Below, in pieces: positions 1 through 64,000 of a DNA stretch of 64,000 nt. The position numbers were made by a program, and so were the translations under genes. Within the stretch, counting starts at the first letter, position 1. Each line of letters starts with the position of its first letter. The stretch is from Isoetes taiwanensis (lineage: Eukaryota; Streptophyta; Lycopodiopsida; Isoetales; Isoetaceae), in NCBI GenBank assembly GCA_021234155.1, contig JAJEKV010000016.1, positions 21,641,863-21,705,862 of the forward strand, given 5' to 3'. The notes under the pieces are model-generated. The model saw only the letters and a list, made by a program, of their open reading frames with translations, was not told the DNA's origin and searched no databases.

Positions 1-555
1 CAGCATCCAAGCCGTCTATCTCATTTGGCAATGGAAAATTCGGGGGTAGGCTGGAAACAAAAACTCATGGCATGGGCGGAAAAATGGGGAGTGAACGAAT
101 TGAATTGGCCAAAAGATAAAGAAGAAGCGAGAACATTATTGGAGAAGCTAGTCGTAGAACGCTTATGGGCTGATCCAGGTAAGCGAATGGTACAATACCA
201 GACTAGTATTAACCATTTAGAAGATTATAAATGCCAAGATTATTTAAGAGCGAGTATCCCAAAGAATAAAAAACAGTTGCTTGCACGATACAGAACAGGC
301 TCACATAAGCTTGAAATAGAGACAGGGAGATGGGCAAAGATACCGATAGAAAACCGCTTGTGTAAGATTTGCAAATCGGGAGATATAGAAGATGAACACC
401 ATGTCTTTTTGGCCTGTTCAGAATATACACACCTCAGGTTCAGTTATGGGATCCAGGTAACAAATATACATTCACTGTTTACAATGCCACCTATGACAAT
501 TGGGCCTTATGTTCGAGCGGTAGATTCACACCATTCGTTTTTGCAAAAATTGTAA
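1..555 (+). CDS. LINE ORF2 C-terminus (partial)
   Basis: The frame is open from base 1 to the TAA at 553-555, so this is the last 184 codons of a longer protein. A Cys/His cluster (RLCKICKSG...EDEHHVFLAC) matches the zinc-binding segment found after the reverse transcriptase in many LINEs. The same EDExH....C pattern recurs at 48.4-48.6 kb in the second TAAA-tailed LINE. There are no internal stops in the visible part. The reverse transcriptase itself lies upstream of the window, so activity cannot be judged. Confidence 0.65.
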   Translation, partial: QHPSRLSHLAMENSGVGWKQKLMAWAEKWGVNELNWPKDKEEARTLLEKLVVERLWADPGKRMVQYQTSINHLEDYKCQDYLRASIPKNKKQLLARYRTGSHKLEIETGRWAKIPIENRLCKICKSGDIEDEHHVFLACSEYTHLRFSYGIQVTNIHSLFTMPPMTIGPYVRAVDSHHSFLQKL

Positions 556-632
556 AGATTGTTTCATGTGCTCCATGGCCTCTCGAGGCCCAAGAGAGCA
601 ATAGACAAATAAATAAATAAATAAATAAATAA
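1..632 (+). mobile_element. LINE 3' end with (TAAA)n tail
   Basis: This is the 3' part of a non-LTR retrotransposon whose upstream part lies outside the window. It holds the C-terminal coding end (1-555), a short 3' UTR, and a tail of about six TAAA units at 607-632. The second LINE at 47.0-48.8 kb ends the same way, in a zinc-knuckle-like segment and a TAAA-type tail, so the two probably belong to one family. Poly(A)-tailed LINEs elsewhere in the window are a different lineage. The clade is not assigned. Confidence 0.75.
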
Positions 633-754
633 TGCAGGCTGGTGTAAAACACATTAAACAGTGTCACATTGACTTAATTCATATTCCTTGTCAAAGAATT
701 TAGCTTGTGGTAAAAATTTCATGCTTTTTCTATAAGCCATGGATTCTTGGCATA

Positions 755-1600
755 TATACCAATGGCAACTACTGTTCTCGATATGTATGCCAAACATAGA
801 AGCCTGAATGATGCCATTAAGGCATTTCTATCACTTAGATGCCATATAATGGAATGCAATGATTGCAGCATATGCTCATCATGGATATGTCAAAGAAGCC
901 ACGAGGCTATTTGAACAAATGCCAGGAGAAAATTTGGAAATACGGAACCTTCTAAGTTAACTTTTGTAGGTGCCTTAGCAAGTATTGTTGTCCAATAGCA
1001 TTAGCAGGGGCCAAGGTGATACATGCTTATATAATTAGTGTACAACTTGATTCAAATATTTGAGTGAGAAGATTCAAATATTCGAGTGAGAAATGTGCTG
1101 ATTAACATGTATGGAAAATGCAATAGTTTAGAAGATTCCACATCACAACTAGTCACAATGATATCATATTGTGGAATGCTGAGATGAATGCATATACACA
1201 ATGTGATACATGAAGCGGCCGCCTCTTTGGGGAAATGTGGCTACAAGAATCCCAGCCAACTACAGTTTCTTTCAATTATGAATGGTTTTTTTTAGAATGT
1301 ATGGTAGATGTGCAATCTTGTTACTGCATATATGATGTTCAATAACTTTCAGCCACATGATACTATTATGTAGACTGACATGATTTCAGCTTATACCGAG
1401 CAAGAGTTGTTTGCCGAGGCCACCAAATGCTTAGAGATAAAGCCAGAATTAAATGATATTACACTCAATATTGTCCTCAATTCATGTACCAGTGTCGCTA
1501 ACTTAACAGAAGGGAGGCTAATCCATGTTCATGATCGCTTGCAATATATCATGGGACATCCCATTTTTGGCTCCCTCGGATTCTCTAATGAAGCATGATA
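755..1600 (+). pseudogene. PPR protein pseudogene
   Basis: Frame-hopping translation gives recognisable PPR units of the plant combinatorial type. They read MATTVLDMYAKHRSLNDAIK, then WNAMIAAYAHHGYVKEATRL (about 850-910), AKVIHAYIISVQLDSN (about 1010-1055), VLINMYGKCNSLED (about 1090-1135) and MISAYTEQELFAEATK with NDITLNIVLNSCTSVANLTE (1380-1520). Such proteins bind organelle RNA and guide editing or processing. Several frameshifts and stops break the frame, including in the 'IISVQLDSN' unit, so it is a relic. No DYW domain is visible before the frame ends at 1600. There is no intact start or promoter. Confidence 0.75.
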
Positions 1601-2340
1601 TCCTTTATTCTAGTTTTTGCCTTGTTATTATAATTTCAATCTTAAACGTCACAAGCAGAAACAAATAGATTCATTTCAAAAATTACTATTCATACCTTGA
1701 GAACGCGGAGCTTGAAGCTGAGAAGAAGACATTTCTTTAGCGTGAAGACGTTTCCTCCATAAATCTTCTATTTCTATGATGATGATTGTGCTTCCTATGG
1801 ATTTGTTGCCTTGAGTGGAGTCGCGTTTGACAAGCTTTCTAACCACATTCTTCTTTTATTTGCTCTATCGCCTCTACCATCCTTAGAAAAATGCCTGCAA
1901 TGCAAACATGACACCAAGCATGCATGCCTGGGCATTGCTTTTGGACGAGGTATAAGGCTTGTTATTGGAATAAAATAAACTTAAGCTCAGTCGTGCGTTC
2001 TCTTCCTTCCACCTAAGTTTCTCACTCCTAAATTCATTCTTCTCAGTTTGTGCCAACACAAGACATTGGATCGACTGTGCAATGATACTAGAGAGCCATG
2101 GTCGAAGAGGGCCGGGAGGCTAATTTCAGGGCTTTACTGATTTTTTAGACCGTTGATGCAAAATTTTACAGATCCAATGGTTGGGAACAATACCAGATGA
2201 GGTGGCAAGCAATGTGGACACCTTAGAATTTGAGAAAATCTTGCATCCCGGGTTAGGCAAGCCTGCTAATTAAATAATTTTTTTAAAGCACCTTCCCATG
2301 CAAAGTTCTCCATCTATACTTTTACTTTTACGTATACAAG
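1601..2340. other. No recognised feature
   Basis: AT-rich sequence with short frames only. I see no domain, repeat boundary or RNA gene here. Confidence 0.5.
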
Positions 2341-2437
2341 AAAGACCATTTACCTTGCATTTTGGCGTGGAAGCAATGCCGACGGTCGAAGCGCGGAGGT
2401 GTTGCTGACATGCCAGAATGCAAGGTAAATAGTCTTT
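2341..2437. repeat. Small foldback element, 25-bp arms
   Basis: The arms at 2341-2365 and 2413-2437 are inverted copies with about 23 of 25 bases matching (AAAGACCATTTACCTTGCAT at the left). They enclose a 47-bp loop. It resembles a very short snap-back MITE. A target duplication is not clear. Confidence 0.5.
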
Positions 2438-2918
2438 ATTGTAACGTGGAAGATAGTTAATATGGTCTTTATTATAACGTGGAAGACAGAAGGTTCAATT
2501 CCATCGCCAAAATGTCGGGTAAAAAGTCTGAATGTCAAGTAAACGCATAATGCCAAAATTTATTAGCATAGTATACAAGAAACGCGCCACGTGGCAAGGC
2601 ACTATTGGCAGATGTAGTGGAGTTAATCCTAACTGTTTTTTACGTAAGAATATAGATGTTGCCTGCTTTGCCTATTCTGAAGAGAAAGCAAAAACACTAC
2701 AGCTTAAGCATGCTTTCCTTCTTTTTCTTAATTAAGATTGTTCTGAGCTTTTTTTTTTTTTTTGCCTACAAGGAATCCATGCACCTTTTCTAACCAATGG
2801 GCATCAAAACAGGCCCGAGATGTAGGCAAACAGTCTGAATCACCCGACTAGCAAAGCTGTTTGATTGCAAACAAAAGTGTTCATGATGTTTTATATGCTA
2901 CCAATTGTGCCAATAAAG

Positions 2919-3551
2919 CATAGTTGGCATAGAACGGAACAGATTTAGGAACGGCAAGCCTTATGGAACGGGTACGGCTACCTCATTTGCACGGCACGGA
3001 ACGGAACGGCAATTTAAAAAAACCACTTGAAATGATCAGAAACATGGAAATTTGTCAAAATAAGACCTCTAAAACATGACACTGATAAGAACAAAGTCTT
3101 GAAATGCATAGAAGAATTTCTGAATGGGACCAAATTCGTCTTTCTTGCATTTCAGATCAAGAAACTTCTGCTATAATACATCCACATAGCGAGATCTTGC
3201 TGAAATCCTGCTGCAGAGCCTGAAATACATCCTGATTGCTGAAATCTTGCTGCTGCAGAGCCGAACAGAACCGAAAAACCCTTTTTGCGAGTCAGATTTC
3301 CTTTGCATGTCTATTTTTAGGCCTCCCCAAGAATCGGAATGCCTTATATTTGGCGGTTCACTTAGGATATGGCGTTCTGTGCTTGAAGAACGGCTAAAAT
3401 TTGGGGCAGAACGCAGTTCAGAACGGCGTTCTTGCCAACACAAAAAAAAACCTTATTTTTGAATGGCAACACGGTACGCCAGCACGGTAGAGTTTCCAAC
3501 ACGGCGTTCCGCCGTTCTAATGGCATAGAACGCCGTTCTGTGCCAACTATG
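2919..3551. mobile_element. hAT-like MITE with 8-bp target duplication
   Basis: This non-autonomous DNA transposon is 633 bp long. The terminal inverted repeats start CATAGTTGGCA(T/C)AGAACGG; the left copy is at 2919 and the right copy ends at 3551. The flanks carry a perfect 8-bp direct repeat, CAATAAAG, at 2911-2918 and 3552-3559. An 8-bp duplication is typical of the hAT superfamily. The interior is rich in GAACGG/CCGTTC motifs near both ends, a subterminal repeat pattern common in hAT elements. Short frames inside are not convincing genes. Confidence 0.8.
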
Positions 3552-3767
3552 CAATAAAGTCACAACATCTTGTACGGGGAACATCTCACTTATGAATGAG
3601 GATATGAATCTTTTGCTCTCCCATGAGGCATACAACTTCTGTGTCCACGGAGATGCCTTTTACTCTTCTCCAAGCACAGATCTTCCTTGGAAAGGCCTGG
3701 GTTTTGGTCAATCAGTGTTGCTTATGCACTTTGGCCTATATACAGGGATGGTATTGCACACAAAAGC

Positions 3768-3930
3768 AACTGAAGTGATTCTTTTTAATCCTTCTAGATG
3801 TACGGCAGGATTAAGTAACTGCATGCAGGCAACGCATAGTTGATACAGTAACTGAAGTGATTCTTTTTAATCCTTCTAGATGTATGGCAGGGTTAAGTAA
3901 CTGTATAGCAGGCAGCGCATGATTGAGACA
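3768..3930. repeat. 82-bp tandem duplication
   Basis: Two head-to-tail copies (3768-3849 and 3850-3930), both starting AACTGAAGTGATTC, with a few substitutions between them. No coding role is seen. An 83-codon ATG frame at 3592-3843 runs into the first copy but matches nothing I recognise. Confidence 0.7.
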
Positions 3931-6347
3931 TATATAACAAGCTAAAACTTTTCTTCCTTACGCCTTTTGAATTTAGCTTCAATCCCAGAGTTCTGCAACT
4001 TTGACAGATTTAATGAACTGGTGTAAGGGGAGTTTTTGTTGGTAAAAGACACCTATTTTGTTCAGTTCCATGTTATTTCTGTCACAACAGCAGCATCTAA
4101 TCTAACAATGACCAGACAATGATTTGGAGCGGGTAAACCTCATTGGAATTTTCTCTGTATTAACAGTAACAGTCTTCATTTAATAATGCAATGTTGTAAT
4201 ACTTCAAATCTAGAGTTTGCATTTCAAGAATGCTTCATCACAGAAACACTTTTGCAATGGATCTGAGCCACCATCATCAAAACCACTCCAGTTGAAGTTG
4301 TTAAAAGCTTATTAGCAAGCAATGCTAAGCTGCAGGTTGACTGTCGCATAAATTAATGTAAGTCGTGCCTTCCTTCTATGCATGCCCATAACAAAATTCA
4401 ATTGAACCTCATGGAGAATACAAATCCATGGAAAAGGTGTTCATAGGTACATCCGCTCATTTTAAGACCTCTTTCCTTTGCACGAATTTTCAAACGTTAA
4501 TGGTTGCTAGTGCTACTAGCTAACTGTAGAACAAAATATATCATGCGAAGCAAGCACTCAACTACATGTTTTTAGCATTTTTCTACAGGATCAATGTTAT
4601 CAAAATGGACCATGAGACAACATGCTACAGTCTCTACTTCTATTGCCATAAAATCCCATATGGTTAAAATCTAGTTATTTGTTTTTGGAATTTATTTAAG
4701 GATTTCTAACAATTTTGATTCGATTCCAATGCTTAAGAATCTGTCTGTAGACCAACGTGGCAAATAATTAGATCTCTTTTCTATGCTGTTAGATGTTAGG
4801 GTTCTGTTGCTTGGAAGATAAAGCCATGGCCATGCAAAGAACATCAACAAACATTACGTAGATGATAAAATCTAGATGCATGTCTAAAGGAACTCCACAT
4901 GTTGCGATAGCAAATGGAATTCAGCTAGGATCAACCAAAAGGTCTTCAAACTGCAAAAATAAACATCTTATATTTGCCGAATGCATGAACACGGGAAGAG
5001 CACCCACGATAGCAAACTGCGATTGAAGAAAACGATGGCTTTCAATTGCAAGGTCGTCACAATATGCAAGCTTCTGATTTCTCACCTCGCAACCCACTAT
5101 TCAACCAATGGTTGCCTTATCCAGAATTTGTTAAAATATTCCTTGCATAATTGGAGAACTATATATTCCTTGTCTCTGATATGTATGTAATCTAGATTGT
5201 CTCTGATATGTATGTAATCTAGATTGGGTAGATTCTATTCCATTACGGGGAAGTGGCCATTGGCGGCGCACTTAACTGCGTAACTGAAAATGCAGATGTG
5301 TAAACATCTTAAAGGCTATACATGAAAAACGACATGATGCCCAACAAGATTGCCTCCATGGCAAGCCTAGTCGTTTGCTAAATTAGCAAATTCGTCTCAA
5401 GTTATGAGGTGTCAAAATAGTGGAGGTATTGGTACCATCAAGGCTGAGATGGCAGCCCCATAGAATACCACAATGCCCATTGAAGGCTGCAAAGATTGTA
5501 TGCACAAAATTGAAGTACCAACAATTTTACTAAAAACAGTTTTGATCAATTCAAACAGCAACATTTGAAAACATTAATCTACGTTGAAATTATCCACTTT
5601 GTTTCTTTTGTGTATACTCTGAGTCTGCAAAACACAAAATTTCAGTATCAGGTATTTTTAACCCTTATCTCGCCTCCCTTATCCCAGCAGGATAGGTGTG
5701 GATTTTGCTGCCTATGGAATAAAAAAAGATGATACAACACCAGATTTTCAAGTCAATCGTTACAGTTCTTCAAGTCCTTTATGATACAACTAGTACGACA
5801 TCAAAATATGGGAGGAGATTACCTGCAACAACAAAGCACATGTTAGCCGTTTACCCAAACAAATTTATATAAGAAAAATAATGCCGACCATTTTAGCAAG
5901 ATGCATCAAATTAGGTTGAAATGCCAGTTTACAATATGTTAAGAAGCATGTTTCAACCAGCTACATTTGAGTACCAACTAGTTCAGCTTCAACGATAAAA
6001 CAATCAATAAAAATTGCATTATCATGGGAAATATTGTAGTTCACTACCATCTATCCAACAGATGTAATTAACAAAAGCATGGGGCAGGAAATTCACAGTA
6101 TTAAGATCAAGGTAACTCTATATTCTTAAAGGGGAAGGCCATTATATCAGAGGCTAATATGGAGTAGCTGGTAATGCATATATTACCGGGAGTAAGGCAG
6201 CAACCATACATCTGTATTGAAGCTACATAGCAGTGGGCATTTATCCAATTAAAACTAACAACGAAATTAACAAGAAAATGAAAATTAACAAGGTTAACAA
6301 ATGTGAACACAGGGGAACATGATCTGTATGCCATGGTTACACACGAC
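3931..6347. other. No recognised gene; one short tandem repeat
   Basis: AT-rich sequence without convincing coding. A unit of about 27 bp (GTCTCTGATATGTATGTAAT...) is repeated twice at about 5173-5226. Nothing else stands out. Confidence 0.5.
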
Positions 6348-6740
6348 CTAAGGTTTTTGAACCTGCATGCAATATTGTTGGATGAATCCTATCTGTTGAC
6401 TAGATGACAAAAGGTCTACATCATGTAAACCACAATGTAACATAGACATCATGTAAACCACCTTCTTAAGCTTCACACAAATCTCCAATCCTGTAGATAC
6501 AAACTGTACCTTATTGATGTAAGCACTGAGAGAACCTACTTGTTTATAGAACCGCATCTGTTGAAGCACATCACGAGCATCATGCTGAGGTACATATTCT
6601 TCAATAACGTACCTTTTGAAATCACACCCCCTAACCCACAACTGAATCTGGGTTAGAAGCTTTGCTACCGAAGAGTTTGTTGTCAGAGATACGATGAAAT
6701 TATTTTCTACATCGGCCCTCTGACTTCTTAATTTCCTCAC
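6348..6740 (-). pseudogene. Retrotransposon gag-like remnant
   Basis: An open frame of 130 codons has the layout of a retrotransposon gag core. There is a KLLTQIQLWVRGCDF-type helix, then RDVLQQMRFYKQVGSLSAYI and a following FVSTGLE / LHCGLHDVDL segment, reminiscent of the plant gag pattern with 'SV..Y...F' and 'F..GL'. No ATG-initiated full gag, CCHC knuckle or protease is attached, so it is a fragment at most. The assignment rests on pattern only. Confidence 0.4.
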
Positions 6741-8105
6741 AAAGTGCCTGCGAAATTCAGAGCCTGCTACTCCAATATAAATAATTTCAAATTAATAAAA
6801 TTGTGGTTATGTTGCCAATTCAAAAAAAATAGTCCAACAACTTTTAGATTAAACAATGCGACTCTTAAAATTCTAATGGTCTCATTAAGATAGTGGAACA
6901 TAAAAAAGAAGAAGTTATAGTTAAATTCTAACAACCAACAATAAATCCCCTTAGTTTTAACAACTACTTTTGATACTTGAGTAAAACAAGAGACTATATT
7001 CTTTGAATATGCAAAAACATGAATAATATATGTGAAATGTAGGTGAGACAACATCCATTGATAATCAACATTGACATTGTCTTGTAGAAAAGGTCAAATA
7101 TGTGTTAAACGTGCAACCTCATCATTTATTACTAGACATCAACTTGGCATGTGCTTGAATGCAAATCTATGCACTGAATACTGTAGAATATGGGCACATA
7201 AGTATCGTTGAAATGCACCTTGAATGCTTATAGTTAATGAGTCAAGGAGCCATTATATTGATTTGATGGAAAACTTTGTAGTGATTCTCTACCCTATATT
7301 GGCTACCTACCAACAACCAACTCGAATAGTACATTGGCATTATATCAAATTATAATATCAAGTAATGCTACATAATCTTATCGTATACAAAGAATAGAGA
7401 CCAAACAGTAAGCAATAATACTTTACCCGAATTTTGTATCAACTTTGGCTTTGACGATGACGAGAACATCAACCGCCTTAGTCTCGAAGGAAATGAAAGG
7501 AAGGAGAACATTGTGGAAAATGATCCCTGAAATTCGCCACGATGGGAGATGCTTTTGCGTCGATACATAACCTCGTTAAAATGAACAATGAATAAAAAAT
7601 ACATGAAAGCCAAGATATACGCACTAGTCATCGCATATTTCTAGTTTGGCATTTCACATCAATAATTTGAAGCTTTTTAAATCTATATTTTTGCCACCTT
7701 AAAAATATACTCTACCTTGATTTATATGAGATTACCAATATGGCTTAGTTGTTGGAAGAAGTGGACACCAAGGTAATTTGTTTAACATTTGTATGTTGCA
7801 ATATCTGCACATGTGGAGTTACTCAGATGGGGTTTATGACAAGCGAGATGAAATATATCCTGCATTGTCACATTAACATGTACTAATGTACAAATATACA
7901 GATGTACAATTTATTAGCGAGTCCATTACCGGTAATTTTTTCTTCGAAACCCTTCGAAGCGGGGGTTTTTAATCCTAGGCAGTAATGGCCTTGATGTGCT
8001 CTTTCTTGTATTGGGTTCCATGACCTCGTGGTATCTATGGATGATCAAAATTAATTCATTTCAATCCTTGTCACATTTATTCTAGCATTGCTCATGGAGC
8101 ACAAA
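6741..8105. other. No recognised gene; diverged repeat copy
   Basis: AT-rich. The stretch at about 7080-7195 is a diverged copy of the repeat at 8.1-8.7 kb (shared phrases about ACATTGTC, CAACCTCATCA and GACATCAACTT). The stretch near 7530-7680 resembles 9713-9840 (GATGGGAGATGCT...). These suggest old local duplications. Confidence 0.45.
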
Positions 8106-8690
8106 TGCAAGAAAAGTTAGAATATGGTTTTTAATCTCGTTTTAATTGACCTATTGTAACAATTTAATATGATTGTTTGAAAACTTACACTCTGACATGA
8201 ATAATGCACGAGAAATGTAAGCGAAACAACCACCATAAATTACTAATTAGGCATTGACATTGTCATATAGAAAACCACAATTATGCCTGTGGAAAAAAAA
8301 AAAAATTGGAACCTCATCAAACTATTATTACACATCAACTTGTAGGCTTGGGTGCAAATCTACAAAGTGTACACTGTAGCATATGGACACATCAATAGCT
8401 TCGGAGTGCAGTTTGGATGCATATACTTTAAAAGTGCCATTCTAGTGCAAGAAAAGTTAGAATATGGTTTTTAAGCTCGTTTTAATTGATCTTTTGTACA
8501 ACTTAATATGTGAATAATGCACGAGAAATCCAAGCGAAACAACAACCATAAAGTACTAATTAGGCATTGACATTGTCATATAGAAAACTACAATTATGCC
8601 TATGGAAAAAAAAAATTGGAACCTCATCAAACTATTATTAGACATCAACTTATAGGCTTGGGTGCAAATCTACACAATGCAGTTTGGATG
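8106..8690. repeat. 340-bp tandem duplication
   Basis: Two copies start TGCAAGAAAAGTTAGAATAT, at 8106 and 8446. They share about 240 bp, including a poly(A) run and 'GGAACCTCATCAAACTATTA'. A third, more diverged copy lies at about 7080. The second copy runs directly into the minisatellite. Confidence 0.7.
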
Positions 8691-9165
8691 CATATACTTT
8701 AAAACTAGCCAACCGCTCATCAATAGCTTCGGAGTGCAGTTTGGAAATCAGCCAACCGCTCATCAATAGCTTCGGAGTGCAGTTTGGATGCATATACTTT
8801 AAAACCGATAGCAAGCTCATCAATAGCCAGTGCGGTTTGGAAACCGGCCAACCTTTAAAAACCAACCAACCACTCATCAATAGCTTGGTGCGGTTTGGAA
8901 ACCAAACCAACCGCTCATCAATAGCTTGGAGTGCGGTTTGGATGCATATACTTTAAAACCGATAACAAGCTCATCAATAGCTTGGTGTAGCCGAGTGCGG
9001 TTTGAAACCGACCAACCGCTCATCAATAGCCGGTGCGGTTTGGATGCATATACTTTAAAACCAGCCAACCGCTCATCAATAGCTTGGTGCGGTTTGGAAA
9101 CCGATAACCAGCTCATCAATAGCTTCGGAGTGCAGTTTGGACGCATATACTTTAAAACCAGCCAA
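8676..9165. repeat. Minisatellite with two alternating motifs
   Basis: The array is built from two modules: GCTCATCAATAGCTT with GTGCGGTTTGG, and GATGCATATACTTTAAAACC. Reading by eye I count about ten CATCAATAGC modules and about six GCATATACTTTAAAA modules, one of each lying outside the array near 8390-8430. Spacing is irregular (roughly 40 to 100 bp), so it looks like repeated unequal exchange of a seed copy at 8390-8430. Apparent reading frames on both strands are products of the repeat. Confidence 0.8.
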
Positions 9166-9174
9166 CTCATGGTT

Positions 9175-9270
9175 GGTGGGACTTGCACCCGCACACATCT
9201 CCCACCCGATAGTAGCCAGTGGGTTTTGAACCTTGGTGGGGATCACCCCCTTACCATTAGACCACCACTG
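9175..9270 (-). mobile_element. tRNA-derived SINE head (pol III promoter)
   Basis: On the minus strand there is an A box, TGGTCTAATGG (9254-9264), and 21 bases downstream a B box, GGTTCAAAACC (9222-9232). Both fit the RNA polymerase III consensus. No full cloverleaf is obvious, and the sequence continues into a non-tRNA body. This is the usual look of a SINE or a decayed tRNA gene. The 3' end of the body is not resolved because it abuts the minisatellite. Confidence 0.55.
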
Positions 9271-9290
9271 CGATGGCCATTTTGCTCAAA

Positions 9291-10216
9291 TATGAATAAC
9301 TTTGTCTTCAAGACTAACAAAATGTGTAATTTTTGAGGGAGTGGAAGGGGAGAAGAGGAGGTAAAGGAGAGTAGGGACAAAAGAAAGGGAAAGGAGAACA
9401 AAGAAAGTAGATGAGAATATGGAAGAGGAATAGGGGAATGACAGAGGACCTCCCTTTCCGCAACAGAGACAGAGAGGGCTCCCTTTCCGCAACAGTGACA
9501 GGTGGCCCGCGACCCGAAGTCAGAAGAGGGTCTGCCGCTATTGTGGAAAGGGAGCCCCAGATCAAACCTCTTGCAACAAGTCGACCAGCATTGCCCCTTC
9601 TGCAAAATCAAGGCCATATTTTCATTCCGTATTACTGGATAGTGCCACTTGGCGGCACAAATAATAGTCTTCCACGCTTATGGGCAACTCACTTTCCATT
9701 TTGATCCTCCAAAGGCATCATGATGGGAGATGCTCTCACGTTGGTACAAAACCTGGTTGACAAGTCATGAAAGCCGAGTGATAGACTAGCCATGGCATTA
9801 GAAGTCAACTTTCAAACTACATATTTGAAGATGTTTAACAATACATTATAGCATTTTGTATATGTATGTGATGTAAAATACTCTACATTATTTATGCTAG
9901 GTTGCCTATATATGGTTTAGGAATATATGGTTTGGTACTTCATCGTTGCATGATGTCCAACCTTTGTACATCTAGATACTTGCAAATGCGTTTACATGGA
10001 TGGAGGCTCCTCAAGAAAGTCATAATATGACTACTTGTTTTGATAGATCTCTTATTAATAATGATAACACATAGAAAGAGTTTAATTCATCGAATTATTG
10101 TTTGAATTGATAACTGATAACACATAGAAAGAGTCTAATTCGAATTATTGTTTGAAATTGTTAACACTTTGAAGTTGTGCTTCAACTAGAAAGGGACTTC
10201 AGTATACTCACTCTTT
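9291..10216. other. No recognised gene
   Basis: A purine-rich stretch at 9330-9480 is followed by a short direct repeat (CTCCCTTTCCGCAACAG, at about 9451 and 9479). A 45-bp imperfect tandem repeat around AACACATAGAAAGAGT lies at about 10068-10160. No domain was recognised. Confidence 0.45.
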
Positions 10217-10573
10217 ATGAAGCATCAGAGTATTTACAAATTTGACACTTATCATGGATACAACAAAAAGAACAACCAGCAATTCGCCTCGAGCAACATG
10301 TGGCATGATTGGGAACCTTCCGCGACGACGAAGGTAGTGATGGAAAGTCTTTGTTGTGTAGAGGTACGAAGGTCGGCAGAGACCAGAACGCATGTTGCAT
10401 GAGACATATGTAGCATATGGGAATTAGCCAAAACAGGCGATACTGATGATGATACTGTAGAAGGTGTCCAACGACGCATGGTGTTTCGGAAAGAGGAACT
10501 TCTGGTAGACTTTACGCCACAATCAGATGCTAAGATCAAGCTAATTGAGTGGTGCATAAGCCAAGGGCACTAG
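10217..10573 (+). pseudogene. Unidentified ORF with one in-frame TGA
   Basis: One frame runs from the ATG at 10217 to the TAG at 10571-10573 and is broken only by a TGA at 10400-10402. The downstream half (54-57 codons) looks like protein: SIWELAKTGDTDDDTVEG, then RRMVFRKEELLVDFTP and KIKLIEWCISQGH. I do not recognise the family. It ends about 680 bp upstream of the next gene's TATA box and is on the same strand. It could be a decayed exon or a chance frame. Confidence 0.3.
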
Positions 10574-11251
10574 AAATCCAATTTCTTAGAATACCCCCAA
10601 TTCCAATGGTCCATGGGCTTCCATGTTTCTCACAATAACCCCTTTTTCAATGGTCACAGATTCCAAACTGCCAGCTCATCCACCACGTGGCGGCCTTCTC
10701 GTCGGATCCCAGGAGACGGACCACATACCCTTGTAGCTGGCTATGGTGTATCCACGCAGGCGATGGATATTGGCTATGGCAATTACGGCGAGAATTAAAA
10801 AACCAAATCAAATGAAACAGCCTACCGCCGTCGCCATCGCTGACGCACAGGTCTGTCCTTTTTATGCCTGTAAATCGATCCCATTATTCGCAGACCATCG
10901 GCCATTGTTTTGCTGATCAGAGAAAGCTGCTCCATCGCCGGAGTTCAGATTTCTGTTTTTCTTCGATCCGCCAGCTTATTTCAACGGAGTTTGATTACGC
11001 CGCAGTTTCATCTTACACCACCGTTGCGTATGTTGGGCTGTTTCTGTCGAGCTTGGTTTTTTTTTCAAGACTAGCCTACATATAGCGCAAATCCGGCTGT
11101 AGCTTCCTGCCTCCGCCATACCTGGCCGTTGCCGTGCTTTAATCCCTTTGCTTCCAGCTCACACTTTTCTTGCTTATCGATTTGGATCTGGCTTCCTTTA
11201 TCTTTGATTTGTTCCAAAGTCCAAAATATCCAGCTGCTTGTTTTTTCTGTT

Positions 11252-11260
11252 CTATATAAG
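11252..11260 (+). promoter_or_regulatory. TATA box of the DUF4408/DUF761 gene
   Basis: CTATATAAG lies 127 bp upstream of the ATG at 11387. That would place transcription start near 11285 and give a 5' UTR of about 100 nt. No competing TATA element sits closer to the ATG. Confidence 0.55.
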
Positions 11261-11386
11261 AAGTTTTAGGAATCGCATAGCATTTTGTAGCATTGGATTG
11301 TACATAAGAAGATTTGCGATTCTTGAGGTTCGTACTTGTGATTTCTGAGTTTTTTGGGCATATTTCAAGATTTCAAAACTCTGGCT

Positions 11387-12409
11387 ATGGCGCAAAGGAG
11401 GTCGCAGAAAGTAGATTCGCATTCTTGGATTACCGAGCTTGCACAGAACCCTAGCATTTTGGCAGCGGCCTTTTTGTTTACAGCTCTGTTTCCGTGGCTA
11501 CTATATTTCTTGGTGCCGGCCTTGAGCTCTGTCAAGGGGGATACTCTGTTGACTCTAGTGCAATGGCTATCTCCTCCCGTCTTGTTTCTGATTGTGAACT
11601 GTGCGATATTCTTCATGTGGATGAATGCTGCTAGATCTCACGCCGCCAACTCCGACAACACCAGCAATACAGATTTCTTGGATTTTCAAGAGCAGAAGCC
11701 TTCAGATTATGTATCCCGTTCCCAAGAACATGTTGAAAGGAAGAAAGCAAAATCTAGTAGTGAATCAAGCAGCGATGAAGAAGTTAATGCAAATTCTGCA
11801 CAATTTCGCCGGAAAAAGCCAGATAAAGCATACTCTGCTCCGGTAGAGGTTTCTCCCTTGAATTTACAAGAGGCATATGAAGCCATAAAACCAATTTTAG
11901 ACATTCCAAAGGAAGAACCACATGTTCGCGGCGATTCGCCAAGAACCCAAAGCAAATTTGCCCCGTATGGACCAAGCGAATTTGGGGAGAAAAAAAAATT
12001 AGTTGCAGAATTGAAAAGCGGGCTTCCGCTCGCAAACGGGAAGAAGCAGCATAAATCAGGGGTTCCGACAAAGCCGATTGTTCATCACAGCAATACATCT
12101 CCCAGGCCTACTGCATCTGCTTTGGATGATCTGAGTTCACAATTAGGCATTAAAAAGGAAGAAAGGAGTCACTCTTTTAACACTGCTGATAAACCAAAAC
12201 ATGTCCGCCGGAAGAGCAATGATTCCACCATCTCTATCGAGAAGCCCAAGTTCTTAACTGATGACCCTGAAGCCTTGAATGATCGAATCGAGTCTTTCCT
12301 CACAAACTTTAAGATGCGAAGACAGGAATCTTACCTGCGTGCTATTCATGGAGATGATCTGACGCCCCAATATTGTAAGTTCTTGGTTTCATCACCATTT
12401 TCTTCCTAG
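11387..12409 (+). CDS. DUF4408/DUF761 membrane protein
   Basis: This is a plant-specific membrane-anchored protein of unknown function. The ATG at 11387 is the first ATG in frame and lies in the good plant context GGCTATGGCG. Residues about 15-85 contain two hydrophobic segments (SILAAAFLFTALFPWLLYFL and WLSPPVLFLIVNCAIFF); the second, with its 'WLSPP...LN' style, fits DUF4408. The middle is Ser/Lys/Glu-rich and probably disordered. The C-terminal motif (DPEALNDRIESFLTNFKMRR) is the DUF761 signature. A GTAAGT at 12375-12380 is a good splice donor, so the real C-terminus may lie in a later exon I cannot place; otherwise translation ends at 12409 after 340 residues. It is the only host gene here without damage. 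Confidence 0.8.
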   Translation: MAQRRSQKVDSHSWITELAQNPSILAAAFLFTALFPWLLYFLVPALSSVKGDTLLTLVQWLSPPVLFLIVNCAIFFMWMNAARSHAANSDNTSNTDFLDFQEQKPSDYVSRSQEHVERKKAKSSSESSSDEEVNANSAQFRRKKPDKAYSAPVEVSPLNLQEAYEAIKPILDIPKEEPHVRGDSPRTQSKFAPYGPSEFGEKKKLVAELKSGLPLANGKKQHKSGVPTKPIVHHSNTSPRPTASALDDLSSQLGIKKEERSHSFNTADKPKHVRRKSNDSTISIEKPKFLTDDPEALNDRIESFLTNFKMRRQESYLRAIHGDDLTPQYCKFLVSSPFSS

Positions 12410-13725
12410 TTTTCAGATTTCCATGAATTCTGTAAGTTTTTGCTAATCTTTCTATTCTGTAGTTCTGCCGAATCTTAATCAAAATACCATAGCTAGCATC
12501 TTAGATTTGTCCATATGTTCTTAGCTGTTAGCATCTTAGATTTGTCCATATGTTTTTCTTTTACAAGATGAGCTCCTTCAAGATTGAATCCTTTTATAAA
12601 CCCTAACATGGCCTATAACATCCCTTAGTATATAGCCTGCACATCACCTTTGTCAGAATTGACTTAATATAAAATTCCTGCAAATGCAACATATTTAGAG
12701 ATCCTGAACAGCCAGATCTATTGTATATTGCTCAGCTTAGAAAAATACTTGCAAGTAGCTTCTTTTGCACATTCTTAGGGAATAGCTCGACCACTTAATT
12801 CCATATTTGTTCTAAATTTGTCGGAACCAAAATGATCACTACAGGGATTTAAATGCATCTTTAGGAACTAGAATTTCAGCTATAAGATGCTGCCAACACA
12901 TACATCATTTGGATTGTTGTACTAATTCAATTCTCTGTTCCAAGAGATAAAAAGTTAGACTGGCTGATTAATCGAAAACCCAGATTTGCTATTCTGAACT
13001 TCTGACAATAGAGATGGTAGATTTGAGAATAATCCCAAAGGGTGGTTTGTTGTTGGTATGGGAGCTTTTCAGGAGGCTTAAAGTCGGTGTACAGTGGTAA
13101 TAAAATTGAAGATATGGTGTTGTATGTGCAGGAGAGGGACCCCACATGTGCAGGTGCTAAAGCTTTAAAGAAAGAAATGGCTACCGAAAAACTTGGGAAG
13201 ATTATTGTATTATGTACCATTTTGGTGCCATGTGTGATCAAATGTTTTTGTCGCTACACAAGGAGGGCCCTTCATATGGTATGGTCGGCTTGATATGATC
13301 TGGCGTTCTTACTCGTTATGAAAGGCCCAAGTGCTATTAACTTAGAGTGCATATGTATGGAGTTGTGGTCTGCTTAGTCTTATCTCTCTCGGGAAGAAAT
13401 TTCTAGTTTAAGATGGCTTTGTCTTGAAGTATCAAGATCTGATGCCATATGGTATGGTGACATGTATTTTTGCCTATATAAATGAGTTTTGGACTTATTC
13501 AGCATGTGGTCTCAGCTTCATGTCAAATATTAGGCTCCGGACAACCAAACACATAAATTTCGTGCTCTTCATATGTTATTTTAGTTTTATTGTTCTGCTT
13601 GCATCCTTTTCATATTCAGATGCCAATAGAAGCTTCCAGTATTACATATAATGCCAAATAATGCCACAATATACGGAATGCCAAAGATACTCAATTAACC
13701 CAATTGCGCTATTTTGCCAGTTGTA
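12410..13725. other. Probable intron or 3' region; no gene recognised
   Basis: If the donor at 12375 is used this is intron sequence. A 30-bp direct repeat (TTAGCATCTTAGATTTGTCC...) occurs at about 12498 and 12528. No coding exon with a DUF761 C-terminus was found. Confidence 0.4.
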
Positions 13726-13905
13726 AGATGGGAACATCCCTTGGTGGTGTTCAAATTGTAGAGCTTCAATTTCAAATTAAATGGTAGAGATCACCCCTTG
13801 CGCAGGTTAAGCTGGAACTGTCAGATGGGAACATTCCTGATGGCATATACATTCTAGAGCCTCAATTTCAAATTAAATGGTAGAAACCACTTGCGCAAGT
13901 TAAGG
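13726..13905. repeat. Tandem duplication of about 95 bp
   Basis: Two imperfect copies share GATGGGAACAT, a central CAATTTCAAATTAAATGGTA, and TTGCGCA(A/G)GTTAAG. No function is seen. Confidence 0.6.
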
Positions 13906-13980
13906 TGGATAGCTAGCTTATGGCATAACCAGCTTGCACTTCACTCATTGGTTTCAATAACTAGCTTGGATAGCTAGTTA

Positions 13981-14177
13981 TTATACTCTTAACACACTGC
14001 CCCTCAAGTTTATAGTGATCCAACGGTTCAGATCAATCTTGATCAGTGTGTTACTGGAGCTATAACACACTGCTACTCCATAACACCCTAGGATGTTATG
14101 AAATGAACGGATCCAGATCGATTTTGATAATGATCGGATGGCCCAAAACTCTCGGGGCAGTGTGTTAAGGGCGATAA
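13981..14177. mobile_element. Short MITE with 16-bp perfect inverted ends
   Basis: CTTAACACACTGCCCC (13988-14003) and its exact reverse complement (14154-14169) bound an element of about 197 bp. Weaker pairing extends out to TTAT...ATAA. Inside, CAGTGTGTTA and TAACACACTG form a second, shorter pair. The right end overlaps the left end of the palindrome at 14173, so the two may be parts of one composite element. A target duplication was not resolved. Confidence 0.6.
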
Positions 14178-14304
14178 CGCCCTGGCCCTCGGGTGTTACT
14201 TCAAAAAAAAATTTCGGGCCATCAAAATGGCACGCGCACGCCCGAGCCATTTTGATGGCCCGAAAATTTTTTTTGAAGTAACACCCGAGGGCCAGGGCGT
14301 TATC
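14173..14304. repeat. Near-perfect palindrome, 59-bp arms
   Basis: The arms at 14173-14231 and 14246-14304 match at about 58 of 59 positions; the one difference is inside an A/T run. The spacer is 14 bp (ACGCGCACGCCCGA). The arms begin GATAACGCCCTGGCCCTCGG. A transcript would form one very long hairpin. It is most likely a young foldback MITE; a microRNA-like precursor is a less supported alternative. Confidence 0.85.
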
Positions 14305-14819
14305 TACTCCATATCCAACATTTAAACTTTGAGGTGGCCCATGCCTGAACCTTTGGGGCTCATCTGGAAAAGCACATGGCAGCCATTGCATACAATACAT
14401 AAACCATTAACATGTGTTTCTTGTGAGGTGAGGGGTCCTCCAATACAATGTCGCTTTCATTCTTTGAATGGAATCAAAAGTGGCTAAAGCATATACAGTA
14501 CACTCCGAAGAACTTCATGCAATACTCATAAAGAGTCATAGTAGAGGGATGTTGACCTAAGGACCATAGACTATTCTTTCATGATTGACGACGTAGTCAT
14601 AAGTAAGCTCTTGCAAGTTCAAGATAGAAAAGTAAAAGACATGATCTAAAAGATACATGCAACTAGGCACAACCACATGTGAGGTTTTGATATCTCCCTC
14701 CATATACGTTTTCCATACAGGAGAGAAGAGAGGAGAGAGGAGAGGGCCTCCCAAAATGCTAACTAAATTATTAAGGAGGGGGGCTAAAAAAGGGGTACCC
14801 AAAACTCACCTCCTCGTTA

Positions 14820-15260
14820 AAGTGGGGGCCTCCACCCCTGAAACTTGGGCGTTTGATATTCTTACCCTGGCTTTGGGGACCTCGGAGGTGTGATCCCGGA
14901 GGACGGGATCCCCAAGAGGTGTGATCCCGGAGGGCGGGATCCCATAGTAAGCATCACTTACTGCAATAATCCTATCTCTTATAGGGGAAATCAGGGCAAA
15001 CTTCCGAGGGTTTTTTCTTGCTTGATCCTCAAAGGAATCGAGCGAGATCTATTCATCAGTGCTTGGACTCGGCTAGAGGAGAGGATCAGGTAGCAGCGGA
15101 AGAGAAAGCAGGGCACCATTGCAACAAGCCTGCGTGAATCCGGGCAAAAATGCCCCAAACCTGCGCAGTTGACTGTGGGATCCCAGTGGAGAGGATCCCG
15201 GGGGGTCCCTGGAGGAGGGGATCCCATTTGGAGATCCTGGAGGGCAGGATCAACCCAAAC
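14820..15260. repeat. GGATCCC-rich dispersed repeat
   Basis: Repeated phrases such as GTGTGATCCCGGAGG(A/G)CGGGATCCC occur here. A shorter relative in reverse orientation lies at 41775-41965 (GTCCGGGATCACACC...GGGGATCCC). Both copies also share 'GCAAAAAT' and 'CTGCGCA' phrases, so they look like fragments of one dispersed family. No coding was recognised. Confidence 0.55.
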
Positions 15261-15982
15261 TAGGGTAAAACTATCCTTAGCCTAGAGGGGGGTACCTAGA
15301 AAGATGTGGCCGTGCCTACTAAGTCCAACAAGCAATTGCAAGGCCTCTTTATGAGAACATTAAATTGTCCTTATTAAATATAAGAGGATAGGTCTTTATA
15401 TAATTTCCAAAGACTAAAAAGGAGTCATGACAATCATTAGAATTAGAAGTGAAACACGCTCTAACCCCACCGCGTGGATAGAGGGAGGGAGGGAGAGTTT
15501 GACCACATGAGGGTTAGAGTCAATTTGGGTTTGGGGGTCACATGAGGGTTAGAGTCAAATTGAGAGTCATTTTGAGAGCGAGAGTAGGGAAAAGCATGTT
15601 GAGAGTAATTTATCGACTCTCAACATTAGAGCAATTTTATCCCTAACAACAGTTAAGGCTACCTTAATTGGAAAATAATGTTAATTGTATACTCCCCCGA
15701 TCCTACTACTGAAGTCATGTTCAATACAAAGGTGAGTATCTGATTCTTGTTTTCCAGAATTTGTCATCCATATTCTGTAAAATTTGATCAGAATGACAAG
15801 GACCATCATATCTCAGCTTACAAGGCCTGGCAAACCATTTCTTCCACTTCGAGCAAGCAAATTTCCTCCAAAAAAGGTATAAGAATGACTGGATCTATTC
15901 AAAAGCCTCCGGATGTTGTTATGTGCGGTGCTCCAGAAGGTATTATCAAAATTACTTCTCAAAAGAAGAGAGCGGATCCAGA

Positions 15983-16016
15983 GAGCCGTGTGATGGGCAA
16001 CCACCACGCACGGTTT
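15983..16016 (+). ncRNA. Group II intron domain V (organelle-derived)
   Basis: GAGCCGTGTGATGG, a GCAA (GNRA) tetraloop and CCACCACGCACGGTTT fold into the 34-nt domain V hairpin that is the catalytic core of group II introns. The AGC catalytic triad near the 5' side and the two-base bulge on the 3' side are in place. No intact flanking exon or other intron domains were recognised. This is therefore most simply a mitochondrial or plastid DNA fragment transferred to the nucleus. The flanks (about 15.7-16.3 kb) have a different base character from the surroundings. Confidence 0.7.
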
Positions 16017-16269
16017 GGAAAGCACTTATTCTTTTTCTTCTGCCCTGCTTCCACCATGGACAGATAATAACTCTCCACCTACTTATTATTCTAGAAAATT
16101 GTTGTATTAAGATTCCAATCCGAGAGATCATTATGTCTTGATACCTGTTATCGCCTCTCGGTCGTCCTCACTTCATCTGCGTATCGGGGGTATTTGGTTC
16201 GGCCCTCCTTGCTTGACCTTCGCTTCGGGTTACCCAACTCGCACCGGTTGGAGGCCGCACATGCATGTT

Positions 16270-17687
16270 ATAACTGAGAGTAAAGTGGATCGGGTGTTGT
16301 AGGAGAAATGAGATGGTTTGATATTAAATGCTGAGGTCATCCAAGCATGTAGTGAACTATTAGCTATTATTGCACTAGCATCAATTGCTCTATCAATGAC
16401 CAAGAAAAGGAAAATCCTTGTTCAGTGGTCAGACAGTGCAATTTTGTTCTTTCTCAAATTGATGAATGAATTCAAGGACTGAAAGAAAAGAAATAGCTAA
16501 AAAACAAATGGGATAAAACGAACTGCAAGTTCAATGATGAACGAAAAGCATGTAGTAAGACTGGTGCTGAACCATTCGATTGGCAATGATATCATGGAAC
16601 AGTAAAGCTGAGGCATGGAAGCAAAGAGACAGAACTCCCAGGAGCTGGGGATGATGGTGATTTTGGGACAGAAGCATTTTTCCATTTTGAAGGTATTTTT
16701 ATGTCTAATGAATTTTATGGACAATAGGGATATCAAGGGCATTTGAAGGAGAAGATTTTGATGAATTTTCCACCCTGAACTAACACAGTCATCGAATTCA
16801 TCGATCCTACGATGCAGATTGTATGTTGGGGCGTCCGGGCATCTCTCGTTTCACTTATAGTCATCTACAATTGGAGGCGCCTATGATTTTGGAATATGAA
16901 ACACGATTCCGCCTAAGATTTTGAGGGAATATCGAACCTCTATACGACTTTGCCTAAGATTTTAGAATATGAAATATTTCATAGTGTTTGGCTCCAGTTA
17001 CCCACCAGATCCGATTCTTTTCTTCTACAACAAGGCTTGATGGTGCAGGCACAAGAGCTTTTTGGAGATTTCGATCCACAAAAGGCATTTTTCCTTTATA
17101 ATATTTTAATCCTAAAGTTAAGGAAAATATCCTCCCCTTTCCTATTGATAATAAAAATCTTCCTATTCCTAGCTTCGCTATTCAAATCCCGTATTCCATC
17201 AAAAAATATTCCATAGTATAAATACCGTATTTACCTTATTTTCCAATCATTTCTATTCTCCATAATTAAATATTCCTACCCTAGGGTTAAGACTTAAACG
17301 TTAACTTGTCCGTCAACCCCCTAGGTGTGTCACAGTCTGTATGAGAGAAAACTTAAGATTCGGATTGGCCTTAGCATCCAACAATAGGATTAACTCTGAA
17401 CAGGGTAGAAAAGGGGCCAAACTCAATGCACTGTATTGCGTCATCGTGAAAATGTGTGGAATAGAAGCATACTTCCAATCTATTTTGTTATTCTTCATCT
17501 AACTGCTATGAAATTAGATGTCCACGAAGGTAGTTTTTTGGTGAAGGACTATAAATGCATGAATGCCAATTGGCTTGGATTCTGGACTAATCTTACTAAA
17601 CCTTAATTGGCACAATTGGTCGATATTATGTGGGTAATCTCAAAAAATTGGCATGGCACACTTTCGCCTCAAACACAGAACATGCCA
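16270..17687. other. No recognised feature
   Basis: AT-rich sequence. Small internal repeats around CCTAAGATTTT...GAATATGAAA occur at about 16880-16980. No gene was identified. Confidence 0.45.
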
Positions 17688-17972
17688 AGCAGAATAACAA
17701 ATAAGGATGTTTGTTGGAAAACTGAAACAGTTTACAATCAAAACATGCACGAGGAGAAAAGTAAAAACGGCATGTCACATGGAATGTAAATTAGATTGCA
17801 CTGTATGATAGCTTCTGGAAACACTTATGAGCAGAATAACAAATAACCATGTTTAACTGGAAAACTGAAACAATTTACAATAAAAGCATGCAAGAGTAGA
17901 AAAGTAAAAAGGGCATGTCACATGGAAATGCAAATTAGACCGCACTATATGACAACTTCTGGAAACACTCAT
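17688..17972. repeat. 140-bp tandem duplication
   Basis: Two copies share GCAGAATAACAAATAA, GGAAAACTGAAACA, GGCATGTCACATGGAA and CTTCTGGAAACACT in the same order, with moderate divergence. No coding role is seen. Confidence 0.7.
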
Positions 17973-18664
17973 GAGCTGCCATGTTGGTTCCAATGCCAGA
18001 GAGATTATTATGTAAGAAATGAAAGTGTTCGCAGATGCAACATATTTGCAACTGCTAGAGAGGATACAATTGTAATTAATGCATGGTGCATATGGATGCA
18101 ATTTTGTCTAAATGTTAAAACTTATTTACCATAGCTTGAATACCTGGTAAAAACATTTAGACAGTTAGATCATAACAAAGTAAAAAAAATATTGTAAAAG
18201 CAATTTAACATTAGCATAATTTTATCTGGTTTAAACTCAAGCTGGTCCTTCTAAAAAATAAACTGATCACAAATTTCTGATCATCAGAGGCTTCATATAA
18301 GGCTCGAATTCATTTGGCCGACTAGAGGATGTTGGCTACACAAACATAATAAAAAGTAAAAGTTACAAAAAGATCAACTTACAACGACATGGAAGAAGTT
18401 GTAATATTACAAATGCTACATATGCTCGTGTCAGATATAGAACATTGCAGGGAAGTCTGCACGGTTGAATTTACAAAGTAGTCAAGTGAAATGAATCCAA
18501 AGTTATTGCAAATGAAAAAACGGAACACGACGTCCTTAATAAAACAATGAACTATACTAAACTAGGCATGGATGTTAGTCATGTACGACCAGGTACATGA
18601 CTATTCCTGAGGACCACGGAGCAGGGCAGGAATAAGGCAACAAGTCAAGCATCGGGGAGTAGAC
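17973..18664. other. No recognised feature
   Basis: AT-rich sequence between the tandem duplication and the gypsy cluster. I see no gene, repeat boundary or RNA gene. Confidence 0.45.
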
Positions 18665-19202
18665 CCATGCCCCCGCAGAAGGCCGCAAAGGCAAACAATA
18701 ATTGGGAAAAGTGAGAAGTCACCCTAATGGAGCCCATGTAACCATAGCAGGTAAACCTATCCCAATTACATAGTGTATCTCACTACGTAAGTTGGATAGT
18801 GCGATCAAGAAGTCTCAAGTTGCTTGTATGATTCGACTTGCTTCAGTAGACGCCAAGTCCAAACAAGATGAAGTTATTGATAGCTTGCCTCCAGCAATAG
18901 CAGTTGTCCTTCGGGAATACCATGACCTCTTTCCAGATGAGATTCATAGATTGCCACCTTTTAGAGGCGTGGAATGTGAAATTACCCTAAAACTAGGCAC
19001 CAAGCCTACCAGTAAGCTCCATACAGAATGAGCACCTGAATTAACGGAGCTTAAGAAACAGTTACATGAGCTTCTTAAGCTGGGACTCATTCAACCAAGT
19101 GTGTCACCTTTTGGCGCCCCTATTCTGTTTGTCAAGAAGAAGAATGACACTTTAAGGATGTGCATTGATTATCGCCAACTCAATACACGATTAAGAATCG
19201 GT
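18665..19202 (+). pseudogene. Ty3/gypsy reverse transcriptase fragment, copy A
   Basis: The translation gives the junction between protease and reverse transcriptase of a gypsy polyprotein: [20 protein letters not shown], then [15 protein letters not shown] and [12 protein letters not shown] missing base near 19015 shifts the frame. The fragment ends exactly where an inverted LTR starts (TGTTACGG at 19203). Copies B and C end at the same point, so the break is inherited, not independent. Confidence 0.8.
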
Positions 19203-19735
19203 TGTTACGGTGTAAATTCACTCAGCAAATTTCGCCCGCCTGGGATACCCAGATCAACCGCCGCCCAGACCACGGATCTCTGATCCTCCATCATTGATCA
19301 ATATGGGACTGACCCAACCGGTGTTCTTCACACCACAGATAGTTGAATCCCTTTGGTAAGTTACCCTGAGCGGATATCAAACATCTGCACCAGACGCTTC
19401 TCTGGGTAAACAACTGGCCACTAGCACAACAACACTGTCCAACCACTGAAAGAAGCCGGTTCTCTCTGTGATCACCACAGCAGGTCCAGCCTGTCAAGTC
19501 AAAGGTTCCCTCCAAGTCTCGGCTTAATCAGATCACTCTAGCTTATGGAATCAAAATCTTTCCCAAGGCCCAATTCCGGCTGCCCCCTTCGAATTCGTCC
19601 TCCAGGCTTTATAAAGCTATTGGAGTTCACTGCAGACCACTACAATCCAAAATCGACCTGCCTATGCTTTGATTCGATCCAAATCATAGCTCTATGCCAC
19701 CACTATTAGATCTGGCAGCCGGGTCTCTCTTAGCC
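19203..19735 (-). repeat. Partial gypsy LTR, copy A
   Basis: Nearly identical to the first 540 bp or so of the full LTR at 22589-23540. It starts TGTTACGG on the plus strand, which is the 3' end of an LTR in minus orientation. It breaks off near 19735 ('CTCTCTTA') and meets copy B of the reverse transcriptase fragment. Confidence 0.7.
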
Positions 19736-19744
19736 TGAAGGTTC

Positions 19745-20130
19745 TTGTATGATTCGACTTGCTTCAGTAGACGCCAAGTCCAAACAAGATGAAGTTATTG
19801 ATAGCTTGCCTCCAGCAATAGCAGTTGTCCTTCGGGAATATCATGACCTCTTTCCAGATGAGATTCATAGATTACCACCTTTTAGAGACGTGGAATGTGA
19901 AATTACCCTAGAATTAGGCACCAAACCTACCAGTAAGGCTCCATACAGAATGAGTACACCTGAATTAACAGAGTTTAAGAAACAGTTACAGGAGCTTCTT
20001 AAGCTGGGATTCATTCAACCAAGTGTGTCACCTTTTGGCGCCCCTATTTTGTTTGTCAAGAAGAAGAATGGCACTTTAAGGATGTGCATTGATTATCGCC
20101 AACTCAATAAGCACACGATTAAGAATCAGT
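19745..20130 (+). pseudogene. Ty3/gypsy reverse transcriptase fragment, copy B
   Basis: The same segment as copies A and C, here in one uninterrupted frame from [18 protein letters not shown] through [20 protein letters not shown] to LNKHTIKNQ, then into LTR sequence at 20131. It is the best preserved of the three copies. It lacks the catalytic YxDD part of reverse transcriptase because the LTR cuts it off first. Confidence 0.8.
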
Positions 20131-20455
20131 TGATACGGCGTAAATTCACTCAGCAAATTTTGCCCACTTGGGATACCCAGATCAACCGCCGCCCACACCA
20201 CGGATCTCTGATCTTCCCTCGTTGATCAATATGGGACTGACCCAGCCGGTGTTCTTCACGTCACAGGTAGTTGAATCCCTTTGGTAAGTTATCCTGAGCG
20301 GATATCAAACATCTGCACCAGACGCTTCTCTGGGTAAACAACTGGCCACTAGCACAACAGCACAGTCTAACCACTGAAAGAACCCGGTTCTCTCTGTGAT
20401 CACCACAGCAGGTTCTACCTGCCAAGTCAAAGGTTCTCTCCAAGTCTCGACTTAA
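20131..20455 (-). repeat. Partial gypsy LTR, copy B
   Basis: Begins TGATACGG (TGTTACGG in the other copies) and follows the 22589 LTR for about 325 bp, up to 'AAGTCTCGACTTAAT'. It then switches to gag sequence. Confidence 0.65.
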
Positions 20456-20461
20456 TTTATT

Positions 20462-21660
20462 TATATTTTGGACGGTGCACGTCCTCCTCCGTGGGCGATA
20501 CCAGTGCAACCTAGGCGTCTTACTTCAGAGCAGGAGCTCATACTTATGAAGCGTCAACTTACTGAGCTCCAAGCATATGTACTTCATAACAATCCATCAG
20601 CGGCACCGCAGGAGTATGAGCCTGAGATTCCTGTTTTAGCAAACCAGCAGCCACCGCCACCTGCACCAGTACCTGCTCCAGTTACATCCACCCGCTCAAA
20701 GCGTACACGGGGCAATTCATCATCCGATGCCACTTCTGAATTCTCTGTCATCAGAGTCTTTTGAATCAGAAGGTGACCATGCCAAATCCAAGGAAAAGAA
20801 TTACCAGAAAACCGTTGACTCTGCCATTACTAGCATCTAAAAGAACCGACAAGTTGGCACAGTTCTCGGACAAAACTAGGTCGGGCGTGGATGCCGAATC
20901 TTGGTTGGATGATATGCATGAGTCCAAAAAATCCTATGGAATGACAGAAAAGGATATTGGCAAGATTGCCACCACTAATCTTATAGGGTCTGCCCGTATT
21001 TGGTGGAAAGGATACTCCCGTTCTCATGGATTGACTCGAGGTAGGTGCTGATACAGGGTTTCCAAAGCACTTAAGTCTCACTATGTCCTCAGAGCTCATT
21101 GCTGCCAACAGATTCAAACCTTTAATTGCCTGGAGCAAAAGAACATGACCGTCCAAGCATACACGGATGAGTTCATGAGGTTACGATTGTACGTCCAGGG
21201 GATAAATGAGCGCATGGCAGTTGAGGGATACATTGAGGGGTTATCCCCTACTATCAAGAAGATGGTTCGAGCCATCGATCCCAAAACAGTAGCGGAAGCA
21301 GAGGCTAAGGCTCCTAGCTTGGAGGAGGACACCCCTAAGTACCAGCCGCCAATGCCTTCTACCTTTGGTCAGAACAGGGGTTATGCACTCTACAAGGGAC
21401 GTTCACCTAGCCCTGGGCCTTCCTCGTCAGCTGGGTATCAAAAGCAAGATAAGAAAGTCTCCTTCATGGTCTCAGATAAGTCTGCTAGTACCACGGGAGT
21501 TGTCTGAGATATTCTTCAAGCAATTCCAAGGGAGACTCATGACCAGTTACGAAGGGGCAAAGCTTGTTATCGATGCTTCCGTCCGGGACATTGTATGCAA
21601 GAATGCCCATATATTACCCAGGCCGCCCAAGCTGCTCTTGCCAAAGTGGATTTTGAGGCT
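20462..21660 (+). pseudogene. Ty3/gypsy gag
   Basis: Structural protein of a gypsy element. A Pro-rich N-terminal segment (QQPPPPAPVPAPVT) is followed by the gag core at about 20840-21330 (AQFSDKTRSGVDAESWLDDM, IGSARIWWKGYS, NMTVQAYTDEFMRLRLYV). A CCHC zinc knuckle (CYRCFRPGHCMQEC) lies at about 21565-21610. Frameshifts near 20760 and 21050 and a stop near 21505 break the frame. No LTR or primer-binding site directly precedes it; the sequence upstream is the broken LTR of copy B. Confidence 0.8.
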
Positions 21661-22060
21661 TATGAACCGGAGAGCGTTGCTGATGACGAGGCACCAGACT
21701 ATATACGAGGTGAGTCTCACATTTATGCCGCCATTGAGACAGCTCAAGCAGATAGTCAACCTTCTGTCATATCCACGGTTGGCCAAGTAGACAGTAAACC
21801 CTTTATCATTCTTATGGATACTGGCAGTACGCACAATTTTACCTCCCCTAGAATGGCAGCAGTTTTACAATTGACTCCCTTGAAGTAAAAGCCACGTCCA
21901 GTCACGTTGGCTAGTGGGACCACACACCATATACATGGTCGTCGTATCAATTTGAACATTCAGTTACCAGGAGCACCCGTTGCTCTGGGGGCCGAGATCA
22001 TGAATATTGGCCGTTATGACCTTATTGTCGGTATGGAATTCTTGGCTGCCGCAAAGGCAA
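21661..22060 (+). pseudogene. Ty3/gypsy retropepsin
   Basis: Aspartic protease domain with the active-site motif LMDTGSTHNFTS (about 21812-21847) and the downstream DLIVGMEFL flap/helix motif near 22020. A TAA at 21886-21888 interrupts it. It continues into the third reverse transcriptase copy through a damaged linker at 22060-22165, which also exists at the head of copy A. Confidence 0.75.
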
Positions 22061-22588
22061 ACATTAATTGTAAAAAGTGAGAAGTCACCGTAATGGAGCT
22101 AATGGAGCCCAAGTAACCATAGCAGGTAAACCAGTTATCCCAATTATGTAATGTATCTCATTACGTCACTTGGATAGTGCAATCAAGAAGTCTCAAGTTG
22201 CTTGTATAATTCGACTTGCTTCAGTAGACGCCAAGTCCAAACAAGATGAAGTTATTGATAGCTTGCCTCCAGCAATAGCAGTTGTCCTTCGGGAATACCA
22301 TGGCCTCTTTCCAGATGAGATTCATAGATTGCCACCTTTTAGAGGCGTGGAATGTGAAATTACCCTAAAACTAGGCACCAAGCCTACCAGTAAGCTCCAT
22401 ACAGAATGAGTACACACTGAGATTAGCGAGCTTAAGAAAGCGATTCTGGGAGCTTCTTATTTTGGGACTCATTCAACTAAGTGTGTCACCTTTTGGCGCC
22501 CCTATTCTGTTTGTCAAGAAGAAGAATGACACTTTAAGGATGTGCATTGATTATCACCAACTCAATAAGCACACGATTAAGAATCGGT
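22061..22588 (+). pseudogene. Ty3/gypsy reverse transcriptase fragment, copy C
   Basis: Third copy of the linker and the start of reverse transcriptase ([47 protein letters not shown]), damaged by indels near 22400-22460. Like copies A and B it stops where the inverted LTR begins. It is the only copy attached to an upstream protease, so it is probably closest to the original arrangement. Confidence 0.8.
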
Positions 22589-23540
22589 TGTTACGGCGTA
22601 AATTCACTCAGCAAATTTCGCCCGCCTGGGATACCCAGATCAACCGCCACCCACACCAGGGATCTCTGATCCTCCCTCATTGATCAATATGGGACTGACC
22701 CAACCGGTGTTCTTCACACCACAGATAGTTGAATCCCTTTGGTAAGTTACCCTGAGCGGATATCAAACATACGCACCGGGCGGCTTCTACGGGTAAACAA
22801 CTGGCCACTAGCACAACAACACTGTCCAACCACTGAAAGAAGCCGGTTCTCTCTGTGATCACCACAGCAGGTCTAGCCTGTCAAGTCAAAGGTTCCCTCC
22901 AAGTCTCGGCTTAATCAGATCACTCTAGCTTATGGAATCAAAATCTTTTCCAAGGCCCAATTCCGGCTGCCCCCTTCGAATTCGTCCTCCAGGCTTTATA
23001 ATCGAGCTATTGGAGTTCATTGCAGACCACTACAATCCAAAACCGACCTGCCTATGCTTTGATTCGATCCAAATCATAGCCCTATGCCACCACTATTAGA
23101 TCTGGCAGCCGGGTCTCTCTTGGTCTGATACAAATTCGTCCATCTCTATTTTATACCAGGTTTTTCAACCCATCCAACCTATTAACGCCATATGTCCATT
23201 TAAAACTTTAATATTTAACATAGCTAACCTTTCACTTCCCTTTATTAATGTTTTTACCCCTAGTACCAATACTAGTTCTACTAACAACTTAGTTAGCCAT
23301 ACATTAATAAAGGTCTTCCATGTCTACAACCCTTGCAAGCTATTAGTGCCCCCTAGCGAACCATTATCCGTCGCTAGTAATTATTACCACTTATTCCGCT
23401 TCTCATCATCATACACTGATTACAGTCAACATGGCCCATTAATTCCAACTGCCCGGCAATTGCGACTAACAGTACCCCCGTGCTCATGGACGTTCGTCAC
23501 GGGTCCGATTCCGGCTATACCCTTGGGAGCGCCTGTGACA
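22589..23540 (-). repeat. Gypsy 3' LTR (minus orientation)
   Basis: The 952-bp LTR runs on the minus strand from TGTCACAGGCGC (23540) to CGCCGTAACA (22589), with the canonical TG...CA ends. It is preceded on the minus strand by a purine-rich polypurine tract (GGAGGGGGAGGAA, 23541-23553). Immediately upstream of that on the minus strand is an integrase-chromodomain end. This makes it the 3' LTR of an element lying in minus orientation. Confidence 0.75.
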
Positions 23541-23553
23541 TTCCTCCCCCTCC

Positions 23554-24262
23554 TTTTGGACCTTGTCCGCAAGGTTGATCCTTTAGATGGGGGAATTGCT
23601 GCACAAATTCCTCTGTCTCCCAGGTGGCATCCTCAGGAGACTGGTCCTGCCACTGAACCAAATATTCTACCACATCCTTATTGCACAGCTGCCAAGCTCT
23701 TTTATTCAAAAGACGTTCTGGCATTACAGAGGAGGTTACGATCGGTATACTTTGCGGACTAACCACATTAGCGGTATCCAGTATAGCCCCTTTTTAGCTG
23801 ACTTACATGAAACACAGGATGGATCCCTACTTCCTGTGGTAATTTCAACTCGTACGATGTTTCCCCGATCCTTTTAGTAATTCTAAAAAGGTCCAGCATA
23901 CCGTGGAGTAAGTTTGGGCACCCGGCCCTTAGTCAAAGGCCGTAAAGTGTTCATTCTTTATGCCGAAGGATAAAAAACCCATAGGAAAACATAATCACCT
24001 TCTGCATAAGAGAATCACATCTATGCTGATTAGTGGACGTTCGTGCCCTATCTTGAGCTTTTCGCAAAGCTTGCTTGCATTGCCGCAGGATTGCATCCAT
24101 ATCATGGAGCATGTATACTGCAACTTCAGTTCGGAGGTACTTATGTACACCTGAATAAGCCCTTGGATTTCGACCCATCATAGCCACAAAGGGAGTCATC
24201 TGAATTCCTGTATGATGGCTTTTGCTATAGGTGGCACTCATGCAGTATTGCACCTTTATCAT
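23554..24262 (-). pseudogene. Ty3/gypsy integrase C-terminus and chromodomain
   Basis: Minus-strand remains of a chromovirus pol end. There is the integrase C-terminal part (SHHTGIQMTPFVAMMGRNP and the KQALRKAQDRA helix, about 23990-24230). Next comes a frame-broken 'IHPVFHVSQLKK'-like linker near 23800-23830. Last is a chromodomain (VVEYLVQWQDQSPEDATWE, about 23610-23680) ending just before the polypurine tract. Chromodomains target integration to chromatin. The upstream integrase core is absent, so the element is truncated at about 24.26 kb. Confidence 0.8.
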
Positions 24263-24486
24263 GCAATAGACTAACTGAAATCACTTCGAGGTATTCATGT
24301 CTTTGGACATGAGTCCTAAGATCTCAACTAGATCTTGGTTCTATTGCACTCATGTTATAGCAAACAAGTGCTAATAACATCAACAATATTGACTATTGTC
24401 AACTTAGATAGTCTAATACACCAATTACGGCATCGCCAAAGTCTAACTTTGACTCGTAACTCAATGTATCAAATTGGCAAAGATAA

Positions 24487-24984
24487 CACCTTTACCTCTT
24501 ACGTGCTCAATTTGTAAGGTACAGGAAGAAACTCAAGGAGTACAGCCAGTACATGAAAATGTATGAGGAATACTCCAAGTATTACGAGGAGCACAAGGTG
24601 ACTTATGTGGAGGGAGGTAGGCCGTCGAAGAAGAACACCATGAAGCCGCACCCACAAAGACCAGCACTCCCGAAGAAGCCGATGAAGAGAAAGGCAGATT
24701 CTTACTTCGCGAGAGCTGCTCGGGAGATCCGCCACTTTCAGAGGAGCTACGGGTTGTTGATCCCATGAGCCGCCTTCACAAGATTTACCCGCGAATTTTT
24801 GCAAGAGTTTGACAACTCCAAGAGAGTAACTGATGATATGTTACTCGCATTGCAGGAGGCAGCAGAGCAAAGGATAGTTCAGCATTTTGAAGACTCCTTA
24901 GCATGTGCCCTCCATGCAAAAAGAGTAACATGTATGCCCAAAGATATGAAACTAGCTAGGTTCATTAAAAAGGAAGATTTGTAA
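24487..24984 (+). pseudogene. Divergent histone H3 / CENH3-like gene, one in-frame stop
   Basis: From the ATG at 24553 to the TAA at 24982-24984 the frame spans 143 codons (canonical H3 is about 136 residues) and is broken only by a TGA at 24766-24768. The C-terminal part is an H3 histone fold: AREIRHFQRSYGLLIP (alpha-N), FTRFTREFLQEF (alpha-1), LLALQEAAEQRIVQHFEDS (alpha-2), CALHAKRVTCMPKDMKLARF (alpha-3). HFQ, LLIP and ALQEAAE resemble plant centromeric H3 more than H3.1/H3.3. However, loop 1 is not lengthened and MPKD is H3-like. The tail lacks the ARTKQTARKS and KAARKSA motifs and is Tyr/Glu- then Pro/Lys-rich. The frame is open upstream to 24487, and an AG near 24525-24532 could be a splice acceptor, so a 5' exon is possible. 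Confidence 0.75.
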
Positions 24985-25112
24985 ATACAGACTTTTTGTA
25001 AATACAAATTTATGTTTTTGTCACGTTAATATGTAAAATTGTAAGTAACTAGAGTGTATTAATGATATCTGCATTTGGAATTGCCAAATTTGGAGCAAAA
25101 CTCAGTTTTTTT

Positions 25113-25580
25113 GGCCCCACCCCTCACAGAGTGCGCCAGGAGCCAATCCGAGATTTTTGGATTAGCCTCTCGCGCACCGTGTGAGTGGTCGACCACTGAT
25201 CTTTGCCAAGACTTGGCCAAATGTAGAAAGTAAGGGCACAATCCAACTTAATTCATGGAGATAAGTAGGATTTAACCCTTAGATTGTAGAAATTGAGCCA
25301 TCCTAGACCCAAACAGAGTCCCATCCCTCACAGAGTGCGCCAGGACCCAATCCGAGATTTTCGGGTTCGCCTCCCGCGCACTGTGTGAGTGGTCGACCCT
25401 GATCTATGTCAAGACTTGTCCAAATGAAGAAAGTAAGGGCACAATCTGACCTACTCGTCGAGATAAGCAGGATTTGACCCTTAGTTTGCATGTTTTGAGT
25501 CATCCTCGACCTAAATAGAGCCCCACCCCTCATAGAGTGCGCCAGGACCAAATCCGAGATTTTCGGATTAGCCTCTGGGC
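25113..25580. repeat. Tandem array, period about 205 bp
   Basis: Three units start near 25113, 25318 and 25520, each with CCCCTCACAGAGTGCGCCAGG or a close variant and 'AATCCGAGATTTT'. The third is truncated at about 25575. Period and layout resemble satellite DNA, but only three copies are present. Confidence 0.8.
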
Positions 25581-25654
25581 AAAAGTATGTTGATGGGGTA
25601 CAAATAAATGCGATGCAGCACCCAGCACTTTCCAGCACTTTCCAGCACTTTTTT

Positions 25655-26165
25655 TTTTGTTTTTCATAATTGGCCATGCAATTCGATCATACATGCAAAA
25701 TTTCAGGGCCTAATTTGGGATATTGAGTGAGCAATTAGAGAAAACTCATTTCTGCAGCAATTTTGGTAAAACAGACCAAAATTTCTTAATTCAGCCCAAA
25801 TTAAGCTAAATCAGATGGGGCTTTTTAGATTTTCATAATCGGCCATGCACCCATATCCTAAGTGCAAAATTTCAGAACCTAATTTGGGATATTGTGTGAG
25901 CAATTAGAGAAAAACCATTTCTGCAGCAGTTTTGGTACAGTGAAGAATTTCTTAATTCAGCCTAAATTAAGCTAAATTAGCTGGGGCTTTTCAGTTTTTC
26001 ATAATCGGCCATGCACCCATATCCTACATGCAAAATTTCAGAACCTAATTCGGGATATTGAGTGAAAAATTAAAGAAAACCCATTCTTGCAACAGGTTTT
26101 TTGTAAAACAGTGAGAAATCTCTTAAGTCAGCCCAATTTAAGCAAAATTAGATGGGGCTTTTAGG
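25655..26165. repeat. Tandem array, period about 170 bp
   Basis: Three units start at about 25661, 25834 and 25999 with TTTTCATAATCGGCCATGCA. They share CAAAATTTCAG(A/G)(A/G)CCTAATT and end in GATGGGGCTTTT. Similarity is high enough for recent tandem origin. A period of 165-173 bp is in the range of many plant satellites. Confidence 0.8.
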
Positions 26166-27124
26166 CTGAATATGGTCGAAATGACAATCCTACCTTGGTG
26201 GATAAGTTTTATGAAAAGATATAATGGATTGAGCAACTAGTTGGAGATTCACATGCCAATTTGGAGTTTGGGTCATTTCTGCGCACTAGTCAGACTCCAA
26301 TCTAATGAAATCGATGCTAATCTGATGGAAAATTCGAGCAATGTGGAATGATTCTTGGTTGAAGAATCCTCTTAACAAATGAAGGGTGTAAAAAAGCAAA
26401 CCCACCAGCACCCAAAAAAAAGCAGGAAGCAGGGGTGCTAAAAGCATGCGTCTGGACGCGTGCTTTTGCACCCCACCAGCATACTTTTCCCCTCTTGCGC
26501 ACTGTGTGAGTGGTCACACCAAAAATGAACCTAACTTGCCTCAATTTTCTCCAAATTAGATGAAATTTATTGCAATAGAATCCTTAGCATGTATTCTTTA
26601 ACCTAGTTTGCCTATGAATTGCAGCACCTTAGAATCATAGATATTCCCCAATCTTAAAATTTTCTAAAATTAAGGTATAAATAGGACCGCAACTCTCATT
26701 TGCACCCTACCCATTTGCTCCTCACTCCAAGGCTATTTTCCAGCTTCCAAAGGCGCTTCTCCATCTGTTTGACATCCCCAGCTGCTCTAGTATCATGGCA
26801 ACATTTGCATTCAAGCGATGGTACAGCTAGCTCCACAGCTCATGTGGCTGAGGCCGACCTCAACTTAGTCTTCGCCGTCTTTCAGAAGGAGATTGATGTG
26901 GATGCAACCATCAATGCCACTCCCTTACCAAGACATCATGGCTGAATTCCATGCAATGACGATGACCCTTCTCTAGTAGAAATCCCTCCTTGCATAGGAT
27001 ACTTTGCCCCAAGCATGGCCCTTCGCACAGCTCTGCAAGACATCCCTAAGATAGACAAGTACCTAGAAAACAAGGCTAGCCACTTGCCTAACTATATGTC
27101 AGTAGCAGTAAATAGGAGGAGATA
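26166..27124. other. No recognised gene
   Basis: A short frame at 26700-26945 and its neighbour resemble no family I know. The sequence just before 27125 may be the insertion target of the LTR. Confidence 0.4.
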
Positions 27125-27759
27125 TGTTACGGCTTAATGCCGGCTAGGCAGAGCGGCTCAGGCTCAACTCAGAAGAACGAAAATGTGTTTAAAACTAGAA
27201 GTTATGTTATCAAGGGATAGACTAGATTTTAAGTTATGAATTAGATGTCATAGGTTAGTTGACTTTTTAAAAAAAGGTTTATAAATGAAATGAGAGTCCA
27301 CGTATTCAGGGTCGCGGTTGATAACGGGTCGTGAGGCCCTAAATTCGAATGGACTGTATCAGAGCAGCCGAACAATCCAGAAAAAGGTCGAACTGATTCT
27401 GTAAAAGGTCGAACCTGAGATATTTGTGGTCGAATTGCCTTTACCTATAATTATCTGCCGTTTATAATCAGACATTCTGAAAAAGGGTGATCCGGATTCC
27501 GATCCTGCCTTATAAATATAACGGCTGCCTCTGTAAGAATTCATTCCAGCCTGCCTAGCTCTGTATTCCTTGGCCCACTCCTGATAGCGGTTTTAGAGTC
27601 TTGATTGATGAAGTTCTGAGTAGATTTGAGTCAAGCAAGATAACGGTTTCTTGCTAGGAAAACCTGAGCCCGGTTGGGTGGATTACTTCTCTCCTAAAGA
27701 TTGGATCGCAGTTACGTTAGTTTCAGTTGTTTGAGTTGTTCTAGATTTGTTATGTATCA
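27125..27759 (+). repeat. Gypsy 5' LTR
   Basis: The 635-bp segment has TGTTACGGCTTAATGCCGGC at its start and TATGTATCA at its end, giving TG...CA termini. It is followed after a few bases by a primer-binding site. A TATA box, TTATAAATA, at about 27510-27518 would be its promoter. No matching 3' LTR was found within the window, so it is either a solo remnant or the 5' end of the element whose coding part begins at 29.0 kb. Confidence 0.65.
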
Positions 27760-27763
27760 AATT

Positions 27764-27774
27764 TGGTATCAGAG
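27764..27774 (+). other. Primer-binding site (initiator Met tRNA)
   Basis: TGGTATCAGAG is the usual plant LTR-retrotransposon primer site, complementary to the 3' end of initiator methionine tRNA. It lies four bases after the LTR end. This supports the LTR call and fixes its orientation. Confidence 0.75.
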
Positions 27775-28122
27775 TTATCTTCTTTGCTTCTTGTAAAGCT
27801 TCTTAAACAGAGGTCGGAACGTGTTGTGCATCCAAACATCCTCCATTTTCAGCAGCCTTTTCAGTGCCTTTGCCCTGTAAATAAAGCGTTTCAAAGATAT
27901 GAGGCAGTCCTCCAGCTCCACCCTACTGAGTTGTTCCTCGTCGCCATTCCTTATCAACCCATCCCCTTCGAGGAGCTTCGTGAATTGGGCGCTAACTTCT
28001 CTCGTTCGGATCTGGTTCATCTCGTTTTGTACCTCCAGCTGCAACTGATTCGCATGGCCTAAGATTGCCTCACTAATATGAGACTGCATTTCGGTGATGG
28101 TGTGTCCCTGTCTGCGCCTTGT
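27775..28122 (-). pseudogene. Gag N-terminus-like fragment in inverted orientation
   Basis: A minus-strand frame starts with VDTRRRQGHTITEMQSHISE, reminiscent of gypsy gag starts, and runs on as a helical sequence (HANQLQLEVQNEMNQI, LEDCLISLKRFIYRAKALK) to a stop right beside the primer-binding site. There is no ATG before VDTRRR; the first ATG is at 28087-28089. Relative to the LTR it points the wrong way, so it is either an inverted fragment or an unrelated gene. The gag assignment rests on the first 20 residues. Confidence 0.4.
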
Positions 28123-28965
28123 GTCGACTATTTTGAGTGTCTTGAGATGAATGTAAGAGAGTGAATGAAGGTGATTGCACGAAGAGATAGAATGAAGAGA
28201 CGATGAAGAGACTGGATGAAGGGACCTCCTACCTCACCTACTTGCACGATTCCCGAAATTGTGGCTCCTTTTAATAACAAGAAATGACGAAATCTAAAAA
28301 TTCGCATTGGGTTCCACGACCTGCCATGTCAGCTACCCGCACGGAATCCGAGTTCTTTTTTAAGCAAAAACCCTATATTTTCAAGAAAAAACCCTATATT
28401 CTTACCACTGGCGCTAATTTGAGATATTTATGGACTTGTGGAAAGTGCATAAATAATGAAACTGTGCTTATCATAACACAGTTACATTCCACAGTGCAGA
28501 AACAAAGAATATAAGTAGTAGTCTGGCGCATAATTGCTTCTAGAACTTTCATCAATCAAAAGCCACGATTGCATCGAACAATTCAAACCTTGAAATTGGC
28601 GAGGCGATCCGCCTTCGGTCGAAAGCCGACTTGATAAAACAATGACATATGCTTGGAACATCATCAAAAGACGAAACATTATTACCAAGGGAAGTGGATG
28701 TGACAAGTTCAACACATTTTCTTTCAAAACATGAGAGGTGAATAATAGCCAACAACAAAAGAAAAACTTTAAATAATATAATGAAAGAACAACGCCACAA
28801 GAATCAAGGAGATCCACATGGGGAAGGTGACAAAGATATGAGGACCAAATTCTTTTTATTTATGGAAGGCTGCTTTCCTTCACAGGGCAACACAAACGAT
28901 AATTACAACGCATGGGCTATGTACTATAGTTATAATAAAAAAAAAGGCAAGTCGTTTAACACAAA
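28123..28965. other. No recognised feature
   Basis: AT-rich sequence between the inverted gag-like fragment and the GGCGTCG array. No gene recognised. Confidence 0.45.
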
Positions 28966-29036
28966 GACGTCGTTATGGACGTCGGTCGCGATTATAACGA
29001 GGCGTCGTTCAGCGGCGTCGCGGCGTCGTTGAGCGG
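28966..29036. repeat. GGCGTCG-type short tandem repeat
   Basis: A GC-rich run in an AT-rich setting, with at least five GGCGTCG/GACGTCG-like units (GGCGTCGCGGCGTCGTTGAG...). It directly precedes the gypsy gag coding sequence. Confidence 0.6.
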
Positions 29037-29040
29037 CGTC

Positions 29041-30222
29041 TGTAACTTTTTTACAGAAAAGTTATTGCTACCCAGATAGCACTGCCACAGCCTACATCCC
29101 CAGAAGATTATCAATACAAATTAAAGCAGATCGCTCTACTCTATGGTTTCCTACCTAGTAACGTCCAGCCACCACCATTACCCAGAGATCCTCCACCTGC
29201 TCATCCACCACCACCTGAAAATCTGCCATTAGTTAATGGCAATCCAGAGCCTCTGATGGCAACGGAAACTGATACCTCAACTAAAAAGGATAAAGGCCCC
29301 TAAATGGTTGGAAAAAGTTGATCTGCCATACTTCATTGGCGGAGTAGCTGTTAAGCCAATGCAGGTAATAAGTTTCCTGGGGATTTGGAAAAGTGCTACT
29401 GAACAAGAAAAACTGCAAGCCATGGACACCTATCTGGATGAACGAGCTCAAGTTTGATGGCAAGGTCACAGATTGATGCAGCCTGAGGTTAACTCATGGA
29501 CAGCTTTCCGTATTGTATTCAAAGCCCATTGCTTGCCAGCAAACTATTACATGATATTGCAAAAAGAATGGGACCTTGTTAAACAGGATGACGGAGAAAC
29601 GATGTCCAAATATTACATGAAATTTAGCCATTTGGGTTCACAAGCTAGAAACCTGGGTGAACACGAACTTTTAAGAAAGTTGTGAATGGGTTAAGAGAGG
29701 AAATATTTGCGGAGCTAGATCTCATTGAACCAGTCAACATGGAAGATGCAATTAAAAAAGCAGGAGCTGCGGAACGAAAATTAAATCCCAAGACTCGTAA
29801 GTTAGTTATATGGAAAGGAGCACCCTCTCGTGAACAGAAAAGACAGAAGCGTGAAAAATTTGAAAATAGAAGAGATAAGAAAAATAAAAAGGGCCGTGAA
29901 GAGCGTAAGACCAGGTTCAATGGGAGGAATGGAAAACGCTCTAATAATGGACAGAAGGCCAAACAGGAACAGAGTAAAGGGCCAAAGACTGGGTGCTACA
30001 ATTGTAGAGGTCCGCATTATCCAACTGCCCAAAGAATACAGCTTCGACAGATAAGAATGCTAAAAAGGTACAGTTCAAAGAAACGCTGCCTAAAGAAAGG
30101 CAAGTTGCTCAATCGCACCTTGTAGAAGAAAGACCAGAAACTTCCAGGGAAGGGGAAGAAAGGAATAAAGGAAAGCTTGCAGCTGTTGAAAAGGGAGACT
30201 GCAAATTGCATACCTGAAGAAT
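29041..30222 (+). pseudogene. Gypsy gag (second element)
   Basis: The N-terminal Pro-rich segment (29190-29260) is followed by the gag core: WTAFRIVFKAHCLPANYYMI, then ETMSKYYMKFSHLG (about 29500-29640). A Lys/Arg-rich stretch and a degenerate CCHC knuckle (CYNCRGPHYPT...C, about 29995-30030) follow. Stops near 29300 and 29455 and frameshifts near 29680 and 30030 break the frame. It binds and packages element RNA in intact relatives. Confidence 0.75.
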
Positions 30223-30880
30223 TTGTCGGGAGACGATGCAGGACTCCCAGAAGCATGGTTGTTTAAAATGAAAGGTTTAGTAAAAGGTCAGGATGTGACT
30301 GTCTTATTTGACGATGGTTCAACACATGATTTTATCTCGCAGGACTTGGTGTATAAATTAGAATTACCTGTTTGTGATTTCCAAACAAAAATCACAGTTG
30401 TGCATGGTTTGAAAGGTCCTAGGAATCAGTGTGATAAATATGTGGTAGCTCTTATCCAAATAGGGCAGTATTCAGAAGAAAGAGTTTTGATTATGGCCCC
30501 TCTAGGATCTATGGATGTGATATTGGGAATTGGTTGGCGAGAACAGTTTGATGCCCGACCTAATTACCAGGAAAAGACAGTGACTATAATGGTTGAAGGG
30601 CAATCTATGAAGCTGCATACAGACTCCTCATCTCAAGCTGAACCCCTATTGACATACTCTGAAGCTAAAAAGTTAATACAGAGTGAAGCTGAGTCGTACT
30701 TTATTTACTTGAGAAACTCTGACCCACCATCACAGGTGCCTCTCGAGTTGTACAGTTTTCTCAGACAATTTGACGATCTCTTCAAGGATGAGGAAACTTT
30801 AGATTTACCTCCTCATCATCCTAAAGATCACAATACATTTGCAAGAAAACGCCAAATCTCCAAACAGGGCACCTTATCGA
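30223..30880 (+). pseudogene. Gypsy protease and linker
   Basis: Retropepsin with active site LFDDGSTHDFIS (about 30303-30340; DDGS where DTGS is usual) and the MDVILGIGWREQFD motif near 30510. It continues to FDDLFKDEETLDLPPHHPKDH, the normal run-up to reverse transcriptase. The frame is open from 30223 to a frameshift near 30835. Confidence 0.8.
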
Positions 30881-33160
30881 GTCAATCATTTCGAAAAATT
30901 AGAGCTTGAGAAACAGATAACAGAGATGTTAGACCGTCAGCTAATACGACCAAGCTGTTCACCCTTTGGCGCACCCGTCATTCTAATCAAAAAGAAAGAT
31001 AAGGGATATCGGATGTCGTGGATTATAGAGCTCTCAACAAGCTGACTATTAAGGACAAATTTCCAGTACCTAGAGCTGACGATCTATTTGATGAATTACG
31101 AGGTGCCTGCATCTTTAGCAAAATTGATTTGAAATCAGGATATCACTAAATCCGAATTAAGGAAGAAGACATTGGTAAGACAGCGTTCAGAATAATAGTT
31201 CCATCCAATGGCCCATACAGATCCTACAGCCAGTTGTTGGTGGATCCCTTTGGGTGATGGCCAGGCAGATTGTCCCCTGGTCTCTTCTGTCCATCTATTG
31301 ATGCAACGTCGGTGGCGAGCAGCAGGTGTGTTCACGGTATCTGCATGGTATAATGAGACAAGATTGTTGACATGGAATGAGTTCAAATTGAAGTTCCTTC
31401 TCCTTCGGTGGGACCGGGCCATTTGGAAAAAAATAGCTGCTACACTTCCTCCACACCCACAAGACGTGGCTTCCCAGCTCTGGGTGGTTCATGGCAGTGT
31501 TATAGAGGAGCACCTTGTGCACTCGATATATGTGGTTCTGCTTCATCCTGAGGTGTTGCCTCCATCGCCAAAGTGGCCTTTAGTTATCCCCGAGCCTCAT
31601 CGTAAAGCAGTCTGGCGATGGGTATGGGATAAATTGCTTCATCCTAAGCTATCCATTTTATGGTGGCAGATCACTCATAGATGCGTGCGAGTAAACACTG
31701 TTGTTCATCGATTTCGTCCAGAAGTCTCTGTGATCTGCCCTCTTTGCACGCAGAGGGATGAGACAATTGAGCACTGCTTTTTCTTGTGTCACCATGTTCA
31801 ACTTGCTTGGCAGTGGCTTCTGAGTCTTTTCCATTGTGAATTGAATAGTCAGCAGGTCCTATTGTCAGTTTATCCTACTTCTTGGGACAACTTGGAAAGA
31901 GGGCTTTCCACTTAGCATCTGCTTGGATCATCTGGTCCATCTGGAAGAGACGAAATCTCCTCGTTTTTAAGGGACAGCTCTTTTCAGATACACAAGTGCT
32001 TAGCGATGCCCCTAGTCGCATTGTGAAGGCGTACAAGTGTTCTTCCTTAAAGGATGCCATCAAAAGTATCATTTGGGAGCAATATCTTCAGATTCACACC
32101 TACTCATAGCAAACACTTGTGCTCATGATGATCTGTGTTCTCTGCTTTTCTATGTTATGTATGTGGTGGGGGTAATGTTGCTCTAGTGGATATCTTCTCC
32201 ACTGGGTTTTGAGTCCCCCATGTACTCTTTGTATTCTTTTGAGTAATAAAGGTCCACGTTCAAAAAAAAAAAAAAAGCTTTTGGACATTATAAGTTTCGC
32301 GCGTAATGCCTTTTGGTCTGACCAATGCTCCGGCAACCTTCTACCGTCTCATGGGGAGAGTTTTAGCACCCGTACTAAGGAAACGTGTTGTAGTCTTCTT
32401 TGATGATATACTTATATATAGTAGGACTATTGAGGAGCACAAACAACACCTTCAACAGGTTTTTGACCTTTTGAGGCAGAATAAGATGTTTGTTAATGAG
32501 TCCAAGAGCAGGTTCTTTATGCAAGAAGTTGGATACTTAGGCCATATTATATCCAAAGAAGGCATACGGATGGATCCCGAAAAGATTAGAGTTATCATTG
32601 ATTGGCCGCGGCCTGAAAATCTCAAGGACTTACGTTCTTTTGTACAGTTATGCAGTTACTATCGAAGATTCGTGAAGGATTTTGCAAAAGTAACCCTTCC
32701 TCTTAGCAGGTTTTTAAAGAAAGATACCCCCTTTGTTTGGAATCCGGAAGCTGAGGAAGCTTTCCGAACTCTGAAAGAGAACATGGCAACTGTACCGGTA
32801 TTAGTGTTGCCTGACTGGAATAAGCCTTTCACAGTCTGTTCCGACGCAAGTGGGAATGCTATTGGTGCAGTACTTATACAAGATGGACATCCATTAGCTT
32901 ATGTCAGCCGAATGGTCAAACCCTTGGAGCAAAAGTATAGTGCCTATGAAAAATAATTGATTGCCTTAGTTCATGCACTCAAGAAGTGGAGGCATTATCT
33001 TATGGGATCCAAGTTTGTGGCTCTTTTGATCAACAAAGCTTGAAACATATACAAACGCAATTAAAGCTCATTGACACTATAAAGGATTTTGAAGGAATGC
33101 AGCTTGAGTATAAGCCTAGGAAGGAGAACCAAATTGCAGATGCATTAAGTCGTGTCACTA
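30881..33160 (+). pseudogene. Gypsy reverse transcriptase and RNase H, split by a LINE
   Basis: The first part (30840-31190) has [19 protein letters not shown] and [11 protein letters not shown]. The second (32277-32956) resumes with HYKFR, then VMPFGLTNAPATFYRLM, the catalytic FFDDILIYS and the thumb motif YLGHIISKEGI. RNase H begins FTVCSDASGNAIGAVLIQDG (about 32830-32890). A 2-base insertion at about 32302 and a TAA at 32954-32956 add damage. The insertion lies between the second and third conserved blocks of reverse transcriptase. Confidence 0.85.
31195..32276 (+). mobile_element. 5'-truncated L1-like LINE inside gypsy
   Basis: The 3' fragment of a non-LTR element ends in a 15-base poly(A) at 32262-32276, with AATAAA a few bases upstream. 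Its coding frame (31208-31915) is the region after reverse transcriptase and includes the zinc-binding segment WWQITHRCVRVN...CPLCTQRDETIEHCFFLC typical of plant L1. The left edge is placed at about 31190-31200, where gypsy reverse transcriptase stops matching. A clear target duplication was not seen. Confidence 0.8.
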
Positions 33161-34144
33161 TCCAAGCCATATCTGTAGCAGAATTTGTTGATTTGGATCC
33201 AATGAAAGAAGAATATGTGAACGACCCCTCCTTTGTTGTTCCGTATGCACAGGTACAAAAGGAGGGAAGAGACCTTTTGGCAGAGTATAGAATCCATAAT
33301 GGGATCTTATTCTACCGGAATCGTACTTGTGTTACACAAGCATGTAGGTTGAAAGTGATACATGAATGTCATGAACCTCCTTATTCCGGACATAGAGGAA
33401 CTCAAGCTACTTTGGCAACTGTGAAACGACATTTTTTTTTGGCCAAAACTTGAAAGGGATGTAAGAAAGTATGTTAAAGCATGCCTTGTTTGTCAACAAA
33501 TAAAAGCTTCTACTGGTAAGCCTGCCGGATTAGTTCAACCCTTGCCTATTCCAGAAAAACCATGGAAGCATATTACCATGCATTTTATTCAAGGGTTACC
33601 AAAGACCATCCACAAGAATGATCAAATTTGGACAGTGGTAGACAGATTGTCTAAACAGGTTCATTTTATTCCCTGTAAATCCAACATGACTGCGCCACAG
33701 GCAAGCAAGATTTTCTTAAAGGAAATATTTAAGATCCATGGAATGCTAGATGCAATCATAACGGATAGGGATCCCCTATCCTGTAGTAGATTTTGGGTTG
33801 GGCTTATGAAACATTTAGGCACGACTCTAAAGTTTTCCACCGCTTATCATCCCCAGACGGATGGCCAATCTGAAGTGGTAAATCGAGTTATTGAAGATAT
33901 GCTGAGAGCTTATGTTGCAGAAAGACAAAGCCAGTGGGAGGAATACCTTTATCTTTTAGAGTTTGCCTATAATAACATTGTGCACTCAGTTACCCAAAGA
34001 ACTCCCTTTGAAATAGTATATAGATATTCCTTGGAGTCCCCAATTGCAAAACTAGGGGGAGAAGTACCTGCTTCCGATGAAGCCGCTACAGATTTTGCAG
34101 ATATCTTACGGGAGGTAAAGGTACGAATCCAGAAAAGCCAGGAA
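33161..34144 (+). pseudogene. Gypsy integrase, first catalytic Asp replaced
   Basis: A zinc-binding H-H-C-C region (HECHEPPYSGHRGTQATL, about 33361) is followed by the core from 33542. In the core ITMHFIQGLP has His (codon 33581-33583) where the catalytic Asp of MDF is expected. IITDRDPLSCSRFW and YHPQTDGQSEVVNRVIE keep the second Asp and the Glu. A frameshift near 33450 separates the two parts. The frame is cut at 34144 by the DNA transposon and continues at 41106. Confidence 0.85.
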
Positions 34145-34178
34145 GGTGTAAATATGATAATGCTACCCAAAAAGCACC
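34145..34178 (+). repeat. Left terminal inverted repeat
   Basis: 34-bp TIR. It differs from the right TIR at about three positions, one being the length of the A run before GC. It is followed by the subterminal motifs AAGTGCT, AGGTGCTT and AGGTGCTTTT at about 34186-34213. Confidence 0.9.
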
Positions 34179-34418
34179 GTCTGGACAAGTGCTATAGGTG
34201 CTTGAGGTGCTTTTTACTCGATGAATTTTCGTTCAACGACCTCGGGGGTTGTTACTTCAGAAATAATATGCATGTTCCGGTTGGGGAGGGATCGATGACA
34301 TGGATGTCCCCGCGCAAATTGCCAGAGCAATCCTCATGTTTGGCGGGATCTCAAGTTGGTGGGATTCTTGAGGAAAGTTTTCTTTCTTGGATTGTCATTC
34401 TTCCCAAGCTCCGTTATC

Positions 34419-37400
34419 ATGGCTAAAAATTCACTGGCAATTCTCAATTCTAATTCCAATCCCAATCCCAATCCCAATCCCAATTCCAGTTCTCCATTGC
34501 ACCTCTATTTTATGGCCAATTTTGAAAGTCTTGATGATCAGAAGAGGAGAATTTATCTGGAATTTGAAGCCAACGGAAAAAGAGAATCGAGAAAGAGAAT
34601 GAAAGAAAGGGAAAAGGAAAACATTCCACCAAACGAGAGGAAGAGAAAACAATGGCTTAGTGAAAGAAGATTGCAGGAACTCTCAAAAGAGTTAGATGAT
34701 TCTTTTAATCACATTGTCAGGAACGTTGCTGAGGATTTGGATAAAGGGAAAGTTCTTCAAAAACTTTTCAAGAGAAACAAACATTTGCCATTGCAAGCAG
34801 ATGTACCAGATCCCAGGGATATTGCTATAATGAAAACCATGATTGTGAATGTTAGAGAGACAATGCAGGCACAAAAAATGCAAAGAACAACTGATGTCCT
34901 CCAAGCAAGAAAGAGCACCCTTCAAATGGCAGCATCTTCGATAGGAGGAATTAATCAATCTGCAATTTCAAGGGTTCTATCTGTTCCAAGAAAAACTATT
35001 GCCATGGCATTTAGAAGACGTATATTTGCAGAGTGTGAAGCTGGACCTTGATCAATATTTGGAAGGATGAGAAGAAGTGACGCATTTTCAGCTGAAGAAA
35101 TATCCACGGTGAGGAAGTTTTGGGATGAAAATACTAGAGTCTCACCTTATAAGAAGCATGTGAGGAAGCATTTGGCTGAAAATGGTGATAAAATTGATCA
35201 TCCTATTCATTTGCTAGAGATTACACAGGTAATAGTTTCGACCAGAAATTTGGAATGTTGTGCACTAATTCTTTCATTCACTTTATAAAATAACTAAATT
35301 TATTATTGTAATTGTGTTCAGGTACAATTGTACCTTGCTTTCAAGAAGGAACATCCTAATATAAAGATGTCCCAGCAGGCTTTTGAAAAACTGAAGCCAA
35401 GCTATGTAAGAAAACTTCAAGAAAGGGAGACTTGTTGTTGCCAATACCATTTGCACTTAGAATTTACAAGGCAGGCCATCAACAATATGAGGACAGATCC
35501 TTATGGTGTTCATAAGGATTGTAAGTGTCAGTGCAAGGTTTATGGACCAGGTCTAATCTGCATGGCTAAGGAGAACACCATCAGATCAAGTAGTGATTAT
35601 TGGAGAATGGTGGTCTGCCAAAAGGATGAGAGTGATGAGTGGCATAAGCATGTGTGTCTGATGCAGACTTGTACAAAATGTGGTTTAAAGAAGTGAGTAC
35701 ATGGTTTCCTTTGTTCCAAACCTATAATTTTGCTTTCTATTTACCATGTTCGCTATAATGTATTGTAGGCTGGCAACATGTCCTAAGGAGAGGAATAAGA
35801 ACAAGACTTACAATGTGAATTGGAAAGTATTTGAGAAGGTAATGACTTGTGAATTGGAAAGTATTTGAGAAGGTAATGACTTTCAAATTAGATTGCAAAG
35901 TGCATTTAGTGACTTCATTAAATATGATTCAATCATATGACTTCCATATCAGGAGCTGATAAATTGGCCTTAACATGACAGGTAGAAGTCCAAAGGAAGA
36001 AGACATTGAAGTCATCTAAGAAACCTCCAAAGGTTACAAAATTGGCCTATAAATTGGGTAGTCCTTTGAATTTAATGAGCATGCAAGAAAGACTTTGAAA
36101 TCTTTTGTACCTCATAATTATAGAGCTCATTGGCAAGCCAAGGAATTCAGGAAATGCTTGGCAACACTTCAAGATGATACCATTGTTTCTGTCATAGATT
36201 TTGCTGAAAATTGTGGATTTAAGATCCAGCAAGAAGCTCAATCCTGTCATTGGCATACTGACCAGGTGTCAATTCTAGTGCATATAACCTATAGGAGGAT
36301 GAAAAAGGAAGAAGAAGAAGAAAGAAAAAAGAAAGAGGAAGAGAGCTCATGCAAGAAGAACAAGAACTTGGCCAAAGAGAAAAGGAAACAAAGTCTCCAA
36401 GGTATTGTGAAGGAAACTCATTTCTATATTAGTGATGACAAATCAAATGACACAGAATATGCCCAACATTGTCTACAAATGCATGCTGATTAGTTGCAAA
36501 GTATTGGAGCTAAATATAAAAAACATGTGTTTTGGAGTGATGGATGTTCTTCACAATTCAAGTCTTCGAGACCATTCCACTTTCTTGGTAGATTTTATGG
36601 GAGAATGGGCAAGGATCTTCTATGGAATTTTTTTGCTAGCTCACATGGGAAAGGTGAGCATGATGGTGTTGGAGCAATTATAAAGAGGATGCTAACTCAA
36701 GAGCTAATGAAGTATAATGGATGGAAACTACAGTGTGCAAAGGAGGTAGTTGCTTTTCTTAAATGGCACTTTGAAAATCATCCATCTGATCATGACATCA
36801 AAAGGTATAATTTTGTAGTGTTTTACAATTTTATCAGACATTTCAGCACTTCAAGCAATCGTCAAAGACTTAAAGCACTTGCTTTTCATATTGTTACAGG
36901 TATTTCTGGGAGGTAGAGTCTTCAAAGATAGATAGATCAGAAAGATTGGAATGCCATACTTTAAAGGGAACTCAATTGCTCCACTCCATAAGACCATGTG
37001 ACAAGGAGCATTCAATTTAAGTGGGACAAATGCATCAATATGAGTCGAATTGGTGTTTGGGCAACCATTGAGTTGAGGTTGAAGGATCCTAAGAATACAG
37101 GTGATAGCAATGATTTGCAAAAAGATGACGAGTATGATGTTGAGGAAGAAGAAGAGGATGAAGATGATGTAATTAGTTCTATGATAGAAGTGGGTGACAA
37201 TTTTGCTGTAAATGCTGAAGAAGGGAGTGAAGAAGGGGTAGATTTTTATGTACTTAGATGCACTGAAGCAAAGAATACTTTGCTAGAAGATTATAAGGAT
37301 GGATGGGGAAATGTATTTGGGATTGAAGAAGTTATTGTGTCAGGACATTATTATAAACAAATTGATGGTGGTCTAAGGTTTCAACTATTGCAGAATAAGC

Positions 37401-37537
37401 CAGTGGCCAGTGTATACAGCCATCTCGTTAGACTTTCTAAATTTGACATGATTGCAGATGAAGATGACTCAGACTTGTATTTCATGGCAGAAGAAACTTG
37501 CCAGCAGATCATGAGTAGTCTACCACCTGCATCATAG
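34419..37537 (+). pseudogene. DDE-like transposase of the nested transposon, multi-exon
   Basis: The ATG at 34419 opens a Lys/Arg-rich N-terminus. Introns with GT-AG ends are visible at 35229-35321, 35693-35768 and 35839-35981. The Cys-rich middle (CCCQYHLHLEF, DCKCQCKVYG, CLMQTCTKCGLKK) may bind zinc. The later part has IVSVIDFAEN, CHWHTDQVSILVHITYRR, HFYISDD, then VFWSDGCSSQFKS (about 36528-36566) and SSHGKGEHDGVGAIIKRM. I associate this order with uncharacterised DDE transposase-like proteins of plants and invertebrates; the acidic residues are candidate catalytic sites. The C-terminus is acidic. Damage: TGA at 35049-35051, TAG at 36491-36493 and a frameshift near 37010. A 35-bp tandem copy of the exon 3 end and donor sits at 35838-35875. 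Confidence 0.7.
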
Positions 37538-38039
37538 AAGGTAATTTGTACAAAATCATTTCTACAGTTTAAATGTGGAAATCATTTCTGTATCAATCTG
37601 CCAAATTGAGGCATATCTGCAGTTTAAATGTGAAAATACATTGAAATAGCTAGACAACAACACTTTACTACTAAAAATGTAACTGAATGAAAACAGAGCA
37701 AGACACTGAATGTTAAAAGAGCAAGACACACAAAATTGAGCTGAACTGTGAATCTGTTAGCTTGAGGCCTGCAATGTCTTTAAAGTATTGGACAAACTTG
37801 AAGCAAGAATAACAAAATAACAAGATAACAAAACATAACAGAATTGAGGCAAAGTTTTACTCGTATAGTATTACAAAGTGTTTCACAAAATTGAGGTCTC
37901 AGCCTCTATGTCAAAGTTTTCACAAAATTGAGGCATATCTGCACTCATATACTATTACAAACAGTTTCACAAAATTGAGGTCTCAGCCTCTATGTCAAGG
38001 TTTTCACAAAATTCACATGTATTTACAAGAAGTATTCTT
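37538..38039. repeat. Intergenic part of the transposon with tandem repeat
   Basis: This lies between the convergent genes. A unit of about 80 bp (TTTCACAAAATTGAGGTCTC...GCCTCTATGTCAA) occurs twice at about 37878-38010. It probably represents the two 3' UTRs. Confidence 0.6.
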
Positions 38040-38592
38040 CTAGGCAATAGTCAAATATTTCGTCATCTGCTCCAACTGATCAGCACTGAAATGTTTATCA
38101 AAACCATCCACTAACCACTTAATCTGACCCTTGCAGTAAGCTCTAACTAATAATCTCTGATCCTGACCAATTTATTGCTGAAATAGTGCATCCAGAACAC
38201 CTAGGGATGTTCTTGTAAAAGCCTCTGCCCTAGAATTTATCTTCAAAATTGCAGAAAGGTCTTCAACCTGTGCAACTTGTCTAATCATTGGAAGCAAATA
38301 AGAGTTAAGAATATCATCATGAGGATCACTCATAAAAGTAGGCACCATGATGGATGTGAATGGTGGGGACATGTATGTCTTGTATACTTCATCATCTGCA
38401 AGAACCACATTATTTCCATATTGTGGAAAAGCTTCATACACCTTATGAAGTTGCTTCATGAATACTGGATTTGCAGATTCGAGTGGCCATTTGAAAGGCA
38501 TCTCATCACAATATTTCTGGTCCCACACAAATACAAGTTTACCTTTGGTAAAAGGACAGACAACATCAAGAACACAACACGACCAATTTGTT
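38040..38592 (-). pseudogene. FCP1/NIF-type phosphatase C-terminal half carried by the transposon
   Basis: On the minus strand: LTNWSCCVLDVVCPFTKGK, then KLVFVWDQKYC, FMKQLHKVYEAFPQYG and NNVVLADDEVYK, followed by PPFTSIMVPTF. This is the second half of the NLI-interacting-factor (FCP1-like, HAD) phosphatase fold, with the WxQ strand and the DD-Y-K metal-binding loop. The N-terminal DxDxT nucleophile motif is missing here and is not found nearby. A TAA at 38172-38174 interrupts the frame, which then runs on to the TAG at 38040. It lies within the TIRs and in line with the accessory gene at 38.9-40.8 kb. That suggests host exons captured by the transposon, or a far diverged transposon gene. 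Confidence 0.6.
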
Positions 38593-38934
38593 AGTGGTTG
38601 ATGTTCTCAAAAGCTGAGTGCTAAGCCGTCTCAGGTCTTCTCTTATTTGATTGGTTCTTCTATAACATGCAATTCGGTGATATTCAAGAAAAGAGTACAA
38701 TTAAAATTTAAGAGTAATAACCTCGAAGTTACATTGCTGAGTTGCAAATCAGTTACAATTATACTTTGCAACTCGGTAGACCTGATGTTCAGACAATTAA
38801 TTAAGTGAATACAGGATCAATAGATCCACAAAAACTTCAATTTAAATTAAAAAGTCATAAACCTGGAAGTTAAATTGGAAACAGTTAAATCCTCATCAAA
38901 TTGTACTATTTGTGAATCCCTGAACATTAAAATA

Positions 38935-40843
38935 TCATTTATGAATTAGTGCTCTCAAAGAAATATTTGAATTTCCTCTAAGAGCATCCATAATTGCTGC
39001 AAAGTTACTATTTGTACCTTCATTGTGTACAGATTTTGCTGCAGCATTACCGTCTTGTTCAAAACCTGTATCTACACCAGTAGGATCTACATTTGCAACA
39101 TCTTCAAGGGTGGACCTTATATTCTCCATAATTGTCTTCTCAACACCCTCTTCTTCCCCGTCTTTATTCATATCGATGTGCATTCTCCGTCTCAATGGAT
39201 ACTTTCTACCCTCCCCAATTTTTTTCTTGTTCTGCCTGGCCTCAGTCCCCTTTTTTCTTGCCAGTCCCAACTTCAACCCCTTTGGTCTTGCTATTGTCCT
39301 TCCCTTTCTTCTTCTCAACTATAGCATCCTTGTTTGGTGTTGAGTGCTTTTGTTTCTTTCTGTTTGGAGTATCCAACATACATTCAACTTCACTCTCATT
39401 AAGACCTGCATGCCTCCGAACCATCTGCCTTCTCATCCCCAATTTTACCACTACTTCTCAATTGCCTTGGACTCAACATCTGAACTTGATCACCTAACTC
39501 TGCAAGATCTGGCTCAAAATCAGCATCCCTTGCATGTCTCAGCCTCCTCTTTCTGCTACTAGAAGGGGACTACAACTGCTCAGGCAGAACATCTATTAGA
39601 CCTTCAATATCAGGCCGAGCTGTATTTGATCCCAAATCAACCCGAGCTGTCTTTGATCCAACATCAGATTTCTTATGAGTTAATTTAGGATCAAAAGAAG
39701 CAACTTGCTCTATTCCTGTTGGAGTATTCATACCAAGTTCAACATAAAGGTCTTCAGGAATATTACATTCACATTTCAAACATCTCCCTTCCTTCAACAA
39801 TGCAGCACACATCACATGATATTCATGTTCACCATCAAGAAGTATGAACATCTTGTATTTATCATGAAAACTTAAACCACAAGTAATACAATAACTTTAC
39901 AAAAAACCTGGTAGCTTTCTTTTGATGGTGTTGATGCAGAAAGGAGAGTTGGTGATCTGCCTCGGACTTTCAAGGTGGCTAGCATGTTCTTTTGCTGCAT
40001 TTAGCTCAACATCATTTTCAGTTATCTGAGCTTCCAATGACTCCTTCTTCAATGCAGAAGTGGATCTCCAGGTTTGCAAACAGACTCCAAAGATTCACAG
40101 GCATACTCTTCAAACATCAATTTCTTTTCCAATTCTGTGATTTCTAACTCCAATTCCTTTGTACTAATCAAAGCTCTCTTCTCGGCAATACTAGACTTAA
40201 GTTTTTCCATATTACTTCTTTTTTCAAACAACCTTTTGAAAATTTTATCATTTGATTTCTCATCAGCAGCCAGGCTAACAACAATATCTTGCATTTCTAT
40301 TCCCATCTCAACCTTTTTTATCTCAAGCTTCTTTAAGTTTTCTGTCATTAACTGCAGGTTATGCTTCAAATAGGTCTGATCTAGAATAGGCTTAGGATTT
40401 TCTTTTGCAGAAATATCAGGTTTGGTATCAATTTTAGCTTTTGCTTTTTGTTCCTTTTTTCTCGGCCTGCATTTCTTGTACATCATAACCTGTGCACCAT
40501 ATGAAGCCCAATTTATCTGATGACCTTTGGGATCAAGCAATCCTTCAGGGCAATTTTCCCAAACAAAGGCATAAGCAACCTGTTTTCTTACTTCATTGTT
40601 ACAAACGCCATCTGGATAAAATACTCTCAATAAGCTTTCCAATTTTCTTCTCAAATGTGGTCGAACAAAATGAACCTTGATTGCAGACTTTGAGTTGAAA
40701 GGTTCCTGCCAAACGGATTTCCATTGATCCTTTGTAACTTGACTTGCTAGCCAATTGTACTTCAAATGGGGCTGCTGCAGACCCTCGTTTGACAAACCAT
40801 GCAAAGCAACAAAATCCTCCGCTGTTACTGCCTCTTCTACCAT
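38935..40843 (-). pseudogene. Coiled-coil / RING-like accessory protein of the transposon
   Basis: The first in-frame ATG is at 40841-40843. Residues 1-120 have no match I know (KYNWLASQVTKDQWKSVW; VRKQVAYAFVWENCPEG). A basic patch (KKCRPRKKEQKAKAK) is followed by about 130 residues of coiled coil (ELELEITELEKKLMFEE), up to a break near 40050. After a probable intron (about 39890-40050) comes a Cys/His cluster: CITCGLSFH, GEHEYHVMC, GRCLKCEC (39765-39890), resembling a RING- or PHD-type zinc finger. A basic, low-complexity tail follows, with a TAG at 39570 and a frameshift near 39300, ending at 38935. A role as a partner of the transposase or in chromatin binding is inference. Confidence 0.55.
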
Positions 40844-41009
40844 TTCGCTTGATTGACGAAGATCAGTTCTGGATAAACGATCTATGTTGTGGGCGGGCAA
40901 AGAAATTGGGAAAAGGATACTCTGCTATAGAAAAGTAGATCAAATTTGGGACATCGAATGATTGAGAAAAAGCTTTAGGCGCGGGAACCGAGGTCGAGGT
41001 ACTAGAAGG

Positions 41010-41017
41010 TATTTATA
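41010..41017 (-). promoter_or_regulatory. TATA box of the transposon accessory gene
   Basis: TATAAATA on the minus strand lies just inside the right TIR and about 170 bp from the first usable ATG at 40843. Transcription would start near 40985 and run inward. Confidence 0.5.
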
Positions 41018-41071
41018 CCGTGCGGTCACGAATTCTGTCGACCACAAGTGCTTTAGGTGCTGAGTGCTTTC

Positions 41072-41105
41072 GCGCTTTTTTGGGTAGCATTATTATATTT
41101 ACACC
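41072..41105 (-). repeat. Right terminal inverted repeat
   Basis: Inverted partner of 34145-34178. The adjacent subterminal motifs AAGTGCTTTAGGTGCTGAGTG (41046-41066) match the left subterminal set on the same strand. They are therefore direct, not inverted, copies, as expected of internal transposase-binding sites. Confidence 0.9.
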
Positions 41106-41616
41106 CAGGAATTAATGGCTTCCAAGCTTGCAAAGAAACGGAAAAAAAGTTGTTTACAAAAAAGATCAATGAGTCTGGATTCATCTTCCCAAAAAGCGTC
41201 TGCGGAAGATGGGTAACCGGTATGTAAAACTAGCACCTAGGTATTATGGTCCATTCCAAGTTGACGACAAAGTCGGTGAGAATGCTTATCGTTTACATTT
41301 ATATATAAAGTGGACTAACTTGCATCCCGTTTTTAACGTGGGAATACTGAAACCCTATAAGGGAAGTGAAATTTCTCCTGAGATTTTGCAGAGAATGGAG
41401 CAATCAGAACCTCCCAATATCAAGGGTGATGAAGAGGTGCTGGAACCGGAGAAAATATTGACACACCAAGATAAGGAGACTAGGAGTTCTTCCTATCGAA
41501 GATATCTTGTGAAATTTAAATTTCATCCGTCCACTGATGCGGTATGATATTTTAAGATTCAATTAAAAGAATACGGCTTCTTGGTGGAAGAATACGAAAG
41601 AACTTTGCAAGAATAA
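41106..41616 (+). pseudogene. Gypsy integrase C-terminus and chromodomain
   Basis: Continues the integrase after the DNA transposon. A damaged linker (stop/frameshift near 41170) comes first, then KRLRKMGNRYVKLAPRYYG and GPFQVDDKVGENAYRLHLY. A chromodomain follows (VLEPEKILTHQDKE, RRYLVKFKFHPSTDAV). A TGA at 41545-41547 stands where this fold usually has Trp, and the frame then stays open to the TAA at 41616. Confidence 0.85.
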
Positions 41617-41774
41617 TGGCAAAGTCAAGACCTTCAAACTTTATATATGGAATTTCATACTATTAAAATTGCAATTGCTTTATTTAAATATTTAAGTATT
41701 GCTATGTATAGTATTGCTAAATTCTTTACTAACGATTGTAAAGATATTAAGTCCTCTAGCTGACTTGAGGCCAT

Positions 41775-41965
41775 CCGCTCCCATTGCTCTCCCGATCCCA
41801 TAGCAAGTTTGCCCCAAAAATCCCTATAAGGGCCAGGATTTTTGCGCAGTAACTGTGCAGTAACCAGGGATCCCCTCGTCCGGGATCACACCCCTTGGGG
41901 ATCCCATCTTCTGCATCACCCCTTTAGGATCCCTGAAACCAGGGCAAGACTATCTTGCGCCCAGC
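41775..41965. repeat. GGATCCC-rich repeat, second copy
   Basis: Inverted relative of part of 14820-15260, sharing GTCCGGGATCACACC, GGGGATCCCATC and TTTTTGCGCAG. It begins about 160 bp after the gypsy coding end. Confidence 0.5.
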
Positions 41966-42198
41966 TTTACATGAAAGAGTCTTGAATCGTCATTCCTCTG
42001 GCCTCGAAGTCAATAAAACAACCACCCGTGCCATTGCCTAGCACACTAACATGATCTACGGTGTAAGTAACATGGTAAATTTTATATAATTTGAATCCCT
42101 TAGAATTGCAATTGGTTAAACTAATGTTATTCTAAAAGGGCATGTGATTTAGTCAAGCATGAATAAATAGAATCCTTGATTATCTTCTAAATTTGGCA

Positions 42199-42220
42199 AA
42201 AAAAAAAAAAAAAAAAAAAA
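42199..42220. repeat. Poly(A) run of about 22
   Basis: A homopolymer that could be the tail of an otherwise unrecognised retro-insertion. No coding or target duplication was recognised upstream. Confidence 0.4.
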
Positions 42221-42935
42221 TTTGTGGTGAATTGAAGTTATAAAAAACAACAATTGAGATTTTTTATCATATTTGTATCATGGTTAAGCTTGGACTATGT
42301 ACCATTCCATTCTAATTTAGCACCACATGGAATGGAATTACATATTTAGATGTAGGCTTTCATTACAATAAGAGAGGCATCTTCAATTCACGGCATTCAA
42401 CATCTCTATGTCTTTTTATGACCCAGAGCTCCAACTGTGACAAGTGTTTGCCATCTTAAAAAAGATAAACTGTACTTGCAAAAGTAAGATCTATAAATTC
42501 TATAGATAGATTCAACATCTTAAGTTTATAATATTTGTCTAGTTCTTTCCATTTAAAAATTGTTGCAATAAAATAAGTAGCCTTCTATGATAGCCATGTC
42601 AACAATGAAGATGCTTACTACGACCAGGAGCAGTGCCATGTTATGAATGAAGTTGATCCAAATTCAAACAAAATGTAGCAATAAACATCATTCCAGTTCT
42701 CAAACAGATCAAACAGTCTTATCAAACATCAAAGTTATGGGTCCAAATGAGGCTACTAAAATATTGGGAATCCCTTTGTCTATGAATAATACTGTGAAGG
42801 GACTATGGTAGCCAGTGGTCAATAGAATTAAAAAAAAAGTTACAGGTATATCCATCATCATTATCACTGGCTGGCAGGATTGAAATAGCCAATGCTGTTA
42901 TAGCCAGCACCCATGTCTACTTTTCATCTGCAATA

Positions 42936-43592
42936 GTGGCAGATAAATACTCATACACTCAAGTGGAGGCAGCTATCAAAAGATTTCTATGGCAGGGGAA
43001 CCACAAGGTAGCATGGAAGGATCTGACAAAACCCAAAAAATTAGGTGGTCTTGGATGTAAATCTCTTTTCATTCAAGCCCAAGCCTTAGCAGCCAAACTG
43101 ATTTGGAGAGCTATATATAGCAATAGTCCTTCCCCAGCTATCAAACTTATTAGATACTGGGTAGAAACATCTCGACCAGTTGGCAGTGAAACTCTGACAC
43201 ATATGCTGCTAGATTCAGCCTTCTTCCAGCTAAACCCAGGTCCAGGAACTTCACATATCTTGAAAAGAACTTTAGAGGCCTGGAATCAAGCATCACTTTG
43301 TTTCAGACCCCCAATCTTGGATGCTATATGTGGCAAGATTAATTTCTTTTGGCATCCTAAGCTGGCTCCAGAACAAATAGGTTGTCTTGCTCTTAAACAC
43401 CCTCAAAAGTACAGACAGTGGAAAGAGGCAGGTCTATGTAAATATGAAGATCTGCTACAGGAGGATGGAACATGGGCATCCTGGGAACAGGTCAAATATA
43501 GGACTAAAGGTTCAAAACTAGATAAGGAGATTTTCACAACTGTTATGGATTCCATCTCTAACTATTCAAAATTGGCCTCGGGATCCAATTAG
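42936..43592 (+). pseudogene. L1 ORF2 fragment
   Basis: Longest open part of this LINE (218 codons), covering the post-reverse-transcriptase region with the W..PK..GGLG motif. It ends at a TAG at 43590-43592, after which the same protein continues (WTLNKKETYKVRDIYLALL) to the zinc-binding segment. Confidence 0.7.
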
Positions 43593-44207
43593 TGGACACT
43601 AAACAAGAAGGAAACATACAAAGTCAGGGACATATATCTGGCTCTACTTCCAAATGCTCAGTCAAAAGGCAATATATTATGGGGTTGCAGTGAAAGGAAA
43701 TATGCAAGGATCTGTGTTAAGAGTTGGAAGACCTATGGAGCTGCCAAGATGATGGTTTTCAGGTGGCTAGTCATCCAACAATCTTTGCATACTAATGTCT
43801 CAAGAGCCAAATATGATAATTTGGCCTCAAATCTATGCCCCCTGGGTTGTGGGATGGAGGAAACATCTAATCATGTGTTCCTTTGCCCAAAAATTGATGA
43901 TTTCTGAACCTGGACAACCCAGATAAACTTTGGCTTTCCTACAAATATATTGAATTTCTGGATGGAAAGACAAGATTAATAAATTCCATTAGAACTCTGT
44001 GCTGTTGGATGGTCTGGAAACACAGAAACTTAGTAGCTATCCAAAAGAAAGAGGTTAACATTAACTGGCTGAAAAGTACATTTCTGGCCGCCTTGCAAGA
44101 CATGGCCATGGCCCACAGGATTCTAAGAGGTGACAACTATGACAAAGATTGGGATCAAATTGGCAGATTCCAAGGACTGTTTAATTTTTGTGTGCTTAAT
44201 CTAACTG

Positions 44208-44597
44208 ATGTCCATGGTGTGCTTCACAGATCAACAGAAGAGGCTTGACAGAGTTGGAGTACCATCTAGATGGGAAGACAACCTGGATGAAGAGCCCATT
44301 TCAAGATTTAGTGATTTGGATCTAGCAGATCACCTTACTCTGCTAAAACAAGAGGTCATTCACTCCTCGGCAATAAAAAAGATTCTGAATAAGCCTGAGG
44401 TCTGGAGGTTTAACAATCTGAAGTCCTTCTTTGTCTCTCTATTCCACGCATGGCAGCAAAAACAAGAGGCTCGGGTTCTGATGCTGCTAGACTTCACTAG
44501 CTTCAGCACTGCAAAGTTAGATGAGATGCTCAATATTTTTGGGACCACATCAGTCAAGGATCTAACTCTGCAGGATCTCCTTGATGTGGTTAACTGA
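44208..44597 (+). CDS. LINE C-terminal tail frame
   Basis: A 129-codon frame just upstream of the LINE 3' UTR. It contains an all-helical sequence (WRFNNLKSFFVSLFHAWQQK; TTSVKDLTLQDLLDVVN). Its function is not known to me. Its position suggests the C-terminal end of ORF2 or a small extra ORF. The preceding frame (44009-44248) overlaps it by about 40 bases. Confidence 0.4.
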   Translation: MSMVCFTDQQKRLDRVGVPSRWEDNLDEEPISRFSDLDLADHLTLLKQEVIHSSAIKKILNKPEVWRFNNLKSFFVSLFHAWQQKQEARVLMLLDFTSFSTAKLDEMLNIFGTTSVKDLTLQDLLDVVN

Positions 44598-44778
44598 AAT
44601 CACAGAGCTGGCTGAACCATTGTCACATTTTAGTCTAATGTTGCTTATGTCTCAATTTTGTACCAGTACCCCATTATGAGGAGTACAGAGACAAATTTTG
44701 TCACTTTAGGTGACCACCTCACTTTATGTGAGTTTTCTGACATGTACCTTTACTAAATGAATAGAAAAATAACCTTGC

Positions 44779-44813
<35 letters not shown>

Positions 44814-44816
<3 letters not shown>

Positions 44817-46968
44817 AGTAATAGTGAAGGATCTAAAATATTAAAGACATTTCTACAAGTCATAAACTTCTATTCGTTGTTTCATATTTGAATGGATGCC
44901 AAATTAAAAAAACAAAAAAAAAGATATGGATGTTCAAACGTTTTTCCAAAATTTATCACTATGTAACAGTAGCGCTTGCCAATGTTTTTCCATGCCATGA
45001 CTTGCTCTTTTGTACATCTGTACCCATGCTTCGTGCCAGGAAAAGTTGAATGCCAGCATTTTCAAATGCTGCGTGGCAATGGCATTCATCTATGAATATT
45101 CTGCTACCATAAAATAGATCGCTTAGGATGGAGCAATTTATCCCACACGCATTGCCTGACTGCCTTTTGATGAGGCACAATGATAACTAAAGGCCGTTTT
45201 GACGACGGAGAGAACACTTCAGAATGAAGCAGGCTTTTCTGAAATATGTGCTAAGGACTTGAGATTGCACTTTGATCAGAGTTTTCACAAAAAAAAACAT
45301 ACATCTTCCTTTGTGTTTTCCTCTGGATTCAACGTAAGACTCTATGGCCAGTGTTCCTAAAATGCAATAATTACATTCCATTCTCTAAGTTTTCAAAAAC
45401 ATATAAGTGCACCATTTTTAAAATGGAAGAGAGATGTATCAATGTTTATATAATCAACAACTTTTGGAACTGTTACCACAATGCACGCAACAAATATTAT
45501 GGCGTAGTCAAAAGTGATGCTTCAACCTGGTTAAACTTCTGAATCAATGTATATTACCACATCTACTTGCAGAAGAACACTTCTTTTGCAAAGATGAACG
45601 GACATGTGTCTTTCACAAAGAGTTTGAACTATGAATTACAAGTTACAAAAGACACCTTTTGTATTCTCTCATGTACTGGTTTGCTTGATATTTGAAAAAA
45701 GTCTAACGTGCTTTGGAGGCTTCAGAAAATAACAAGGTGCTACGCACGGAGGGTTGCCCTCCGTGACCCGAGAGTGAAATGGCTTAAATCACACTTCAAA
45801 GTCATGTTTTCGAGCATATACTGACATATACTTGGAATATGCCACAAATCCACATGGATGAGGGTTTTCCCCTTAGGGGCAACCCAAAAAAATGGACTCA
45901 AACATATCAGTGGAATGCTATTTCCATGCCCAATTCATAATTCATAAGGCAAGGCATTCAAATACGCTAATAACTCACAAATTGAATGTTGCAAATAGGA
46001 AAAAGAAATACAATCCATTGGTTCCATTCAAACCTTGAACATATCGAAAGACGAGAAGCAAGAATGATGATTTCGTTGGTGTTTTAGTTTTCTTTATCGG
46101 GGCTCAACACATGCACGCACTGTAGCCCGGTTCTCCAAGATTCAAGGAATTCGATTTTTTATTGCTATAAATTTGAAATTGCCTCCAAGATTTCCAACCA
46201 CCTTTATTGATTTTAGTACCAAATTGGGGGACAAAAGGGACATAAAAAATGAGACACCCCAGTGTGCAGACATTTGTTTGGTTCTAAAACTACAAGGTTG
46301 AATCCATTATTAAGGATAAAACAAAATGGGATGAAATGAAAATGTATAGCTAGTTTAAATCGTTAGAGCCGAAGACTGTTGCCGGGGAAACTTGAACTTG
46401 CACCATTCTTTTTTCATAGCAAGCATCCCAAGATTACGCTAAAACAATAAAAATCAATTTCTCAAGAATCTATGTACATTCTCTTAGCTTCCCTTAGATC
46501 TTATGAGGATACTCCTAGATTCTCAAAGATTCTCCCAAGAATCCCATGGATCCCCCAAGATTCTCGCATCAGCTATTCACCATTCATCTTTCCATGTGCC
46601 ACCACAATTCTTCTCTTCGAAATGCAATCCGGCTATTCACCATTCACCTGGGATCGATGGCTATTCTAGCAATTTTATTCACTGTTTGTGATGATTCTGC
46701 CTCTTATATTAAGGAAAGAAGTTTGGTATATTGAATGTAGACTTTGAGAGGCAACTCATGTTTAACCTAAGCATTTGATATTTGTTTGTAGAGGATTAGG
46801 CCTCCAAGTACCTACATTCCTCTAAGATGCAAGCGTACAAAAGAATAGATAAGATTTCTCATTCTATTTATCATTTCAGCCCTAGAAAAGGCTTTAGACA
46901 ATAAGCCAACTATCCCTATTCGATTCTACACAAAACTAAATAGGTCACAAGCCAATGACATATCATGC
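44814..46968. other. No recognised gene
   Basis: AT-rich. A small hairpin, GGAGGGTTGCCCTCC, lies at about 45758. A motif with AAGATTCTC/TCCCAAGA repeats occurs at 46500-46565. No coding recognised. Confidence 0.45.
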
Positions 46969-46991
46969 TGCCACGTAATAGAAATCCCACT

Positions 46992-48768
46992 ACATGGCAA
47001 TATCTGCTGCAGGGGATTTTAGTACAGACGAGCTACTAGATTATGCCCGCGAGCTCTATACTGTGCCAGGGGCAGCCCCTAGGGATTTAGTATCGGGAGA
47101 TGTGCCAGATATATTTGATGTGGAGGATGTAAAGATATCTTTGCAAAAGATGGCAAATGGGAAAGCTAGAGATACTGAAGGCTTTGCCATTGAGATGCTT
47201 AAATGGGGAGGGGAGACTCTTCATGCTAAAGTGGCCGAGTTGTTTAGCTTGGCGCTTAATGTTGGTTTTCCCAACCAATGGTGCCAGAACATGATTGTGA
47301 CTATTCTAAAAGCTGGGGATCCAACTTGTATTCAGAATATCGCACTATTATGATTAGTAGTGTGATGGCTAAGCTCTTTGGGGCTATAATCGAGAAAAAG
47401 ATTTCTGGTTGGGCTGATACGCATGGGGTGCGAGCCTTAGGCCAAACAGGTTTCAAAAAAGATCACTCCACAGTGGATCACCTAGTAACTTTGCGCGTCA
47501 TGGCAGAGGGAGCTAAGGGTGCAGGCCATGCATTATACTGTTGTTTTGTTGATTTTACGAAGGCATTCGATAGAGTACCTCGTACACATCTAGGAGCACG
47601 TTTGGATAATTTGGGTATACCTATTCCATTACGAAAGGCAGTTTCACGGCTATACGAAAAAGTGTTGGTGGAACTTACATTTCCATTAGATGGCCTAGAG
47701 AAAGTAGAGAGCAATATTGGGGTGAAGCAGGGGTGCCCTCTGTCACCCACACTTTTTGGCCTTTTTATTGATGAGACTGAGGCATGGTTAATGAACGCGG
47801 ATGTGGGAGTGGAGGTTGGTGAATATTTTCTGAGACTTTTGCTTTATGCTGATGATGTGATACTTGTTTCTAGGACAGCAACGGGTTTGCAGCATTTGTT
47901 GTATGTGCTGGAGCAGTTTTGCAAGAAAACTGGTATGAAAGTGAATAAAACTAAGACTAAAGTTATGGTCGTTGGTTCTCGAGAATCAGTAGTAATGCAT
48001 CTTGATGGGGAAACTCTGGAACAGGTAAAAAGGTATAAATATTTGGGGATTGAGTTTACTAGGCGGTGGGGAAACGCGTGTCTGGAGGTTTCCGTGCTTT
48101 GTATTATTCTCTGAGTCTGTGGCGACAAAGAAACATCTGGTGTTGGTCTCTTAGGAGGCTTATCTTTAAGGTAATGGTGCAGACAGTTGTGCTTTATGGT
48201 TGCCCAGCTTGGGGGCCAGGTTTAGCCAGGGCAAAGTGGATGGAAATTGAACAGGTACAGAAGAGATTTCTGCTAGAAGCTGGGGGTAAAAGTTCAAACT
48301 CCTTATGAGATGTTATTAGCAGAGGCGGGATTGTATCCACTGGAGGTGGAAGCGTTGTTTCAAACTCTTACCTACTATCAGAGGGTACGGAGCATGGGGG
48401 GTAATTTGAAAAGGGACGAGAACAAGGGATCCCCAGAGAGCTGCGTTTCTGCCCATGTTGTTTTGAAGCACAAGTGGAGGATGAAGACCATGCTTTGATT
48501 AGATGCTCGGCCTTTGAGTATATACGAGAAAGTCACCATATCACGTGTAGCTCTCTATCAAAGCTATTCGATCTTTCTCCATTAGATCTTGGAGCATATC
48601 TTTATGAATATCTGAAATCTAGAAATGAGTTATTAGCTCTATATAAGATGGCTGAAAACTTGCTCGCCCAAGGGTGAGCCTTTGTTGATTAATACTGTTG
48701 TTTTCTATTTTCGCTGATGGACCTGAGGGTCTGAAGGCGTGACAATAAATAAATAAATAAATAAAAAG
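46992..48768 (+). mobile_element. 5'-truncated (TAAA)n LINE
   Basis: A non-LTR element carries reverse transcriptase, a C-terminal zinc-binding segment and an AATAAATAAATAAATAAA tail (48744-48766). GCCAC...AAATCCCACT (46970-46991) before it and GCCAC...AATCCCACT (48769-48789) after it agree at about 17 of 21 positions. They are a plausible aged target duplication that fixes both ends. It shares tail type and C-terminal pattern with the LINE at 1-632. Confidence 0.75.
46994..48680 (+). pseudogene. LINE reverse transcriptase
   Basis: The polypeptide runs from the pre-RT segment (VEDVKISLQKMANGKA) through RT blocks: YRTIMISSVMAKLFGAIIE, ALGQTGFKKDHSTVDHL, YCCFVDFTKAFDRVPR, GVKQGCPLSPTLFGLFIDE, the catalytic LLLYADDVILVS (about 47835-47870), and VNKTKTKVMVVG with KYLGIEF. 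The C-terminal FCPCCFEAQVEDEDHALIRC is a zinc-binding segment. Frameshifts near 47320, 48060, 48300 and 48470 inactivate it. YADD is intact. Confidence 0.85.
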
Positions 48769-48789
48769 CCACAATATATAAATCCCACT

Positions 48790-50369
48790 TTTGTGTGCCA
48801 TCTCATGAGAACAGAATTTTCATACCAAAATACTCTTCAGACATGCAATACAAACTTTCTCAAGAGCCCCCAATTCATACAACTATTTCGTTTTATCCAG
48901 ACAAAAGATCTAACTAGAGCAGCAACAAACAGGTTGTTCGACAAATAAACTTATGGTTTTGTGAGGTTCTAAAGCTATATCATCTTTTGAGAAGCACGTA
49001 ATTAATTTTGTGATGTTGACTTAGTGAAGTTTTTTTCAAAAGGTATTTATTATTGAATAGTCCATAACACGCCATGCGCAACAACACCTCTACGAACAGA
49101 TGTTGGCAGACACCTTGGAGCAGAATCAATGCTTCATCTTGTCTGAAGAGGCAATTAAGACCAACGAAAATGTTGCTAAAACAAATCCATAAAAGGGTGA
49201 GATGCTCAATCATGGTCCAAATCCGCCTTCTTTTTTCTTATTGTTATATGGTTTGTGATGTATATTGTCTAGAAATCCTGCCATTTCTTGCTCTACAAAC
49301 AACAAGATTAAAAGTAAAAAAAAAAATAACTAGAGGCTATTAAACCATCGACGAAGCACATAATGTGGGGAAGACGAGGCATACAATGCTCTTATCACAA
49401 TCAATCTTTACATGGATAACGTTTTAACGCTAATGTCTAATGCTAACGGCTGGTATGGCCGAGGCTATTTCCTAGCCCACAAAGGCCCGTGTAGAGGCTA
49501 TTATCAGCCTTAACAGCCCGTCAAAAGATTTTTATTCCAACAGTCATTTAGGAAGGCTGTTATGGTATTCAAGAAGTCTGTTATGGTGATAACGAAACTG
49601 TTATGGCGATAACAATTCCAGCCAAGCTGTTACAGCCCATACATGCCCTCTTCTTGACGCTTGAATCAACATCTAAGATTCATTCCTAGAATTAAAATCG
49701 TGAAACTTGATGTTAAGGTCATATAGCAATTTTGGAGCAATGGTGCTAGTTTTTTTTAGAGTCAATGGTTAGGTGTAATTTCTTGAATTGCATATTTGTT
49801 TGTTGTGCTTAACATAACTATATAAACTCTTCACCTTTGAAAGAACAAACTGGGTGCATAAGATCAACCAAAAAGCTAAGTAAGACGTTTTACTTATCTT
49901 ATCCTTGTCATAGATGATCCTCACATGCTTTAATCCAAAGCTATAAGTTTGGCATTCCCCTTCGAGCTAGAAACATTAAGGTTACACATATATGAAACAT
50001 TATACTATTTTATGTGCATAGCTATAATATTTTTGCAAAGGAACGTTTGAAAACCTAGCCAATGACTGGATTAAAATAACGGAATTTGATTTTTAAAAGC
50101 CGAAATATTAAGGAATAAAAAAGAAATATTAACATATTAGAACTATATGTATTTATTGAAATTCATTGGCTAAACACATTTCTTTTTTTGACAAAGATGT
50201 TTCTCATGCAAATGGGATTGGCCTAAAATCGTATAAGGAACACAAAATGTCTCAATACCATAAAAATCTAACAATTCTTTTTAATGTTTGACACAAATTT
50301 TTCAGAACAGACTGATGTACCCAAGTGCATAGCAATCCTTGCACATCCAATCTAGCCAAGGCAGTGGGT
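48790..50369. other. No recognised gene
   Basis: AT-rich. The stretch at about 49430-49640 has repeated TGTTATGG(C/T)GATAAC-like phrases and may be a decayed MITE. No clear ends were found. Confidence 0.4.
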
Positions 50370-50575
50370 CCAATTCCTATTCTGCTTCAGCAGAAGAATG
50401 GCTGCACATCCAAAGGAAATATAAAGCACATATCCAGATTTTTGCTTATCTAACCAGTCAAGACATTCTTTAGCCAATTCCTATTCTGCTTCGGCGGAAG
50501 AATGGCTGCACATCCAAAGGAAATATAAAGCACATATCCAAATTTTTGCTTATCTAACCAGTCAAGACATTCTTT
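50370..50575. repeat. 103-bp tandem duplication
   Basis: Two nearly identical copies (50370-50472 and 50473-50575) starting CCAATTCCTATTCTGCTTC. The duplication falls inside the glycosyltransferase relic and repeats its DWLDKQ-VLYISFG part. It therefore arose after the gene, or while it decayed. Confidence 0.8.
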
Positions 50576-50887
50576 ATCTGGCATATTAATTCCCTCTTCT
50601 TCTTTTTCTTCAAGCCCTAAGTATGACCTGGGTAACAGTGACCCCACTGGTAAGCAATTCGGGCTCTTTAGAACTACTTCTCTCATTATTTTCACTCTTT
50701 CTAATTCTAGCTCCTCAAATGTGTTGGATAAGACATATTTTGCTTGAAACATTTTTTCATAGTCTTCATGCATCTTTTTCCTGATGGTATCTTCTTTAAA
50801 CAGAGCAATGGCCAGATCTGTTGGCTTCAAAGTCATCCCTGGTATTGTCTAAATGAGTTCATCTTTTATAACCTCTCCATTTGTTCC
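50450..50887 (-). pseudogene. UDP-glycosyltransferase relic
   Basis: A minus-strand frame with features of plant family 1 UGTs, which transfer sugars to small molecules: IPGMTLKPTDLAIALF, AKYVLSNTFEELELE, LPVGSLLPRSYLG, DKECLDWLDKQ and VLYISFG. In a whole UGT the acceptor-binding N-terminus would lie before this and the PSPG sugar-binding box after it. Neither is seen. A splice-acceptor-like TTGCAG precedes the exon at 50887, and a TAG (at about 50850) interrupts it. A tandem duplication cuts the 3' side. Confidence 0.75.
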
Positions 50888-51907
50888 TGCAAATAACAAG
50901 TTAATACAGCTAGTCTTATTTCGTTAAGCTACAAAGATTTGTTTCATAAAATTGTAAAAAGTCTACCTTTGACTCCTGGTATGCTAAGATAGTCCAAAGT
51001 ATCTCCCTATAGCAAAACATCCTATAAAAACCTTGCATGACTAAATAATGTTTATCAAGATATAACATGGAAACATTAAAACAGGGCAATAGATCAAGCT
51101 AATTTTTTTACATTGAATCTGTGCATAACAATAAAGCATAACAAGAGAAGGTTATTTAAATCCACATATAGGCTATTTCCTTGCCTGCAACTTCGCATAT
51201 CCAACCCTTCACCATACAGGCTCTGAAAATTTGATCGCAGAGAAGCGATTAAGTAGCTCAGGAGCCAAGCACCTAATGCTGCCAGCATGGCCCATCTTGC
51301 ATGGAGGATTTCAAAACTGGCATGACCTCAACAACTGAGTAAATATTAAAACATTACTTAATAAACTGAAAATGGAACAGAAAAGCATAACTCTAAAAGA
51401 GTTACAATAGGTTAAGCTTAAAAAGCTCAAAAGTCTTGAGGATTGTTCCTAGAAATACCAAGAATAAAATCTCTCTCAGAATAACAGCCTTGCACTAGTC
51501 ACATGTCTCTAACATACAAAACTTAAAAGAAGCCTGTTATTCTGATTCATCAAACTGATGCATCCCTATGCTTTTGTCCATATGCTTGTCATGCTGATCA
51601 AATGCATGAGTTATCAAAGCAGTCTCTTCGGCTATTGGCATCCATGTATCATTCGAACGATCCTTTTTTACAGAATTTCCAATGCATTTTGATGAACCAA
51701 CACATGCAGCTCAGGAACATTTGCCTGTGCCATACACAAGGCCCCCAAAATTGAATCAGTATGACCTTTTTGTATCGATTTATGAGTGAAAACCAAATCT
51801 TAAAATCAATACGTGTTTGTGGGCCAAAAAGTTTACAAACCATATCTAGTTATAAAATATGGTTCCTTAATATAGTTCCATGACGTGATAAACGAACATT
51901 ATTTTTT
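50888..51907. other. No recognised gene; possible intron of the UGT relic
   Basis: AT-rich minus-strand upstream region of the UGT relic. No UGT N-terminal exon could be identified. Confidence 0.4.
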
Positions 51908-52255
51908 GACATGGTACTAGAACGTGATAGTTGTAGTTGGTCTTTATAACAGCTTAAAATACCTAATGTGTACTAATGCTTAATATGCCAAGTTTAGTGG
52001 GATGATATTTAGTCACATCTATTTTTACTGGTATGTGGACATGGTACTAGAACGTGATAGTTGTAGTTGGTCTTTATAACAGCTTAAAATATATAATCTG
52101 TACCAATGCTTAATATGTCAAGTTTAGTGAGCATGATAGTTGTAGTTGGTCTTTATAACCGCTTAAAATATATAATCTGTACCAATGCTTAATATGTGTG
52201 CTTAATATGTCAAGTTTAGTGGAACGATATTTAATCACATCTATCTTCCTCGGTG
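51908..52255. repeat. Tandem repeat, three partial units
   Basis: Units share GATAGTTGTAGTTGGTCTTT, CAGCTTAAAATA and AATGCTTAATATG(C/T)CAAGT. The first two are about 131 bp apart and the third is shorter. No coding. Confidence 0.75.
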
Positions 52256-52424
52256 TGTGTACATGATAATTTTGTAATTAATATAATACCACAATGTGGT
52301 AAACCTGATCTAGAGACAATGTGGTTAGTTTAGATTGTTCTTACACCAAATAGTTAACCAATATAATTAAACAATCTAATCTCTGCTGCAATGGCAAATT
52401 TGGCGACTGCAATGGAAATGTAAA

Positions 52425-52535
52425 CATGTGGGAGTTGAACCCACAATTTTACCATGTGTTTTACAATAAATTATATCAAACAAACTCAGATTGAGCAATT
52501 CATAAGCTAAAGCGCCTTAGACAAGAGCATACCTA
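52425..52535 (-). pseudogene. tRNA-Leu-like relic or SINE
   Basis: The minus strand has GTCTAAGGCGC (52512-52522), as in the D-arm of plant tRNA-Leu. About 70 bases later comes a perfect T-arm, GTGGGTTCAACTCCCAC (52428-52444). The spacing is too long for a plain tRNA and the anticodon arm and acceptor stem do not pair. It is an insertion-bearing relic or a tRNA-Leu-derived SINE. Confidence 0.35.
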
Positions 52536-53426
52536 TTGGTGCACTAAAATGGAAGTGACCTAGTGCAATCTGTAATGGAAGGGAGCGTGACCTGCAATCT
52601 GTAAGGTGGTCATTCTAAGCATTCGACCTTTTATCCTTTATAATGGCAGCACGAACCCTGGAAAAGGACAGGTTAGAAACACACACAAGATGAAGAAGAC
52701 TAAAAGGGTGAAGACATTTGCTACCTCGAGAGTAAAAAGTGAAGTCTCAATTGCTACCTCCATAGTAAAAAGTGAAGTCTCATAGTGAAGTCCCATATGT
52801 AGCATTCTAAAATGCAAAGAGAAACAGATAAAGGGTAAAGATAAGCTTCAAATCTTTATCCAACAATCAGTAACTCGAAGACAAAAATCAAAGTAACAAG
52901 AAACAAGCATAAATATTGGTCTGCTTCTCAAAAATGAAGAGCCTAAGCTTGCGGGTGACTTCTGAAAATGCAGGAAATACTGCCAACAATACAATTTCTT
53001 AGACAGATAAACATCATTCTAAGGTTACTAATTTGTAAAGTGGCCAAGCTTCATTCTTCAGCATCTGCAATTCAAAACAAGGCTCAATACCACATAAACT
53101 TTCCAGAAGGATCAATAGCAATTACAAAAAAATTGCATACAAGAAGAACAAGAAAACCCTTGCTGTTTTCGCTCCATAAGTCACCTATCTAGAATGAAAG
53201 AGCTTATATAAGAAAGAGGGCATCATACCGTGCAGATATTGAGATAATAGACCTGTCGAATGCCGATAAATCCGCAAGAACTACAAAATAAAACCTCCCA
53301 GAGGTAAGCAACTCAAAGAATAAGAAAAAAACGCAGAAGAATAGATGCACATCACATCTTTAATCAAATAACAACTCTGCAGGGATTGAAAAGGTGTGGG
53401 CAAACACCCTATTGACTAGGGCTTCG

Positions 53427-53708
53427 AAGATGCCATTCATCGGGCAAGAGCAGTGCCTCGATTCCCATTTCTCTTCAGCACACAATTGTGCCTCTGTTTG
53501 CTTGAAAAGGAGAGCAGATTGGCCGATTCTGGAGCTAAACGGGAAGATCTTGAAGCCAAGGAACTGCTGGATGGAGATATATTAGCAATTTGCAGCCGAT
53601 TCAGGACCTTTGCCTGAGATACATGCGCCATAGCCGGAAGCGCTCTCGGCTGCTCCACCGCATTCGCTTCAGGAGATAAGATAGGGTTAGGGTTGTGCTG
53701 CAACCACA
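53427..53708 (-). CDS. Possible N-terminal exon with transit-peptide-like composition
   Basis: The minus strand has an ATG at 53706-53708 (MWLQHNPNPILSPEAN...) and a second in a better context (GGCTATGGCG) at about 53630. The second would give MAHVSQAKVLNRLQIANISP followed by SSSSLASRSSRLAPESANLL, a Ser/Ala/Arg-rich, acid-poor stretch like a plastid or mitochondrial targeting peptide. No downstream domain is attached, and a following exon could not be placed. It could be the first exon of a gene running left toward 51-53 kb, or a chance frame. Confidence 0.3.
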
Positions 53709-53718
53709 TTTTCGGCAA

Positions 53719-54500
53719 ACATAGCCAGAATGTTTTTTTATTTTTATTTATTTAAGTTCATGCCCTTATTTCGTCATTGTGTTAGGAAGTATTGCAAATA
53801 CATTGAAGATGTCGGCCTCAAAGAGTTCGTCCAAAGACCTCAAATTGGCAATTGTCTGATAAAAAATATAACCTATGTGAGCAAACGCAAGTTTCGCCCC
53901 AATTCAATATTTGTCACAAAAAAATGCAAATGAAGGATCTAACACACAATGCAATCAAATACACACGCACTCTAAGACATATACATCCATGCAATATTGT
54001 GAAATCCACCATAATTTACAGAGAAAGCACTAGAACTGCTTGGGCACATGATGGTTATATGTCGAGTTCAAAAGGCCCGAGGTAAATTCAATCAATCTAG
54101 ATGATGGCCTACTACATCTTGCATAATACCCATGCATTAAGGGTTCAAGGCATTCTAATGTTCAAATGTTCTTCTAATATGCCTCAAATCACGTAGTAAA
54201 GTGGCCAGTTTGGCTGAACACTAGAATAGTGAATGTCTACACAATCACCCTGCATGTGTGTTTGAAAACTTCAAGTCATGTCGGTGAGGTAGCAACTGAA
54301 CACGTACATGTTTGAAGTTAGACCCGTGTGCTATTTCTGACTTTAGAACATCTTATTGCAATCCATCCGATTTGTCTTCTTCATTGCCTTTTGCAATTGT
54401 GGTGGATGTTATTTAAATATTCTTTCTTAGTCTCATGTCTTGTTTTTCTAATTAATCTCTTTATTTGGCCTAGTTCATCCGGGCTCTTGAATCGGTGGCA
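53719..54500. other. No recognised feature
   Basis: AT-rich sequence with only short frames, upstream of the duplication at 54.5-56.2 kb. No gene recognised. Confidence 0.4.
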
Positions 54501-56206
54501 CCTTGTTGGTTTGTCATGAAGCATCGCAAGGGGCAACTTTGGAATATGTGCCTCGGGAGGGTTTTTTTTTTTTTCTCTCACTTGCATGCTACATTTAATT
54601 AAGACCCTACAACAAGGAGTGCATTCCTCGACTAGTTGCAGTTTGCTACATTTAATTAAGACTAGAACACGCTACCATTTGGACTGGGACAAAAGAAGGA
54701 GTGCATTGTAGGGTTTAGGTTTCGTAGCCTTCCTCGCCTTTTAAAGTAGTCGCTTTGCGGGGTTCCCACAAAGGGTCTCAAGAGAGAACCCTAGTTGCAT
54801 ATAGCAAGTTGAGTTTGGCTATGTTGGTCACAACAGATGGTCCCTAGGGAGTAAATTGGTTGCCTTGGAGTCTTGCATGAAGCCAAACTATGTTTGCATT
54901 CCAACCTTGAGCTGTGATAGTCATTGAGCAGGTAAAAGCTCAACTAGTTGCATATAGCAAGTTGAGTTTGGCTATGTTGGTCACAGCAGCTGGTCCCTAG
55001 AGTAAATTGGTTGCCTTGGAGTCTTGCATGAAGCCAAACTGCATTCCAAGCTCGAATTGGAGGAACACGCCATATATCCACCTCGTGGCCCTACGTCGGA
55101 AAGGGGGTAATTTGGGGGTTGGTATGCCCGTGCAATGGATTTCTATTTTTTCTTTTTGGAGATGATTCAGGGAACATGAGCTACCATTTGGACGGTGGGA
55201 TTAGCAGATGGAGTGGTTTTGATGCCCCAAAACCAAAACCCTACTAAATCTGTAGGGTTTAGGTTTCGGTAGCCTTCCCTGCCTTTAAATTGGTCGAGCG
55301 CTTGCCTGCAGGGTTCCCACAAGGGTCTGAAGAGAGAACCCAAGAGAGAGAATAAAAAAACCCTCCCGAGGCACCTATTCCAAAGTTGCCCCTTGCGATG
55401 CTTCGTGACAAACTGGACAAGGTGCCACTGGCCATGCCAGAAAGGCACGTCACGAAATTTCGACTATGCGGTTGCTTCTAGAAGGCCATGGTTACCCTAG
55501 GGCACATGCATGGAGAGCCTTGCCCCGATCAACTGCCCCTACTTCCTTGTGCATGCTACGTTTAATTAAGACTAGCGCACGCACTACAAGCAAGGAGTGC
55601 ATTGAGCGAAAGCTCGACTAGTTGCATATAGCAAGTTGAGTTTGGCTATGTTGGTCACAACAGCTGGTCCCTAGAGTAAATTGGTTGCCTTGGAGTCTTG
55701 CATGAAGCCAAAACTGCATTCCAAGCTCGGTATAGCTGCCGAATTGGAGGAACACGCCATATATCCACCTCGTGGCCCTACGTCGGAAAGGGGGTAATTT
55801 GGGGGTTGGTATGCCCGTGCAATGGATTTCCATTTTTTCTTTTTGGAGATGATTCAGGGAACACGAGCTACCATTTGGACGGTGGGATTAGCAGATGGAG
55901 TGGTTTTGGTGCCCCAAAACCAAAACCCTACTAAATCCGTAGGGTTTAGGTTTCGGTAGCCTTCCCTGCCTTTAAAGTGGTCGAGCACTTGCCTGCAGGG
56001 TTCCCACAAGGGTCTGAAGAGAGAACCCAAGAGAGAGTTAAAAAAACCCTCCCGAGGCACCTATTCCAAAGTTGCCCCTTGCGATGCTTCGTGACAAACT
56101 GGACAAGGTGCCACTGGCCATGCCAGAAAGGCACGTCACGAAATTTTGACTATGCGGTTGCTTCTAGAAGGCCATGGTTACCCTAGGGCACATGCATGGA
56201 GAGCCC
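54500..56206. repeat. Large tandem duplication with an inverted piece
   Basis: GTTGCATATAGCAAGTTGAG recurs at 54794, 54947 and 55621. The segments 54947-55500 and 55621-56200 are nearly identical in order and content (period 674 bp). A part of the unit (GCATCGCAAGGGGCAACTTT...GCCTCGGGAGGG) is present in reverse orientation at about 54520-54562. Frames inside are repeat-derived and not convincing. It may be a piece of an unrecognised repetitive element. Confidence 0.75.
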
Positions 56207-57131
56207 TTATTTAACCCTAGTGTTTAACCCTTATTTATTAAGGCTCTTAGGAGTGAAATATGCTCAATGATTCATCACATTTATCTTGAAAAAAGGCCTT
56301 AGAGTAATAAATAGGAGATTCCTTGACACTTATGCTCTAGTAGAACTCCTCATCATGAAAAACCTAAATCATGTATAATAAAGGCTTTAAATAATCCTAA
56401 CTCCTCTTTCAGACAAAATATGTGCATGCTCTTTGGATACTAAATAATATACCACAAATTATGCATCGGGAAAAATAGTACAAACATATACTTAGTCCAA
56501 CCTAAAACTATACTACATATAATGGTAAGGAAACAAGGAAGAAAGCAATTCATAAACCACATCATGCAACCAGAAAAAAAATAAAAAATCCATGTACATA
56601 CCAGAGTTTAGAATTATAATTAAGAATTATGTTCTAAAAATAGTGCAAAAATAGATATAGTAGTTGGAATTACTAGTTAATGTAAAAACATTATGTTTGA
56701 AGTCACTAATGATTTTAAGGATTCAAACAAGTATATTAAGAAAGCAACAAGACAAACCAGCATAATAGGCTACCAAAAAGCCTAGTAAATAAGCATGAGC
56801 CAAAAGCCATATCACACTCGCAAAATCGAACATGGTTTTTGAACTACCATGAAAAACCTCGGAGCACTAAAACTATGCCAAAAAAATATATATGATAATG
56901 ATAACTACTATAGAAAATCATCTTAAATTATAATATTTAAAATGTACACTTAAAAGCCACCTCCTAAACTAGTAATAATTTTAAGAAACTAATATAAGAT
57001 ATAAAATTAGTATAAGAGTCATGATCAAACTAATACTGATTTCGTTAAACCATGGCCGACATATAGTTTTTATTGACATTATGAATAGCATGTATTAAAA
57101 ACCACGTGTATACTAGTTTCCATCACGATTA
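56207..57131. other. No recognised feature; upstream region of the transposase-like gene
   Basis: Very AT-rich and without coding. No TIR matching the far side of the 57-60 kb region was found. Confidence 0.45.
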
Positions 57132-57134
57132 TGA

Positions 57135-59465
57135 ATGCAAGTTAATTTTTGGGGGCCTTGTGATTCAATTTGTTGCATGAGAAGATGCTGCGCAAACTTC
57201 TCAACAGCGGACATTAGGTGCATGCGTACCTTCTTTTGGAACTTGACTGCTTCAGACAGGACCACATTTGTTTATAATATGTTAGATGTTTGTTCAGAGA
57301 ACGGACAGGTGAAGATGCTCATGCTAAATAACAAGCAGGTTTGTTTGAAAGCATGGCATATAGCCTATGGTATTCCAATGTCCACTTTCTATAAGTGGCG
57401 AAGACTTTTCCTTGCTGGTCACAGAGTTGCTGAACATGGTAACACGGGGACGAAAAAATCGAGGTCTCACACTCTAGCAGGGAAAGCCGTGTTGTCTATG
57501 TACATAGATGAGAACGCTGAGACAATGCCCCACAGATCAAAAAGCAGTACTGAAGGTGTGAGAGAGAATGTGAAGAGGCTCCCCTCTGTCCTAACCAAAA
57601 AGGACATTCTTCATGAGGTGAACGCCAATGTGATGGAGATGATAGGCAAGCACGTCTCTCATTCTTCATTTTCACGTGGGTGGAAGCTAAATCACAACGA
57701 GGTTGCAATAGCTAAAAGGATAGCTTTCTCTAAGTGCAATACATATATTGTAATAAAAGAGAAAATGGCTAAGACGAGAGATCCAAGGGAGAGAAGAGAA
57801 TTGCAGATTGAAAGGAAGGCACACATGACTGCCCAGATCTCTTGTAGGAGCTTGTACTGGTCATGGAGAGCTCTGTCCCATCGATCACCGGATCAGGCGC
57901 TCACTATCATACATGATAAAATGGACCAAAACAAGGCTATGATTCCAAGACTGGAGAAATTAGCAAAGTCGGTATGGAGAGGTGAACGCTTGAAAGTTAG
58001 TGTGACTGGTGCACTGATGCATGGCCATGGCATAGGTGCATTGGGACATTTCTCACTCGACCTTTGGAAGGATGATTCAAACTTTCATGTTGGTTCCTTG
58101 AATCATGCTATCAAAGCACTAGAGGATACTTCCGAAGGTAATTGGGGCCATTTGAGAGAACAAGGACGGCCTGAGGGCATGTGGGTCAATGCACTCCTCG
58201 ACAGTGCGGGTTTGAGGACCAAAAAAAGCAATTGCACTGGACAAGACTTTGTAGCACCTCCTAAGCAACCTTCGCACTTTAAGATGTTACCTAGGCGTCT
58301 ATAATTGCAGCTAGACAATTGCGCTGGGCAGAATAAGAACAGATATCTCTTCTCTTATCTATCCTATCTTGTGTGGTTGGGTGTATTTGATTAGATACAA
58401 CTTGGCTTCATGATGGTAGGCCACACTCATGATGACATTGATGCACTATTTGGTAACTATTCAACGTTAATGCGCAGGTCTGATGCTCTAACTCTTCCAG
58501 AACTAATGCAACTCTTCCGAGAATGTAGCACAAAGGCACCAACACCATATCTTGTTACCGAGGTTCCCGATTGGAAGGGTTTCGTCGAAGGATACATTCC
58601 TGATAAAAAGGATCGTTTGGTTGGTCACTTGGAGCCGTGTTTAAGTTTTGCATGAATGATGGGTGGCCAGTAATGTATTACAAGATGAGACCTGGTCATA
58701 GAGAATGGTTGCCAGAGTGTGGAAAGCAGATGACAATGGTTTGCCAATGATACCGATTGGATCGCCCAAGACTGTCAAGCCATATGCAAGCCTCAAAGAC
58801 ATAGGAGCATTGAGGTTGCAAAGTACATGGTGCATTGGGCTAATATCTCCAGGGTTGGTGTGAACTCATGGTCCAATACCTACATGAACGAGGTCATAGA
58901 CTATTGGTGCGAAGTGATGCGTGTTCTAGGTGAAGTACCCCCGGGCAATGCAGAAATTCAGAACTTCTGGCCACGCACAAGGCAAGTTGTGCTTGACGAG
59001 CCTGAATCTATTCAGGTCGATCGATACGATGCTCCAACTGCCTTCGTTGGACCTGCTAAGGATAAACCCAAGAACGCAGTGGAAATATTTGATCCACACC
59101 AAGATGTACAGAAAGGTATGTTTCTGCTTGTAAGACCAGCAGATGCATGTCCTACATGGGTAGCCTATGCAGAGGAGGATCCTATACAGGACCCCACTGC
59201 ACCTCATTATAATGAGGTTTTTGTGTCTTGGTGGGAGCCTGTGGCTAGGAAAGGCACCGCATACGCTCAACAGTATCGAGAGTGCTGGCATAAAAAGTGG
59301 AGGCCGAATCCTAATGACAGACCACGTTATCAGCCTCTCAAAACAATAGACTATGCTTGGTTAGTTGAACCAAAGCCATTGCAAGTTGTGATTCCTGCTA
59401 GCGTAGGAATCCAGGTGCAAGAACTATTGGCTAAAAAGGCCTCAGAAGACGTAGAAGAAACTTGA
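57135..59465 (+). pseudogene. DUF7869-family transposase-like gene, decayed
   Basis: One long protein broken by a few lesions. The N-terminus has a Cys cluster (CCMRRCCANF), then TFFWNLTASDRTTFV, VCLKAWHIAYGIPMSTFYKW, the SFSRGWK segment, and ALTIIHDKMDQNKAMIPRL, then LMHGHGIGALGHFSLDL. Past a TAA at 58302-58304 the frame continues LQLDNCAGQNKNRYLFSYLS and, past a TAG at 58391-58393, LGFMMVGHTHDDIDALFGNY. A frameshift near 58640 leads to FKFCMNDGWPVMYYKM. From 58827 the C-terminal 213 codons are open. DNCAGQNKNRY and VGHTHDDID are the hallmark of the family I know as DUF7869, widely thought to be transposase-derived; the paired Asp residues are candidate DDE residues. No intron is needed to explain it. 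Confidence 0.75.
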
Positions 59466-59600
59466 GTCTTCAAGGTATATTAAAGTAGTTATTTTATATT
59501 GCTCTCTACTTTTTTCAAATTAATACATTACTATATCTTATGCATTACTATATCTTATATACCAGAACATCACTACAATATACAATGCACCATAGGTGAT

Positions 59601-59843
59601 TCACTCCTCATCAACATCTGCTGTGGTGATCCCAGAAATTTCATAGCTATTGCGCTCAGGAAGCCAAATAAGGTGGATCATTACACGAATTAGCCCGGGG
59701 CAACGAATCTCGGCACCATTAGCTTTCGATTGCAGATAGGGATCAAGAAGAATACCCCTTAAATGGCAACCGACAAGATCATTGTAGCTCATTTAGCACT
59801 TGATCGCCTCGATGTGGTGAACAGAAGAAGGCGAGTAATCCAT
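59601..59843 (-). pseudogene. Small gene, copy 1 (stop at codon 16-17)
   Basis: Same length (81 codons with stop) as the intact copy at 60235-60477 and clearly its paralog. MDYSPSSVHHIEAIKC is followed by TAA where the intact copy has Tyr, then MSYNDLVGCHLRGILLDPYL and the conserved end ITTADVDEE. It has the same upstream TATA (59879-59886) and leader. It lies tail-to-tail with the transposase-like gene, 136 bp from that gene's stop. Confidence 0.6.
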
Positions 59844-59878
59844 GCGAGATGAATGACCTCTAGCCCCGAATGGAGCTG

Positions 59879-59886
59879 CTTTTATA
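59879..59886 (-). promoter_or_regulatory. TATA box, small gene copy 1
   Basis: Minus-strand TATAAAAG, about 36 bp from the ATG at 59843. The spacing is the same as in copy 2. Confidence 0.5.
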
Positions 59887-60234
59887 GTGAAGTAAAATTA
59901 TTGATGTGAATTATTGGGGTAGACTGTAGCGCCATTATTGAGTCATGTACATGTACAAGTATAATGCATATTTTATATGGATATGTGTATCATGTGAAAT
60001 CATGCTTTGTTTCTTGGATTTTAGTAAAGTAAAAGTATTTGTTCCAAAGTAAATTAGGTGTGCTTGAAATTAGGGTTTGCTTGCAGAAACAAGTGGAGGT
60101 CGAAGAGCACACCGTTACACTATACTCAGGTATGATACATCAGATAATATTCATTGTGCTATTACATCCTTACATAGTTCATAGGTGCTCATATCATTAT
60201 TTTATCCTTAACAGATACAGTAGTCATCACTGTT

Positions 60235-60477
60235 TCACTCATCATCAACACCTGCTAAGGTGATGGCATTCAACTCATAGATCTCCTGATCAGGAAGCCA
60301 ATAAAGGTGGACCACAACACGAGTGAGCTTCCTGCAACCACTCGCAGGACCATCTGCTTTGAACTGGAGCCATGGATCAAGATTAATACCATTTCTGTAG
60401 CATTCACACAGATCGTTGTAGCTCAAGTAGCACTTTAAGGATCGGATGTGCTCCGGACGAGGAGGCAAGGAAGCCAT
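60235..60477 (-). CDS. Small acidic-tailed protein of unknown function (80 aa), copy 2
   Basis: An intact frame runs from the ATG at 60475-60477 to the TGA at 60235. I recognise no family. It reads MASLPPRPEHIRSLKC, then YLSYNDLCECYRNGINLDPW, a KLTRVVVHLYWLPDQEIYEL segment and the end ITLAGVDDE. Pairwise with copy 1 the YNDL, G(I)LLDP/G(I)NLDP, (V)IHLIWLP/VVHLYWLP and the acidic end are conserved, which argues for real protein coding before the copies parted. It carries its own TATA. The duplicated unit is about 634 bp, including promoter. It faces the transposase-like gene at 57-59 kb, so it may be that element's second gene; this is inference. Confidence 0.55.
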   Translation of the reverse strand: MASLPPRPEHIRSLKCYLSYNDLCECYRNGINLDPWLQFKADGPASGCRKLTRVVVHLYWLPDQEIYELNAITLAGVDDE

Positions 60478-60513
60478 GGTAGATGAATGACCTCTACCAC
60501 CGAATGGAGCTGT

Positions 60514-60520
60514 TTTTATA
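60514..60520 (-). promoter_or_regulatory. TATA box, small gene copy 2
   Basis: Minus-strand CTATAAAAA lies about 37 bp from the ATG, giving a very short 5' leader. The promoter region through to about 60640 is conserved with copy 1 (TTCACATCAATAATTTTAC and GCGCTACA). Confidence 0.5.
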
Positions 60521-60640
60521 GTGAAGTAAAATTATTGATGTGAATTCTTGGTGTAGATTGTAGCGCCATTATTGAGCTTGTACAAGTATCACGTACACGT
60601 ACAAGTATAACACATAATTTGTATGGATATGTGCATGTTA

Positions 60641-62443
60641 GTGACCTCATGTATCATGGGCTCGAGAACTAGGTGAAAGTATCGGTGCTTGAGCAAATTA
60701 GGTGTGCTTAAAATTCTCAAAATTGCGTTATTCTATCCAATTAATGAAATCATGCTTTAAGTGTCTTCTTGTCTATATACAGGTAGTATAATCAAACCTT
60801 TTCTTGGAAACCTAGCTAGTTGCCAAGGCCTTAGAAATTGTTGTCACACGTTGGTATGATACACCAATACACGTATAGGTGCACTACCATCAAGTGTCTT
60901 CCGCCATGCCTTTGTATCATAGATAATTATCTAGGAATCTATTCTATCTAGGTAAGTTAGTCCAACAACCAAGTGCATCCAGAAAGTAAGTCTCCTTATG
61001 CCATGATAGTAAATAAGTACCTTTCTCTGTGCCTAGTAAAGTGCCAAAGGCCAAGTGGGTCAATTGAGGTAGAGTGGATAAAGGTATAAAAATAGGGTTT
61101 GTAGAGTAAGTAGACGTAAATAATTGTTGTTGTGGTAGTATTAGTTGCCTTGTGCACTTAGGGCAGTAAAATAGGTCAGGAGAACCTTCGTTGCAGATCC
61201 TCGAGTCTCGAGTGGAGCCACTCGACAACATCAACGAATTGAAAGCAGAGGGCAACCTTATGGAAGAAATTTCAAAGGCCAAGATGGTGTACAAGGAAGC
61301 CCGAACATAAATAATAAAGGGGAGTCTATAGGAAGGACAATTGCGACATCAAGATTAGACACAAGACTTGCCAAGAGGGTTATCCAACAGCCAATGGGCA
61401 TCATGGCACTTATAAAATTGATCACATTAGGGGAGGAACATCTCCTAGTCAAGGATATTCTCCAAGTGCCATATTGCTCGAGGAAGGGCCCCACATCAAT
61501 GATTAATGTCACAGCTACGCCACCAACAAGTAGATGACTTCAGTATAACATCAAGAGTCCTAAAGGATGAGACTGGACATACCTCCTATGAAGGGCAACT
61601 ATCGCAGATATACAGGCCATAGTAGTATCAGATTTAGACTTCAAGCAAACATGCTTTGACTAAGGAGGTATTACAAGCCAGCAAGGGTGGGCTGCTCAGG
61701 AATAGGAATATGGCGACATTGCAACAAACTTCTTCCTCATCAGCCCCGATACTTCAGACCAGCTACATCAACCTCGGCAAGTACCATCCCAAGATCATGA
61801 CGATCTTCTACCTTAGAGATTGGAGGTCAAACACCATCAAGAAGAGGTATAATGGGGGACCAAATACCAGCATTACTAACTGATCAGTCAAAATTACAAT
61901 CCCTCCACATGGATGCAAATAAACTACTCTCAGAAAAAGAAGTTGCACAGTTAGAAGTGGTAAAGCACTCTTGTCTTCAGCCTTATAACAGCAGCATGTA
62001 ACCAGTAGGATGAAGAATCGAATCGACAAGGTCAACACAACAATATCAATTCAGGAGTTAGAAGAATCATCCTCAAATCTCGTAACCTTCAAGGCAGATG
62101 AGTCAAACACGAAAGATTCCACACAGTGGTGAACATCACCTTCAAGCCTTTGGGATGCGACACCGAGTCTTGTGTCGCCACTACATCACCAAGTCCATTA
62201 ATATGGATAACTTTAATGAAGGTAGTCAACATTAACATTAAGGACGAGAAGAGTCAGAAGATGTTCGACAAAAGAAGCAGGGCACACGAATGATATGTAG
62301 CATAATAACAGGGGGTTTTCTTTGTGTTTTTGTACACTTTTCACTAAGGTTTTCCTATGATTTCGTGATGTATTCAAATGGATGTACTAATGCGTACATC
62401 TAGAGTGCACCATTTCTGAGCCATTGATTTTAGCCTTTTTTTT
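60641..62443. other. No recognised gene
   Basis: Short frames only. The stretch 61190-62170 reads as if derived from coding sequence (for example minus-strand 60944-61294 and plus-strand 61656-61883), but I recognise no domain. Confidence 0.4.
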
Positions 62444-62444
62444 C

Positions 62445-62562
62445 AATGGTCAACAACCAATGGCTCACAACAAAAGCCATTTTTTTGTGCGTGTGGTGCA
62501 TAATGGTCAACAACCAATGGCTCACAACAAAAGCCCTCTTTTTGTGTGTGTGGTGCATAATG
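62445..62562. repeat. 58-bp tandem duplication
   Basis: Two copies of CAATGGTCAACAACCAATGG with 'CTCACAACAAAAGCC' and 'TTTTTGTG(C/T)GTGTGGTGCAT'. Confidence 0.7.
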
Positions 62563-62991
62563 GGCACATGAAGGGCTTGAAGGGCGCATGAAGGGCTTGA
62601 AGGGCGCATGTAGTGCAGTTTCCCCGCCGGCAACACATTTCTTATCATAACTTTTGATCCAGAGCTCTGTTTCAGATGATTTTTATTGCGTTGGAAAGCT
62701 CTTTCCGAGATCTTTTTGATAGTGTATGATATGGATATGTTTGGTTAAGTTATCTATGCTAAAACAGCAATTTTTCGGCCAGGTTGGGCACATGAAGGGC
62801 TGGAAGGGCGCATGTAGTGCAGTTTCCCCACCGGCAACACATTTCTTATCATAACTTTTGATCCAGAGCTCTGTTTTAGATGATTTTTATTGCCTTGGAA
62901 AGCTATCTCCGAGATCTTTTTGATAGTGTATGATGTGGATATGTTTGGTTAAGTTATCTATGCTAAAACATCAATTTTTCGGCCGGGTTTG
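62562..62991. repeat. Tandem duplication of about 215 bp
   Basis: Two long copies (62562-62784 and 62785-62991) starting GGGCACATGAAGGGCT and ending CAATTTTTCGGCC(A/G)GGTT. They differ by few substitutions and by an extra 20-bp GAAGGGCTTGAAGGGCGCAT unit in the first copy. Confidence 0.8.
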
Positions 62992-63573
62992 GTAGGCTTT
63001 CACATCCTACCCGGTTGATTAATCTGAGATTGCGCTATTGGATATTGTTTTATGGCTCATTCCGAATGAAGCTTGCAAAAAATTACCATGCATTTTTAGA
63101 TTTTGAGGCAGTTATTAAGCAAATTCCAAGGCTTCTAGATCCTTGTGCTAACAAGCATAAAAGTTTCCCACTTTGGTTTCTCACCACAAGAATCCATGGA
63201 GGCCAAAGGCTGCTCTTAAATTCCAGTTGAAAAATGTTTGTGTATGGGTGTTGCAAACTTTATGACTTTCAGAATAATGGGATTAATCTGCTCTATCTTT
63301 ATGGTAAGTTTTACTTATGTTCTATTTGTTTTATTGTGATGAAATTCAAAAGCTACAGGTGATGAAAGCCTCAAATGAATTCTAGTTTTTTTTCTGGTTT
63401 GAATTCTAAAATTTTTATCCAATTAACATTCAACCATTAAATCCCCCAACACATAACAACCATTGACATTAACAACCAACACATAACTACCATTGACATT
63501 AATTAACACAACCATTGGGTCCAACACATTTAAATTAAAATCCCCCTCAAACCCCCTTTGGTTTGGGTGCATA

Positions 63574-63820
63574 TTCACACAGGGGGTGACGTAGGGCAGC
63601 GAGAGCCCTCATAATTGTATTTTGCACGTACGAAATCAACGTCATATAGTATTTCGCTTGAAATCTTATAGTATTTTGCGATTCTTGTTATACAGTATAG
63701 CAAATTTTGTACTTGCATACCCCACAAACGAGGAACTTTACGTACGGTGTAGATTAAGGAATAAGGGGTGAATATGCCTATCCAACAGCTCTCGTTGCCC
63801 GGAGTCACCCCCCGTGTGAA
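63574..63820. mobile_element. MITE of about 247 bp
   Basis: Inverted ends: TTCACACAGGGGGTGAC at 63574 and TTCACACGGGGGGTGAC read from 63820 on the minus strand. Pairing continues into GGGCA(G/A)CGAGAG, about 28 of 32 bases. The interior is AT-rich and non-coding. I could not resolve the target duplication. Confidence 0.65.
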
Positions 63821-64000
63821 TGATTATACAACAAGTCCAAGGAGACCAGATTTTTCAACAAATTATGGATCATCGCCTTGCTACCCCAACAACTAACGAC
63901 TACACCAGCTTTAAGCAAGCTAGAGGACCTATCAAATAGTTGAATATCTTAGAATTATAGGTGATAACATCCATGATGGGATTGGGACGAAATTTCGAGT
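63821..64000. other. No recognised feature
   Basis: Short unassigned sequence at the window edge. Confidence 0.4.

Follow-up and report, generated by a model that had tools for sequence, protein, structure and literature searches.

A degenerate member of a large, probably Sola-like transposon family with a phosphatase and RING-like accessory gene in Isoetes taiwanensis

The window, i.e., the whole stretch of 64,000 nucleotides analyzed here from contig JAJEKV010000016.1 of Isoetes taiwanensis (GCA_021234155.1), contains a complete DNA transposon of 6,963 bp (34144-41106), which is inserted in a Ty3/gypsy integrase sequence. The following features were assigned:

33425..34143, + strand, part of the target Ty3/gypsy integrase to the left of the element, from ORFs, domain matches and the empty site elsewhere
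34140..34143, no strand, left target-site duplication AGGA (4 bp), from the sequence and the comparison of complete copies
34144..34173, + strand, left terminal inverted repeat (TIR), first base A here, canonically G
34419..37537, + strand, transposase gene, broken in this copy, splice sites read from the sequence
34419-35228, 35322-35692, 35769-35838, 35982-36804, 36900-37537, + strand, predicted transposase exons
36065..36808, + strand, catalytic core region with the motifs VIDF, WSDG and HDGxGA (tblastn of P0001, 83.9% over 248 aa; alignment A1)
38040..40843, - strand, accessory gene region, broken in this copy, predicted start ATG at 40843, stop at 38040-38042
38172..38606, - strand, phosphatase remnant (PF03031 NIF, E 1e-4, 22.4 bits, cut-off 21.8)
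41077..41106, - strand, right terminal inverted repeat, ending ..ATATTTACACCC
41107..41110, no strand, right target-site duplication AGGA (4 bp), from the sequence and the comparison of complete copies

The nesting in a gypsy integrase, which was already proposed in a preliminary description of this DNA, was confirmed by matches of the flanking sequence to Integrase_H2C2 (E 2e-8) and rve (E 4e-6; 27.6 bits, under its cut-off of 32.6). Furthermore, the element-free target site was found at 103 other places of the genome with up to three mismatches, four of them exact, and at none with the reversed control. The gypsy frame had also been described as uninterrupted on both sides, but by frame arithmetic the gypsy-like ORF on the right (41173-41547) is out of frame when entered from the left.

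The element ends in inverted arms of 29 nt (34145-34173 and 41077-41105) with a complementarity of 97%; searching for inverted ends gave two matches within the window vs. none in 100 shuffles. Such ends had been recognized before, but their length is about 30 bp and not 34 bp. A further revision concerns the target-site duplication (TSD), formerly given as a perfect 6-bp CAGGAA. Among 17 complete copies in the genome, 14 show a duplication of 4 bp, three show none and not one shows a longer duplication, so that the family duplicates 4 bp, and duplications of another length had been named beforehand as an outcome speaking against the 6-bp interpretation. Under the assumption of equal base frequencies, 14 exact 4-bp duplications in 17 copies have a chance probability of about 1e-31. 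The 14 copies have ends of the GGG..CCC type, and at 28 of 30 loci with an exact TIR a G precedes GGTG. The CAGGAA repeat of the window copy is an accident, which is due to AGGA being joined by an A that replaces the first G of the element, while the flanking C matches by chance the C that closes the right end.

The search for further copies with the same TIR, which the preliminary description had recommended, yielded hundreds of ends. The TIR occurs at 321 + 319 = 640 genome places with up to three mismatches, compared with none for the reversed control. The 17 complete copies fall into sizes of 6.0-9.2 kb (n = 7), about 1.7 kb (n = 8) and about 0.27 kb (n = 2), all sharing the same ends. The transposase core has at least 140 matching places in its own genome with identities of 56-100% (138 of 9286 candidates scored). 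In the 9.2 kb surrounding the divergent copy C970 the inverted ends were not found. The window copy is one degenerate member of a large cut-and-paste TIR family; it is coding-dead, i.e., it encodes no intact protein, and its ends are nearly canonical.

The convergent layout claimed earlier, with a multi-exon transposase gene on the forward strand and an accessory block on the reverse strand, was upheld, the exons being those predicted from the sequence. In the window copy, the transposase gene is disrupted by two in-frame stops (TGA at 35049-35051, TAG at 36491-36493), a frameshift between 36053 and 36065 and, relative to copy L045, a 50-bp deletion at approximately 37009. In alignment A1 (19 rows), the aspartate of VIDF is present in all 19 rows and those of WSDG and HDGxGA in 18 each. 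Candidates for the third catalytic residue further include D103 and D164, which are also invariant in A1, and a glutamate following in FWE(V/I)E. The next and last exon contains a CxCxxC knuckle in 29 of 57 sequences searched, including C970 (three are repeats of one place and many others stop short of that exon); H(3-4)H was not seen by eye after the knuckle, and CxxC is absent from the 19 rows of A1. Further downstream, C970 is the only sequence with CMDH at the position of the main family's CIQF, and in the single case of L062 a DLKH lies far downstream. The dN/dS of the core is 0.10-0.21 in the seven of 21 pairs with finite dS, the other 14 being saturated.

In Pfam and NCBIfam, no match of the transposase core attains a curated cut-off. 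Of the Pfam models listed for 19 cores, DDE_5 alone, in one sequence (E 0.38), is that of a transposase, the others being unrelated families under their cut-offs (best E 0.0014); models for hAT, MULE, CACTA and Harbinger are not among them. Neither are the Ginger1/integrase-like rve core and the PIF/Harbinger DDE domain, with filters that drop most weak matches. A sequence search of the PDB with the core gave nothing at E<=1, and a profile search with A1 gave La-related protein 7 (E 0.015) and two mL105 chains (E>1), none of them convincing. Relatives of the core were absent from the viral contigs, phages and prokaryote contigs searched. AlphaFold models of the core (pLDDT 42.4 alone, 37.5 with 19 family members) lend no support to an RNase H fold.

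The predicted accessory gene is ordered into an N-terminal domain with a coiled coil, a RING-like finger, a basic linker and a phosphatase of the NIF/FCP1 type. The window copy lacks the LDLNG stretch and has an internal stop. Its relative P0002 matches PF03031 NIF clearly above the cut-off of 21.8 (E 4.5e-19, 69.1 bits), and the match of the accessory phosphatase to TIGR02251 (E 4e-10) stays under the cut-off of that model. LDLNG was found in seven of eight accessory copies examined. All seven copies having this exon show an acceptor-like TAG|G site ahead of it, and four of them have in-frame stops closely upstream. The RING-like finger, whose Cys/His pattern was read by eye, matches zf-RING_16 weakly in the C970 version (E 0.11, 12.6 bits vs. 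a cut-off of 27.4), and no RING model is among the matches listed for P0003 of the main family.

A phosphatase match lies within 6 kb of 55 of at least 140 transposase matches, where 0.15 would be expected, and all 55 are convergent and downstream. Among the matches listed, the other 85 core matches have no phosphatase within 6 kb, which includes all 21 of the 50-60% identity class, and 75 of at least 132 phosphatase matches (127 of 5235 candidates scored) have no core within this distance. Within the best 70 of the 132 phosphatase matches, 49 have a RING-protein match within 4 kb, always upstream and on the same strand. The accessory block is an integral module of the element, and the accessory half has been exchanged as a block between elements. 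It also shows signs of purifying selection, resting on one pair of phosphatases with a dN/dS of 0.22. Stop codons occur in many copies of the block.

A passive capture of host genes, functionless for the element, is an improbable explanation of this block. Host gene fragments are often carried by transposons, the DLNG motif departs from the classical HAD motif DxDG and the stop codons just mentioned would fit, but order and orientation are kept beside transposases down to 64% identity, the RING part and the phosphatase start adjoin a transposase of 56% identity, and both the dN/dS and the block-wise exchange speak against a mere passenger. Very probably, the window element is a decayed member of a family of cut-and-paste transposons with TIRs, presumably Sola-like, with two convergent modules. 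Its transposase would have an RNase H fold and be of the DDD or DDE type; it would bind the 30-bp ends, cut the element out and integrate it at a break staggered by 4 nt, and it may act in trans on the short copies as well. The accessory gene would give one spliced protein with coiled coil, RING-like finger and a HAD domain with the DLNG motif. A tentative guess is that this protein acts on host phosphoproteins or on transcription or silencing and thereby aids the element. Rather unlikely is a more far-reaching version, in which a superfamily of seedless plants apart from Sola depends for its mobility on two proteins, the DDD/E transposase and a fusion of RING finger and HAD phosphatase. The fusion would edit host phosphorylation (e.g., of silencing factors or the RNA polymerase II CTD), and recombination at the junction would reshuffle the two modules.

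Regarding the superfamily, the element had been set apart from the common plant superfamilies. This stands as far as the unusual transposase and the Pfam models are concerned, whereas the argument from a 6-bp duplication fails. The 4-bp duplications remove IS3EU-type elements and, together with the occurrence in a plant, point to Sola. IS3EU-type elements are described, in the excerpt at hand, as usually having a 6-bp TSD and TA..TA ends (PMC10045372), and IS3EU/GingerRoot was rejected on both counts. The initial reading as a 6-bp-TSD element, IS3EU-like or new, drew on the CAGGAA flanking both sides of the window copy and retains practically no probability, since the 6-bp model fits four of 17 complete copies vs. 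14 for the 4-bp model and is further contradicted by the lack of longer duplications, the G before GGTG and the family's ends. Kolobok shares the 4-bp TSD, but is excerpted as TTAA-specific with a C/DxxH motif (PMC9587614); Kolobok/piggyBac was rejected, as TTAA occurs in none of the 14 TSDs. The C/DxxH expected for hAT, MuDR, P, Kolobok and Dada between the second D and the last acidic residue is found between WSDG and HDG in none of the 19 rows of A1. Within the limits of the Pfam and motif evidence, hAT, MULE, Harbinger and Ginger were rejected. Due to the conserved knuckle in the last exon, CACTA-like relatives (judged by the EnSpm/CACTA, Chapaev and Transib criterion) are only disfavored.

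There is about an even chance that the family is a bona fide member of Sola (Sola1 or a sister group) and only its accessory gene is new. In the published excerpts, Sola is a superfamily with 4-bp TSD and DDD transposase, elements mostly of 2-9 kb and TIRs of 11-1124 bp, a range including the size and 30-bp TIRs found here, and it is present in moss (PMC10741241). Physcomitrella Sola1 and Capsicum are both listed (PMC9033089), and SOLA elements are more numerous in Azolla than in Salvinia (PMC6786969). The conserved aspartates would suit a DDD triad, but the third catalytic position may be taken by E instead of D, and the AWWT preference reported for some amoeba Sola2 elements fits three of the 14 TSDs. 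A new superfamily of plant DNA transposons with 4-bp TSD, unrelated to Sola, is a doubtful alternative; the lack of core matches above curated cut-offs, of a convincing PDB match and of relatives in the viral, phage and prokaryotic collections searched, the GGG..CCC ends and the RING-phosphatase module favor it, but Pfam may simply have no Sola models and the 4-bp TSD is itself a Sola feature. By word count, neither "Sola" nor "DNA transposon" appears in the main text of the Isoetes genome paper, and among the papers listed in a literature search, judged by title and start of abstract, there was no transposon with a NIF-type phosphatase or RING accessory gene of such architecture.

These results correct the classification basis of a large, probably lycophyte, transposon family from a 6-bp to a 4-bp duplication. 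Should mobility or the escape from silencing depend on the phosphatase, the manipulation of plant hosts by transposons would become directly testable. NIF/FCP1/dullard-like HAD phosphatases and the predicted accessory protein have the PF03031 match in common, whereas the latter mostly carries LDLNG in place of DxDG and has its phosphatase part encoded by a transposon and preceded by a RING-like domain. As far as the descriptions can be compared, Sola and the window family are alike in TSD, in coding-size copies of 6.0-9.2 kb and in TIRs of about 30 bp. Sola is reported from moss and a water fern, and Sola2 can carry an accessory gene as well (Fanzor1 passengers), whereas the excerpted Sola descriptions contain no RING and NIF-phosphatase gene. 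The conserved phosphatase/RING-like gene extends the set of accessory genes described for DNA transposons of eukaryotes, which according to excerpts comprise TET/JBP, alpha-kinase, Fanzor and homing endonuclease (PMC12730594, PMC9587614). Among these, the alpha-kinase gene of TET+ fungal IS3EU elements is described as lying opposite to the transposase (PMC12730594), and the accessory gene of the window family has the same opposite orientation.

The transposon lies inside the integrase of a Ty3/gypsy element, which bears out the nesting proposed in the preliminary description. The interrupted integrase matches Integrase_H2C2 (E 2e-8) and rve (E 4e-6, below the rve cut-off). The gypsy frame had also been described as uninterrupted on both sides. 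The right-hand gypsy-like ORF (41173-41547) is shifted in frame, and the target gypsy copy is therefore itself degenerate. The features of the window copy are:

34144-41106, transposon of 6,963 bp inside the Ty3/gypsy integrase
35049, TGA in the transposase
Between 36053 and 36065, frameshift in the transposase
36491, TAG in the transposase
About 37009, 50-bp deletion in the transposase, relative to the copy at locus L045
40843 to 38040, minus strand, accessory module with N-terminal domain, coiled coil, RING-like finger, basic linker and phosphatase, in this order

The ends of the transposon are inverted repeats with 29-nt arms (97%). Their pattern was found twice in the window and not at all in 100 shuffles. 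The genome searched comprises 1,658,258,908 bases in 1110 contigs, with the window in contig C974. Allowing up to three mismatches, 321 and 319 matches to the TIR pattern were identified (reversed control 0), corresponding to a family of about 320 copies if most ends are paired. The empty site, formed by joining the flanks of the window copy, was found at 103 places, four of them exact (reversed control 0).

Eighteen stretches were fetched, of which L047 and L048 were left out because the right end is missing; the other 16 and the window copy gave 17 complete copies, seven of 6.0-9.2 kb, eight of about 1.7 kb and two of about 0.27 kb. The duplication had previously been given as a perfect 6-bp CAGGAA with GG..CC ends, which fits only four of the 17 (window, L032, L041, L046), whereas an exact 4-bp duplication with GGG..CCC ends is present in 14; none has a longer one, and three (L037, L038, L042) have none. 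Thirty loci were fetched because they match the TIR exactly; in 28 of them GGTG is preceded by G, and in the other two (L013 and L017, the latter the window's own) by A. Judged from the sequences compared, the TSD of the window copy is AGGA, thus 4 bp and not 6. The apparent CAGGAA arises because the terminal G reads A and the flanking C happens to match.

P0001, the uninterrupted transposase core of L035, matches at least 140 genomic places with 56-100% identity; this is a lower bound, since scoring covered 138 of 9286 candidates, and a few of the matches represent parts of a single copy. Nineteen cores including P0001, picked from the screened loci for long open frames, were aligned. All 19 have the VIDF aspartate; the aspartates in WSDG and HDGxGA are each kept in 18, and the spacings are 116 and 40. 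Since D103 and D164 are likewise invariant, this catalytic triad is a proposal. The exon after the core encodes the motif FWE(V/I)E, and it also contains a CxCxxC knuckle, which is conserved. The dN/dS of the core is 0.10-0.21 in the seven of 21 pairs with finite dS, the other 14 being saturated. In the window copy, a perfect 34-bp tandem duplication (35814-35881) spans one of the inferred exon ends of the transposase gene together with its splice donor, so that the donor is doubled.

A divergent family was observed on contig C970 (loci L079, L085 and L086), with 56% identity to the core and an uninterrupted transposase frame of 627 aa. No TIR was found in the 9.2 kb surrounding the C970 copy. 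Farther downstream, long minus-strand ORFs resemble, by eye, a Helitron/PIF1-type helicase.

The accessory block had been described as convergent to the transposase, and this holds beyond the window. For 55 of the 140 transposase matches listed, a phosphatase match lies no more than 6 kb away (random expectation 0.15), always convergent and downstream. By transposase identity, such neighbours accompany 40 of 54 listed matches at 80-100%, 12 of 38 at 70-80%, 3 of 27 at 60-70% and 0 of 21 at 50-60%. As evidence against this pairing, no transposase from the list lies in the 6 kb around 75 of the 132 listed phosphatase matches; both lists give lower bounds on the number of matches, 127 of 5235 phosphatase candidates having been scored. 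The RING-like protein gave at least 114 matches (112 of 2406 candidates scored). Among the best 70 of the 132 phosphatase matches, 49 have one within 4 kb, always upstream on the same strand.

The N-terminal domain with its coiled coil is conserved. The main-family RING-like protein P0003 matched none of the RING models searched, and the Cys/His-rich finger of the C970 version reached zf-RING_16 only at E 0.11. The phosphatase is of NIF/FCP1 type: P0002, a phosphatase relative, matches PF03031 (E 4.5e-19), TIGR02251 (E 4e-10, below cut-off) and, in the PDB, the UBLCP1 structure 3shq (E 1e-4). For the phosphatase domain, one pair (L032 and L035) gave a dN/dS of 0.22 at a dS of 1.0. L085 on C970, the one member of the 50-60% class that was read directly, matches the RING-like part at 45.6% over 79 aa (E 1.5e-17) and, over 41 aa, the beginning of the phosphatase with LDLNG (E 2e-4); the remainder of the phosphatase is absent. 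LDLNG was found in seven of eight copies examined, the window copy lacking it. The LDLNG-phosphatase segment would most simply form the accessory gene's final exon, because an acceptor-like TAG|G precedes LDLNG in all seven and in-frame stops lie no more than 120 nt upstream in four (L031, L045, L043, C970). The classical HAD motif is DxDG; DLNG departs from it, and accessory catalysis is therefore uncertain.

The two halves of the element differ in their relationships. The transposase halves of the window copy, L031, L032 and L045 are 90-95% identical, whereas the accessory halves form two types, the window with L045 (91.6%) and L031 with L032 (90.3%, from a block also covering part of the transposase), which are 76-77% alike. 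The high-identity block between window and L031 stops about 150 bp past the transposase stop. Module swapping by recombination is the best account of this mosaic. Two tandem 84-nt copies (87%) lie between the convergent genes at 37838-38005, near the junction.

Elsewhere in the window, an ORF at 47260-48111 (+) encodes a reverse transcriptase (RVT_1, E 1e-30), probably of a LINE, and one at 11342-12406 (+) matches DUF4408 (E 9e-6, above cut-off) and is possibly a host plant gene. Two long open frames at 57135-58301 and 58734-59462 (+) may be another transposon-type gene; the former matches DUF7869 weakly (E 7e-4, 19.7 bits, cut-off 26), the latter had no match in Pfam.

In sequence, the family shows precisely defined ends, a 4-bp stagger and short derivatives that share these ends, together with coding constraint in the core and, for one pair, in the phosphatase. 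The element would move by cut-and-paste through a DDD/E transposase, which could act in trans, and the RING-phosphatase protein may have a supporting, host-directed role.

Among known transposons, IS3EU was ruled out by TSD and termini, following the criteria in PMC10045372. The only transposase model listed from Pfam among the 19 cores was DDE_5 (one core, E 0.38), and unrelated hits below cut-off went down to E 0.0014. No C/DxxH motif was found in the aligned core stretch; the CxCxxC knuckle in the following exon may or may not be part of a CACTA-type signature. On its TSD, size and TIR the transposon is called Sola-like, a possible member of that superfamily, with DDD as a proposed triad. 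It shares the 4-bp TSD of Sola, and its size and TIR length fall within the range published, according to PMC10741241. Sola elements are reported in Physcomitrella (PMC9033089) and Azolla (PMC6786969).
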